From: Polytrichum commune | Taxonomy: Eukaryota; Streptophyta; Polytrichopsida; Polytrichales; Polytrichaceae | Direction of reading: 5' to 3' | NCBI GenBank assembly: GCA_950295325.1 | Contig: OX485804.1 | Span: 7,502,001-7,566,000, forward strand | DNA: 64,000 nucleotides | Part shown: positions 1-64,000 of the stretch, piece by piece | Numbering within the stretch: the stretch's first letter is position 1 | Layout of the letters: each line of letters opens with the position of its first letter | The notes under the pieces: model-generated | Told to the model about the DNA's origin: nothing | Database searches by the model: none | Seen by the model: the letters and a program-made list of their open reading frames with translations, nothing else | Made by a program: the position numbers and the translations under genes

Positions 1-118
1 CACTAATGATGAAGTTGTTGATCATAAGTGTAACCTAGCATACTCCTGAAAGTAGGATAAGTGACACTATTACGCATGTGACACGAAATACCATAAATGA
101 TGTAAGCTTAGTCTAGTT
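1..118 (+). repeat. Dispersed repeat family G, partial copy
   Basis: The first ~118 bases closely match 6866-6985: both carry a 'gaagttgttg' block, then 'gtgtaacctaacata', 'aggataagtaacac', and 'acgcatgtgacac..aaatacca'. A shorter match lies at 56050-56125 and an inverted one near 29130-29185. It is non-coding and cut by the window edge, so its true ends are unknown. Confidence 0.6.
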
Positions 119-3100
119 AAGCTTCAATCCTACTCTCATGGACGGTTAGGAAGAGAGCTAGAAAATGAGGTTGATAAGTTCAAGTGCAACCTCAAATTTC
201 TAGTCGATCTCAACACAAGTCAATCTAACTACGAAGCGACCGGGGCCTAATGAGGAGGATAATTGAGACTGCTCCTCAAACTCCTGAAATGTGCATTAAA
301 ATCTCATAATTTTTTAAGGTGGTTCATAAATTATTTTACGTTTGGTGTATCATACTATTTGTGGAAATCCATTGAGCTTATAGCCGACCTAGAAATCGGT
401 GAACAAAATACCCAACATAATGGCGATGTTCATGGAAAATGATCGACTTTCAATCTTCAAATAGTGTTTTCTTTTCAAAGAATGTTTTTAGCCAACACTT
501 TTCTCTATTCACCCAACATATTAAATATGGTGAGAAGTTAGTTAACTATTTATTCACCAAGCATTAAGTTAAGCGATTCATAAATAATGGTAGATTATAT
601 CATTTTGTTTCAACTTTGGTATTTGTTTCGCCAAGATGATCATGTACGCAAGCTAAAAGATAATTACAAAAGAAAACAAAATGATTTAATCGACAATTTT
701 TTTTCCAATTTTAATATCACATATTGTTCACACTCTATCCAAGTGATCATGTTCCTTTATGCATATAAGAACATGTCATCAACCTTCATAAGATGAACAT
801 ATCTGTAAATTACCCACGCAAGTTAATTTGATATCCGATTTTTGAAGTGAAAAAAAAAACCCTTTGAATGTTTGTTTTGAAAATGCTTACACCAAGCTCA
901 TGACCTTATCCACAAGGTCCAATAGAATGGACACAATCTTTAAGTTTGTGTCAACAATGTTGCTTCATGACTGTTTCATACTTCAAGCTTGTAAACCTCA
1001 CCTTGCAACTTATCTTGAAAATGCATAAAACCTTAGAGAACATGAAGAGTAATTGTGTGTAAAGTTAACTCATGGCATGTTTACACCAAAGGCTTTAGGT
1101 CATGGCTCTTAAATGACCACGGTACCCTAATTTTTGGACAAGACCATAGAGAAATCCATGGACTAAAACCCCCAAAGTCTTCAGAGGGCACAAACCCTTG
1201 GTGTGAACCCAAATTCCTGCCGCAAATTATGTCATGCCTACCTTCAGGAGCTGCCCCGAAAAATTTCCCTACATTCCCGGCCAACATTATCCATACCTAT
1301 CATGTGGAATTCCATGTAGATTTATCATCTAGTGAAGATGTTGTGGGATGTGGTCAAACCTACCCCTCGTGTAAACCTGAAACAGGAGCCCGTGCCACTC
1401 TCAACCAATTAGAACTCGAAGATCCTCAAGAACCGTGACCTAATAGCTTTCGTGTAAAACGGGCCTCTATCTTCAAGCATGACATGTTTTACCTAGAATT
1501 CTGCTAGATTTTGACTTTTTCATTAGCAAATAGTTTCAAATAAGTCAAACCGAAAGTTGGGGGAGACTTTAACTTCCACGTCCTTTGACCCCATGAAACG
1601 TGCCCTCATGCAAAACACCACGTCTTTTAGGTGGGAAGCTCGGCTTCTTCTGCACACTTCGAGCGTCACAATGCTTTTGTCATTGTGGGGGATCCCAATG
1701 TGAGGTGTTTTATAAATTAGATTAAATTAAATCAAATTAAAATCAAATTCTTGTTGGGATGTTAGGAGCGGAGGATTGTTTAATTGAAAAATAAAATTAA
1801 AAAATCTCTTATCGATCTTTGGTTCTTTTAAACATGTGATAGCAAGTGGAGGAAGTGCCACTTGAGGGTCAACTTGAAGTGACATGTGGATAGTTGTTTA
1901 GAGCAAGAAGGGATTTCCGAGTATAGTATTTGTCAACCGCATAATTTAAGTCAAGTGGACCGTGAAGATACACACTTGAATGAAGAGATAAGTGTTTTAT
2001 TTGGAGAGTTGGCATGTCAACTTTGAAAAAGTCTATGTAAATTGTTGAACACATCCGAGTAAGTTCTCAAACCCAAAACTTATGGGTAGCAATGACATGG
2101 GGGTATGTAGGTGGAGAGATATGTATATGCAAAAATTAGTCCCTTATGTAGAGAGGTAGAGAAAATATACAAGAGTTTCATGGCCCCCCCAAAAAAATAC
2201 CCTTTGCCATACGTATATGGTAGAAGTATTACTTTTTTTGTCGAACAACTCATCAAAGTCTTTATATCACTCGGATGCAATTTAAAAGTGCATGATTTTA
2301 TGCAGTGAGTCGTAGACACTAATGCGATTACACGGTCCTAGTCAACCATCTTCAGAACAGTTGAGGCCCATGCCACACGAGAGCCAGAGGAAGTTCCTCT
2401 AACATGGCACTTTGCTTTTGAAAAGTCTCCTTTTCCTTGTTTTTCTCCTTATACTGTGGAATTCCAAGCACTAGTGCCTGGTAGTATTGAACTACATTTA
2501 TTGTGCCATGTCACTCTACTTTATTGCCAAGTAGATCCTGAAGCAATATCCAAAGAAAAATCGATAGCTAAAAAGTCATTGTTGCCACTCCCCATACTTC
2601 CTCGCATGTGGCAACCACTTGCTCATTTGAACCAATGCTATTCATCCAACTCACTGTCGTTCATGCAAGTTTCCTCCCGTGTGGTTTGGGCCTGAGATCA
2701 TCTTTCTCCTCTAACCCCAAACCCAATGGCCCACCTCCTTAACTGACATTTAAGAATATTGGACTAAGTCCCTGACGTATGCACCTGACGAAACCACACC
2801 GCATCACAGCCAAAGAGGTTACTACGAGTAGGACAAAAACTCCTTACCAACAGGAATTGGTTTCGAAAAGAGATGAACTTTCCCTATGAAGAGAGACTCC
2901 TCCTCCTACTGTCAAAGCAGCAGTGTCTGGCCCTAATACGGACACGTTAGTATTACGAGAAGATGCTCATGTGCACCCAACATGTGAGGGTAAAACGGGC
3001 GCGTCATATCAAGTAGGGGGTCGTTGGTGGACCTTATGTGTCCTTGCGGCATAGGCCACATTCATTACACGGTTCACCCTCGGCCCTACATTTGAACACT

Positions 3101-3380
3101 TGTACCCCACTAGGCCCTTCACACAATTCCCTTCCCTTTGCTTCCCTTTGCTTGGCTTGGCTTTCCCTTCCTTTGCTCTGCCACCCCCTCATTACCGCAT
3201 GCAGGCTCGGCCTACTAACTTAACTTGCCCGTTTGTTTGTTTGTTAGTTTGTTTGTTTTCTTCTGTTGACCAAAACTCGGCCGCCTGCCAGGCCCCCCCC
3301 CCCCCCCTCATTTCTTACTAACTTTACGTGGACCTTTCACAAAAAAAATTATATGAAAAAAATTAAATAAGAATCCTCAA
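119..3380. other. Intergenic, no gene recognised
   Basis: AT-rich DNA with only short open frames and no recognisable protein. An open frame at 1055-1438 starts at GTG and matches no family I know. Part of it ('ccatgtagatttatcatc' near 1310) resembles internal sequence of family D elements at 25.3, 32.9 and 52.9 kb, so it is probably repeat-derived. A run of C lies at about 3293-3307. Confidence 0.5.
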
Positions 3381-3384
3381 CGTC

Positions 3385-3600
3385 GTAATGGTGTCTGGGG
3401 AGGATTTTGGGCATAATCGGTCAAAATTCAAGTGTTTCCAAGTCTAGCCGGTTACATGTTGTGGTCCTTCGGGTTTTCTTTGATTAGGTTGGGGTATGTT
3501 TCATAGATTCTTTTGAAATGATGGGTAATTTTTTTGAAGTCTTGAACTTAGACCGGTTCATTTGTTATCATTTAGATTTACACATTGCTGTAACGTGTTT
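3385..3600 (+). repeat. Family A MITE-like repeat
   Basis: Begins near 'ggtgtctggggaggat' and runs through 'gggcataatcggtcaaaat', 'ccggttacatgttgtgg', and 'atgggtaattttt'. The same order of blocks occurs at 3913-4117, 22050-22270, 53365-54235 (interrupted), and inverted at 52425-52582 and 57669-57900. No protein is encoded. Confidence 0.65.
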
Positions 3601-3627
3601 ATTGAGAGTATAAGTTTTTATCCAAAT

Positions 3628-3800
3628 AGCATAAGTACACTGAAAAGGATAAATAGTGTTTGATTGTGTTTGATGTTGTTACCACCCTACCTTGCTCAAC
3701 ACTAATTTTCAATTCCTTGACAATTAGTGTTAGACATGAATGTGTCGATGCCTTCCCTAATACCACATCCCTTATTGTGAAGCATGGATTTCATTGGACT
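3628..3800 (+). repeat. Family C repeat
   Basis: The block 'gttgttaccaccctacctt', then 'caattccttgacaattag' and 'gtgaagcatggatttcat', recurs at 42860-43195 and inverted at 26330-26470. The ends carry a palindrome-like 'aaggata..tagtgtt' motif, also seen at the far end of the 43-kb copy. It looks like a small non-autonomous DNA element. Confidence 0.6.
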
Positions 3801-3901
3801 TGTGATTTTAGGGCTCGATTTCTTGCTAGGCTCCCTGGTCATATCTTACTAATATGTAGACCTCCCACAATTTTTTTAAAAATAAAAATAAATCCCTAAA
3901 T

Positions 3902-4128
3902 GTCGTAACAATGTTCGAGGAGGATTATGGGCATAATCAGTCAAAATCCGAGTGTTTCCAAGTGCAACCGGTTTACATGTTGTGGTCTTTTGGTTTTTCT
4001 TTAATTAGGTCGAGATATATTCCATAGATTCCTCTAAAACGATGGGTAATTTTCCTGAAGTCTCAAACTCCAATCGGTTTCATCTGTAACTACCGGTCGG
4101 TTCTCCCCGTTCATTGCGTCGTAACAAT
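3902..4128 (+). mobile_element. Family A MITE with flanking direct repeat
   Basis: A ~205-bp family A copy (3913-4117) is bracketed by GTCGTAACAAT at 3902-3912 and again at 4118-4128, which looks like a target-site duplication. A related flank also precedes the 3.39-kb copy, so this block and the previous one may instead be a tandem duplication of a larger unit. Confidence 0.5.
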
Positions 4129-4129
4129 C

Positions 4130-6860
4130 ATAGGAAGAAAAGAAAGAAAGAAATAGAAAAAGAAAACACAAAAAATAGGGCCACACAATCCACCACTGCA
4201 TTGTTTTGTCTAATTAATGTTGTTGTTGATCATTCGGTGTTACACATTGCTATAACATCTTACCGAGCGTATCAATCTTTTTTTTAACCCAAATTACACA
4301 AGAAGTTAGCTATGCACACCACCGGAGAATGTGGTATAACTTAGACGGTAGAAAACGATAACGTCGACAAAAGGGTCATGGCAACACGTAACTCCGAATG
4401 GCAACCCACACTAATTAGGGGAAACGGTGTAGCTTTAAGCACGCCTATGACCAACTATACTATGGTGGTAGGGTGCTTGAAGTTTTGCAGGCTTTGATGA
4501 TGGTGTTTTTGATCAATCAGTTTTTAAGTTATCAAGTGGCTCCCAAATTGCAGTGAATGAATGGTGACGACTGACAAAGCACTTCGTAAAAAGTTTCATA
4601 TCGAAAGCACTCCCGTTTTCATGATGCTTGTGCGTGTTCTTCGCTTCCTCTTCTTCTCGATCAAGCCACTATGGTTTGAGTGGTGGTGTGGTGTGGTGTG
4701 GTGTGGTAGAGTGAGGATCCAAAGAACAAACACCATAAAGACACATGTTGGAAAGAGATTGGAGGTCCCAACTTTCTTAACCTACTCTGCACTCGATGGT
4801 GAACATCATTGGGAGGACCTATGTGCACTAAATCGAATACGGGGAAGTCTAATTGTTCAAGTTTTATTTTGTTTTGCTGTTGTTGTTGTTGATGTTTCAT
4901 TGTAAATTTGTTAATGCAACATGAGTTTCTGTTGTGTGGATCTGATATGCGAGAAGTTCGAGAACGTGAAGAAAGAACTAAATAACATCCACGTAACCTT
5001 GCCCATAGCTTCTTTATTACACGATGCATGTAACGTAGAGTAGCGAAATATGGTGTTGAATGAAAACACTATGGGAACCGCGGTTCCTTGCCGCTTGTTC
5101 TTGCTCCAACGGTTGGTTTTATGATCTACTATAATAGTAGAATTCCACTCCATATTCATAGATCCAAACATGTGTATTGGAAATGAACCGGTGGTAAGTT
5201 CCCACAATTCATGTAGTGGATGATGTCAAAGAAGTTGTTAACTATTACAATTTGTAGAATGATTTGTGTTTCGGCTCTTGTTATGAACAATTGTTCTTGA
5301 GAATTTGTTAAATGGCAATCCACGTTACTTGAGTTGCATAAAATAAAATAAAATAAAAACAACGTCTGGGTTTCTTTGACCCTGACGTGAATGGGAGCCC
5401 GTTCCTCTTTACCATGATCATGTTTGATCAAGCGTTACCATTAGGGTACTTCCTCCCTCTCATGAGGTGGGCTCCTTTAGTTCTTGAGTTGCATTCCAAT
5501 TTCGTGTGGAGGTTTTAACCTAGTAATCTATATCTTCTAGTAACCAAGAAGCACCTTACAATAATCACATGGAAGTCCATGATACATTGTTCATATCATA
5601 AGGTACGTGGGCCTTATGTGGTCCCTCCTCGGAATTGCAACCTATGTTTATGTAGGGTTTGAAAGTTTGAACATATTTTACCTACGATTAGTTTATGGCA
5701 AGGCTCGTTGTTGAGAAGATGCCAAAAAGACGTGTGTTACGGTATGATTTGAGTATGTGCTCAAAATATAAATACCTAATTGTCATAGTCAAACGTAATT
5801 GCGAGGCCAAATATGATCAATTAAGGAAAAATTTAAACTTCACTTTGAGTTCTTATGAGTTTTGCAACTCAACTCCAACTATGGAACTCGAGTCTTCAAA
5901 ACAATGCCCAATTATTTGATCCAATCACCGAAAGTGTGTGTGGAGTTGGAATTGTCTTTTCAAGTGCGGACAACATTGAAATTTTGCATATTTCTAAAGT
6001 TGGGTGACAATTTGAATGTTAATAATTTTCATCCATCATCCATGATAGCATAACATAATATATACACGTGTAGGGTCGAGGTGGGCACATAGGGGTCAAC
6101 CATTAAAGCATTTGAGAGGATATGTATGAGTCTCTCCAAGCACAAAAAACATGTGTTTTAGCTAGGTGCTTTCATTTTTTGTTAGTTATGTCACAAGCAA
6201 CCCAATTCTAAAATCAACTAATTCTTTAAGTGCACTCTTTGAATGGTACAACATCTTGATGTTCTTGAAGATTTAAGTTCAAATACAGAGCTTGGGTGCC
6301 ATTGGATGCAAATACATGTGTTGTATTTTGATCATCAATGTCGAGTACAAGTATAATCTTATTTTGTCAATGTATTGTATATAACAAATATTCATACCCA
6401 TAAATATGTAAAATATTACTTCTAAACATGGTGAGGCATGTAAAAATTATGCGAATGAATGTATATTGAGACCCCACGTCCTTTTAGGGTTAACTCATGT
6501 GGATACTCTCTGAATACCACCATGGTCAACAAACAAAAAAGAAGAAGTGATATTGTGGCCACACAATCTACACTCTTTCTTTATAATATACAGTGTGTGC
6601 AATCGTTATTTTGAACTTTTGTTGATAATTTAGTTACCTTGATTTGATGTCGTGCACATTATAGTAGAACAATACAAGTTTCTACAACATAAAGAAGTTG
6701 GTATGATGTGCAAGATATTGCACTCCGCAGGTTAAAGTGAGCTTCAACTTACACTACATCATTTCATGCGGAGATGTAACATAGGCATGCACCTCGTATA
6801 CACTATTGAACACAATCATGTCAAAATATCAGTAAATGCACTTGAACGCCAAATGTCATG
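4130..6860. other. Intergenic, no gene recognised
   Basis: Short overlapping frames on both strands only. A GTGTG-type pentamer repeat lies at about 4683-4707, next to sequence resembling the start of family E ('ccaaagaacaaacacc', 'agacacatgttggaaagagattgga'), so 4650-4780 may be a degraded family E end. Confidence 0.45.
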
Positions 6861-6865
6861 AGATG

Positions 6866-6985
6866 ACACTAATGGTGAAGTTGTTGGTAATTAGTGTAAC
6901 CTAACATATTCTTCAAAAGAGGATAAGTAACACTTTTACGCATGTGACACTAAATACCATGAACGGTGTAGTCCACCTTAATTTT
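6866..6985 (+). repeat. Dispersed repeat family G
   Basis: About 120 bp matching the first bases of the window, including the same 'gtgtaacctaacat', 'taagtaacactttta' and 'cgcatgtgacact' order. Non-coding. Confidence 0.6.
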
Positions 6986-6989
6986 ATGG

Positions 6990-9945
6990 CACTTTATCTA
7001 ATTACCCACAACAAAAAGAAGAAATCGGACTGTAGGTTGCTAATTTTATCACCAAAAACTAGGTATATCTTATACTTCTCATCCAATGTGCTATAATAAT
7101 ACGGTGCTTGCATTTTTAAGCAGCCTTTAGTATCGGTTTGATCAATCACATGATCAAGTAGCTTCAAATCGCAATAAATGTGATAACTGACATGAAAGTT
7201 TCATTGTCCCATTTTTAGTTCCACACACCAATGAATGGGCCACTAGTTACAGATGAACCGGCTCGTTTTCCCAAATTACGAGTTCAAAATCTAAATTCTA
7301 GGCAATGAATCAAACCATGTTTTGGAACATTTGTAATTTGAAGTAAACATACAAGAAATAATTGAAGCATTTCAATAATAATAAAAAACCAATGCTTTAT
7401 AATAAGGATAGCAATTGAGTTGGCTCAAATTTCTCTTTGTTCATTGACGCACATTATGAGTCTTTTTTTGTGGTTTTATGAGTATTTGCATGTTGGCTAC
7501 TCGATGCACAATCAAGAATGTCATTTGAATTTTTTGATTGTTTTATCCAAATTCAAAGTTGTTAGTAGGATGTAATTATGTCCAATTTAAACTGTCAAAA
7601 GAAAAGACAATAGGTTGTAATTTTAGGTCACAAGGGAGGATCTATCATGGTTGATGTGTTGGCGATGACATATGTTGCGAAATTGATATTTAATGAAAAG
7701 TTTGACATTGACCCGCCCAAACCATGTTGCTTCGTTGCTTTTTTTCTGAACTTTTTTTCTTTTCTAGTTTCTATTTTGAAGGGGGAAAAATCACCTTAAT
7801 AATCTTGATGAATTCTGGCCGCATGAACAAAAAAAAACCATCGATGCACACATGCAACCTATATGACATAAAGTCGTACAAATAGCATAAGATATTGTCT
7901 TGTATGACACAACATTTATAATTTTTTGAATTGATTAGCCACATGTCATACTCACATTGGTCGAAACCTCCAACATCAAAGGACTTCATATAACTAGAAA
8001 CACTTTCTTTGCAAAGAGACTCGTGAACATGATAGGGCCAACGGACACATATCCACATCGGTGATAATACCAATGCTAAAGATTGTTTCCTTGTTTGGTT
8101 TTTGTATATCTCGGATGCCCTATGGTAGAGGCATTTGTTTTTGACACTTTAAGCAAGTGAGCATGTATGCAAATTATACATTACCATGATATTGATTTTT
8201 ATGAAAAAGACAAATACTCAAGGAATCCACACCCACAGAAAACTACAAAATTCTAACCCACATTGAACATCTTATGAAATATTTATGTTGAGAAGCATAA
8301 GGATTTGATGTAGTCACACAAGTGCCTCTAAAACCATCACCCTCAAAATTTATAAACGATGTCACAAATTGATTGGGTGATTTCACCTTGTAACAATTAT
8401 ATTTACTCATAATATGCGTTGACAATGGATGCATTTATAAGGAACACTACCCATAACAAGTTTAGATGCCTCGATCATAAATTCCTAACTTAATCTTTAC
8501 ATGCTCTAAACTTCAAACCCAACATTACTTCCACTTGAATGACGCCACACAACCCTTGACTTCGTCTTGTAAGGACGTGCAAAGTAAATTATTAGTGAAT
8601 GGATCACACACACACATGTCTATACAAACTATTCTCCCGATGGCCAATATACGAGTTCATTGTACGCAACATTTGCATGATCTAAATAAACTAAGAGAAA
8701 ATTCTTGTTTGTAGCAATTGTCCATAGCAATGACGTTTCCTTTACTTCTCCCACAAATTCCGTGAAACATATCAATTAATGTACATAGTTACTAAGTTTC
8801 TATTCTCCACTCAACACACAACTCCAAGAACATTCAAGTTGAAAAGTCTAATTGACACCTAAATTGATTTATTGTATTACCTTGAAACGTGGGAGCCGTG
8901 GAGGAAAAGTTGCAATAGATGGTTGTAATGAATAGGATATGTCTTAAAGCCAGAGTAAAAAGGTCAAGCTCTGCTTCCAAAACTTCACTCTACATTCCTC
9001 TCACTATGAATGTAAATGAAAATCAAATCAATGAAAACACCTAGCACATCCTAGCCTGCAAGTCACCAAATACAACAAACAAGTGTTCAACATGTGTATA
9101 TTAATATATGTCCTTTCCTTCACTGTGGGCTTGGAGTTTGTGACACCTCTGTAAAGTCATCCTTCACGGATTGTAAAAACAAGTCCCTATCGATTGAGGG
9201 CTGAATTGTTCCAATTGAAAACCATCAAACTAATTTAGGGATATTTAATGTATCACCAGAGTCAAGTTATCTAATTTGAGCATTTCCAAATCATAGAATA
9301 GTTCACCATGTTTTTCATGTTCCCAATGCGAGTTCACGCAAACACTACGAATCCCTAGCCATTAATGTGCTTAGAATCGGTCAAAATTTCATGCTCAAGT
9401 ACAACAATATTACAACCATCAACTTGCATGTTTATAAACTAAACAATTTCTAAGCACTTTTAAATGTTGGTAGTAGTATGAAAAGTTGGATGGATATATT
9501 TAGATAACTTCAAATAGATTATTACACATTCCTATCACAATATTTTGGAGTACAAGTTGTACTTACACGTGATATTAAGTATGCCCAAATTGTATTAGAG
9601 TGCATGTATTGAGCAACGATGACTGTACATGGGTTTCATATAGTATGAGTAAAATTCATATACCATGGATGAAGTGACTCTAGTAAACACATGTGCCGTG
9701 TAGGATGAGGGCCAATTTATTCCAATTAGACCTTGCTCAACTAATGTAAGGACTATGTTGCCAATTCTGAAATCAAAATAGTTAAACAAAGAATGTTACG
9801 TGGCATGAAATATTTTCATTGCATTTCCACCTACCCAATGGATGTGTTCACCAACACCCCTCAAAACTCTAACTCTTGGTGAAGTTTAATTTCACGTTCA
9901 TTTCACATACAAAATGTGTTTAACTGAGTGGGTAAAAATTTAGAA
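6990..9945. other. Intergenic, no gene recognised
   Basis: AT-rich DNA with no frame that resembles a known protein, no RNA gene, and no repeat family that I could match elsewhere in the window. Confidence 0.5.
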
Positions 9946-9948
9946 CGG

Positions 9949-10352
9949 TTCATTTAAAACAGATAGATAGAAAGATAGATAGAAACTCCGGTCCCTTTTT
10001 AGCAAGGGGCCGGCGTGAATAAAGTGTCCGTTCGTAATGCCAATGACCCGATGCCCACTGGACAAGGGGAGATTGGGACAATACTACTCTCCCCTTTCGA
10101 GGATGGACACTATAGTGACACACTATACTAGTTCCTAGCTAGCCACTAGTGCCTTGAAGATACCGGACATGATATCCCCCCAAAGGGCTTTGAGGTACCC
10201 ATACAACAAAGTCCAAGGACCCCCCACCATAGTTGGGTGGACTAAGGTGGTGAGCACCACGCCGGCATGGGGAATAGAACCCACAACCTCCTCATTGGGG
10301 GCCATGAGCCCTAACCACCAAGCCAAGGCCCGTGGTGCCTTCATTTAAAACA
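9949..10352 (-). mobile_element. tRNA-derived SINE with 13-bp TSD
   Basis: A 378-bp body (9962-10339) is flanked by the exact 13-bp direct repeat TTCATTTAAAACA at 9949-9961 and 10340-10352. Read on the minus strand it starts with a tRNA-like head. This has an A-box-like TGGCTTGGTGG about 12 nt in and a B-box-like GGTTCTATTCC near 10270-10280, the RNA polymerase III internal promoter layout. At the other end it finishes in a short (TATC)n-type tail (9962-9985). Head, tail and target-site duplication together are the signature of a SINE mobilised by a LINE reverse transcriptase. No LINE is visible in the window. It is GC-richer than its surroundings, which suggests a fairly recent insertion. 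The open frames across it on both strands are incidental. Confidence 0.85.
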
Positions 10353-10489
10353 TATTAAAGCTTCAAATGAAAGTATGCAACTCATGTACACATTTTAATG
10401 TGTACTATGTATAAAGGCAAATATTAGAGGACTTAAAAAGCTAACATGTAAGTTAGACATCATTTAATCAATTACATTTCCTATAAGGA

Positions 10490-10830
10490 CACCTATATTT
10501 GAGCAGTGTGTGGTTTGGTGTGGCTCCAAGAACATGTACCAAATAGACATTTGTTTGAAAAAGACCGGATCGTGTGTTCATAATATGGTAACCTTTCAAC
10601 ACCCATCAATCAACTTAATCGTGGTGCAGGGGGAGGGGGGATTGCATATGACCATTTGATGAGCATGAGAATCTTCACTTCCATAATGAATAAGATATTT
10701 ATATGAACTCCATAAGTTAGGAGAAAAGTGGCTACGGCCTTGACTTGGATTTGCTAACCATCTTGAACTAATCATGTGTTTCAGATCCTAGGAGAAGTAG
10801 GCTAGTCCTAAAGGAGGGAGAAAACAAAAT
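10490..10830 (+). repeat. Family E dispersed repeat
   Basis: Carries the E order: 'ggacacctatatttgagcag', 'gtgtggctccaagaac', a poly-G tract (about 10629-10641), 'gagcatgagaatcttcact', 'ataagatatttatatga', 'ggatttgctaaccatctt', 'tcctaggagaagt'. About ten copies in both orientations occur in the window. No coding capacity is seen. Confidence 0.7.
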
Positions 10831-11274
10831 TAACCAATTAGGTCTCTTCTACCTTAAGCATGTCATGTCATAGATAGTTGGAGAGGCTACTTAAAAATTC
10901 ATACCTCATGTGGCAACTTCAAAAAGCATTAAACCTCGCCACATAGCCGTGGATGAAAATGAGGGGCAAGTACCTTTAGTTCCACACGAAATGTCATGAC
11001 CTTACTTTATAAACGTAATGGGAAGTCCACCAAGATGTCCAACTCTAATAAACTCTCCTCATGCATGGCATCTCCATCTCCGTCCCCTTCAATGAGGAGT
11101 TGGTGCGACTCACATGCAAAGTCACGCGGAGGGATCAATTGATGTTCCAAGGTCACCTAACCTCGTCCCCTAAGTGTCGAAATATATGCGCGTCTTGTGT
11201 ATTTGGGTTACATGTTCTCGTATTTTTGAAGCTAAGGAAGATGGGTTTTAAATAGTTACTTGTTTTTTCTTCTT

Positions 11275-11605
11275 CCAACTAGCCCACTTCTCCTAGGATA
11301 TAGAATGTATGATTAGTATCACATGGCTAGCAAATTCAACTCGAAGTTGTAGCCGTACAATTGTCATATATATCTTTGGAGTTCATATGAATATCTTGTG
11401 CATTATCATTCTCATCCTCATGCTCATTAGATGGTCAAACATGTTTTTTTTAATTATGTTGACTATTGAGTTCAGAATGGTTATCGTAATTTGAGCACGT
11501 GATCTAATCTCTTATGAACACATGTCTTTGGGTATCTGTTCATTGCAACACACCAAGCAACATGCCAGTTGTATGTAGGTGTCCTAATAAGAAAATAATT
11601 AGATA
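11275..11605 (-). repeat. Family E dispersed repeat, inverted
   Basis: Reverse-oriented E copy: 'cccacttctcctaggatat', then 'tgctcattagatggtcaaac', 'aattatgttgactattgag', 'acatgtctttgggta' and 'taggtgtccta'. It lies about 0.4 kb from a plus-oriented copy, so the two could form a large hairpin. Confidence 0.7.
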
Positions 11606-11609
11606 AGGA

Positions 11610-14600
11610 TTGTAAGCCTCAATTGTGTCAAAAGTGACCATATCTAAAATGGATTCACTCGTCAACTATACTTTCCAAATCATTTCAATATCTCGACAAC
11701 AAGTTTGGTTTTTGACACACGAATTGGGTGCCCTTGGATGCAGATACTTACTCTTTATATTGATCATCAAGGTCACAAAGTACTATATTTATTTAGTTGT
11801 TTTTTTCCCTTGACATAAGATATTTCACTAAACAAAAGTCTCAAACTCATTAATATAGAAAATATAAGTCTAAGACTTGATGAGAACTTGTACAAACTTT
11901 GTGTATAGGCCGTACGTTGAGCTCCTTAGACTTTGAGGGTTAAGGGTAGACTTCTTTGTGCTATCCATTATAGCAAAATAAATGGGGCACATGTTCATGT
12001 GTTGACCATTATGGCAAAACAAAGTAGGGAACATTTCCATGCGTTTGCCATTTTTCTACAATAATCTAAACTTCATTGACATCGGTGAAGCTTTGGCCAT
12101 GCAATTCCATGTTCATGGGATTTTTTGCAAAAAATAAATAAGAGGATGGGTGGGGGGTCAACATATGAGAGATCGGGTTTGCTTATTGTCAAACATGCAC
12201 ATTGAATACGATTGTCATCTCATTCATCTAGTATTTGATGTTACAAAAACTAGATTCATTGAAATCTATGCCTCCCAATGTTAGAGGAATGAAATGAAAA
12301 TTTGAAATATGAAAAGTTGGGGGAAGGCCTTAATCAAAGAAGAAAACATACAAGATCATAAAAAGGTACAGTGAAAATTTACACCATGTTTATGCAAATT
12401 AAACTCCTTAGCTTAAAGAGTCAGTCAATACCCCCTTCTCAATCTCCAACCTCCCCTTACTAATTAGGGGAGATAGTAAGGTTTTTAGAGGCCTTGTGGC
12501 AAGATATTGTTTTCTTGGATGCCTGCCCATTTGCCCACATGACACGTTACATGCCATGTGATGTGGCACATGGGTTGCCCAACTAAGGGTCACCCATTTA
12601 GTGACTATAGGTGGCTTTTGTTTGTTGGGTTGGGCTAATATGTACTCATTCAAGTATAAAAATTTGGTGCCAAAATGTTGTTGCCACCACATTTTGCTTA
12701 CATGTTAGTACTTTCTTAATATGTTGGCAATTGGTGAATCCTCAGTGGATCTTAACTGTTGGATGGACCAAAATTTCTATGTTGTCTATGGGCTTGCCCG
12801 GGCCCATGAGCAACATAGAAAAGCAGTAAATAACAACATGTATGATCAATTATAATAATGAATAGGGACTTACTAGGAAGGCCCGTTATTCCCCAAAACT
12901 AAAGCCTTTTGGAAGGCATGTTTCCCCCTAAACCCTAAACCCTTATCTTAGCTTGATTTGGTAAACCCATCTAAGGTTTATATACAAGCCTTATGCCCAA
13001 AAGTTGAAGAGTCTCTCATTCACACCAACTACATGCTGGCATCGTCTCTTTCTTAGTGATTGTATACTTTCTTTTTCTTTTCTTTTTAATTTTTTTATCG
13101 AACGGCAAGTATAAAGAAGCAACATCAAACTCAACGTGCTAGAGTGCAATGCCATTGGTTGATTTTGGTGGGTGTGTAGCAATGGAATATAAAGAAGAGA
13201 AAATTGAAAGTTGTCACACATGATCCATTGATTTTTATTTTTATTCTTTTCAAGTATGTGATTTTTTAAAGAAAATTACAAAACAAAAACCATATGATTG
13301 CTCGATGAACTAGAGTACAACTACACCACTTGCACCTAACATTGTGGGTTGACAACTAGTGTGGGTAGAAAATATTGTGGTCCACTACATTTTATGTGTG
13401 GGTTGAAGATAGGGTATGCTTATAAATCAAAATGCCATCAATCCTCAACATATTAAATGATAACACTTTAACATAATATTGATATCATATTTCCCAACCA
13501 CATTTTTCATGTTCACGTAAAGAACGTTGAGTTCAAAATCCTAGATTTGAACATATAATATTTTAGGCTAAAAAATAACAAGGTCCAAAATAAACAAAAA
13601 TTGTATTGACTAGTTTTATTTGTGATACATCAAAATTATAGTGGGCCTTAATGATAAGTGTAAAAAGTGCACACAAGGTTTACACGACCGTAATAACACC
13701 CCATTCATGTTGGTAAAAAATAAGTTTGTTTCATTTGAGCAAGACAGTCCATGGCGACACACTTCTCAACATCCACCAAATCATGTTCACATAAAAATTA
13801 AAAAAATTAAAAACTTACTCCAAAATGAATGATCTCCAAGGGCCATTTGTTATTGAAGGGTTCCAAAATATATCCCCCCCCCCCCCTCCCTCCATTCATT
13901 CGCCAATCAAAGCAAATTCAAGCTTTGCAAAGTCTCCCATGCCACAACTTGGAAAAGTTTGTTTTGTTTGGTCTCTATTATAATTGCAAACCCTCATGTT
14001 GCGGATCCAACTTCATATTCTAATCTCCCATATATTACCTACTAACGACAATTTGCTACAAAGAATTTTATATCGGCTTCAACATGGATAAGTTTACATG
14101 ACATGAAATTGATATTAAAGTCCAAGAAGTCAAAAGATGTTTGAGACTAGTAGTACGTCAAGATGGTGTCCAAAAGGCTAACGTCCTAGAGTAATAAAGT
14201 GCAGTGACCTGAATAAGACAAAGGCTATCATCAACTTGATGGTCCAATTGAAAGGAAGACATGAGACTAACTACATTATGAACCGAGGGAGGAAACCTGT
14301 CTCTAATGGATTTGTAGAGGGGACACCCCAACACCAAAGTGGGGCCTCGTTTTTTTACTCCATTTTCAGAGAAAATTTAGCATAGTTTTTTTAATCGCTA
14401 GAGAATGGGATAGTCAACCACCTGGCAATTCCAATGGCAAGTCTATGATTTGAGGTGCATTATGCAACAATGATTTTACGTTGGGGTCATGCCAATGGTT
14501 GCTTCAAGTATGATTGACATTCTTCGTTGAGATAGTCCTTGAGGTGAAGGTAATATGATTTCTTTCACGTGAGGTGGTGGAAAGATGTCCATTCTTCAAC

Positions 14601-15020
14601 GAGACAAACATGCTTGATAGCATCAAATGTGATTTTTGATGATGTTGGGATGTCCTTTGTTTCCCATCGTGGTAGGCTCCTCGTATCCTTTCAAGTGGTT
14701 GTTGTTTTGTACCAAGTGTCAGATCCTTGTTTGGCGTTTTAACACGAGTAGTTCAAATGTCATTTAATATGAAGAAAATGAATGGGCCAACAACAACCAA
14801 ACATTTGAATTACCCCGATCCATCATCCAACTCTTTAACTCACATCATGAAAACACCAAATTGAGACTCTTCAACTCAAATCAAGGCCCCCCAAGAAGTT
14901 AACACATTTGGATGACAATCCAACGTTTTTCAAAGTATTTTGTTGTTTTATAAAATATTATGACATGATTTTTTTAAATCTTGTAATGGTTTAATGTGGT
15001 TATGTTTACTCATTGATTAT
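11610..15020. other. Intergenic, no gene recognised
   Basis: AT-rich, with no recognisable protein. It contains a C run at about 13867-13877 and two adjoining CCCTAAA-type telomere-like units near 12925-12945, too few to be a telomeric array. Confidence 0.5.
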
Positions 15021-15023
15021 GGG

Positions 15024-15025
<2 letters not shown>

Positions 15026-15066
<41 letters not shown>
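15026..15066 (+). repeat. (AC)n microsatellite
   Basis: An uninterrupted AC dinucleotide run of about 41 bp, followed by a short TATA stretch. Confidence 0.95.
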
Positions 15067-15072
<6 letters not shown>

Positions 15073-15514
15073 TAATCAATTTGTTCATACCGTAGAGGCC
15101 TCTCCATTCCAACACGGAAGATTTTTTTGCCCCTCAAAATTTGTCACATGTCATGCTCACATCACCAAGCTCCACTTGTATCACATGTGGAAACTACATT
15201 CGGGCACATGTGAAGATGAAATAAAGAGCCCTTTACAACAGTCTTGACATTCAACATGAATCTCAAGGATGCAATGCTTAGAAAATTGCACAAGTGTGAT
15301 GATGTATGAGAAATACTAGCATAGTTTGCTTACATTGTAAGGAGTATATTGTCAAGGATGAATCTTAAAGGAAGGACATTATGGGCGCTAACTATCACTT
15401 CCACCAAAAGAGGTTGTAATCTTTGCATACGAGCTTTGATAATAGTATTCAAGTTAGACACAATACTCCAATTAAAGCATTGCATATCTCAGTACACTAA
15501 ATAGTCCTATTAAT

Positions 15515-15795
15515 GTCGTTGGCATTCAACGTGGAAACAATTAACGCGGGCCCCTCTAATTGTCTAGTCCGGGTGGAAATAACGCGGGTCCAAGACCTAG
15601 GGTCTTTCTTGAGACTTCCCACCAACACCTTACATAAAACAAAATAGTGACTTCACATCAAAAGTGGCATGAACTAAAGCATTCATTGACAGTGATTTCC
15701 TAGAAGAAGAAAATTAATGTGGCCCACACTAATCTTATACCAAAGATTTGTGTGGGTTGAAAACTAGTGTGGCCCTCATAATATATAGGACTAGT
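15515..15795. repeat. Family F repeat
   Basis: Contains the repeated phrases 'gtgggtccaagacc..gggtctt', 'cttcccaccaacacctta' and several 'aatgtggcccacactaat' units. The same mixture occurs at 44440-44780, 49430-49700, 54245-54600 and 57480-57990. It seems to be a non-coding element built from short inverted 'agtgtgg' units. Confidence 0.55.
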
Positions 15796-15799
15796 TAGT

Positions 15800-17175
15800 G
15801 TACTTTGATGAAGAAGGGCGGGTGTTCAATGGGGGTGCATCCAATTGGAATCTTGTATCTCTCCAATCTTTGAATTTCTAGGCTTCTCTTAGATAAGAGA
15901 GCTTTAGTCAACATGTTACTATCCCATATCCCGCATCCCATGGGCACCAAACATGGGGAGAGTTTGAAAACAAGCGGTCAAGACCCTATGTTTTTTGAAA
16001 GCGAGTTGGGTTTTTTTTTGGGGGGGGGGGGGGATAGACTATTAGTTATGTGTGAAGAAAGTGATGAATATTCTCCAATATTCCTCTAAATTGGCCACCT
16101 TTTTCCTATGGTGTTGAAGTTGATTGATTGGCCCACAATGCAACAATTGAGGGTGGATTCACATTAGGGTCTAGGCCCAAGACTCCTTGAATCACCTTAC
16201 TGTTGGACTCAAGAGTGGACCCAAGCTTGAAGATTGAATTTGGGGTTTCTTTGGTCTGTGGATCCTAGTATGAACCCACCCTTAAAACTTTAGAGCACCC
16301 TTTGAGACAAACTCGCTCAAATTCACCTGGAAAACCCAGATGACGATTGCAAGAAACTGAACCTTGTAGAAATTCGTAGCTGTCAATATGAATCCTGGGA
16401 TCTTGAATGCAAGATAGTAGAAATAATCCAAACAAGCAAGAACTCAAATCCCATATTCCCTCAAATTATCCCTGGAAAAGGGCGGTCCAGGATCTCTGAG
16501 ACTGGCCTTCGAGGTGAATCTCGCAGGTAACGGATCTAAGTTTTGATTTTAACAGATTTGAAGTTTACTTTTCATGGATCTGGAATCTGATTGTAGCCAA
16601 GTCAATTTATCGAAATTGCAGGATGCAGGTTTCCCAAATCAAGAGTGGGGGGACTCGCAAATTTAATAGAAGAATGTTATAACATGATAACAAGTTTTTG
16701 CATCAAAGCCAAATAATTTTACTAGGAGACCTCATCCACAACTTGACACAAAACTATTAAGAGGGTCTGCAACCTGTATATGATTATCGGACCTGTATCT
16801 CAAATGGCCACCCCCCCCCTGATCCGCCAACAAACAAATTACTCAATATAAAAGGTTTTGAACTTACCATTCTGAAAAACTCTTGGATGTTTATAAACCA
16901 GCTGAGCATTGGAATTATAATTTAATTTTTTGCTGACTCCATCCATACAGGCAGCCATGAAATAGAGTCTTTTAAAACTTGCCAGAGATTTTTGAGTGTC
17001 GTACCATTCTTGTATCACATTCTAACTAAGCTTGGTCAAGACACATCCGTACGAGCAAGTCAAGAACTGATAGTCTCGTGAACAATTCAAGAAGAATGTT
17101 ACAGAGTTTCTTGTTTCTTCAATGCAGGGTAGAAGAAGCTTTCTTCCAAAACTCCCCAATTCTATGTCGTTTGTA
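15800..17175. other. Downstream flank of the Simiate-like gene; unassigned unique sequence
   Basis: The part next to 17175 should include the 3' UTR of the minus-strand gene. The stretch 16240-16700 has a more gene-like base mix than its surroundings, including a donor-like CTCGCAG/GTAACG at about 16506-16516 on the plus strand, but no frame I recognise. A G run lies at about 16020-16033. Confidence 0.4.
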
Positions 17176-20100
17176 TCAAGGTTCACTTGATACTTCTCGC
17201 CGTTCTCTATATTGCTCAAAAGTAAGAAGGGTTTTTGAGGCCTTCAACCAGTCTTCTGGCCTTGGCATTATAATTGCAATATGGCCTTCTGTGTCTGCCT
17301 GTTTCCCAGATTAACCAAATTGACTGATTAGTACACCGAGTAGCTGAGGCATCTGCAGCTACAAAAAAACATGAACCCTCACTCTTTGCCTCCAATCCTA
17401 AAATTGCATTTATTGAACACAGCACAAGTTTTGTGAGACTCACTCGAGTATTAAGTAAAGTAGGATCCTTGATGAGTCGTTCATTTACTTCCAAAAGAAC
17501 CCCTCTGACACAGCACCTGCACACATGCACAAATACTTATTCATTAGAAAGACGGAAAAAAAACTCAAGGTTCAACCACTTGGATCAACACATAAAGACC
17601 ATGACATAAGGTAAGCGGGCTAATTTGGTTACTTATCTAGAACCTACAACAATATTTGAGTGATGTGTGGTGAGGTGTGGATCTAAGAACGGAGAGATTG
17701 CACTACGTTCTCAGAACTTGTAAACTGTTCTAGGCTCAATATCAGCATATTTGAGGGGATCCATATGATCATCTAAGAAGAAAGAGAATCTTCAGTTTGA
17801 TAATTAATAAGATATTCCTATGAGCTTTGAAACAATGAGGAAAATGGCCTTGGCCTCAATTTGGATTTTCTAATCATTTTGTACTAATTGTGTGCTTAAT
17901 ATCCTAGGAGAAGTGGGCTAATCAGAGAAGCAACCATATAAGATCCATCTACTTTAATAGCGATACATGAAGGGGTGAAGGCTACAGACCTTATCAGATA
18001 GAATGCCTCGCCAACCATGACTTTGCACAGCACTGAATTAGGTTCTAGCGAGATGGCATTCTGAAGTATCCACATTGACCCGCATTCAGTAAGCACAAAG
18101 CAAATATTGGGCACAAGAATATACTGGTTTGATATATAATGAATGAGGTAACTCAAGCAACCCTTCCACAAAGTAAAGGATTAATAAAGTCACCAAAGGG
18201 TGGCAAGAGAAGAGATGTATGAACCAAATTGAAACATATGCAGCTTAACATAAATGATAATGCACATTTCAACATGGTTAACTCAATGCGCAAGATCCAT
18301 TAAGTCTTCAAACACGGAAAAGCAGACCTTCTTTCGTTTTCCAGAAACCTTCTGGTCTGCACGATTTTGTTTTCCGACGTTGAAATCTACTGCTGTGACA
18401 GCTGGTGTAGGCTTCAGAGCTACATGGGTTGGCAATAACCCAATCACGCATAATCTGCACATTTAAGCACCTCAAAGTTGTTCAACCATGGCTCTCTATT
18501 CCTTTGTCGCTTAGAGTGTTATTTGCAGGCACATTAGACTATGAAATCCTTATTGACTTCAGTACTACATGAAAGGAGGACAGACACAACAACAACATAT
18601 TATAAAAAAGTTGATGTATTGAGGTTTAAGTGTCTGAAATGCAACATTGTAGAGGAAATGACAAAACACACAAAATTGCAGCACATTGGACTCCAAACAC
18701 AGCAGCGAAATACTCTTGCATACCCATTGGCATGTCTATAGATGTACTGATCATGAAACTCCTTGCCCACATCTGCACCCTCCATCAATTTTCCATCACC
18801 TTGTTAATCCAAGAGAGCAAATTACCTTATCATAAAATTTCAATCGTACCCTCCTCTCTTCCCCACAATCAAATGTAGAAAACGTAAAAGTGGTCTCTTA
18901 CAACCTGGCAGCACTGTGTGAAAGATAAAACCTTCCAAAGAGTCTAGAAACAGAACAAAGACAGCACGATGGATACAATCTTACTGCAATTGGAGAAAAC
19001 ATTGAATAAGCACATTACTCTATCATGTAATTCAGTAAGTGGAAAGAGACAGGAACCTTCGCACAACAAACTTGAGCATCATGGAAACAAGCACATTTGA
19101 AGATTGATTCCAAGACAGAGGTATGAAAGCACAAAGCGAGGACTTGACCACTTGGGAAGAGCCCAGAAGTAACACTGAGGCTTTCTTTTCAAACTAGAAG
19201 TTCTACATCCAGTATTACTTTGTCGATTTCCATACACTGATTTGCCCTATGTTTGGGCAGAAAATATCAAAGTAAATTCCACAATGTCAAACCAGAAGAA
19301 GGTGCATTTGACATAGTAACAGCAGCATGCAGTATCATGTTGCAAGCAACTTCGACTAAGCAGCCTACAAGAGTCCCAAGAATGGTAAGTGACAGAGGCT
19401 TCCACAGACAAGTTCTGGGTTCAATCTGAAAGAAACTGACGCTTTCTTAGCTGCCTTCGGCTCTTAATCGGTGATAATTAATATCATCAACTCAAGGGAG
19501 GTGCTTGAGCATCCAAAACTCTATTATGTCAAAGACTTCTTCGAAAACACACCAATGTCTCAAACTATTTACATTCTGATGTAGGTGCTGATGATTTAGG
19601 ACAATATTGATCAAACCCATAATAATGCACTGCACATATCTGTAGAAACTTCTACTCACTCTTATATCATTTCAAAGCACCACATGAAGTTTGAGACTTA
19701 GAGCCCCATATTGCAAACTCCCTCCAATTTTTCTGGACCAAATTGAACAATTCTGAAGGAAATATGCCTTCCCAAGGATCAATGCTGACCAAGCCAAGAG
19801 TACCTTCGATCTTGGGGTTGATTTTGATTCCCTATATCGATTCCCTTCATGAATTAACGACAGCCCTTCCTTGTGTGCATTCTGCTAGAAACATTGCTAG
19901 TATCAAGGTACCATAGAAGATATTGATCAATCATGCAATTAAGTCAAGAACACATATACGACATAGCTTCCATGAAAGAAAATTCCGAATTTCCTCCAGC
20001 TTGCATTAATTTCCAGTATTCAGAAGTTGAGATTCTAAAGGTGGGATTGGAATGGAAGATGAGAAGCCAATCCTCAATTCTGGAAGTTTTGCTAGTTGAA

Positions 20101-21428
20101 CATAAGTCAGAGGGATGCAGAATCCTACCTGAACTACAACCATAGCTCAGAAAGCACTTAATCACTGGACAAAATCTGTAACATAAAGTTGGTGGAATAA
20201 GAAGTCCAGCAAATAGGAGGTAGGTACTCAGGAAGAAAATTCAGTCCTTTACAGGAATGCAATGCAGCTATTCGGAGAAGACAACTCCTCAGTCATCGTT
20301 TGTGATTTTCAAACCATGATGTCCAGAACGCAAATACACTATAGCTTGCATGAAAGGCAATTCTGAATTTCCGCCAGCTTGAATTTGTTTCCAACGTCTA
20401 GAAGCTGAGATTCTAAAGGTGGGATTAAAATGTAATATGAGAAGCCGATCCTCTTATTTCTCAATTATGAAGAATTCACTGTTCAACTTTAGTCACAGGG
20501 ACTACAAAACCTCACCTGAATACAACCATGGTTCAGATGGCAATTGATTCACCGGACAAAATCTGTTTCGTAGAGTTCGTGTATCAAAGAATCCAGCACA
20601 TAGTATATTCTCGGAGAAACATTCAGTCCGGTAAAGGAGTGCAATGCAATACTTGGAGAAGACAACAACCTCAGTCAACGTTTGTAATTTTCAAACCACG
20701 ATGTCGGACAATCCTCAACAACGTGTCCAATCACATACACAGAATATTGCAATTTCAACATTAATTGTAGCAGTTACCAAGAGCAGCCCAGTGAATGTGC
20801 TTCCATTCAGATGCACATTAGTCAAAGGGGATGCGAACCCCTCCTGACCTACTACCATAGTTCAGAGGGTAATTAATTCGCTGGAAAATTTGTTTCGTAC
20901 AGATGGTTTAATGAAAAATCCAGCAGACATGAGGTAGGTACTCGGAAGAAAATTCAGCTACTAAAGGAGTCCAATGCAATACTCGGAGGAAGACGACAAC
21001 CTCATTCCTCGTTTGTGAATTTCTAACCACGATGTCGGACAAAACCTCGACGAGGTTTTCAATCACATTTACAAAAAATAAGGGTAGAATCCTCTACATA
21101 AAAAAATTCAAAAAAAACAACACAAGGTGGAGCAGTTACCAAGAGCAGCCCAGTGAGTGTGGTTGCACTCAATTGCACGTGGAGGTCGAACAGGCAGCTC
21201 ATGTGCCCTCGGAAACAAGCTTTTCTCCTCCTCTTCCTTTTTGCCGTTCTCTTCCTTTTCTTGCTTGTGGGAGGAGCTTCCGTTCACATTCTCGCCCCTT
21301 GGCGTTACTAATTCTTCTACGTCCCTGCCAGGTGAAGAAACACGGACAACAACTTCCGCGCTCGTTGCGAGCCCGTCTGTAACTTCATCTCCTTCGGGTT
21401 CCCTCGCTTCTTCCCCTTCCACCGTCAT
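17176..21428 (-). CDS. Simiate/ABITRAM (FAM206) family protein, 6 exons, 243 aa
   Basis: Coding exons on the minus strand: 21428-21140, 18772-18724, 18454-18328, 18060-17990, 17516-17444 and 17298-17176. All introns are GT-AG, phases join without a break, and the stop is TGA. Residues ~97-235 match the Simiate/ABITRAM family (glycine-cleavage-H-like fold). Landmarks are HANGLCVIGLLPTH (110-123), VDFNVGK, KVSGKRKK at the exon 3 end, LCKV, CCVRGVLLEVNERL, and EGHIAIIMPRPEDW with a final LLTFEQY. In animals the family is linked to actin binding and nuclear speckles; its role in plants is not established. Residues 1-96 form an acidic, low-complexity extension (E/K/S-rich) lacking in the ~180-residue animal proteins. 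The start chosen is the first ATG of exon 1, behind a telo-box leader. Intron 1 is 2.4 kb and carries a tandem repeat. The exon structure is inferred; exon 2 is only 49 nt. Confidence 0.88.
19930..21139 (-). repeat. Three-unit tandem repeat in intron 1
   Basis: Three diverged units of about 330-385 bp lie in intron 1 of the Simiate-like gene. The 'aaaccacgatgtc' block recurs at about 20318, 20700 and 21031. The 'gacaaaatctgttt' block recurs at about 20168, 20554 and 20881. The middle boundary (20771-20817) contains a copy of the last ~40 nt of exon 1 with its GTAACTGC donor, so duplication started inside exon 1. Confidence 0.8.
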
Positions 21429-21640
21429 CGTTGACGAATAAAATCCTTAAAAAATTCACAATTGTTGTCTCAAACTTTCTTCCTCCGATCAGCGATCACA
21501 CCCCTTGAGGATTCAAATACCTCGAAGAGGCAACTCCTTCCTCTGTTTCCACCTCTTCAAGCCCTAGGGTTTAACCCTCGCCATCGCCAAGCCTAAAAAC
21601 TCTTCCTCTGTTTTTAGGGTTTAGTATCAAAATCTACCAC
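21429..21640 (-). promoter_or_regulatory. 5' leader and telo-box promoter region of the Simiate-like gene
   Basis: On the minus strand this stretch carries AAACCCTA-type telo-box motifs at about 21554-21574 and 21600-21615, close upstream of the first ATG. Telo-boxes are well known in leaders and promoters of plant housekeeping and translation genes. The leader is purine-rich just before the ATG. No clear TATA box is seen, and the transcription start is not fixed. Confidence 0.55.
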
Positions 21641-21874
21641 TAGAGTACTTAAATCTACAAGTAGGCTCTGAAATCTATGTATTCCTAGTTTCACCGTGAT
21701 TCTGGGGACCTGTATGTCTGGACGATATCAAACAAGAGATACTGATTTATACCCATTCTATTTGGTTTGCGCACTTTTAGTGCCAATTGTGATTTCCACG
21801 TGGGATTTTACGGGTCCCAACTGAGGAGATTTTGACATGTGTCAAAACATATTATATCCTGAATCATAGAGATT

Positions 21875-22270
21875 GGTACACTTTTAGCTATGCACCCACT
21901 TCTCTAAGGATATTAAACATGTGATTCATATGAAATAATTAACAAATTCACACTAAAGTTGCAGTCATTTTCTTCATTGTTGTTGAATTAAAATTTTGAT
22001 TTTCTTCTTGAATAAATCGCAGGTCTTGTTAATTATGTTGACCATTGAGAAGTGTCGGGGGAGATATTTGGGCATAATCGGTCAAAATCCTAGTGTTCCC
22101 AAGTCGAACCGATTACATGTTGTGATTCTTTGGTGTTTCTTCATTAATTTGAGGTATATATCATGGATTTCTCTCAAATGGTGGGTAATTTTCCTATAGT
22201 CATGAACTTCAACCATTTATTTCTCAAATTCAACCGGTTCATCTCTAACTAGTGGTCATTTCCTCATGTC
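21875..22270. repeat. Chimeric family E / family A repeat
   Basis: 21875-22045 is a short inverted family E piece ('cttctctaaggatat', 'aattatgttgaccattgag'). It runs straight into a family A copy (22050-22270: 'ggggagatatttgggcataatcgg', 'attacatgttgtgattctt', 'gtggtcatttcctc'). This looks like an A element inserted in an E copy whose remaining part was lost. Confidence 0.55.
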
Positions 22271-22274
22271 CATC

Positions 22275-24920
22275 GCTATTGAGAGCCTACAATAGTTGAC
22301 AATCTTTGAGCACATAGTCCAATCTCTTTTGAATATGGTGCAGTATGAATCTTTTGGCTATAGTTAGTTCCCACTAGTGGCATGAGACTAATCAATAGTA
22401 AATTTACTCAAAATACATCCTAAAGCTAAATGCAGTGTGAATCGAAGCCTATAAGCGGTTAGCAACAGTTGTCAGCCTGCTGGCGGTTACTAGAGATGGG
22501 CTAACTATAAGGAGAGTCTCTCTGACAAGACAGACAAATGATTTTGAATATAAAATTTGATTATAGTTGCGAGAGCTTGGGAGAGTAGCACATGCTATAG
22601 GCTAGGCGTGAGAGTTAGAAGCAAATTATAGCTATGATATCTTGTGATAGGAGCATAGGCTATAGACAATGTTTTGTGCAGAAGTACATGGAGATAACTA
22701 GGATATAGCATGGTATCTTTGTTGGAAACCTTGATTGATGGATAATTAGATTGGGACTTTTTGGTGAATGAAATGTGACGATGTCGAGTGGAAGAGAGGA
22801 CACATGAAATATGGCCATAGTGATAATTGAGAATGCAATTGAGATTGTGACGATTGATAAGTAAATATCAGCACGAGTGGTTGTGAGTTGATTAATCACA
22901 CAAAGCAATTGATCCAAAAAGATTGAGGAGAGAGTTGGCTACGTTTGAGAGATACTAAATTTGATTAATGTGCATGACTTTAGCTATAGCCAGTGCTAAG
23001 TGAAACTTCCATAAATAATCAAAATATTAGCCATTATAGATTGGATGGCAAGCCAATGAATCACAATTGAATTAGAAGATAATTGCGTAGAATTACCAAT
23101 TGAGATGGAGATCGTAGATGACAAGTAAAGATTACAGCATAAAGTAAAGTAAAAACGGGCTATCTTCTCATAAGTGGTAGGAAGAGTAAGTAAGATTAGC
23201 CGTAAACAAAGAGAGGAGTGTATAGCCGCGAGAGAGAGATGTCAGATCATTACGAGAGGCATGGAAGCCCGATTACTTGAGAGCAACATATGTGAATGTG
23301 AGCAAAATAAATCAAAGAGAGAAAGGTGTAAGATTAATTGCCGAGCAAGGTAAGAGCAACTCAACCTTGTCGTATGGCTATATAAATTTGTTAATTGCCT
23401 ACTAAATTGTAAAAGATAATGTGATTGCATAAACAAATCTACATATCATAAAGTGGTGATTACATGCTTCAGGCACCAAATTTTACCCTTGTATGTTTTT
23501 TAACCTATTTTTGCTAAATCGTGAGTAAACTCAACTATAGCCTATATTTCTTCGAGAAGCAACCCACAATTAATAAAGTATTAATCAACCCACCCACACA
23601 TGAGACAATAAAAATCAATTGCATGTAAGAAATGACATTACAAGATTATTGCACCCGAAAGGGAGCATACAAGACTATTTGCCAAGCTTTTGAGCTTCAC
23701 GATTGTATTAAGTCAAGACATTAGAGTGATAGAGAATTTCCAAAGATAGGATGGAATCACCCATGATGGAGAAAACACAAAAAAACCATTAAGAGCGAGT
23801 GAACCTAATGAGAAAAGGGAGTAATGAATAAGAATCACCATGAATAGTTATGAGATGCCTTAATCCAATGTGACATTAGCCCATTAGCCCTTATAGACAC
23901 TAATCTTTCATGTGACCCAATTCCCCGGGTTCTTTTTGTTTGCGTATTTAAGTGATAGCAAAACCCTAACTACACGTGAGATTTTGGTGTTTGCTATTAG
24001 ATGCATACCCAACCACACAACATTCATTTAGTGTCCAGTTAAGATATGTGTTTGAATTTGGCCCACTTACTCATTTAAATTGGCAACCTAAAAGTACATG
24101 TTTTTAAGTACAATGAGTCCCACACCTTGGTATACACGTATTATGCGCCCGATATTGATGCCGCTAGTGTTGGTGTGAGTGAAGGACGCTTCACCTTCAT
24201 CATAGTTGCAAGCTCATATGTGAACATGGGGCAGGTTTATTGAACATGGCTATGGGACCGACAACCATTACCATGTAACAAGGAACAAGAGATGTACTAA
24301 GGGGGGGAGGGGGGGGGGGGCATTGTACAGTCACATCCTACATCATAAGCTAATAGAGTTTTTTACAAAAATTGTGTCACTTGAGAGGCTCCTTGAGTTG
24401 TTAATAGTTGACCTCGTGCATTCATCATCTCACATGCATTGGAGCATATACCATTGATATCTACATCGCCAATGGTAGGCATAGCAAATTTGTACCCCAC
24501 AACCCTAATTAGAAAACCACATTTTTTAATATGAACAACCTTGATGAATGTGTTGCATGTGTTGATGGGTAGTGGAGGTAGGTGACAGTGAGAAAATTAC
24601 CCAACATGACATACTATGACAAGTGGTGACAATATGATTCTTTCCATAAGATTGTAAATTTTGGGAACTAGCATTGCAGGATACCTTAGTCATGGGGCAA
24701 TCTTTACAAATCTCATGGCACCATGAAAATATAGTATAATATACAATAATCTCAAGTCCACACCAACATGCTTATGGAAAATCATATTTTCTTCAAACTT
24801 CAACTACCCCCTACAATTGACGTTTGTTTTATGGGTACTTTAACGCACACTTCCATGCATAGGGGATCCAAATTTTGTCATCCAATGGTTTTCACCAACT
24901 TTGTCTGCACATGGAAGTGT
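22275..24920. other. Intergenic, no gene recognised
   Basis: Includes a purine-rich stretch at about 22500-23360 and a G-rich run at about 24301-24320. No frame resembles a known protein, and no repeat could be matched elsewhere in the window. Confidence 0.5.
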
Positions 24921-24924
24921 GGCC

Positions 24925-25509
24925 TTAGGGGCCACTTCACACATGAGCCAAGAGCCGTGACCTTGTAATGGTGAGGACCCTTGATTCTCATCCAAAGGCC
25001 GTACCATGGGTGTTGGGAAAGCCATTTTATGTAGTCTTTGGCCCTCAAGCATAGTGTGAAGTGAGAATGAACCATGTTGCGGGACCATTGCATATTTTGT
25101 TGGTGGAAAAAGAGGGGAGGGTTTGGTTTAATATAATATGTCTCCAAGTTTATCAATTTAAGATAACTACTTGGTGGTGTTTGTATGTCCTGGAATTTGC
25201 CATGCAGTCTGTCCTGAAATCTGTCTTGTTGGAAAAATTATTAAAAAAGTCATGGTCTCCTGAAATTTGCGTCAAGCCCACCTCTTGGAGGTGGGTCTGA
25301 CGCAAATTCCGGTAGACCATGCACCCTTATCCACAACTAGCCATGTAGGACTCCATGTAGACTTTTCATCCACAAACTTTTCTTTGGGCCTTTAGGCCTT
25401 CACCTCCTAGTGTGAAGTGAACTTGGACGGTCTCCACCTTTTCGACCAATGAGAGCTCTTACATTGCCATGGTCAAGGGCCTTCAGCCTTGTGTGTGAAG
25501 TGGCCCTTA
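24925..25509 (+). mobile_element. Family D MITE (Harbinger/Tourist-like) with TTA TSD
   Basis: A 579-bp element (24928-25506) begins GGGGCCACTTCACACATGAG and ends with the inverse, TGTGTGAAGTGGCCC. It is flanked on both sides by TTA, the 3-bp target duplication typical of PIF/Harbinger elements. An internal hairpin (arms about 25251-25284 and 25288-25321, roughly 85% paired) surrounds a 3-nt loop. No transposase is encoded. Related copies lie at 32755-33082 and 52583-53073. Confidence 0.75.
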
Positions 25510-25747
25510 GATGGCTTAACCTCATAGTTTTCATGGGATCTAGATTAAAGCTAAGATTTAAGCAACACATGGCACATGGTACATGAATGTCATGGGTGGT
25601 CTCCCCGTTCTTACTTGTGTATGTCATGATAGATGGCACTCCCACTTTCACAATTGGACCTTGTCACCTACAACTAAGGTAGATGGGTATTTAGTGGTCA
25701 TTTATCTTGACAATACCACTCCTCCTAGGATATGAAACACACAATTA

Positions 25748-26862
25748 GGGTCGGTTTACACTATGGACCATGAAGTTGGACCAGGGCTCTGCAAGGCAGT
25801 TGATTGGCTGTTGAAGTTCTCCTGGGACAACTTCGGTTTACACTAAGGAAAAAATGGCAGAGGGACCATGGAGGTCGAGGTCCCCAAAATATAATTTTTA
25901 AGGCCTAATAAATGCATTGACATGGTCCAACGGGTTTTGCGGTGAGAGAGGCAAGAGAGGTTGTCTGATAGGAAAAGGCAAGGGCCCATGTCAGGGAAAT
26001 ACCATTTCAATAAATTTTTAATGAATCTACCTTCCATGTGCCTTAATTATACCATAGCCCATGAGACATACCAGCACTACCTTGCCTTACCCCTTAAGCC
26101 GGCTCACACGTGTTTCACCAAACAACGCGGGACATCTAGAACTCGAGAATTCAAGTGCAGATTTGTTTTTTTGGTGTACCAAACGCAATGTTTGGAATTT
26201 TGGGGCTTGTAATATACCATTGGAGAGGTCTTGAAAATACCTTACCAACAGTATATTGCACACCCCAAAATGTTTAAAAAATGAAGTTGCAAAAGAAAAA
26301 AGAAAAATCTGTAGTGGTTTAGTGACTGTAGATCAAGGTAGTCAAAAGAAGTGCAATGGGAAATCTTCTAACACTAATTATCATAGAATTGCAAATTAGT
26401 GTTGAGCAAGGTAGGGTGGTAACAACATTAAATATAATCAAACGCTAAATATCCTATTTAGTGTAGTGACAACACAAGGTACATGTCACATGTAAATTAC
26501 ATTGAGCATGTACAAATAAATTGCTCATTTTTGTTTTGTAAAAATTGTTGTGAGAAGATTTGCAAGCCACATCTTCGACACATTTAACAAGAAGTGAAGA
26601 CAAGTGAAGCCCAAGAGTAGACAAGGAATGATCAAACTTAATTTTTTTTTTCAAAATTGCCCTTTTTGGGCATGTATTAAAAAAATCAGCACCTTCACTT
26701 TTTGGTGCGTGGTCATTCTTCTTGGTCCACATTTGGTTTACCTTGTGTGGGGCCCAAGGCTCTCAAAACTATTTTTTTATGAAGTCGGACCATGGAAGTT
26801 GGACCATTGACAAAGGCCATCTTCCATGGTCCGACTTCATGGTCCATAGTGTAAATCGGCCC
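25748..26862. mobile_element. Family B Harbinger-like element, 1.1 kb, TTA TSD
   Basis: Starts GGGTCGGTTTACACTATGG and ends with the inverted counterpart, CCATAGTGTAAATCGGCCC, flanked by TTA at 25745-25747 and 26863-26865. The subterminal parts also pair ('accatgaagttgg' against 'ccgacttcatggt'). It carries no transposase frame. A family C copy sits inside it at 26330-26470, and its interior shares blocks with the 500-bp element at 53394-53893. Confidence 0.8.
26330..26470 (-). repeat. Family C repeat nested in a family B element
   Basis: Inverted copy: 'ctaattatcatagaattgca', 'gttgagcaaggtagggtgg', 'taacaacattaaatataatc', 'taaatatcctatttagtg'. It matches 42860-43195 and 3628-3800 on the opposite strand. 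Confidence 0.65.
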
Positions 26863-27169
26863 TTAGTACGAGACAATCAACAAATTCAATCGAGACCATA
26901 GCCATTTTCCTCATAATTTCAAGAGCTCATATAAATATCTTATTCGTTATCAAATCGAAGATGCTTGTGCTCATTAAATGGTCATACACATCCCCCCCCC
27001 CCCCCCAATTATGTTGACCGTTAAACCTAGAATGGTCAATCTTATTATGAACACGTACTCCAATCTCTACTAAAACATGTGTCTTTCTGGTAATTATTCT
27101 TGGAGCCACACCTAACCACACACTCCTCTTATATAGGTGTTTGATTAAGATAAATAACCAAATTAGGCA

Positions 27170-30100
27170 TGTTCTACTAGGTTTGCCCCTAGCCGTTTAC
27201 AAACTTGGCTCGTATAATGTGACGGGATCTTAAAGATTTTAGATGCCATGACATGCCACATCGTCTCAAACAATATCTTATAAGTAGATCCTAAAGTAAA
27301 CCGGTTGCCCTTTGTAGGACACCGTTTTGCATATTTGTAGATTTAACACACCATCGACTCACATGAAATGAATGAAGTAAATTTTCCATGCAAACCATCA
27401 TGTCCAAAGATAGTTATTGATGTGACACACTATCACATCCATAGCCCACGAACATCATCATCCCATATTTAAATCCTTACATTAAGATATCTAAATGTTT
27501 GCAACATCACCCGTCTCACTCGCTCCTTTATGAATATTAATAAGTACATATGCACCATATGTGCATCGTGGGCTAGGGATTCGTTGTGTCTAAGTACATT
27601 CATCCGCCGTGGAGGGGGAAACGTAGTGGATCGTAGTAAAGCCTATAAATGAACATTTGTAAAGGTAAGTCGACTCCGAAAATAGTATAAGGGACTCCAA
27701 ATTAGTCTTTTGGAGTCTTAGTTGGAATGAATCAAGCCTCAATTTTATATTCCATTCATTTTTTGGTACCAGAGGCCATTCATCCATGATGGATGAGTTT
27801 ACATAGATGCCAGGAATCTCAAGCATGCATCATGTGCACATCTAATATGTACAGCTGGGACTGTTTTACAAGACGATTTAGGGGTTTGGGTGGTCATGGT
27901 TGGCGGTTTGAAGTCATCGCCATGAGAATCTTTTTAATCACGTCTTAAAGCCTTGGTCACCATACATGTTGTAAAGCAAACATTAGAATGTAATGTATTG
28001 ATTTTTAACAAAAATGGGACATTTATCAAAAACAGTTCTTATTGCAAACTTTGGGTGACCATCAAACATTATTCGTTTCTAAACGTGTGGGATTCTATGT
28101 CATTTTCTCATTTGTGTTATGACATGCTTATTCTCTAGTTTTTGTAACCTCGTGTAAAATGGAGTAGGACCGCCACTCGTTTCTTAGCCAATGAAAGAAA
28201 TTAGAAAAAAATGCGGTAACTAGTGTAAACAAACCTTGAACTAAATACATAACATAACCCCTCCAAAACATGTTGGCGGGACCTAGGTTATGCTAAACTT
28301 TTGTTTGTTACAAGTGACATATATTTATTCCATTTTGAAAATAACTCACATTTATGTTCAAGATTTGGAAAAACATTCTCATCTTAGACACTATAGAAAC
28401 ACAAACACCTTTATTCATTAAACATTGACATTATAAATAAATATTTATAGCATGATATGACTTCAAATAGTAAGTGATACTAAATACCACAAAGAGTCTA
28501 ATGCATACCGTATAGTGTTAGATACAAGTTAACATGGGATACCGATATGAAATAACAAGATCAATGACTCCAAAGACGTCATAAATGAATTAACATATGA
28601 ACACACATATGTGGGGTGTTATTTGATTTGGCACAACGTTATTTTAAGAAATGGATTTTATTTTTGACACGTGTCGTATTCACATTCATCGATCCAACAT
28701 GGAAATTAGCTTCAGCACTAAAAGTGTTGAACCATACAACACTCTATGTTATTTTGGAGTGTATCGCACTAGGTGAATACTTATGGTATATAATATTATC
28801 CATACTATGGAAATGTGTGAATTCATAGACCTGCACTTTAACTTGGACCATAAGCAGAGGGTCTAGGACTAGCTATTATAATATAGTGGAGCCCTTGCTT
28901 TATATAATTGAAAAGTCTAAGAAATCGGTCCAAATGTAGAGATGTGTTGGACCCTTCCTTGAGAATCAAACAACATGGTAATGTACTTCTCTTCCACGTC
29001 TCTTCATTTATTATCGTCTTTGGTCATTGGTGTCATTTCCAACCGATACTTAAGCAACTCTCATGCCATCGTTTCACCACCAACCTTAAACTAAAGTACA
29101 CAAAATTATGGTGTTTAGTGTTGCATGCATAATAATGTCACTTATCCTAATTTGAGGCATATGTTGGGTTACACTAATGACCAACAACTTTAATATCTAA
29201 GATTTTTTTTGACATTAATTCAAAATTTAATTGCAAGAAGGAATTCAAAATACAAGCAACACGATCCGAGTGGAAATCAAGAAACAACGTTTATATGCAG
29301 TCTATCCATCCAAAGGACAACTAAGTTACTTTGGGTCACAATAAGGTTCTTGACACCTCAAGTCGGATTGAATTCATTCAGGACATCCTGCTAGGCCACA
29401 TCGTTTTCAAGATCCTTGAGAGTCCATTTCCATGGAATCTTGCCATAATCTTGCAAGGCTTCGATATTAATGTCACTTCATGACTCTTGGCGTTCGAGTG
29501 CGCTTACTAATAACTTGGTATGAGTATGTTCAATAATATAATGAGGTGTATGCTTATGTCATATAATGGTCTACAAGTTGACTAAAGTGTACACAAATGA
29601 CACTTGGTATTAGTATGCTCGAGAATATCTTCCTCTTCCATACTAAATTGTAAACAAGTGCCTATTGCCATCAATATGCTCAATAATGTCTTCCCATGAT
29701 TTACTAGCACGCATAATCATCATCTCAAGTATCCTAATGTGCTACGTTAAATGTCATGATGTAAATAATAAATTCACTTTAAAAATACTATTCATGTTGA
29801 CAAATAATATCATACTGGCAATTAGCATACATGGCACTTTGAAAACTCAAGGCATCTAGTCTAGGTCCTTGGCAAATAGTGTTTTTGATAGTAAATACCA
29901 TCAATGACATAGCACAAATAGGCACACCAATTTGTCCTATTAGTGTGGGTTACCAATCGGACCTACACATTGCTATCACCTCTATTGAATGCATCATTTG
30001 TTACCAAGTAATATAAAAAACTAGTATATGTAATTCATATTTGTGTTCATAATACCATTATAAACCATTACTCGAATTGTTTTTCCTCTATACACTATTT

Positions 30101-32745
30101 GGGTATCTATAATAAGGTTCTCACATTTTTTGATACAAGTAGGATATGGGTATTTGAGATTTTTTTTGGGGTGTCTATGTACCATCCAGTAATTTTCATG
30201 CTTGGGTTGAATCACCATAGCATTGATATGGTTCATAATAGTTCCGATCCAAATAATAAATCAGGTATACAAAGATTTTCTCACCTTGAGACACCCACCA
30301 AATATCAATACTTAACTGGCATTACATTTTGATACCCACAAGTAGATGCTTCAACACCGATATTGAGTTGATTATCGACACCCGTGCATTCACGTATATA
30401 CTAGTCCAACTTTGGTGCAAGCATGAAGTGACTTCAACCTCCGCTACCCCCACCCCATCGGTAGTTGTAGTTTGACTCCTAGGTATTTGTGGAACTACCC
30501 AAACTAATGACCTCGAATGGAACAAGACTCACACATTTCGTTGGCTACAAGCAACAACTTGATGACCCAAATGCAAATGACTTCGGGTTCATCTCCATCA
30601 AAACAAGACCAAATATGGAGCATTGATGTCACCCTTTGGTAATCCCCCTTCTCAAACTAGTTGATGAATTAGTTCGCTTCCTATTCTATAGAGCCCGTAT
30701 TACAAGGTGGAAGGGGTGACCTCGAAGCCTACGAAAAGCTCTCAATATTCTCATAGACAAAATTGAGTCGTAGAATTAAATGGCATCCATGTTCCATTGT
30801 TTCTTTTCCATGGAAGGCATTGCACACATGGGTGCAAGCACGGTAAAGTGGACAACTCATGATCCATGCCTAGTGTTAAGTGAAAGTGATACAAAACTCC
30901 ACACTGACTTTGGATTTTGTGAAGAAAATAATGTATTGATCTACAAAGCCGGGCAATTAATGATGACAAATCAAAAACTCCAAGAAAAGTCTACATATGT
31001 TAGAAGACGGTGCAAGTGGTGTGCAAGTAGGTGATATTGAACAAGTAATTGTCTAAAAATTTGCTTAAAATTGCTTAAAATTACATTAAATTAATGGTTT
31101 TCTACAAAGTTTTGTGATAATGCCATCAAGTGGATAATGAATTCAAGGAAAATGAAAAAAAAATCCAACTTCGAAATATTTAAGGTCATGAAAACTACAT
31201 TCAATCATTTGCTCTTGAACATTGTTACTAATGATAAGTTTTGAAAATCTCAACTTGATATTCTACATTGAGTATTTAACACACCAATAGAGGTCATCAT
31301 GAAAATAAAATAAAATCCAATCTAAACAACACTTTTATACTATTTGTAGGCCTTTGACCAAAACAAAGATGGTTTTAGTATACTGGAGCTACTTTACCAT
31401 GCTTGCACCCACATATAAACAAAATTGTGGTGAAGATGGAGGAGTGGGTGTCTATAAAATTTCGATCACCAAATTAGATTAATGAGAAGTTAGCAAGTCT
31501 AATCCAAATGTAGTGAATACATATCTTCGAGTCCAAGTGGCCGAACCTTCAACTTTCCACTTTGTAACACTAGTAACATATACCAAAATTTAGTGTGATT
31601 ATTATGTATTAAAAGTTGTGCAACCATATAGTCTTAATGCCATAAGGTAGTCTTATGCGGATGTTATCGTCTTCGTGTTCTCCAACATCGACTTATTAGG
31701 TCTACACAACAAAACTTGTGCTGCATTAGCAAATCGACGATGAAACATGAACCAATAATAATTGAATTGGAATTTAAGGAGGTCTCCCATGATTTAAATA
31801 TGATTGTTGAAAGTTCATGTTTGTTGATGCCTTTGTTAGAATACACATGCTCTCTCAACTATGTTTAGTACTAGTTCATAGAATTTAAAGAGGCAATTCA
31901 ATCTTTTTAAAACATGTGTCTTTGTGATGTTTGTTCTTTGATCCTTATCGAACCACACACCGATAACCAAATGACATGTGCATATCTTATGTGTTGTGTT
32001 TTCGCGTCTCCATAATCAATTAGTCAACTCCTCTTAGTGGTCCTCATTGAAAACCACACCTCCAAACAACACAGTTGGAAAAGGGGAATCATTTGGGATA
32101 TCCTTAGATTTTTTTTAATCACCTAGTTAGTCCGGTCCAATGAGAAGTTAGCGAGTCTTGTCCAAAGTAAGTTAGCGACAACTTATTTTGAGTCCAAGTA
32201 AGGTCGAGGCATCCATACTTGATTAGATCCATTTAATTGCTCATTGGAGTCATGTAATACTAAGATGGACGAGATTTATATTTTTTAGATGAACGGAGTT
32301 AAGGTTTATGTGGTGGCGGTTTGTGATTGATTACCCTCGTAAGAGATAAGAGCTAAGCATCACTATTTGGACAAGCAATTATGGGTTAACCTATAGATCG
32401 ACAATGTGCTACCCTGACCCCATTGCTTCAAAATTTGTAGCAATTCCCGTATCAATGAATATACATGTTGTTGCATTCTCCCTAGAATTTGTTTTTCTTC
32501 CCAAGAAAACAACTCTATGCTATTGCTCCTCCTAAACATATGCAAACTCTCTCATTTGATAGGTTATAGATCCCTCAACCGTACTAGGTTACACTAGTTC
32601 TAGAGGGTTCCATTGTCAACTTTTTGCTTTGTAAAACTTGTATCATTATGGGCGGAAAAGTCTATATGATGAACATGATGTTTTTGGAGGGGGAAATTGC
32701 GCCATAGATTCTTAATGACATGTGATTCCATTTCCACGTCTCCCA
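27170..32745. other. Intergenic, no gene recognised
   Basis: AT-rich DNA with short frames only. Around 29130-29185 is an inverted fragment of family G ('gtcacttatcctaat', 'gggttacactaatga'). I see no RNA gene and no protein homology in this 5.5-kb stretch. Confidence 0.5.
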
Positions 32746-32754
32746 TCATGGTTA

Positions 32755-33082
32755 GGGCCACTTCACACAAGAGCCAAGGATTGTAAATGTGTAGTTGTGA
32801 GAACCCTTGACTCATAGTTTAATTGACATGTTATGCCAAAATTTGTGTAAGGCTTGCCTTTTGGAGGTGGGCTGATGCAAATTCTGATAGACCATGAAAC
32901 ATTATCAATAATATGCCATGTAGGAATCTAGGTGGATTTTTCACCCATGACAATCTCTTTGGGTTCTTAGGCCTTCACCTTCTAGTGTGAAGTGAGCTTG
33001 GATGGTCTCAACCTTTTTGACCAATGTGAGATCCTAGAATGCAATGGTCACGGGCGTTTGGTCTCATATGTAAAGTAATCCT
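32755..33082 (+). mobile_element. Family D MITE, diverged short copy
   Basis: Starts GGGCCACTTCACACAAGAGC after a TTA at 32752-32754. It keeps 'gaggtgggctgatgcaaattc' and 'ccatgtaggaatctaggtgg' from the family interior. The far end (about 33068-33082, 'atgtaaagtaatcct') is a decayed version of the inverted terminus. Confidence 0.6.
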
Positions 33083-33293
33083 CAATTAGTTGGCTCCTCT
33101 TTGTGATTCCTAAGGTAAACATGGCTAATTCGATCACCCCCTAAATTAGATGCCTTCATGCACCTAGATTGGAGCGGTATATGGCTTGCTTGTAGTTAAG
33201 TACAAACACCCAAGTGACACATACTATTGAGGGTGGAAAACATGTTCTAAATATAAAAAACATTCTAGATTCAACAATGACTCGACATACTCA

Positions 33294-33591
33294 GGGCTAG
33301 TTTACACTACGGTGGAGAAGTCCACCGGTCATGAAAAAAAGGGCATTTCTCAATTGTGATTGGTCGAAAATGCAACTCTTGACCGGTGGGCTTCTCCGGA
33401 GGAGGAGTTTCTTGTCTGGCCTCAAGAGGCCGGACAAGAAACTCCTCCTCCGGAGAAGCCCAACTCAATAAAAATATTTTATTGCCTTTAATTCTTCTCC
33501 GGCACATCCACCATTTGCCTCATATAACCATGTCTTGGCCAAGCATTCTTGACTGACCGGAGGCCTTCTCCACCGTAGTGTAAACCAACCC
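33294..33591. mobile_element. Foldback MITE related to family B, TCA TSD
   Basis: A 298-bp element begins GGGCTAGTTTACACTACGG and ends CCGTAGTGTAAACCAACCC, with TCA on each side (33291-33293, 33592-33594). The outer part pairs further ('tggagaag' / 'cttctcca'). The centre holds a near-perfect palindrome: arms at 33388-33423 and 33426-33461, one mismatch in 36, loop of two bases. It is GC-rich against AT-rich flanks and has no coding capacity. Confidence 0.8.
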
Positions 33592-33814
33592 TCAGTGTGT
33601 GTGTGTGTGTGGGGGGGGGGTGACCTATGTGACCATTAAATAAAAATAAAAATCTTCATGTTGATGTCTTGTAACTTTTGCATCTCAACTCCAATTTTGA
33701 AAATTGGATGAGACAATTTCCAATCAAATCCAATGGCCAAAAAAAAATGCTTGTAGAGTTGGAAGTGTCCACATTAGCCATGGTCACCTTAAGATAGATG
33801 CCCCTGATTTGGTT

Positions 33815-34520
33815 ACTTATCTTAATCAAACACCTAAATTTGAGCAGTATGTGGTAAGGTGTGGCTTCAAGAATGGACACCAAAAATGCAATGTGTCCAA
33901 AAAAAGATTGGACTATGCACTCAAATCATGATAACCATTATGGGTTCAATTAGTCAACATAACTAAGGGGGGGTACTTACATGACCAGTTAACGAGCATG
34001 AGAATCTTCACTTTGACAATGAACAAGATATGCACACAACTTTGAAAATCACACGTAACATTACTAAACTCATTGGTTGCGTTTTTTGGGACTAGTAATC
34101 AGGTGAGCATAATTCCCCCTCCTGTAATTATGCCCCCCCCTTTGTTTACGAAGACCACTCATCTTGTGTATACTATGAAGTTTTCAACACTCAACAACAA
34201 ACTCAAGGTTTTTCCTTCCTTCTAGACATAACATTATTCATATCCATAAAAATGTTACGTGGGACTGACAAATACTCCACAAACCGTTCCCGGATATTCT
34301 CCACATTCGGTCTGAATGATGTTTTGTGGACTATTGTCAATCCCACACAACACTGTTAAGGATTTGAACAATGTTACGGAATGGCAACCTTCTCCTTAAG
34401 AAAATACAAACGTTCATCTAGCCGCTTAGTCATGTTGTGCGAGGAACGTGGCTACAACCTCAATTTGGATTTACTAATGACGTGTTGCATATCATAGGAG
34501 ATGTGGGCCCCACATTCCGG
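33815..34520 (+). repeat. Family E repeat with an internal insertion
   Basis: E blocks are present ('ggttacttatcttaatcaaa', 'gtgtggcttcaagaatgg', a G run at about 33967-33973, 'gagcatgagaatcttcact') up to about 34055. They resume at about 34440 with 'gtggctacaacctcaatttgg'. The ~380 bp between is not in other E copies and is probably an insertion. Confidence 0.55.
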
Positions 34521-34539
34521 GGCAAAATTAACCATTTAA

Positions 34540-36099
34540 GACCCATAAATAAAAATAAAAACATACATGTCTATCTACATTGGTGGGAATAATACATAAA
34601 TTTGGGAAAATTGACCATTTAAGACCCATCTCTCTCTCTATATATATATATATGCATATATCTATCTATGTGTGTGTGTGTGTATCTACGTTGGTGGGAA
34701 TAATACATAAATTTGGATGTCCTAGAAGTTTCGGATCACCCAGTTAGTCCGACGATCGACGAGAAGTGGCGACCCAACCTTTTTATGTTCAAAGGGAAGT
34801 AGCGCCTCCAACAGGTTCTGTTGAGGCGATAGTGGAAGTTTCTAGAGCCTCCTCGAAAACCTTCTTCTTCTCCTGCTCCTCCTCCTTCTTCACAACGCCT
34901 GCCTCCGGAAACGCTCCAACATTCTCTCTCGCACTCGCTCGCTCTCGATCGCGCGCTCTCCTCTTTGCGTTGCCGCTGTACCTTAAGGTGACGTATTGCT
35001 CATGGAAAAAACCATCCATCTTGAACCACCTGCCATTTGGGACATCTGGTCTGTCTGTCTGTCGGTAGGTCAAATGCTCTGAAGTGTTTCTCCTGGTGAT
35101 TGTAATTACAGGAGCCGCCTTCATCGTCCGTGCTTTAGTTTGATGACTGTGCGTGCGTGTGTCTCTTATGTGTGTTCCCTAAATGGTTTGGTTCTGTATG
35201 CTGATGATGTTTGTGTAGGGAAGGAGGTTTGGTTTTGGTCGGGGATTGTGTTAGGGTTGGAGGGCATGGGGTGTGGTTTGTGGTAATGTGATGTGATGTG
35301 ACGTGATGTGATGTAATGCAATGGCCGCGGTGTTTTGATGATCGATGATATTGTCGTTGAGGTTTTTGGCGGTGGGAAAGAAACGGTGGCTGCACGATAT
35401 GGATCGAATGCATGTACGGGGCCGAGGGGTTTTTGAAGTTGTTTGTCCAGAGGTTTAGGTGACATTTGAGGGCGGGAGGGGTCAAGAATGATGTTATCTT
35501 GATGCGTCTTTGAACTGTTGCTGCATAAAATTGGTTCATCCTAGCGGGACGTAGGTCGGCAATATGTGCTGCAGGATCGGTTCAGAAGGTGTTATGTTTA
35601 TGGAGGACCATACTAATGCGTTTTGAGGTTTGGAGAAGGAAATTGGGTATGAGAGAGATGGACAGGTGTTGACTGGCACTGAGAGGCTATGTCGGAGGAT
35701 TTGAAACTAAGAATTGCATGGAAGTGGTTGTTTTGTCGAAAGGCATTTTTATTTATTTAAAATCTGCTGTTGTCCCGCCGTATGATGATGTCTGTACTCT
35801 CCAAAAGTGTCATATTCGTGATTGTTGGCCGTGTGTTTGTGGGTTGTGCTTGGTAAAATGAGTGCTTCTCTTCATTGCCAACCTACAGTTGTTTGACCTT
35901 TTTAGTGATTTTCCGGTAGTAAGTGTTTGTGAAACAGTGCTCAGCTCAATGGATAATACAAAACATTCTGATGAATGCAATGCCAAGGAATGTTGAAAGT
36001 CTATTGGATGGGTTTTAATGTATGCAATGGTGCTAAAATCCAATTCCTGGTGCGATGCTGCAGAGCCCCCATTTTGTGTAGATTCGCCTGCGTCAAGAC
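34540..36099 (+). promoter_or_regulatory. Promoter and 5' UTR region of the FKBP gene
   Basis: A direct repeat ('ttggtgggaataatacataa' at about 34580 and 34690) flanks a (CT)/(TA)/(GT) simple-sequence tract at about 34630-34685 that includes a TATATATA stretch. A CT-rich leader-like block follows (34850-34960), then a GT-rich stretch with GATGT pentamers (35281-35318). A leader intron is likely, since a donor-like AAG/GTGACG lies near 34988 and an acceptor-like CTGCAG near 36058-36063 precedes the start codon. Neither is proven. Open frames here on both strands have no family match. Confidence 0.4.
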
Positions 36100-39000
36100 A
36101 TGGCCGACGATTTTGAGATTCCAGATGCCGAGGAGGTTGAGGAAACAGGAGAGGAAGTTGAGTATGAGCCTCCAAAGGAAGGATCGGTGCAGGAGTTGGT
36201 GAAAGGCGGAGGGTTGAAGAAGCTTCTTGTCAAGCTTGGAGAAGGATGGGAGACTCCTGACACAGGCGATGAAGTAAAGGGTGAGTCGCGATCTTGAATT
36301 CAAGGACACTCTCATAATTCTCTGGACGTTGCTTGCAGGTGGAAATGTCTAGAAGATGGAGACTTGAGGTAGATGGGCCTTATTTGATCTCTTATTGTTG
36401 TTGCTACCTTATACTGTTCTCATTCGCGAGGTTGAAATTCAAGTGCGTCCGCAAGTGTATTTGAAGAAGCTAGGGTCAATCTCAGAAAGTTTTGGAGCTA
36501 ATTTCGAATTGTTATGAAATATCAAAGTCCACTGACATTGAGCCTTAAGAAGGCCACGTATATCCTCCCCACTTATGTTTAAGATTGAGCCTAGAATGAT
36601 GACCAACCTAGCCCAATCTCTTTCAAACACGTCTTTATGGTGTCCGTTCTTAGATATGCACCGAACCATCCACCAACCAAATATAGGTGTCCAATTAAGA
36701 TTAGTAGCCGAAATATGCCCGCTTGCTGTAGGTTACTTCTTCGTCCTTGAGCTTCAATGGCTTTCAACTATAGTCCAGTTTCCATGAGAAATGTTATTAG
36801 CACCATTTAGCGGGAAGTATGTAAAGTAGACCAGTCCATTTAGCCATTGATCTCATATGTATTGTGTTGCCCTGTAGCAGGACGATGAAAGTATATATTG
36901 AAAGAGTGCTATTTAATAGCAATCAAAGAGTCGCGTATCATTTTCCAAGGGTGTCATTAGTCCAGCTCAATCTATAACATGTTGATTTACTGGTTGTGCA
37001 GTGCATTATACTGGCACACTGTTGGATGGGACAAAGTTTGATTCAAGCCGTGACAGAGAAGAACCTTTCGTCTTCAAATTGGGCCAAGGTTTGTCTCAGA
37101 AATCCGGACACCTCTGACTTGTTGGATTTGCGGATCTGGTGTAACTCTGCCAGATGAACTCCATATTTGTGATTTGTGCATTCCCACTGTTTTTGGCTCT
37201 TCAGTCCTTCAGTCTGGCATTTTATGTCGTTGAGAATACAGCTTTGTATTGACAGATATCAGGATGATTTCTAGGTGTATTTTCTGTGTGCACATTAAAT
37301 TGGAAGTACATTACATTGAAATGCATCTTTGTGTTCTCCAAGTGATGCGAAGTAACACGATCAAATATTGAATAAAACAGGGAATGTGATAAAGGGATGG
37401 GACAAGGGTGTGGCAACCATGAAAAAGGGCGAGATAGCCACATTCACAATCGCTCCTGAGTATGCCTATGGCGCATCTGGTTCCGGTGGGACCATTCCAC
37501 CAAATGCAACACTTAAGTTCGACGTGGAGCTCCTGTCATGGGCCAGTGTGAAAGACATTTGCAAAGATGGTGGTATAATCAAGAAGCAACTAGTTGAAGG
37601 GAAAAAGTGGGAGATGCCCAAGGATGCAGATGAAGTGCTAGGTAAATTCTTTTGGAATGCTCGAGATAAAAGATTTCGGATTTAGTTTCTCGTTATTACT
37701 CCTTTATAAGGTGATGATGTCTTGGTTCGAACTGTGTCAATCTTCAGTGGTTGGTACTTGTGAGGAGTGATGTGAACTGCAGAGGGTTTAAGACCAACTT
37801 CGTGAGCACGGTGAGGAGATGAGTTATTATCCTGAAACGATTCTATGAACATTTCTCGGAACACTTTCTGATGGTTTGGTATGCTAATTGCAGTGAGGTT
37901 TGAGGCAAAGCTGCAGGACGGGAGAGTTGTGGCCAAGTCTCCTGAAGCTGGCGTTGAGTTTACAGTAGAAAAGGGTATGTCGCTTCTTCCTCCTACCGTT
38001 TAGGTCCTTCAGCGAATCTAAACGTCTGCACATGTATATGTTGCATTTGCAAGGTTTTATATCCATCCAGTATATTGCTCAACGTGTTTGATTTGTGCTT
38101 GACAGGATACTTCTGTCCTGCACTCAGCATCGCTGTGAAGACCATGAAGAAGGAAGAGAAAGCACTTCTCACAGTGAAACCTCAATGTAAGTGTCCACTG
38201 TACAATGCTAGTGTTATCTGGTTCTGGATTATTGTGGAGATTGACAGTAACAATATCTCAATGTAACTGTAAAAGGAAGACATGCTTTACAGCCTCTTTA
38301 CCTGTATCTCGTTGTTTGACACATGTACCTCAAGTGGCAGTTGTACATGCATGTCCGTTTTGCTAAGATGTGTCGTTCTGATTTTGGGTAACAGATGGTT
38401 TTGGAGTGAAAGGACAAGCTCCTACTGAAGATTGCGCTGCCATTCCGGCAGAGGCTACCCTTCTGATTGAACTGGAACTAATTTCGTGGAAAGTAGTGGA
38501 GGATATTACTCCAGATAAAAAAGTGATTAAGAAAGTTTTGAAGGCTGGAGAGGGTTATGAAAAGCCCAACGATGGATCGACTGTGAAATGTGAGCCAACT
38601 TGTTGGATGCAACCCTTTTTAATTGTAGATGCGTGGGTTGCTTTTGGAAGATCTCTCTAGTGAAGAGTAGTAGGGGTTCAGCTACTTTCTCAAGTTGCAT
38701 GCCTATGGTTAAAATTCTGTATTGAGCAATTGCGTTCCTGGCTTATTTCTGGGTTCTAATTACCTAGAATCGATTTATCACACTCCAGTAATCAAATTGA
38801 AGTGCTGAAAAAATATGTGCAGTGAGATACGTGGCCAAGTTGGAAGATGGAACGATTTTTGACAAGAAAGGACATGATGGGGCGGAATTGTTCGAGTTTG
38901 TGACAGATGAAGGTGTTTAATGGCACTTTATTTTAATCCTCTACAACATACCATTCTTTCATAGCCAGTAAGAGGTTCCTGGATCAAACTGATTTCCATA

Positions 39001-40737
39001 CTGCGGTGGTAGTGTGGAAAGTGCTGTGGTACTTTCTATTGTCGGGGATCCTCTATTGGTGATGCTGGCCATCTCTTCTGACGGCATGTCTGATATTTTT
39101 TTGTTCTCTTTTTTTCTTTTTGGATAGAACAAGTCATTGAGGGACTCGACAAGACAGTGGCGTCAATGAAGAAGGGTGAAGTTGCTGTAGTCAGAATTTC
39201 TCCTGAATATGGGTTTGGAGGAGCAGAGACCAAAAGGGCCTTGGGAACAGTCCCTCCCAATAGTGCTCTAATTTATGAATTGGAGCTTGTGGAGTTCAGC
39301 AAGGTAAGCTTCTTAAGAAATTACTTTTATCAAGTTTCACATTGTTTTGTTGTCCTGGAAACTTGAGATTTTCAACTATGCTCACTGTATTTGGTGCAAA
39401 ATCACCTCTTTCAGGCCTCATTCATTTGCTAAGTAATACATGTGCCCCTTTCGGGATACATCCAATACATAGGTTATGTGTTATTCAATGCTGAGATCAG
39501 TTGGCCTATTTGGACAGGAGAAGGAATCTTGGGATTTGGAAACACCTGAGAAACTGGAAACTGCTGCATTGAGGAAGGAAGAGGGCAATGCACTTTTCAA
39601 GCTTGGGAAATATGTTCGTGCTGCAAAGAAGTATGAAAAGGTGAGGTTGATCTGAATTTTTTCTATAATTAAGTAAAGCCTCTACGGTAGGCATTTGTGA
39701 GAGAACTACTGTGGAGAGAACTGAATAAAGTTATCACCAGCAGCTTGTTGTCTGTTTCCCTCTTGTATTCATTGGTGAGTGGTCACGAATTGTCTCCTAC
39801 ATGTCACTTGTTCATGGTTGTATACTGGAGATTGAGCTTTTACTGGTTTTCTTTTTGTAAAGTCAGGTTAGAGATTCTCTGTTGTAGGTAGTGCACCCAA
39901 GTTGGGTTCCTTGTCATGTGGGATTCAGTTCATCAAATTAAGTTGTGGTGTGATTTGCAACATGGTCAGGCTGTCAAGTTGATAGAGTATGATAGCAGCT
40001 TCGAAGAAGAACACAAGAAGCAAGCAAAGGCTCTGAAGGTCAGCTGCAACCTGAACATGGCCGCATGCAAGTTGAAGTTGCACGATTACAAGGAGGCAGT
40101 GAAATTGACAACAAAGGTGGGTTAAGCTGGCAATGTCCTGTTTTAGACAAGCAATTTGAGTACTTATTTTGTGCGCTGAAAGTGTTCTTACAAACGTGAA
40201 AATGCACTGTGCTTGATAGGCTTTGGAGCTGGAATCATCAAATGTCAAAGCCCTATTTAGGAGAGCTCAAGGATATATTGGAACTTTAGATCTAGATTAT
40301 GCCGAAACAGATATCAAGAAAGCCCTGGAATTGGACCCTCAGAACAGAGAGGTCAAGTTGGAATACAAGCTGTTGAAGCAAAAGCAAGTGGAACAGAATA
40401 AGAAAGAAGCAAAGCTGTATGGGAACATGTTTGCTCGCCTCAGTAAATTGGAAGCTACAGAAAAGGTGAAGAAATAGTTGCATAGATATGAAGAGTGATC
40501 TGTTATTCCTAATAGCGTGAGTTGGTTAGGATCTACAGTTGTGAAGATTATGGAAGAGAAACCTGCAAAGATTACAGGAGTTCATGCAGATGCTTGGTCT
40601 TGTGAAGACGACTAAATAGTTCTTGTTAAATTCAATTAACAATATTTTTGTGTGCTGGCTGACAGAAACCAGTGACAAATGGTAAAGCTGAGAAGATTGT
40701 TGAAGTTGATCCAGTGGCCATGGATACAGCTGCATAG
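36100..40737 (+). CDS. FKBP-type peptidyl-prolyl isomerase with TPRs, ROF1/ROF2 (FKBP62/65) type, 12 exons, 579 aa
   Basis: Coding exons: 36100-36280, 37002-37088, 37381-37641, 37894-37974, 38106-38186, 38395-38589, 38823-38912, 39128-39303, 39518-39640, 39970-40116, 40220-40465 and 40666-40737. All introns are GT-AG, and phases agree throughout. After an acidic N-terminus come FKBP domain 1 (~45-143), domain 2 (~174-262), domain 3 (~293-382), three TPRs (~402-520) and a lysine-rich helix (~524-545) like the calmodulin-binding part of plant homologues. Domain 1 keeps the FKBP12-type pocket (Y63, F73, D74, F85, V92, I93, W96, Y119, F136), so it should be an active isomerase. In domains 2 and 3 the key Trp is Leu (L210, L332), as is usual for ROF proteins. 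The TPR carboxylate clamp (K404, N408, N454, K484, R488) predicts binding to the HSP90/HSP70 C-terminus. Arabidopsis relatives act in heat tolerance. A partial copy lies at about 60.25 kb. Confidence 0.95.
36545..36735 (-). repeat. Family E fragment inside FKBP intron 1
   Basis: 'cctccccacttatgtttaag', 'gcccaatctctttcaaacac', 'gtctttatggtgtccgttct' and 'ataggtgtccaattaagat' match the promoter-distal half of inverted E copies. It accounts for part of the 721-bp length of intron 1, the longest intron of the coding region. Confidence 0.65.
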
Positions 40738-41625
40738 CCAATAGGTCTAGTTGAAAGCTAGTGCCTTGTCATTGAGGAAGATCAAGAAACACATGTAACA
40801 AGTGTTTTGTGCTTACAATGTAATGGTCATTTGAGGTTTAGGAGGTTATTTTGGCAGTCCTTCAGTTTTGATCTCAAGGTATAGATGCATGACCAAAACT
40901 TTGAAAGTACTCCTAGAACTTAATATTCACTAACTTTTAAATGTGTATGCTTGGGTTGCTTGGAAGATTTCGCGTATTGTCCTCGTTGTTTCTATTATGG
41001 AGATAACTCCATGAACAATTTTTGGCCATTGAATTGGATTGGGAATTGTTTGATCTGGTTCGCAAATCAATTAACATGAGCATTCCAAGTGTCAGTTTTG
41101 CTTCGAGGTGCAAACATGGAGGAAGTGAAAGTGAAGATTCTCTTTCCACCCTTTGAAGCCTTGTACTATTCATAGTCCAATAGAATTTACAATTTATGTA
41201 TTTTTTACATTAAAAGATGTGTTATGAAATGATGTTTCCAAGGGTCTATTAGAAATCCTGTGGCATAATTGGCAATTTTGCCTCAATTCCCAAGTCACTT
41301 TGATCCTTGCAATCTCAGTTGAGACTTCCAAAGCCCGAAGGGCGAAGAGTGACGTGCATGTCTACGTGGCAGCACTTTTTGGAGGCGAGGCTTGGGACTT
41401 GTGTTGAGAGTTGGGTCGGTGCAAGTGCTGATTTTTCTTTGCATACATTAATCAAGATTCCACTTCAATGAATATGGACCATATTATAATGATTTCTTGA
41501 GGCTCAATCTTTAAAGTACTGGAATATGATCAAAGTTGGGATTGCATCTCAATCAGGCCGGAACCAATAATGCCATGACACATGTCCGTGGAGTCATGAG
41601 TTGTCATGGCAGACTCTAGATATTG
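40738..41625 (+). other. 3' UTR and downstream flank of the FKBP gene
   Basis: The first ~220 bp is shared with the decayed copy at 61655-61885, so it was part of the duplicated unit and is probably transcribed. No canonical AATAAA is obvious. Nothing else is recognised before the pogo-like element. Confidence 0.5.
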
Positions 41626-41628
41626 GTA

Positions 41629-42732
41629 CACCCTAACCTTGATAATGTCACACCCTCCGTTTCACCAAAAAGTGTGATATAAACAAGGTGTGACATACTT
41701 GATAATGTCACATTTTGTGCATAATGTGATATTATCAAAAAATATGTAGAAAATCAAAATATGATTACAATTTTTTAAAAAATAACAAATACGAGACTTC
41801 AATGTTTTTGAATGTAAAATCTAATTCAAAATTATGAATAACAACAAGAGCACATCATAATGTGTCATTGAGATTAGGTAAAGACCTCTCACTAGAGACA
41901 AAGAAGCTTCTAATGTCACATTGTTTTGTTGATGTTAAATGTGCAACACCAATTCTAATGAGTTTGTCATGGATTTTTTCCATTTCTAACAACTCATGAG
42001 TGCTGAAAATCTGAGAACCTTGGCTAGCCATAAAATTCAAAACATCTTTAGCATATTTTTGTGCATCGCTTAGCTTCACTACTTTAGACTCATCATCACT
42101 ACTATCAACAATCAATGGGTCCACTTCCATGGAATCAAGAACCTGTTCGCCATCTTGCACTAATTGCACAAACTCCTCAGTAGAAAATTCCACCTCAAAA
42201 TCATCTTCACCTTCCATGTTTATGTACTCCAAAGGACAAAGCTTTTCTACATGCTTGCCTTCAACATCCAAACCCAAATTTAATGCGGCGATGAGTCTAC
42301 CCAATTCCAAAGTTGCTTCCTCCATTTTGGACTTCATCAAGATTGTTTATATCTGCATTCCACTCTGCAGGCAATATGGCGGACTTTCTCCAACAATTTC
42401 TAATGGTTTGATCATCTAATTTGAAATTACACAAGGCATCCCACTATGCCGAAAGCATTGAATGAGAGCTCATTCAATGACCCCCAATATGCTTTGCTTT
42501 AGCCCATGCTCACCCATGAACAATAATATCAAACCCATGCCCACCCATACAATCCATCCATACTTGATATTATCACATTTACACTACGGATTTGGAAAAA
42601 AAATAGTGACATTATCAAGGGTGATAGGGATAATAACGAGGGAGTTTTACACTATGAAAATCGGTTTCAAACTTTTAGGTGACAATATCAAGGTGTTCTA
42701 TTAACAAGGGTGACATTGTCAAGGTTAGACTG
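41629..42732 (-). mobile_element. Deleted pogo/Tigger-like element (Tc1/mariner superfamily)
   Basis: TA dinucleotides (41627-41628 and 42733-42734) flank imperfect terminal inverted repeats: left CACCCTAACCTTGATAATGT, right (inverted) CAGTCTAACCTTGACAATGT. The CAGTnnAACC start is like plant pogo/Lemi1 and Emigrant ends. Several copies of a CTTGAYAATRTCAC motif lie just inside both ends (near 41640, 41700, 42550, 42605, 42680 and 42715), plausible transposase-binding sites. Only the C-terminal part of a transposase remains, so the element is non-autonomous. Confidence 0.75.
41855..42435 (-). pseudogene. Tigger/pogo-type transposase C-terminal remnant
   Basis: Read on the minus strand from 42435, one frame gives LDDQTIRNCWRKSAILP, the conserved stretch after the DDE domain in Tigger/jerky-like transposases (a TI.NCW.KAGI-type motif). 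A frameshift near 42330-42345 moves into a long frame of about 161 codons ending at 41855, acidic and with helical parts such as DAQKYAKDVLNFMAS. The N-terminal DNA-binding domain and the catalytic DDE core are absent. I infer an internally deleted transposon gene. The 161-codon frame could in principle survive as a small protein, but nothing supports that. Confidence 0.7.
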
Positions 42733-42859
42733 TAATGTGTTTGGGTCAACTTCTGCCTTCAAAAATCTACAGCAATATTAATTTAAGGAAAGAAACGTCG
42801 AAAAAAATTGCAACCTACTTTATATCTATTTTCTTACACGGGAGAGTTTATACTTCTCC

Positions 42860-43195
42860 AGAGCTACATGAGAAAATATATGGAGTGTTTGATTATATTT
42901 AATGTTGTTACCACCCTACCTTGGTCAACACTCGTTTGCAATTCCTTGATAATTAGAGTTAGACATAAATGTGTTGCTACCTTCCCTACTGCCACCTCTC
43001 TTCCTGTGAAGCATGGATTTCATGTCCTTACTAACACTAAATTCAAACATGTAACTTCGACATATTACCGTACTTGATCTTTTATGCTTGAGTTTACATT
43101 TGATGTTACTTACTTTCATAGAGTTATTGACATTTAGTGTATGTGTTTGTATGCAGTATCTAACACTAAATATCCTTTATAGTGTAGTGGAGAAT
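42860..43195 (+). repeat. Family C repeat, longest copy
   Basis: 'tgttgttaccaccctacctt', 'caattccttgataattag', 'gtgaagcatggatttcatg', then a second half ending 'aacactaaatatcctttat' and 'agtgtagtgg'. The terminal motif is the inverse of 'aaggataaatagtgtt' at the start of the 3.6-kb copy. Confidence 0.6.
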
Positions 43196-43434
43196 CTCTT
43201 AAGTGATTAGTTATAAGTGCCTCTACTCTACATACACTAGACTTGAAACCAATATAGTGGTGTTGTGCATGGTATCCATGCAAGCCCAAGAGAGAGACCA
43301 TAGCAACGGAATATTTTAATTTTAATTTTAAAATGACAATGTAAATTATACAATTAATTATATAGAGTAAACATACATTTGGCACATGAAAGCCATCATG
43401 ATTTCCCACGATTTTGTTCACATAAGGTAGTTGT

Positions 43435-43740
43435 GTCTAATTTGGTTCCTTATCTTAATTGGACACCTATATTTGAGTGGAATGTAGTTCCGGTGCGACT
43501 CCAAAGAATAGATACCTAAAAAGACATGTGTTCAAAAGAGATTGGACTCCGTGTTCAAAATATGATAATTGTATTAAGTTGAATAGTCGACATAAGGGGG
43601 ACATTAAAGAGCACGAGAATCTTCACTTATGATCTCCAAATTTTGAGGAAAGTGGCTAGAATCTCGATTTGTAACCATTTTAGACCCATCTACATTACAT
43701 AAAAGATGCGATCAAGCACAATACTCCTAGGATATATATA
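43435..43740 (+). repeat. Family E repeat
   Basis: 'ggttccttatcttaattgga', 'cacctatatttgagtggaa', 'gacatgtgttcaaaagaga', 'gagcacgagaatcttcact', 'gaggaaagtggctagaat'. The 3' end is replaced by a TATATA microsatellite at about 43735-43750. Confidence 0.65.
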
Positions 43741-43754
43741 TATATATATAATGC

Positions 43755-44970
43755 TTTCTATCATGTAACCATGTACTTTATAGCCATATAGGATTCTAAA
43801 TGGACTTGCCATCATCCTATGGATGAAGAGTATCATGGGCTTTGGCGTGGATGTAAACCCAACTTCAATCACAACGTATTTCTTGGTGAATCGTTCACAT
43901 TCAAGTGGCCCCTCATCCTGGTCTTGGTGTCAACTACCCTTTTAGTAAAGGACCAATCAACAACTACCCCAACTACTTCCCAACAAAATTCATCAAGGAG
44001 GGGCATTGATCCCACAAACATGTCTTGTTCAAATATGAGTCCTAAGTAAGCACATGCTTTTAGGTGCAAAATGGGGAAAAAAATAAATTTCTAAATCAAA
44101 CAATTCTAGTATTGTTCTAAGGATTGATGCAACATCTCATTGGTTAGAAATCCAAAAAGTCAATGCTCAACATCCCACTTAACACTAAACCACTTTAGGC
44201 AAACATGTATAATCACCTAAGAAGATCGGATATTCAAACTTTGAAATTTTTCGTACATTGAGATTTACTCACCTTAATCTCTTCTTATGGCTTTTGATTC
44301 GTACAAAATTTGCTAATCCACGAGTGTTTGGTTTTTCCTTGGATTGTTGCACATCATAAGAAGTCAAACGATCTGGAAATACATAACTCTAACATGCTTG
44401 TCTATTTTAACGAATGACTGACAACCACACTTTATAGTTCTAATATTGTGGGCCACATTGATTTTCTATAGCCTAAGCTAATTCTTGTAATGAAAGTCAA
44501 ATAGTGGGCCACATGAATTTCCAACCTTGGTTATTGGGTAGAAAACTAGCGTGGGCTACATCAACTAATTCCTCTAAAAACTTCAAGTAAATGATCATTT
44601 TGATTTGTGCTATTTATGTCCCATAACTAATATTCGATGTGTTGGCTGGAAGTCTTCATAAAGACTGAAGGGGAAGACCCATAGTCTTCGACCCATATTA
44701 ATTCCACCATGACTAGAAAACTAGTGTGGCCCTCGCTAATAATCTCTACACTAGTTTCCCACCCACACTAATAAGAGTATTTAGTGTACCTAACTTACTT
44801 CCAACCTATCCTAAATGGCTGACATAAGCAATGTCATAAAGGCCAAAAGTGTGGGCCATGCTAACTATATAAATGCAGCAAAATAAGATGTGGACATAGA
44901 ACGTCACATGATGTGTAGTTTTATTTTATTTTATTTTGTTAGAACTAGTATAGCGTTTCCAAAATTCTTC
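43755..44970. other. Intergenic, with a family F copy
   Basis: No gene recognised. About 44440-44780 carries family F phrases ('ggaagtcttcataaagactg', 'ctagtgtggccctcgc', 'cacccacactaat'). An open frame at 43819-44049 has no family match. Confidence 0.5.
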
Positions 44971-45119
44971 CGTTTAGGTCTCAGTGTTGAGACACGGACT
45001 TCCAACATTTTGGGGAATTTTGATATTTTGTGTTCAAGTGCTTTCAAATGAAATAGTCTCTAGAGTTTTGCAAATCAAAGAGAGGGTTTTTGAAAATCTT
45101 GGAAATAAGGTCTCAAATG

Positions 45120-45292
45120 CTTACTTTTCCCAACTAGCTCACTTCTCCTATGATATTCACCACAATTAATACGAGATGGTGAGCAAATCCAATTGAGGTT
45201 GTAGTGACTTTCCTCATAATTGTTGAAGCTCCCGTGAATAAGTTATTCATTATTAGAGCGAAGATTCATGTGCTCATTGAATGGTTAAATAT
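45120..45292 (-). repeat. Family E fragment
   Basis: 'ttcccaactagctcacttc', 'tcctatgatattcacc', 'gcaaatccaattgaggttgt', 'ttcctcataattgttgaagc' and 'tgtgctcattgaatggt' match inverted E copies. It stops where the Tc1-like terminal repeat begins. Confidence 0.6.
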
Positions 45293-45298
45293 CGACTT

Positions 45299-45505
45299 CC
45301 AAAAGTAATGCAACGCCCTTTACAAACATACAAAATTAATATTTATTCAGATATAGGAAAAGGTTACGTCTTATGGTGCCATTGTAGTCTAAATAAAGTA
45401 TGAAGCTAGCCTCACCCCAATTTCCATGGTGATCGGACTCATAGGCCAACAATTTATGGTAAAAACATGAAATTGGGGTGTTGCATTATTTTTGGGACTC
45501 TTCAA
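45299..45505. mobile_element. Tc1-like inverted-repeat segment
   Basis: AAAAGTAATGCAACGCCC at the left (from about 45299) is mirrored by GGGTGTTGCATTATTTTTGG at about 45484-45503, giving a ~205-bp inverted-repeat unit directly upstream of the transposase relic. It may be the left end of that transposon or a separate Tc1-type MITE. No matching end was found beyond 46205. Confidence 0.5.
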
Positions 45506-45539
45506 AGTTATTGAATTATGGGAGCAATCCACATTATAG

Positions 45540-45612
45540 TATGCAATAACTCACTGATTAACACTGTTGTTTTGCATTCACGAGGTCTTTGGTTCAATTC
45601 CCCCTTCCACCA
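45540..45612 (+). other. tRNA-Ala-like relic
   Basis: A ~72-nt stretch has an exact B-box consensus GGTTCAATTCC (45591-45601) and a TTTGCAT stretch at the anticodon-loop position, as in tRNA-Ala(UGC), and ends in CCA. The acceptor and T stems do not pair properly, so it is at most a decayed tRNA or tRNA-derived piece, not a working gene. Confidence 0.25.
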
Positions 45613-46205
45613 TGCCCAAAACTCCCTTAGAAATTCGTGCACATGTTAATGCCCTTCATACTGAACAACAAAGTTGTCGTACAATAGCCAAGAAAACTAG
45701 GAACAATACCATCAATAACCGGTCGCAACATTAAACGTTATGGAGCTGTGGGGAAGTTGGAGGATAAGGGAAGGTCAAGGCGTCCACACATTCTTAGTGA
45801 CAGGGGTGGTTGTTACTTGGCACGATTGGTGCAAACAAAAGAGCATACTACTACAACAAAATGTCAAAAGGGTTCTTCGAAAGGTTTCCAGTATGTATCA
45901 TAGCTTCCCCAAACATAGCAAGAAGAACACTAAAGCACCAAGGACTATAGTCTACAATTAAGAAGAAGAAGCCTCTCCTTTCGGATTGTCGTAGACAATT
46001 AAAGCATTGATGGGCAAAAGAACATAAGGATTGGATGGAGAAGCAGTGAAAGAAAGTCGTATTCTTAAATAAAAGTAAATTCCACATTGTGGGGTTTGAT
46101 GGTCAGGAGTGGTGTTGGAAAAGGCATGGCAACCCTCTAAGCAATTGTGCGGTTAGTAAGATTGTGAAGCACGGAGGAGGGAGCATCATGTTAGTGTTTG
46201 GGTGC
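45612..46205 (+). pseudogene. Tc1-like transposase relic
   Basis: Starts MPKTPLEIRAHVNALH, a Tc1-type helix-turn-helix beginning, then breaks. After a frameshift near 45733 comes KRYGAVGKLEDKGRSRRP, the linker and GRPR-like motif between the two DNA-binding subdomains of Tc1 transposases. Further shifts lead to WAKEHKDWMEKQWKKVVF, NKSKFHIVGFDGQEW, and KHGGGSIMLVFGC, the catalytic-domain landmarks. The first catalytic Asp, expected in the SDESKF-type motif, is replaced (LNKSKF near 46065-46080), and the protein ends before the last acidic residue. At least three frame changes and several stops make it dead. Confidence 0.8.
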
Positions 46206-47494
46206 CAAAAGAAGCATTTTCAAAATTTTAGGTTTTTTTAAATATAAAAATTACAAGTGCTTTCCAAATTGCCTCAGTAGTGCTTTCCAATGTTGTGTAC
46301 CTCAAAGAAGGGGTCCCAAACCCTTGGAGATTAGGGTCCTAGTATTGTCACAAATTCCTAGCATTTTCAAGACCCTTAAATTCCGTTGGAATTCGGAAAC
46401 TTGTTATCACCCCAATGACACCGACCGTGAGTTCCTGCAATTGTAAGTGGGTGCTGCAAAAAGTTGGAAACGAAGTCTTAGTGTTGAGAGAGAACAAACG
46501 CCCAAATTTTTGGGCTTCTTAAAATGTGAGCAATTTGCAACACCATTGTTTCAAATGCTCTCAAACGTTTTGCAAATCAAAGGAAGGCATTGGTGGAGGA
46601 CGAGGGGGTGAGTTGTCAAACACATTGATTTAATTGATTTATTATCTTTTGTTCATTTTTTTGGTTTTGGTGCAACTTGCTACTTTTAATTTTTTGAAGC
46701 CAAGCATTTTGAAGATATTTCAAATCAAAGTTTTTCTTTTTTTGGGGAGGGGGGTCCCCAAATGTTGGAAATGATTGACTAGGCTTGAGATAATAAATTC
46801 TCTTATTTAGAGGGTCCTTATATTTGGTCGAAGTTTGAAACACCCCCCCCCCCCTCTTTTTTTTGGGCACCCAAGGAAGGTGGGTCATGGGGTTCCCAAC
46901 ATATGGAAAATCATGACTTCAATTCAAAGATGATGAAGAAATAATCAACTCTTGGAGGACCTAAATTTCCCACCAAATTTCACCATTAGCTTTCAAGTGC
47001 TTTTTCCATATGACCCCCGTATCGTCCTCAAAATTTGGACATTGTAGTCTCAATGCCACTAGTAGAATGATTTTCAACATGTTGCGATCCTTAACATCCA
47101 CTCAAAATTTGGACACTTTGTTTTCAAGTGTTTTCCATAATATGAATGGTGCAAATCTTTCCCGACAGTTTGCTCGGCAACGGTCGAAGGCCGGGGGGGG
47201 GGGTCTAGAACTTGGCAAATGAATGTCTTGGTCTTGAGGGATCGATTTCCATTATCTTCGGGACCTTAAAAATGTTGTGCCAATCTTGAACTAATTTCTT
47301 AAGTGCTTTTAAGGACCTTGAGAATTGCATTTCATTCCACAATCAACTCATGGAGTGTTTTCCACATGATCCCGGGTAGTGTATTCTAGGGTTTCCACAA
47401 AAATAGCAACTTAATGTCTTGTTGCTGAGACATCATATTATGATCTTACCAAAACCCAAAGATTTGTTGTAAATTTAAACACCCGGTTTTTGAT

Positions 47495-48265
47495 GTGTTG
47501 TCCAAAATAATGGTCGCTTGTTTCAGTGTAACTGGAAAGTATCGGAAGGCTTCTTCAAGTTTTAGATGCCGACATGTATTACCATTGTATAACTTCAAAC
47601 CCCTTCTAATTTGCTTTTGCCACTTATGTGCACAAGCATATTCTTCACTTCTCCCCACCACCACTTGTGTACTCCCCAAATAGAATCAAAGTAAAATAAG
47701 CCAAACTCAAAGTTTTCTCAAAAGTTTTTTTTACCTCACAACAGAGCATAATGACTATCCTCTTTAGTTATTATAAAATCACATGAAACACAAGTGTTGG
47801 AAGTGACAAATATGAAAGTTTTCATAAAAGGAACTTGAGTTTGTTGTCCCCACTTTTGGTGGCTTTACGGCTAACTCCATTGTTCAATGATATTATTCCT
47901 TGAAGCTTGGACCAAAAGCCTTAGGATCCTTTTAGTTCAAAAGGCATCCAACGTCATATAATTGCCCATGATTGGTCACAATAGGTTGTGCCCACGAAGG
48001 ACTCATAACGGTAAACACTGTGCACGCGAAGGTAGAAACCGATATTAGGGTTCCGAGAAAGAATCAAACGCAACAACAAAGTACTAGTTTTGTAAACAAT
48101 GCGACTTTAAAGTTGCGGAATTTTCTGCATGTTTTCCCAAAAATATAACTTTGGTAGAATATAAGTCCGGGAGTTACATTATTTTAAAGTGTGCACTTGG
48201 TACCGGTCAAAGGAAGGGAGTTTTTAGCATGAACTAATAAGTAAAGCTACTGTAAATAGTTCAAG
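47495..48265. other. Intergenic, no gene recognised
   Basis: Short frames without family resemblance, and no clear match to the lettered repeat families. Confidence 0.45.
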
Positions 48266-48269
48266 GTGG

Positions 48270-49080
48270 CAACCCTTTTGTGGTTACTTTTCTTATTAGA
48301 ACGCTTATATTTGAGTGGCATGTGGTTTTGGTGTGGCTCCAAGAACGGATACCAAAAAGACACGTGTTCAAAAGAGATTGGAGTGTGTGAACAAAATATG
48401 CCAACTATTCTCGGTTGAGAATCAACGCGATTGAGGAGACCTACATGAAGATTTAATATGAGCACAAAAGGCTTCACTTTGTAATATAGAATATATATAT
48501 CTATATGAGCTCCAATAATTGTGAGGAAAATAGAGTTATTGTAAATTAAAGCACATGAAATTGTGGGTTCAGTCCCAAACCTAAGTTTATGAGACTCAAC
48601 ACAGAGTCACCCAAGTTTTTTGATGCTTAAATTATCATACACAAAGTCCAGTGGTGTCGAGCTATTAAAAAACTGGCTTTCTAGCTTCTCCTACCAAGAT
48701 GGGTGACCCGAGCCGGCTTACATATGCCGATCAGGGATATAAGACATCCTATGTGCATACCTGACTTTAGATCCTAAAATTCTCTTAAAGTTTAAGAGGT
48801 GGAAGATGAAGCCCCATAACCCTTCACCCAACTTTCAAAACATGCTCCAATACACAACAAACTAACAAACTCTTATCAAAGCTTCTTTCTCCATGAAGGA
48901 TCAAACCCACGGTCTCGTCCGGGGTCCCTCTTTGAGGAACTTTACGAACAACTCTCATAGCTACAACCTCGATTCGAATTTGCTAACCGTCTTGCACTAA
49001 TCGCGTGTTTCATGTCCAAGGAGAAGTGTGCTAGTTGAAAAGGCCCCATCTAAAACCCATCTACATCACATTCGCCTTAG
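48270..49080 (+). repeat. Family E repeat split by an insertion
   Basis: 48270-48529 and 48958-49080 together make one E copy. The break falls between 'gtgaggaaaatag' and 'gctacaacctcgattcg', which are adjacent in other copies ('gaggaaaatggctacaacct'). Confidence 0.7.
48530..48957. mobile_element. Unclassified ~430-bp insertion in a family E copy
   Basis: The ends are imperfect inverted repeats (AGAGTTATTGTAAATT and the inverse of AACTTTACGAACAACTCT), and ATAG stands at both edges. Near each end is a B-box-like motif: GGGTTCAGTCC at about 48568 on plus, and GGGTTTGATCC at about 48898-48908 on minus. It carries no protein. Class uncertain: a TIR element or a tRNA-related retroposon. Confidence 0.45.
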
Positions 49081-49084
49081 AACG

Positions 49085-52000
49085 ACTTACGAAGCAAGGA
49101 CAAGTAAGAACATGGGCACAATGATTCAAATGTGATACACAATGTACTCCAATACACGTGGAATATATATGTGTATATATATATATATATTCTTCATCAA
49201 GTAATAAATATGTGGTTGGATGTTAGGACCATGTTCGATAATGTGAATTTGTGCCCTTATGGAATCAAATCAACGTAAATTGCCCCATGCGAACATTCAC
49301 AATGCTACTAAGTTACAATACCACTTCAAAATCCACCTTCAATAAGTTGCTTGAGGTTTGTCAATACACGGCCTCTAACTCAAATCGGTGAACTAGAGGC
49401 AACTTTCTCATGGCCCGCCTTCAACCCACAACTACGGAAAATTGCACTACTAGTGTGGGTGGAAAAATGATGTGGAGATAATCAATGCAGGCGACTTTGA
49501 TTGTCTGGTGAGGGTGGGTTTTAGGGTCAAACCTAGTTTTTCCCCCTTCTAAAGTCATTTTTGAGACTTAGGTAGCATAAAACAACATAGTAGTTTGAAG
49601 CAACACCAAAGTAGCACAAATCGGATAGTCTCTCACATCAAGTTTTCCTACAAGAAACATTCATGTGGCCCACACCATTTAAAGACTAAAGATTTTGAAT
49701 GCGATGAATATTAATGTGGGATTCATAAGGAAAAAACGGTCCGTGCTACGACACAATTCTAGAAAGAGATGATAGGCTTCTCTATTGAGAGGAATTCCTC
49801 ATGTTGCCAAGGAGTTTCAGCTGGCCTAGTGTGGGCATGTTATATATGTATATATGTATGTATTCATTCCACTTTGGGTTTCCAATTACGGTTTAGATAA
49901 TGTATGTCACATGAGAAACCGCATCAACCACGAAGCCCTCTTGAATAAATCAAAATCTATGCTTGGTTTAGCCAAACATATCAAAGTTTGGCTTAAATTC
50001 CACCTCATGATTGGATTAGGAAATATATAGAAATATAGAAATGGAAAAAAAGGAAAAGAAAAAATAACTTATTGACCCCCCCCCCTTTCTCCCTCTTATG
50101 TCAAACCCTACCCCCTTACCCCTCCTACCCTCTTTGACCCTTTAACCAATAATTTGAACTCTATCCCTATATGTGCTTCGTTTACTCTAAACTTCGTAAT
50201 ATTAACCTCCTTAATATCATTTTTTCTCATATATCTCGAAACCCTAGGGAACGGATGTTCTTAGTTAGAATCTCACTCCTCAATGTCATGTTTCCTTCCC
50301 ATATATCATGGGTTTCGACATTAAAATGAACCACAAAAGACTTCAATCCACACACTCCTCACATGCATCGCGTTGTCATCATTGCAATGTTGACTTTGTG
50401 TTGTTCCATAATGCCACATGCCACACTAATCTCTTTTAACATGCATCCATATTAACACCACAAAACTCCTTCATATCATATGCACTTTGCCACGAGCGTG
50501 ATATTATGGATATACATGATATTTGCCACTAGGGTTTCAACGTAGGTTTGAAGAGGAGGTGGCTTGTTCCTACTATTTACAGTAGCCACTATCCTCATGC
50601 ACACTATTTAGTAAATAATTGGGAGGGCACCTATGATAAGAGAGAGAGAGAGAGACTTCGTTTTGATGACCTATACCTTTTGCATCTTAAATTCAAGTGA
50701 AAACTTGATATAACGATCCACATCATTTGCAATTGCTAAACAAATGTGAAAATTTGTATTTCAATCATATTGCCAAAATTGTCTATGGAGTTGGCAGTAT
50801 TTATAACATGGGCACAAGTGAAATGATGATTATTTTTTGTTCTCTCATGTGAATTGATAATCCCAAGTCTCTCTTGGTGCCACATACATGTCATACATGC
50901 ATTAGAATTCATAGATTATGTATATATGTTGTGGATCGAGCCCATTTATTTGGCTTGGGCTTCGTATCATCTATGTTTACTCATCCATCGCATATGAAGG
51001 GGTTGTAGTAAAAACAAGTCCCCTATACGTTGAGGGCTGTTCATCAAGTCGAATCCCTCTAGACTCAAATGCTATTTTCGGTATCAAATCATCCAAAACA
51101 ATATTCAAATTCATGTTATACAATAACTCCATACATCGTCACCTTCCCAGTGGAGGAGTTTACGTAGACACCACAAATCCCTAGCCCATTTATTAGACCT
51201 TTAATCTCAAGGTGTAATGCAAAGAGCTCTCTATTCCAACACAAAACAATTCTTCTTCATTCGAATTTTACCACATGTCATCGTTGCATTGGATGAGACC
51301 CACTTGTTTCCCACGTAAGCACTACATTCCAACACCAGTAAAGATGAAATAGAGCAACCTTTGTGGTCTAAGAAAATTTGCATGGTTATAATGGCAAGGC
51401 ACAAAGTTATGCACATGGACAAAGATTTGGCACATGGGCACAACTAGGCTAATCCCCAACAAAGGAAATTGAGATTAATGTTGTCTTGCTAGATAAGGCC
51501 ACTTGGACCTTCACCCACCATAGCTTCCACATGTGGTAGGTAAAGTTAAGCTTACACTAACTTATGTCCACAATTCTCGTCCCCGTTCACACTCCTTTAA
51601 TGTGGCTTTAGTATAAGTTTCTCATTACCATGTTTTAAAAATATTTTCCGGCAAACGGTTTGAAGTAAGCTTACCCCTTAACCCCTACATGCCTAGGCCT
51701 ATCTCTATAAAGTCAAAGCATTGTATAGGTGTGATTTTTGTGCATTTGAAAGAGTGCAAACCCTTAAGTAAAATCCTACGTGAGTAGGGAAATGTAAATT
51801 GAAGCTATAATCGTAATTTCAACACGATTGGACCATATTTGGATCACTTATAAAAGTTTCCATGTAAAATGGATTAAATTGAAAATAAGTAAATTGTAAG
51901 CATTAAATTACATCAAACTTTTCATTTGTGATAGACATAGTATGTGTTCATTAGTAAGCAAGGAAATTCAAAATCACAACATGCATATGATTGAAACATC

Positions 52001-52420
52001 CCTAGAATTCGGTTTGCATTTTGGACACTCAAATTTCAATTTTCTCGACGGTGTAGAGTCTAGACACGAAGTCTTATGCTCAATCCCAACCTACCTTAAA
52101 CATCTTTTGAAAGGAGTATCTCTAACAAAGTTTTGGACATTGGCAATTTGGCCCTTTGACAAGGAATTGACCACTTTGTGGTCACCCATGCTAATAAAGG
52201 TTAAGTGTCCTCAAACATGGGTGCTTATGGATGCAAATACACACATTGTATTATGATCATCAATGTCAAGTATGAATATATTTTTGATTTTCTCCTTGAC
52301 ATCAAACAATGTATACAGTAAAGATTCAAACACACAAATATATTAAAATTATTTTTTTGAAGTGGGGAAGCATGTATGAATTGTGTATAACACTATATAT
52401 CAAGGCCCCTTGCAATGAAC
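49085..52420. other. Intergenic, with family F traces
   Basis: No gene recognised. A TATATA microsatellite lies at about 49165-49190, family F phrases at 49430-49700, a GA microsatellite at about 50638-50654, and a C run at about 50077-50086. Frames at 50918-51184 and 51942-52256 match no family I know. Confidence 0.45.
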
Positions 52421-52424
52421 CGGG

Positions 52425-52582
52425 GCAAACCAACCGCTAGTTATAGGTGAACCAATTGAGTTTGAGAACTAACAGGTTGAAGTTCAAGACTTCACGAGAA
52501 TTGTCGAACTTTTTACATGAATCTACGGAATATACCTCAAATTAATGAAGAAAACTAAAAGATGTCAGCATGTAACCAGTTT
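52425..52582 (-). repeat. Family A repeat, inverted, cut by a family D element
   Basis: 'aaccaaccgctagttatagg', 'tgaaccaattgagtttgaga', 'ggttgaagttcaagacttca', and 'gatgtcagcatgtaaccag' follow the inverted A order up to 52582. The next base begins a family D element, and the rest of A is not found at its far side. Confidence 0.6.
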
Positions 52583-53073
52583 GGGCCACTTCACACATGA
52601 GCCAAGAGCCGTGACCATGCAATTGTGAGAGCCCAAAAGAAAGTGTCCAAAGGCCGTCCCAAGATCATGTAGTGTGGTCACGGACCCTCTTCAAGTGTAG
52701 TGTGAAGTCATATGTGTCCGGGCCCTCAATCAAATGTTATTTCAATGAATTTCTATTCATGCGGATCCTCACACATGATAAAATAGAATAAATCAACGGT
52801 TGTGATCGTTCATAGTGCCATGGTCTCCTGATTTTGTGTTAGGCCTACCTCCAAAAAATGGTTTTTGAAAATAGTCCAAGTGACCATGAAACACGATCCA
52901 TTCGATGCCATGTAGGAATCCATGTAGACTTTACATGCATCTTGCATTCACATACTCCGTTGGTCCCTCAAGTGTAGTGTGAAGCCAACTCGGACCAGCT
53001 CCGCCTTTTCCACCAATGAGAGTGCTTGAAGTATAATGGTCACGGGCCCTCAGTCTCGTGTGTGAAGTGGCCC
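52583..53073 (+). mobile_element. Family D MITE
   Basis: Starts GGGCCACTTCACACATGAGC and ends GTGTGAAGTGGCCC. The inner parts match 24928-25506, including 'caagagccgtgacca', 'tccaaaggccgt', 'tgccatgtaggaatccatg' and 'ccaccaatgagagtgctt'. Flanking bases do not form a clean 3-bp duplication (GTT against TTA). Confidence 0.7.
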
Positions 53074-53393
53074 TTATAGGATAGGGAGGAAGTTACGGTA
53101 TTTAAAAACAATCGTCATGCGTCACCCGTATGTTGTTTGGGAAGCACCCACTAAATGCTCCCTAGGATAGTGTAGGAAAGTCAACCCACTCTAACTTTAG
53201 TGTGCTTATTATATACATACTCTTTCAATGCATGCACGACTGGGACCCTCAACTAAAGTGTAGTGGAGCCTATTTATAGCTCTTGTAAAAACTTTCCAAG
53301 TCTTGGAACTTAGCTCCCAGCTGGTAAGTTGATATTTAACGTTTTTGTTGGCGGGAGTTGGAACCGGTGTCTAGGGAGGATTTTTCGGCATAA

Positions 53394-53893
53394 GGGGCGG
53401 TTTACACTATGGACCATGAAGTCGTCCCACGTAAGAGGCCTTATTTGCGTGGGACGACTTCATGGGACGACTTTCATGGTCCGAGTTACTAAAATATTAG
53501 TTTTCATGGTTCATGGGCCCTTCACTAGGTGTAAACCGAATGTGGACCAAGAGGAATGACCACACACCAAAAAGTGGAGTCATTAACTAAGTTGGAAAAA
53601 GAATCATTAAAAAAATCCAAAAAAATCATTAAAACGGCATTTTTCTGACATGGGCCCTTGCTATTTTTCCTAGACCACCTCTTTTGCATGTCCCAACAGA
53701 AAACCCGTTGGACCATGGCAGTGGATAGAGTAGGCTTAAAAAAACAAATTTGTGGACCTCAACCTCCGTGGTCACTCTGCCATTTTTTCCTTGGTGTAAA
53801 CCCGGCCAAGTCATCCCGGGACGACTTCAACGTCCAATCACATCGCTTAGACGGCCGTGGGATGACTTCATGGTCCATAGTGTAAACCGCCCC
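53394..53893. mobile_element. Family B Harbinger-like MITE, 500 bp, TAA TSD
   Basis: Starts GGGGCGGTTTACACTATGG and ends CCATAGTGTAAACCGCCCC, with TAA at 53391-53393 and 53894-53896. The outer ~38 bp at each end are nearly perfect inverted repeats. More self-complementary 'gggacgacttcatgg' blocks lie within the first 90 bp. The terminal CGGTTTACAC is shared with the 1.1-kb element at 25748. No coding capacity. Confidence 0.85.
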
Positions 53894-54046
53894 TAAGATT
53901 AATCAATCCTAGTGTTTCCAAGTCCAACCAGTTACATGTTGCGATATTCCGCTTTTTCTTTACTAATTTGGAGTATATTCTATAGGCTCTTCTAAGATGA
54001 TGGGTAATTTTCCTGAGGTTTTGAACTTCAACCAGTTATTTCTCAT

Positions 54047-54190
54047 GTGCCGATCACACCAATGTTTCCGTGCAGTTTTAGCCTTAAAATTGTTGGGGAT
54101 TATGTTGACAAATAGAGGTTGGCCCACCACTTTTCGCATTATTACAGTTGGAGATGCCGACGGAGGGTGCCAGGAGTGGCGAGTGTGACT
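54047..54190 (+). mobile_element. Family H small MITE
   Basis: Roughly 145 bp running from 'gtgccgatcacacc' to 'gcgagtgtgac', inserted between 'tttctca' and 'aaccggttcatct' of the family A copy; CTCA stands at both edges. An inverted relative at 54842-54990 shares 'ttgttggggattatgttg', 'ggcccaccacttttc' and 'acagttggagatgccga'. Confidence 0.65.
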
Positions 54191-54244
54191 CAACCGGTTC
54201 ATCTATAACTAGTGGTCAATTCTCCCCATTCATTGGTTGGAACA

Positions 54245-54600
54245 CTCCACGTTGGAGCATCCACTACTAAGCATGGAAAATAAGCATGGGAAGTAATTAA
54301 CGTGGGTCACATTACAATTCTAGTAAAGGTGGAGAAAGTGTGGGTCCAAGACCCTGGGTCTTCCCTTTACTCCTCGTGAGGCTTTCAACCAACACCTTAC
54401 ATGAAATCTAATAGTTGCCTTGTATCAAAAGTAACACCCACAAAAAAAAAAAAAAAAAAAAAAAACTACCCACATTAATTTCCAACAAAATAAACAATGT
54501 GGCTCACACTAATTCTCTACTGAAAAGTTAATGTGATCCACATTAATTCTCATTATGAGAATGAACGTGGGTTCTAGAAATTACCATGGCCCACAATAAT
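54245..54600. repeat. Family F repeat with poly-A run
   Basis: 'gtgggtccaagaccctgggt', 'tcaaccaacaccttacatga' and repeated 'aatgtgg/ctcacactaat' units, with an A run of about 30 at 54432-54464. Confidence 0.55.
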
Positions 54601-54841
54601 AGGATTATACAACATAGTAGCAACCATGGACGACTAACTTTTGCTAAATCTCTCTTCAGGTGTTGTGACCAATGTGGTTCAACACTTTGGGTGTTGAAGG
54701 CTTATTTCCTCGTTGGATTGATCGTGGTTTTTCTTTTACCAATGCGGATACAACACGTGTCAATGTGTTTTTCCCAAAAGATATTTATTTTGTGTCAAAC
54801 TAGATTATACCTGACGGTTTTTGGATCCAACATTTTGTGAG

Positions 54842-54990
54842 GGGCTGATCACACTAGCCAATTCAGACACCATCCATCGGCATCTCCAACTGTGATAGTG
54901 TGAAAAGTGGTGGGCCATCATTTATTTCGCAACATAATCCCCAACAATGTCACGGTTGGAACTGGATGAAGATTTTGGTGTGATTGGAGC
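54842..54990 (-). mobile_element. Family H small MITE, inverted
   Basis: Read on the minus strand, it repeats the blocks of 54047-54190. Ends are 'gatcacactagccaatt' and 'ttggtgtgattgg', an imperfect terminal inverted repeat. Confidence 0.6.
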
Positions 54991-54994
54991 ATGA

Positions 54995-56790
54995 GCGTGG
55001 CTCGTCCTCAAAGTTCAACGTCATGGTTGCATTTGTGTTTCTCAATGCAACTAGAAATATGTAGTGTTTGAAAATGAATCTTGGAAACTAGATTAGGGAT
55101 GGTTGAAGGATTATAATGTTGGTGCAGATGATAATAATGATCCATCTACCCCTAAAAGTTGAGAAGGATATTTTTGTCCGGGCAACTCTACCCGACCATA
55201 CTAGAGTACACATTGACATTACGTTACTACAATTTGGAACACGTGGAGGGATGATATTGGTCATGAACAATCCTCATTTTACAATGATGTCATCCATACA
55301 ATGAAATTCATCATCAAATGTATATATATGTTTATGTTTATAACAAGATGTGGAACACGGATGATTTTTTAAGTATATTTTAAAAATTAAAATATGCTCC
55401 AACCTTTTGGGGTAAAGGGCGAACTAACGTGGAGATTTAATAACTTTGAAATAGGTTTTGCGTTCAATTATTGGGAGGCTCGAGTATTTGGCTTAGTACG
55501 ACTCTTTACTATCATACTAGACATGGGCTTGGGCTCCATGGCGTCTATTTGAACCAACTTGTTCATTATGGATGAATGGGTAATAGTATTAACAAACTCC
55601 CGATAAGGTTGAGACCGATTCATTCCTCACACTATGGGGATCACATCATCTTAACACAAGTTTTCCTTCACTACATGGTTTAAAGTTCTATTATAATAGT
55701 AGATTTTCAACCCACATCCATAGATTTGAAAGTTCTCTAGTGAAAGAGAATCAATGACAAAACCCTGCAATTTTCGTAGTGTTAATTAGACTCCCCTACA
55801 CTAATTTGGAGGTTTTGACACCAATTCTAAAGTGGAGTCGTCCAAAAATGACATCATTTGTGCTATAGAATAATTTGTGGAATTTTCACCGTGAGTCTAC
55901 GTAAAGAACATGAACCCTTGACGCTAGATATGGGGTTGACAATACATTTGAAATGCGCACTGTCCTAAGAACTTCTTATTTTCTTCGATACAATTTTATA
56001 TTTTTGAAACGGAGTGATGTCTTATGCTAAAAAAGTAATACCTCATTTGGTAAAGGTGGACACTCTTATAGAATAAGTGACACTCTTACGTACGTGGCAC
56101 TAAATACCATAAAACGGTGTAGTGTGAAGTGGCCCAAAGAAAGCTCTATGTTGGGGAAGTTATGGCTTATTGGTGGACCCTTCAAAATTGTGTTTCTAAC
56201 TCACTCCATCCTAACTTAATAGTTGGTTTTACGGAGTTAATCAGGCGTGCCTTGCATTGCATTTAAGATAAAACTAAGTACAATATGATATTCTTTCGTT
56301 GAGTGTTATTACACTTGTTTGCTTCGACACTTGTAGTATAAAAATAGCAATGGATCCGCATCATGGGTGGACTTGTGTGGAATGATGAAGTCTATGGGAG
56401 CCCGTTTAATTACACTATGTCCTTGTGTCGTCGGCAACTTGTGGTTTTTGTTGCCATTTCACTCTACTTAAGCCTAGTCGCTAGGGCCGGCTTAAGGACC
56501 GAGAGCCTTTGAAATGATGTGTTTTGTGTGGGAGTTGTTATTATGGAGGTGGGTTTAGTGTGGAGTGCACTATGAGATGTTAGTAATGGTCATATAATTA
56601 AGGTGGCGACTTGTCGACTCATGTGGAGTTCATGTCGACAAATACGGCTTGGGCCATGCAATTATTGCCCGCATGACATAAATGGCCTCCCCTCACAAAG
56701 CTAGTGGAGCCCCACACTAAGTTACTTACCGGTCCTTTTGGGCCCGGGGCAAGGTAAGCGAGAAAGTTGGACCTAGTAATAATAGGTAAG
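54995..56790. other. Intergenic, no gene recognised
   Basis: No protein-like frame. A short family G fragment lies at about 56050-56120, followed at once by a lone family D-type end ('gtgtgaagtggccc', about 56118-56132). Confidence 0.5.
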
Positions 56791-56805
56791 CTTAGTACAC
56801 TATCG

Positions 56806-57439
56806 TAGACATGCTACTAACCGTGCAGCACCACTTACCGTGCATGTCACGATACTCCACCATGCCACTTACCGTGTACTTTTAATCTCGGCCGTCAAAT
56901 TATATCACATGCAATCTCAACTGTCCGATGTCTCTCAAACTCAATCATGACCGCGCCAATGACCTAAAACATCACTGTCAACTCACACTCATCATGGAGT
57001 TTCCTTCAGTCAAATCACATAGCAAGGTGTAGATGTAGCAATTTGATGAAGATGAAAAGAGCAGACCTTGCCAGGGCCAAAAAAGAAGCAAAAATTCAAC
57101 AACAACTTGAGAAGAAAATGGCTACACAAGTCAAAAGGACAATATCAAAACCTCATCAATTTCCTATGCCTACAAAGAAGAGGGCAACATTTGTAGCTCC
57201 TTTAGTGAAACCTAACATGCACGGTTAGTGAATGGCACATTGATCACACATTGATGCATATAGTTGTGAACTTGATTGTAGAAAGGTTACAACTTTTCAA
57301 ATACAATTGTCATTTCATTTTACCACAATACTCTCATCTCATTTACTAATTACAAATTTAATTTTTTTTTAAAAAAGGTTTAACCCACCTTGTGGAAAAC
57401 CATTTGAAACCCAAATATGCACGGTTAGTAGCATGTCTA
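56806..57439 (+). mobile_element. TIR element with a small lysine-rich ORF
   Basis: An exact 22-bp inverted repeat, beginning TAGACATGCTACTAACCGTG at 56806-56827, returns inverted at 57418-57439. Shorter internal copies of the ACCGTGCATG core lie at about 56837-56880 and, inverted, at about 57215-57229. The class is unknown because the target duplication could not be fixed and no transposase is recognised. Confidence 0.65.
57046..57228 (+). CDS. Small lysine-rich ORF within a TIR element, 60 aa, function unknown
   Basis: The first ATG is 57046 (an upstream in-frame TTG is ignored), giving 60 residues. Residues 1-32 (MKMKRADLARAKKEAKIQQQ and on) are likely a basic amphipathic helix or coiled coil; the rest is basic and proline-containing (HQFPMPTKKR). 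The ORF lies wholly inside the TIR element, and its last codons, M-H-G-stop, are formed by an internal copy of the terminal-repeat core CATGCACGGTTAG. I recognise no family. It could be the trimmed N-terminal or nuclear-localising part of a lost transposase gene, or a chance frame. Confidence 0.3.
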   Translation: MKMKRADLARAKKEAKIQQQLEKKMATQVKRTISKPHQFPMPTKKRATFVAPLVKPNMHG

Positions 57440-57479
57440 TGATAAATAGTCCTATTCATGTAGGGCAACGATGCTTTCA

Positions 57480-57990
57480 AAGAGCGCACGCTCATTCTCC
57501 TAATGAAAGTTAACGTGGGTCACAAGGAATCTCAACTCGCGCTAAATTTCTCGTAGAAAATTAGCGTGGGTCACATTATTTTGGTTTTTTCTTTAGAAAT
57601 TTAAAGTGGAATAATGTTCAATGTCTTGGTTGGAAGTCTTCGTGAGGATTGAGTCGAAGTCTTGGACCTACAATCGGGGAGAACCAACAGTTAGTTAACA
57701 GATGAACCGGTTGAATTTGAGAACTAGCTGGTTGAAGTTCAAGACTGCATGAAAATTACCGACCATTTTAGAGGAATTTATAGAATACACCCCAATTTAA
57801 TAAAGGAGAACCGAAGGATGTCAACATGTAACGGGTTGGACTTGCAAACACTAGGAGGATCTCAACCGGTGATGCCCGAAAATCCTCCCCGATCATTATT
57901 TTGGACCCATGTTATTTCCACCTTGAAATTAGTGTGGCCCACGTTAATTACTTCCACACTAACTTTCCACCCGCAGTAAAATTAGTGTGG
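57480..57990. repeat. Family F repeat split by a family A element
   Basis: 57480-57668 ('aaagttaacgtgggtcac', 'ggaagtcttcgtgaggattg') and 57901-57990 ('gttatttccacc', 'attagtgtggcccacgtta', 'cacactaactttccaccc') are the two halves. The family A element lies between. Confidence 0.6.
57662..57907 (-). mobile_element. Family A MITE with TTGGACC TSD
   Basis: A complete 232-bp inverted A copy (57669-57900) is flanked by TTGGACC at 57662-57668 and 57901-57907. With one mismatch allowed the duplication can be read as 9 bp. Both ends hold GGGGAG or its inverse, CTCCCC, a few bases in ('caatcggggag' / 'ctccccgatca'), which is a weak terminal inverted repeat. Confidence 0.7.
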
Positions 57991-57994
57991 CTAT

Positions 57995-58777
57995 AGTGTG
58001 TGCCATGGAGGGCGACGAAGCCCCGGAAATCTCCCGCCCAGGTAGATTCCAGCAGCACTACGAACCTACGTGGATGGCCACGCTGGCTATTGACTCGCAG
58101 CAGCCGAGACGAAGCACCTGAAATCTACGGAAGGCGTAGATGGCAGTGGCCGCGGCTACGGAGGGGCAAGGGCTCCCTGGGCCTGGAATCTAGGGAGGGC
58201 GTAGATGTGAGGGCTAGGGATCTAGGGTTTGGTGGCGTCGACACGTGAAGGGCGGAGCATTGAGGAGACGGAGATGGAGGGGCACGGTGGAGGTGGTTGC
58301 CAGAGGAGTTAAACTTGATGTAACTGAGTGAGTGGCAGTCGTACAATCCGGTGGTTGCTCCTCCAGTGACGCCCACTCTTCTCCTCTTTTCGACACTTGC
58401 TTCCTCCTGCGATTCTTAAATCCACGCCTGGAAACAGAAGAGAGAGCTCGGTAAACTTCGGTGATAGGAGGATAGAAGGGGGTTTCTTTTTTTCTTTTTT
58501 CTTTTGCTTTTCTTGTTTCGCGCTTTCTTTAGGGTTCAAACTTCCATCCGAGTACGGGAATTCTTTTGTGACTCTTGTGCGCTACGCAGTACAGTGCCTA
58601 TCCGTTCCCGTTTTTGCTTTCTCGAGAATGATGGGGTGTGCTAGAGGAATTGGCTTTCGGAGTGATTTCAACTGTCGGTGGGGGTGAGGTTTGTCGAATT
58701 GGCGCTGTTGCGCGAAGGGAAGGGAATTCGCTTGCGTGCGGGAGGTTTATTAGCCATTTGATAGAGAATTGAGGTAC
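57995..58777 (+). promoter_or_regulatory. 5' flank of the trihelix gene
   Basis: Base composition turns abruptly GC-rich at about 58000, where the repeats end, marking the likely promoter and leader. A 38-codon upstream ORF (58005-58121) begins in a favourable ATGG context and ends well before the main start. A TC-rich leader-like block sits at 58475-58520. No TATA box is evident. If transcription starts upstream of 58005, the upstream ORF could reduce translation of the main frame. Confidence 0.4.
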
Positions 58778-60193
58778 ATGATGGAAAGCGGGGGATTCGC
58801 ACGGCCCGAGGCCGAGATCTCGCTGTTTCATTCCATACAGATAGCAGAGGAGCACGTGCCATCACGACCGGTGGAAGCATCAGAGGGGCTGTCGGAGCAG
58901 CAGCAGCAGGAGGCGGCGCAGGTGTTGTCTGGGAATCCGAGCGCCGTGCGGGCTGCGGTGTCGTCGGGGGAATGCTGTAGGCGGGAAGTAGAGGAGATGA
59001 CGGACACGGAGGAAAGAGGAGGAGGAGGCGTGTGGGGAGAGGAGCAAGAAGAAGGGGAGCGAGGTCGGGCGAGGGATCTTCGACGGAGGAGCAAGAACTG
59101 GACAGTAGAGGAGACGCAGCAGCTCATTCGCTTGCGCACGCAGATAGAGCCTCGGTGGCAAAAGACGAGCAAGAAGACGGAGCTGTGGTGGGAAATTGCG
59201 GAGGCCTTGCAGCGGGAGAACATGCTTCGAGGAGAACACATGTTCCGAGATGCCAGGAGTTGCAGTGTGAAGTGGGAGAAACTCATGGCCGGGTACAAAG
59301 ATGTTCGCGACGGGCTGAAACCCCAGAAGGAGAATCCCTTCTACGACGAACTGATGCTGCTCATGACTGGGAAGTCCACGACGAACATGAAGCGGGAGCG
59401 CGCGGGAATGGAAGGGGATGTTTGCAGCAGCGGGCAGCACAAGGAAGGGTTGACGGAATCGGCCGCGGAATTACCCCAGGGCACGGTGCTGGAGGGAGGG
59501 AGTCCGGCGACGGAGAAGGAAGGATTGGACTCTGCAGTGTACGAGGACACCGAGGGACCCAGCAGGAAGAAGGCACGAGGGGGAGGGCCGGAGCACAAAA
59601 GCCCCGTGGCTGACATGGCGGCAGCAGTGGAGAGGACGTTGGAGACGCTCCTGACGCGTCAGCAGAACATTTTCAGAGAATTTCTGGAATCCATGGAAGA
59701 AAAGGAGCAGAAGCGGCAGGAGAAGGAAGACAAGTGGAGGGCGGAGGAGCGAGCGCAGCGCGACCTGCTGAACAATGCCTTGTTGGTGCTGACGCACAAA
59801 CTGGTGGGCGACCCCATCGGCGTGAGAATGCCGGAGGCGCCGAAGCCAGCCCCGGCCGTGGTGAGTAGCCCAGAAATCGTGGCGAAGCGATCGAGCGTTT
59901 GCAGGCAGCGGGACAAGAATTGGAAACGGGCGGAGGTGCTGCAACTGATCAAACTGCGAGGCGAGATGGACGTCCGGTTTCTGAAGCAAATGCGCAAGGC
60001 GCCACTGTGGGAGGAGATTGGCGGGTGCCTGTCTGCGCAGGGAATCAAGCGCGACGGGAAGCAGTGCAGAGAGAAGTGGGACAAGCTGATACAGGAGTTC
60101 AAGGATGTGACGGAGGGCAAGCGCGATCGTCGCACCAGCGTGTACTATGGTCCTCTGATTCCAATACTCGGGCGACCAGAGAAAGCGCAATAA
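58778..60193 (+). CDS. Trihelix (GT-2-like) transcription factor, two Myb/SANT-like domains, intronless, 471 aa
   Basis: An uninterrupted frame, with ATG at 58778 chosen because the frame upstream opens only at a TTG; a second ATG follows at once. Two trihelix domains are visible, at residues ~102-197 and ~381-465. Each has the three spaced tryptophans of the family: W108, W138 (preceded by W137) and W166; then W382, W411 and W434. Between them are a basic nuclear-localisation-like patch (PSRKKARG, ~261-268) and a long charged helix (~287-340) like the central coiled coil of GT-2 proteins, used for dimerisation. The N-terminal ~100 residues are acidic and Gly/Gln-rich. The plan matches plant GT-2-type DNA-binding regulators; target genes cannot be told. 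The gene is visibly GC-rich, unlike the AT-rich surroundings. Its stop lies only ~50-65 bp before a decayed FKBP copy, so its 3' UTR should consist of pseudogene sequence. Confidence 0.88.
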   Translation: MMESGGFARPEAEISLFHSIQIAEEHVPSRPVEASEGLSEQQQQEAAQVLSGNPSAVRAAVSSGECCRREVEEMTDTEERGGGGVWGEEQEEGERGRARDLRRRSKNWTVEETQQLIRLRTQIEPRWQKTSKKTELWWEIAEALQRENMLRGEHMFRDARSCSVKWEKLMAGYKDVRDGLKPQKENPFYDELMLLMTGKSTTNMKRERAGMEGDVCSSGQHKEGLTESAAELPQGTVLEGGSPATEKEGLDSAVYEDTEGPSRKKARGGGPEHKSPVADMAAAVERTLETLLTRQQNIFREFLESMEEKEQKRQEKEDKWRAEERAQRDLLNNALLVLTHKLVGDPIGVRMPEAPKPAPAVVSSPEIVAKRSSVCRQRDKNWKRAEVLQLIKLRGEMDVRFLKQMRKAPLWEEIGGCLSAQGIKRDGKQCREKWDKLIQEFKDVTEGKRDRRTSVYYGPLIPILGRPEKAQ

Positions 60194-60249
60194 TAACAAC
60201 GAAGACTCCCTATCCCATGCGGCACTTCGTCGTCATGCATCGGTAGACG

Positions 60250-61885
60250 GAAAATCTCGCAAAGCTGCATGACGGAAGAGTTTCGAGCAAGCCTCCCGAA
60301 ACCGGCATTGGAAGATGGTGTGTGTTGTCATCCGGCTACCTCCTTTGGCAATGCGTGTAGAACTGCTGCCGGAGGTGACGTCCTCCAGTGGCTCTAAAGT
60401 ACTGGTCACATTTGTGTGTTGCATTTTCAAGATTTTTGGTTATGATCGTACCGATTTTGAGTTCATCCAGTGTATTGCTGAACGTGGTTGTTTTGTTTGG
60501 GACAGGATTCTTTTACCTGCATCGAGCATTCCCGTGGAGACCATGAAGAAGGAAGAGATAGTCCTCCTAACAGGGAAACCTGAATGTAAGTGTACAGTGC
60601 ACAGAGTGCTGGTGTTATCTGGATGTGGATCGTGGTAGAGATGATGACCTGAATGTGAGCGGAGGAAGATGAAATGCTTTTCAGGTTCTTCTGTACTTGT
60701 ATCGTGTTCTTTGAGACATCTACCTGGAGTGGGATGTTCTGATGCCGTTACCAGCAGTTGTAAAAGTGTGTTTGTTTCGATGAGATGTGTCGTTCTGATT
60801 TTGTGTAACAGGTGATTTCGTAGGCAGAGGACGAGGACCTACTAAAGATTGCGGCTTTATTCCGTGAGGGGGCAATTTTCTCATTGAACTGGAACTTATG
60901 TCGTGGAAACTAGGATGAGATTAGTCAGATGGAAAAGAGATTAAGAAGGTTTGTGAGGCTGGAATCGGGTTCCGGAAAGGCCGATATTGGGATCATCTCA
61001 GAAATGTGAGCCGACTTCTCTCATATGACCCTTTTCAACCCTAGAATTATAGGCTTCTTTCGAAGAACCGTACTGAAGAGTTGTAGGGGTTGAGCTGGTT
61101 TTTGGAGTTGAATGTGGATGGTTGTGATTCTGCAGTGATCAACTGTTTCCCTGGCTTACTGTCAATGCATTGGGCTCTGGTCACCTGGAATCGATCCATC
61201 ACTCATTTGTAATAATTTGAATTGCTTAAAAACATGTGCAGTGATACATGCGGCCAAGTTCTAGGAGCTCTAGAAGAGCTCAAGGATATGTTGGGAACTG
61301 TACAGCGTAAAAAAGAAGTGAAGCTAATCAGGCACATGTTTTCTTACGTCAGCAAATTGGAAGCTGAAGAAATGCGAGGAAATAGTTGCGTTGGGAGATT
61401 ATTCATGTATATAATCGAAGGCCAGGATTTGGTTAGGAGCTACAGTTTTGAAGAAAGAGCATGATAGACAAATTTTGCACGGATTACAGTAGTTTGTGAA
61501 ATGTCATGCAGATGCTTGGGTATTGTGAAGATGAGGTTGAGTCTATGGTGTAGCCTGTAGAGTATTCTATAAACAAAATTGGTGCCTGTTGGTTGACAGG
61601 AACCAATGTGACAATGTTGATGTTAGTCCACTGGACATGGATGTAGCTGCATAGGCAATAGGTTAATTTGCAAGCTAGGGCGCTGTTATTGAGGAAGGAA
61701 TAGAAAACATCTGTTATGAGGCCCTACAATGTAACAATAATCTGTGTTCTCAAAGGATACTTTGACAAAGAATTCAATTTTGGAGCTGATATAAGATTAC
61801 TCAGGTTATGAATGTGTGGATATACAGCCAAAACTTGAAACTGCCTTTGAGATTTTTTATACACTAACTTGGAATGGGTATAAGG
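60250..61885 (+). pseudogene. Partial, intron-bearing duplicate of the ROF-type FKBP gene
   Basis: It follows the gene at 36-41 kb block by block on the same strand: exon 4 (~60255-60318), exon 5 (60506-60585), exon 6 (~60812-61005), the start of exon 7 (61242-~61262), then the middle of exon 11 (~61275-61377), intron 11, exon 12 (61600-61654) and about 230 bp of 3' UTR. Introns 4, 5, 6 and 11 are also recognisable, so this is a DNA duplication and not a retrocopy. Exons 1-3 are missing, and exons 7 (rest) to 11 (start) have been deleted. Exon 5 has lost one base, exon 6 carries stop codons, and exon 12 is shortened. It cannot make the FKBP. Short open frames across it (60315-60638, 61222-61464) are incidental. 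Confidence 0.9.
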
Positions 61886-61889
61886 GTGA

Positions 61890-64000
61890 GGCATCTAGAA
61901 CCGATAAAACAAGAGAGTTTGCAGGGAATCATTTTTCTTGCGAAGAAAAATATATTTCTAAGGAGAATGATCTTTGATTTCAAATTTTATAGCATGACTA
62001 TGGAAATTGCTACAAATTTCAAAGGGGTAAAATTTAGGATAACACAAAAATTGATATATAGGTTAACCCGTAACCGCTCTTGTAAAGGCTGATTCTTGGC
62101 TATGATAGTTTGTTAAACATCCTATAGTGAAGTTGTTTGTATGAGAGATTGCACTACCCTGGGGGGGGGGGCTACTTTTGCACACTTAGAAATAATACAT
62201 TCAATGTTTTCAGAATTAACCGTTACAACTATTTTACTAACTTGACATGTTGGGACCATGGCACCATCTCAAATGGCCCTTCACACTGTATCCTTTGATA
62301 TTTTATTGAATAGACATAATTCTATCCTTACCTAGTTTAAGGATCATCTTATCTAGTTCTATCATTACCTAGTTTAGGGATCGTCTTATCTAGTTTTCCT
62401 CCTTAAATGACAAACCACCCACACTTTTTGTCCACCATGCACCTTATTCATGGATCAATGTGAATCAACTACCCAAACTTAGAGGTCAACTTCATGAAAT
62501 CGTTTGTTCCGTTGGCATTGTGGAGGCTATGAAGGTGTTTAAAGTATTTTCAATATAATATATGTTATCTACTCTATATTGAAGTTGTTCTTAGAAGGTT
62601 TTGAGGTAGAGGGTGACACACAAGAAAATTGTTCAAATTTCATATAATTTGAAGCTCTAGCTTGCCTATTTTATGTTAGAACCTATAGATAAAGACACAA
62701 TGAAAATGTTTTCTTCTTATCTTGTCCTCAAAAGAGTTTAGTTTTGAGTTTGATTGTTTTCACTTGGAAACAAGTGAATTAAGTTTGAGAACTTCTTGGG
62801 AGCCATGAGGTTGGAGGAACTTGTATGTCTATATCTAGAGTATTTGTTGAAACCATAGAGTTTATGGGTGACACACCAAAGGCAAGATGCACCTCCAAAC
62901 ATTGGATGGTTGCCCATGATAACTTTATTGTGTGTAAAGTGTTTTGATTGCATAACATTACTTGGTTGATGAGGTGTGTTCATTTAAGAATAATGAGCTT
63001 GGGTGGGGCCCGCCACTCGTCCCGGTGTCTATGGTGGGTTCCCTAACAAATCACCCAATGTGTTGCCCGGTTGCCCACCTACCCCAGTTCCTTTGGTAGA
63101 ACCCCCAACATAAGTCATGTTGGTCACATTTGAATGACTAGGGTCCTAACGACTAGACACCTAATGATAACCCATGCCTAAAGTATTTCCCATTGGAACA
63201 ATCTAATTGAACTTATTCACATGCCGGTATCTAACATGATTGTTCCAAAATACTTCAAACATGTCCAGGTGTCCCACGGAACAAATCCCCCCTTTTGAGT
63301 AATGTTATATGTTTTCCAATGAGACATGAGATGTCAATTAAGAGTCTTCTATACATCATTCACTTGCTTCATATGATGTGAGATCTATGGAACTAGAAAG
63401 ATGATTAGAATGTACATCACGGATTTTGGTTCATGACAACTACCATGGGCGATGCACTAACACCCCCCCCCCCAAATTTGTTGCTAATATATTGCAACTT
63501 GGCTTATTGATCAAGGATTTCCAAGAGAGGCCCCTCTGTAACATGATCAATGGAAATGAGTAATTTTGATTATAAATGGGGAGACCAACATGTCATCATA
63601 ATTTAAAAGCTTCAGAAATAGATGGTAGCGAGAAAAATTGCTTGGCTTCATGTTGAGTTCCTAAAATGCCATGCCAGTTCAAGATGCGCATTCACACACA
63701 ACCGTTTGATTGGTTTATGGTTCTATTTTTGAGAGATAAAGTGGGACAAGGTGCATTGATGACACCACAACCACACAACTCTACCTTGCCTAACTACAAT
63801 ACAAGGTGTAGTTGGGAGTAGTTGCAATGGTTGAGTTCACTTTCCTTGGTTCCATTTTGTTTGGAATTACTATGTGGCACTGGTAGAGAACTTCAAAGCC
63901 ACAATAATGGGAGAGGATTTTAAGTAAACAATTTACTTTTAGCCTGCCAACCTTTTTTTAAATAAATAAATAAATAGGTATTTGCCTCTACTCCAAAAAT
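61890..64000. other. Intergenic, no gene recognised
   Basis: No protein-like frame. It contains a ~37-bp sequence repeated twice in tandem at about 62311-62393 ('ttctatc.ttacctagttta'), G and C runs at about 62161-62170 and 63463-63474, an inverted repeat around 'ggaacaatc'/'gattgttcc' (about 63196-63248), and an AAAT microsatellite at about 63960-63975. Confidence 0.5.

Follow-up and report, generated by a model that had tools for sequence, protein, structure and literature searches.

Pack-TYPE elements (Pack-CACTA, Pack-hAT and others) are described for several superfamilies in rice and maize in a published account (PMC8903248), which also gives 8-nt target-site duplications for hAT elements. 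The transposon family reported here resembles the Pack-TYPE elements of that account (PMC8903248) in apparently lacking a transposase of its own, in having terminal inverted repeats (TIRs) and target-site duplications, and in carrying a host gene fragment that has been amplified, and its cargo appears to be a Pack-TYPE-like capture, an event of a known kind whose general features are found here. It differs from Pack-TYPE elements in that the fragment most likely comes from an already dead gene copy, which is itself the 3' flank of another gene.

Two other known situations are close to this locus. The dead gene copy resembles a duplicated (unprocessed) pseudogene, in this case of a three-FKBP-domain TPR immunophilin, with its introns, 5' truncation, internal deletion, stop codon and frameshift; unlike an ordinary duplicated FKBP pseudogene, it abuts the stop codon of another gene and is found in both arms of an inverted duplication. 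Gene conversion between the arms of an inverted duplication is generally known to leave a sharp near-identical block inside older homology on both sides, and such a block is seen here, with the difference that it includes a pseudogene as the flank of the neighboring gene.

We analysed a window of 64,000 nucleotides of Polytrichum commune (C2:7502001–7566000) and searched the genome (407.8 Mb, 64 contigs). In the explanation that we consider very probable, an old duplicated (not processed) FKBP pseudogene (60259–61698) lies directly downstream of an intronless trihelix gene and would serve this gene passively as 3' flank and 3' UTR, without further function. The unit of trihelix gene and pseudogene would have been duplicated in inverted orientation long ago, and later gene conversion between the two arms would have restored near-identity in the coding region and the adjoining part of the flank. 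A TIR transposon that leaves 8-bp target-site duplications would have taken up about 450 bp of the pseudogene lineage (a direction that we infer) and carried them to about 48 places, a capture that most likely predates the last sharing of the segment between the two pseudogene copies. Read in this way, one locus shows three ways in which a dead gene still circulates: it flanks a living gene, lies in a conversion tract and travels as transposon cargo. The second tail-to-tail copy, the conversion pattern and the transposon capture go beyond the initial annotation of this DNA, and part of the pseudogene turns out to be a dispersed repeat. Table 1 lists the features of the window.

Table 1. Positions of the parent gene, the trihelix gene, the FKBP remnants and the shared segments in the window
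Feature	Position	Strand	Remarks
Parent FKBP gene, intact	36100..40737	+	12 exons (gene model of this analysis), 579 aa
Intronless trihelix gene, 471 aa	58778..60193	+	open frame; PF13837 (Myb/SANT-like) twice, E=2e-28
Inferred gene-conversion tract, shared with the inverted copy	58985..61250	+	from identity bins; edges approximate
FKBP exon 4 remnant	60259..60317	+	79% over 52 bp vs parent 37905-37956
FKBP exon 5 remnant	60506..60585	+	aligned to parent 38106-38186; both splice dinucleotides retained
Segment also carried, whole or in part, inside the TIR transposon family, about 48 places	60647..61066	+	part of intron 5, exon 6, start of intron 6
FKBP exon 6 remnant	60812..61005	+	in-frame TGA, frameshift; both splice dinucleotides retained
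FKBP exon 7 start	61242..61270	+	acceptor AG retained; then large internal deletion junction
FKBP exons 11-12 remnant and 3' UTR start	61271..61698	+	exon 11 donor gone; 67% vs parent 40393-40780

The FKBP-derived flank of the trihelix gene

The gene model of the parent FKBP, which we take to be FKBP62/65-like, gives a single clean open frame, and the protein contains three FKBP_C stretches and TPRs (the closest solved structures are 3jym, an FKBP from wheat, and 3jxv). The parent has a 6.5-kb twin on the same contig, 23 Mb distant (window 35133–41628 vs. L001:816–7313 at C2:30.48 Mb; 97.7% identical). In the joined coding parts, 28 out of 1743 bases differ between parent and twin, with 20 amino-acid changes, many of which (including Trp to Cys) fall in the first FKBP domain; one of the two genes appears to be under relaxed or altered constraint.

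The initial annotation had placed a partial duplicate of this gene, introns included, immediately past the stop codon of the trihelix gene, in the orientation of the parent and at a distance of 22 kb from it. Alignment of the parent with the flank bears this out: FKBP homology is first seen at 60259, 66 bp past the stop codon, intron homology is present, and the identity to the parent is 66–74% by zone. The exon 4 block alignment itself spans 60259–60310. The longest match, 60464–61260 vs. parent 38064–38841 (70.4% over 815 columns, E=2.6e-100), covers everything from the end of intron 4 to the start of exon 7, with exons 5 and 6 and introns 5 and 6, and is followed by a 32-bp piece (61271–61302 vs. 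parent 40258–40288, 87.5%) and by 61302–61697 vs. parent 40393–40780 (67%, E=1.2e-28). Exons 1–3 and most of exons 7–11 are absent. Since this homology is collinear, on the same strand and intron-bearing, at 67–88% and with E down to 2.6e-100, chance is ruled out, and since introns 4 (its end), 5 and 6 align, the flank was copied from DNA rather than from mRNA. Introns are retained and the reading frame is destroyed, as in unprocessed pseudogenes, and on the strength of these alignments we regard 60259–61698 as confirmed to be a 5'-truncated, internally deleted, frame-broken FKBP copy with introns. The copy had been called dying; with the stop codon and the frameshift in exon 6 and the loss of domains, it is dead, and at this identity to the parent it has been so for a long time.

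The annotation had also supposed that the old FKBP splice sites are still available. This holds for the donors of exons 4–6 and the acceptors of exons 5–7, six sites that are all GT or AG in both pseudogene copies (the exon 4 donor GT is retained at 60318 in the window), and fails for the acceptor of exon 4 and the donor of exon 11, which are lost in both. With homology starting 66 bp past the stop codon and these sites kept, a read-through trihelix transcript would carry former FKBP sequence with some usable old splice sites, and it is plausible that the trihelix mRNA ends inside the FKBP wreck, which would then be its predicted 3' UTR. If such an mRNA were spliced at the old FKBP sites in its 3' UTR it could become a target of nonsense-mediated decay, and both the position of the first donor, 124 nt past the trihelix stop codon, and the conservation of both splice sites of each of the old introns 4–6 in both copies (6/6 dinucleotides) speak for this. 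We still consider it unlikely, as the 6 sites kept out of 8 overall are unremarkable at about 73% identity and the two copies are not independent because of conversion.

The inverted second copy

The unit of trihelix gene and dead FKBP copy is present twice, tail to tail. The second unit is found at C2:7574163–7576601 on the minus strand, 10.9 kb from the end of the similar block, and the frame of its trihelix gene (C2:7575232–7576601, minus strand) is also intact, with 471 aa. Identity between the window copy (copy 1) and copy 2, in 100-bp bins, is 51–86% at 58.0–58.8 kb, 78–87% at 58.8–59.0 kb, 96–100% at 59.0–60.6 kb, 89–97% at 60.6–61.2 kb and 44–74% at 61.2–61.9 kb. FKBP-derived sequence is present in both copies and reaches about 61.7 kb in the window, and the abrupt change of identity lies inside homology on both sides, as expected of a gene-conversion tract. 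The two pseudogene copies agree in 982 out of 1057 columns in 60194–61260 vs. 267 out of 390 in 61300–61700 (Fisher p=2e-29, where neighboring columns are not independent), and codons 59591–60175 of the two trihelix copies show zero differences.

A recent, simple inverted duplication of the unit under selection, without gene conversion, would also account for trihelix copies that are 97% alike across the coding region. It is hard to reconcile with the much stronger divergence of the homologous flanks to the left and right of the similar block and with a synonymous divergence that shifts about ninefold within one coding frame: dS is 0.28 in the first 63 aligned codons vs. 0.030 over the following 402 (8 synonymous changes among about 51 sites vs. 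8 among about 268, Fisher p=0.001; site counts were taken from copy 1, gapped codons included). We therefore regard this duplication scenario as improbable. A near-identical block inside far more diverged homology points to gene conversion within an older inverted duplication, which best explains the uneven identity.

In the 61300–61700 zone, copy 2 equals the parent in 292 out of 374 columns (78%) and copy 1 in 68.5%, and copy 1 agrees with the parent in 66%. As copy 2 agrees better with the parent than with copy 1, there was possibly more than one duplication; the outer parts of the pseudogenes may stem from separate duplications, or copy 1 may have changed faster.

A third intronless trihelix gene (562 aa) is found on another contig (L014:1964–3652, C5). 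The sole match between the 6 kb fetched there and the parent FKBP region is 62 bp long, on the opposite strand, and falls in a part of intron 1 with further copies elsewhere in the window. A repeat at 57672–57900, upstream of the window's trihelix gene, has five further copies in the window (at 3.4–4.1, 22.1, 52.4 and 53.9 kb), which are 75–81% alike, four out of the five being inverted.

A dispersed TIR transposon family and possible small RNAs

Searching the genome with the flank (best 40 of 70 candidates scored), we found the two pseudogenes and at least 38 places with about 60647–61066, at 85–87% identity and spread over all seven large contigs. All ten fetched copies (L004–L013) lie inside a repeat that measures about 2.1 kb (3.1 kb in L010), and these repeat copies are 93.5–97% alike to L004. 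The 2.1-kb element starts with CACGGGGAGGTGAC and finishes with TGTGATCCCCCCGTG, or nearly so; its ends are CACGGGG...CCCCGTG, with imperfect TIRs of about 40 bp. A diagnostic 42-mer of the cargo (at most 3 mismatches) is found at 48 places in the genome and the 5' end of the element alone (at most 3 mismatches) has 219 occurrences, with 0 for the reversed control in either case. For 43 of the 48 cargo places, one of the 5' element ends found is located 643–2367 bp upstream in the matching orientation; out of the five without one, four were fetched (L021, L022, L024 and L025) and all align to the element. The 48 places are not uniform, since in two of the fetched elements (L022 and L023) the FKBP cargo is limited to about 117 bp, beyond which their sequences diverge, and L025 carries cargo that matches the pseudogene at 82%; L022 and L023 appear to be separate rearranged forms of the family.

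Both ends were located in 17 out of 21 fetched elements (four have an end missing). An exact 8-bp target-site duplication is found in 11 of these 17, and 7 of 8 positions match in three more; the remaining three (L008, L021 and L024, with 1, 3 and 5 of 8 matching) show no clear duplication. The longest ORF in element copy L008 is 86 aa, which suggests an element without its own transposase, as judged from ORF lengths in this one copy.

The terminal consensus is YARNG for hAT elements and CANRG for P-type elements. The element ends CACGG depart from YARNG at the third base and fit CANRG, whereas the 8-bp duplication length fits hAT; any assignment to a superfamily would thus be tentative. The hAT dimerisation domain is abundant in the genome (best 150 of 1060 candidates scored), and in the five hAT-transposase loci fetched (L026–L030) we found no exact 9-base end pair together with an exact 8-bp duplication that would mark an autonomous partner, and no link to the element ends. 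A small relative of the element sits at the margin of one of the five loci. The P-element transposase PF12017 has no match in the genome, and none in any of the control genomes either.

Captured fragments have been viewed as siRNA reservoirs that silence their donor genes (a notion in a review, PMC13317346), and the initial annotation had raised pairing of the flank with the parent FKBP mRNA. That suggestion is weakened: 60194–61885 shares just 2 exact 21-mers with parent and twin (both strands), no exact 24-mer is shared with the parent, and 68 21-mer positions match the parent locus with at most 2 mismatches (plus strand only; 0 in a shuffled parent control even at 3 mismatches). Thirteen fetched element copies (both strands) contain 50 exact 21-mers of 60194–61885, and 290 21-mer positions match when up to 2 mismatches are allowed; these counts cover unequal amounts of sequence, and the captured segment makes up 420 of the 1692 bases. 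If there is small-RNA cross-talk, the trihelix flank should thus have the transposon as its partner, and not the parent FKBP, and the antisense idea can now be tested with named partners, i.e., the transposon family and the trihelix 3' flank.

These element matches are what favors a regulatory flank, in which siRNAs from the dispersed transposon copies would pair with the 3' UTR of the trihelix genes and modulate or silence the two genes in trans. We find this improbable too, because perfect matches are few at about 86% identity and there is no sign of constraint: the old exon 6 acceptor position reads AT in 29, AA in 2, AC in 1 and AG in 16 of the 48 cargo places, i.e., the AG is lost in 32. 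Likewise improbable is a reading in which the plant silences the dispersed transposon copies and, via siRNAs matching 60647–61066, thereby also acts in trans on the trihelix mRNAs, with conversion keeping both 3' flanks alike. The reading we prefer remains a passive flank.

Probable capture of the pseudogene segment

The six fetched sister elements with the same 5' end (L015–L020) all lack the insert and are continuous across its site, where the 2.1-kb form is about 770 bp longer. Three of them (L015, L017 and L018) are otherwise undisturbed, at 1.27–1.35 kb; among the six, two hold other insertions and one is cut short. The insert of about 770 bp includes about 450 bp of pseudogene: in L004, 691–1107 matches pseudogene copy 1 (87%) and 659–1107 matches copy 2 (84%), and 9 bp close to the left edge of the captured segment are missing from copy 1.

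The parent FKBP gene was rejected as the source of the cargo. By BLAST, nine element copies are 68–70% identical to the parent vs. 86–87% to pseudogene copy 1 (L006 is 75.6% identical to the parent over a shorter match), and MAFFT alignment of two copies gives 74% vs. 87–88%; cargo and pseudogene also have lesions in common. The pseudogenes and the elements have in common an intron 5 insertion, 22 bp long (21 bp in copy 2), and the exon 6 frameshift, and the exon 6 TGA is common to copy 1 and the five element copies displayed (TGG in copy 2). In a midpoint-rooted tree of 14 fragments, parent and twin are split from both pseudogenes and ten element copies with support of 100/100, the two pseudogenes group together with 99/94, and the elements, drawn open, have 90/91. 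With cargo nearer to the dead copy than to the parent, and with shared lesions, the capture would have been from the dead FKBP lineage, and its source was most likely already dead at the time.

The donor arm cannot be read from the tree, as the two pseudogenes have been mixed by conversion. A genome search with the pseudogene parts to either side of the captured segment found no third locus; it is possible that the source was a lost copy, sister to both pseudogenes. The reverse event, in which 60647–61066 arrived by transposon insertion, would equally make this stretch common to pseudogene and element, but it is very improbable indeed, as no other element sequence matches in the window or in the 16 kb to its right and the pseudogene runs collinear with the parent to either side of the segment.

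Of the 770-bp insert, about 320 bp are not FKBP-derived (L008:2916–3145 and about 100 bp before the cargo). In a search for the source of the 3' part (230 bp of L008), the best 40 of 213 candidates are all at 93–100% and are apparently further copies of the element. The capture may have joined pieces from several places.
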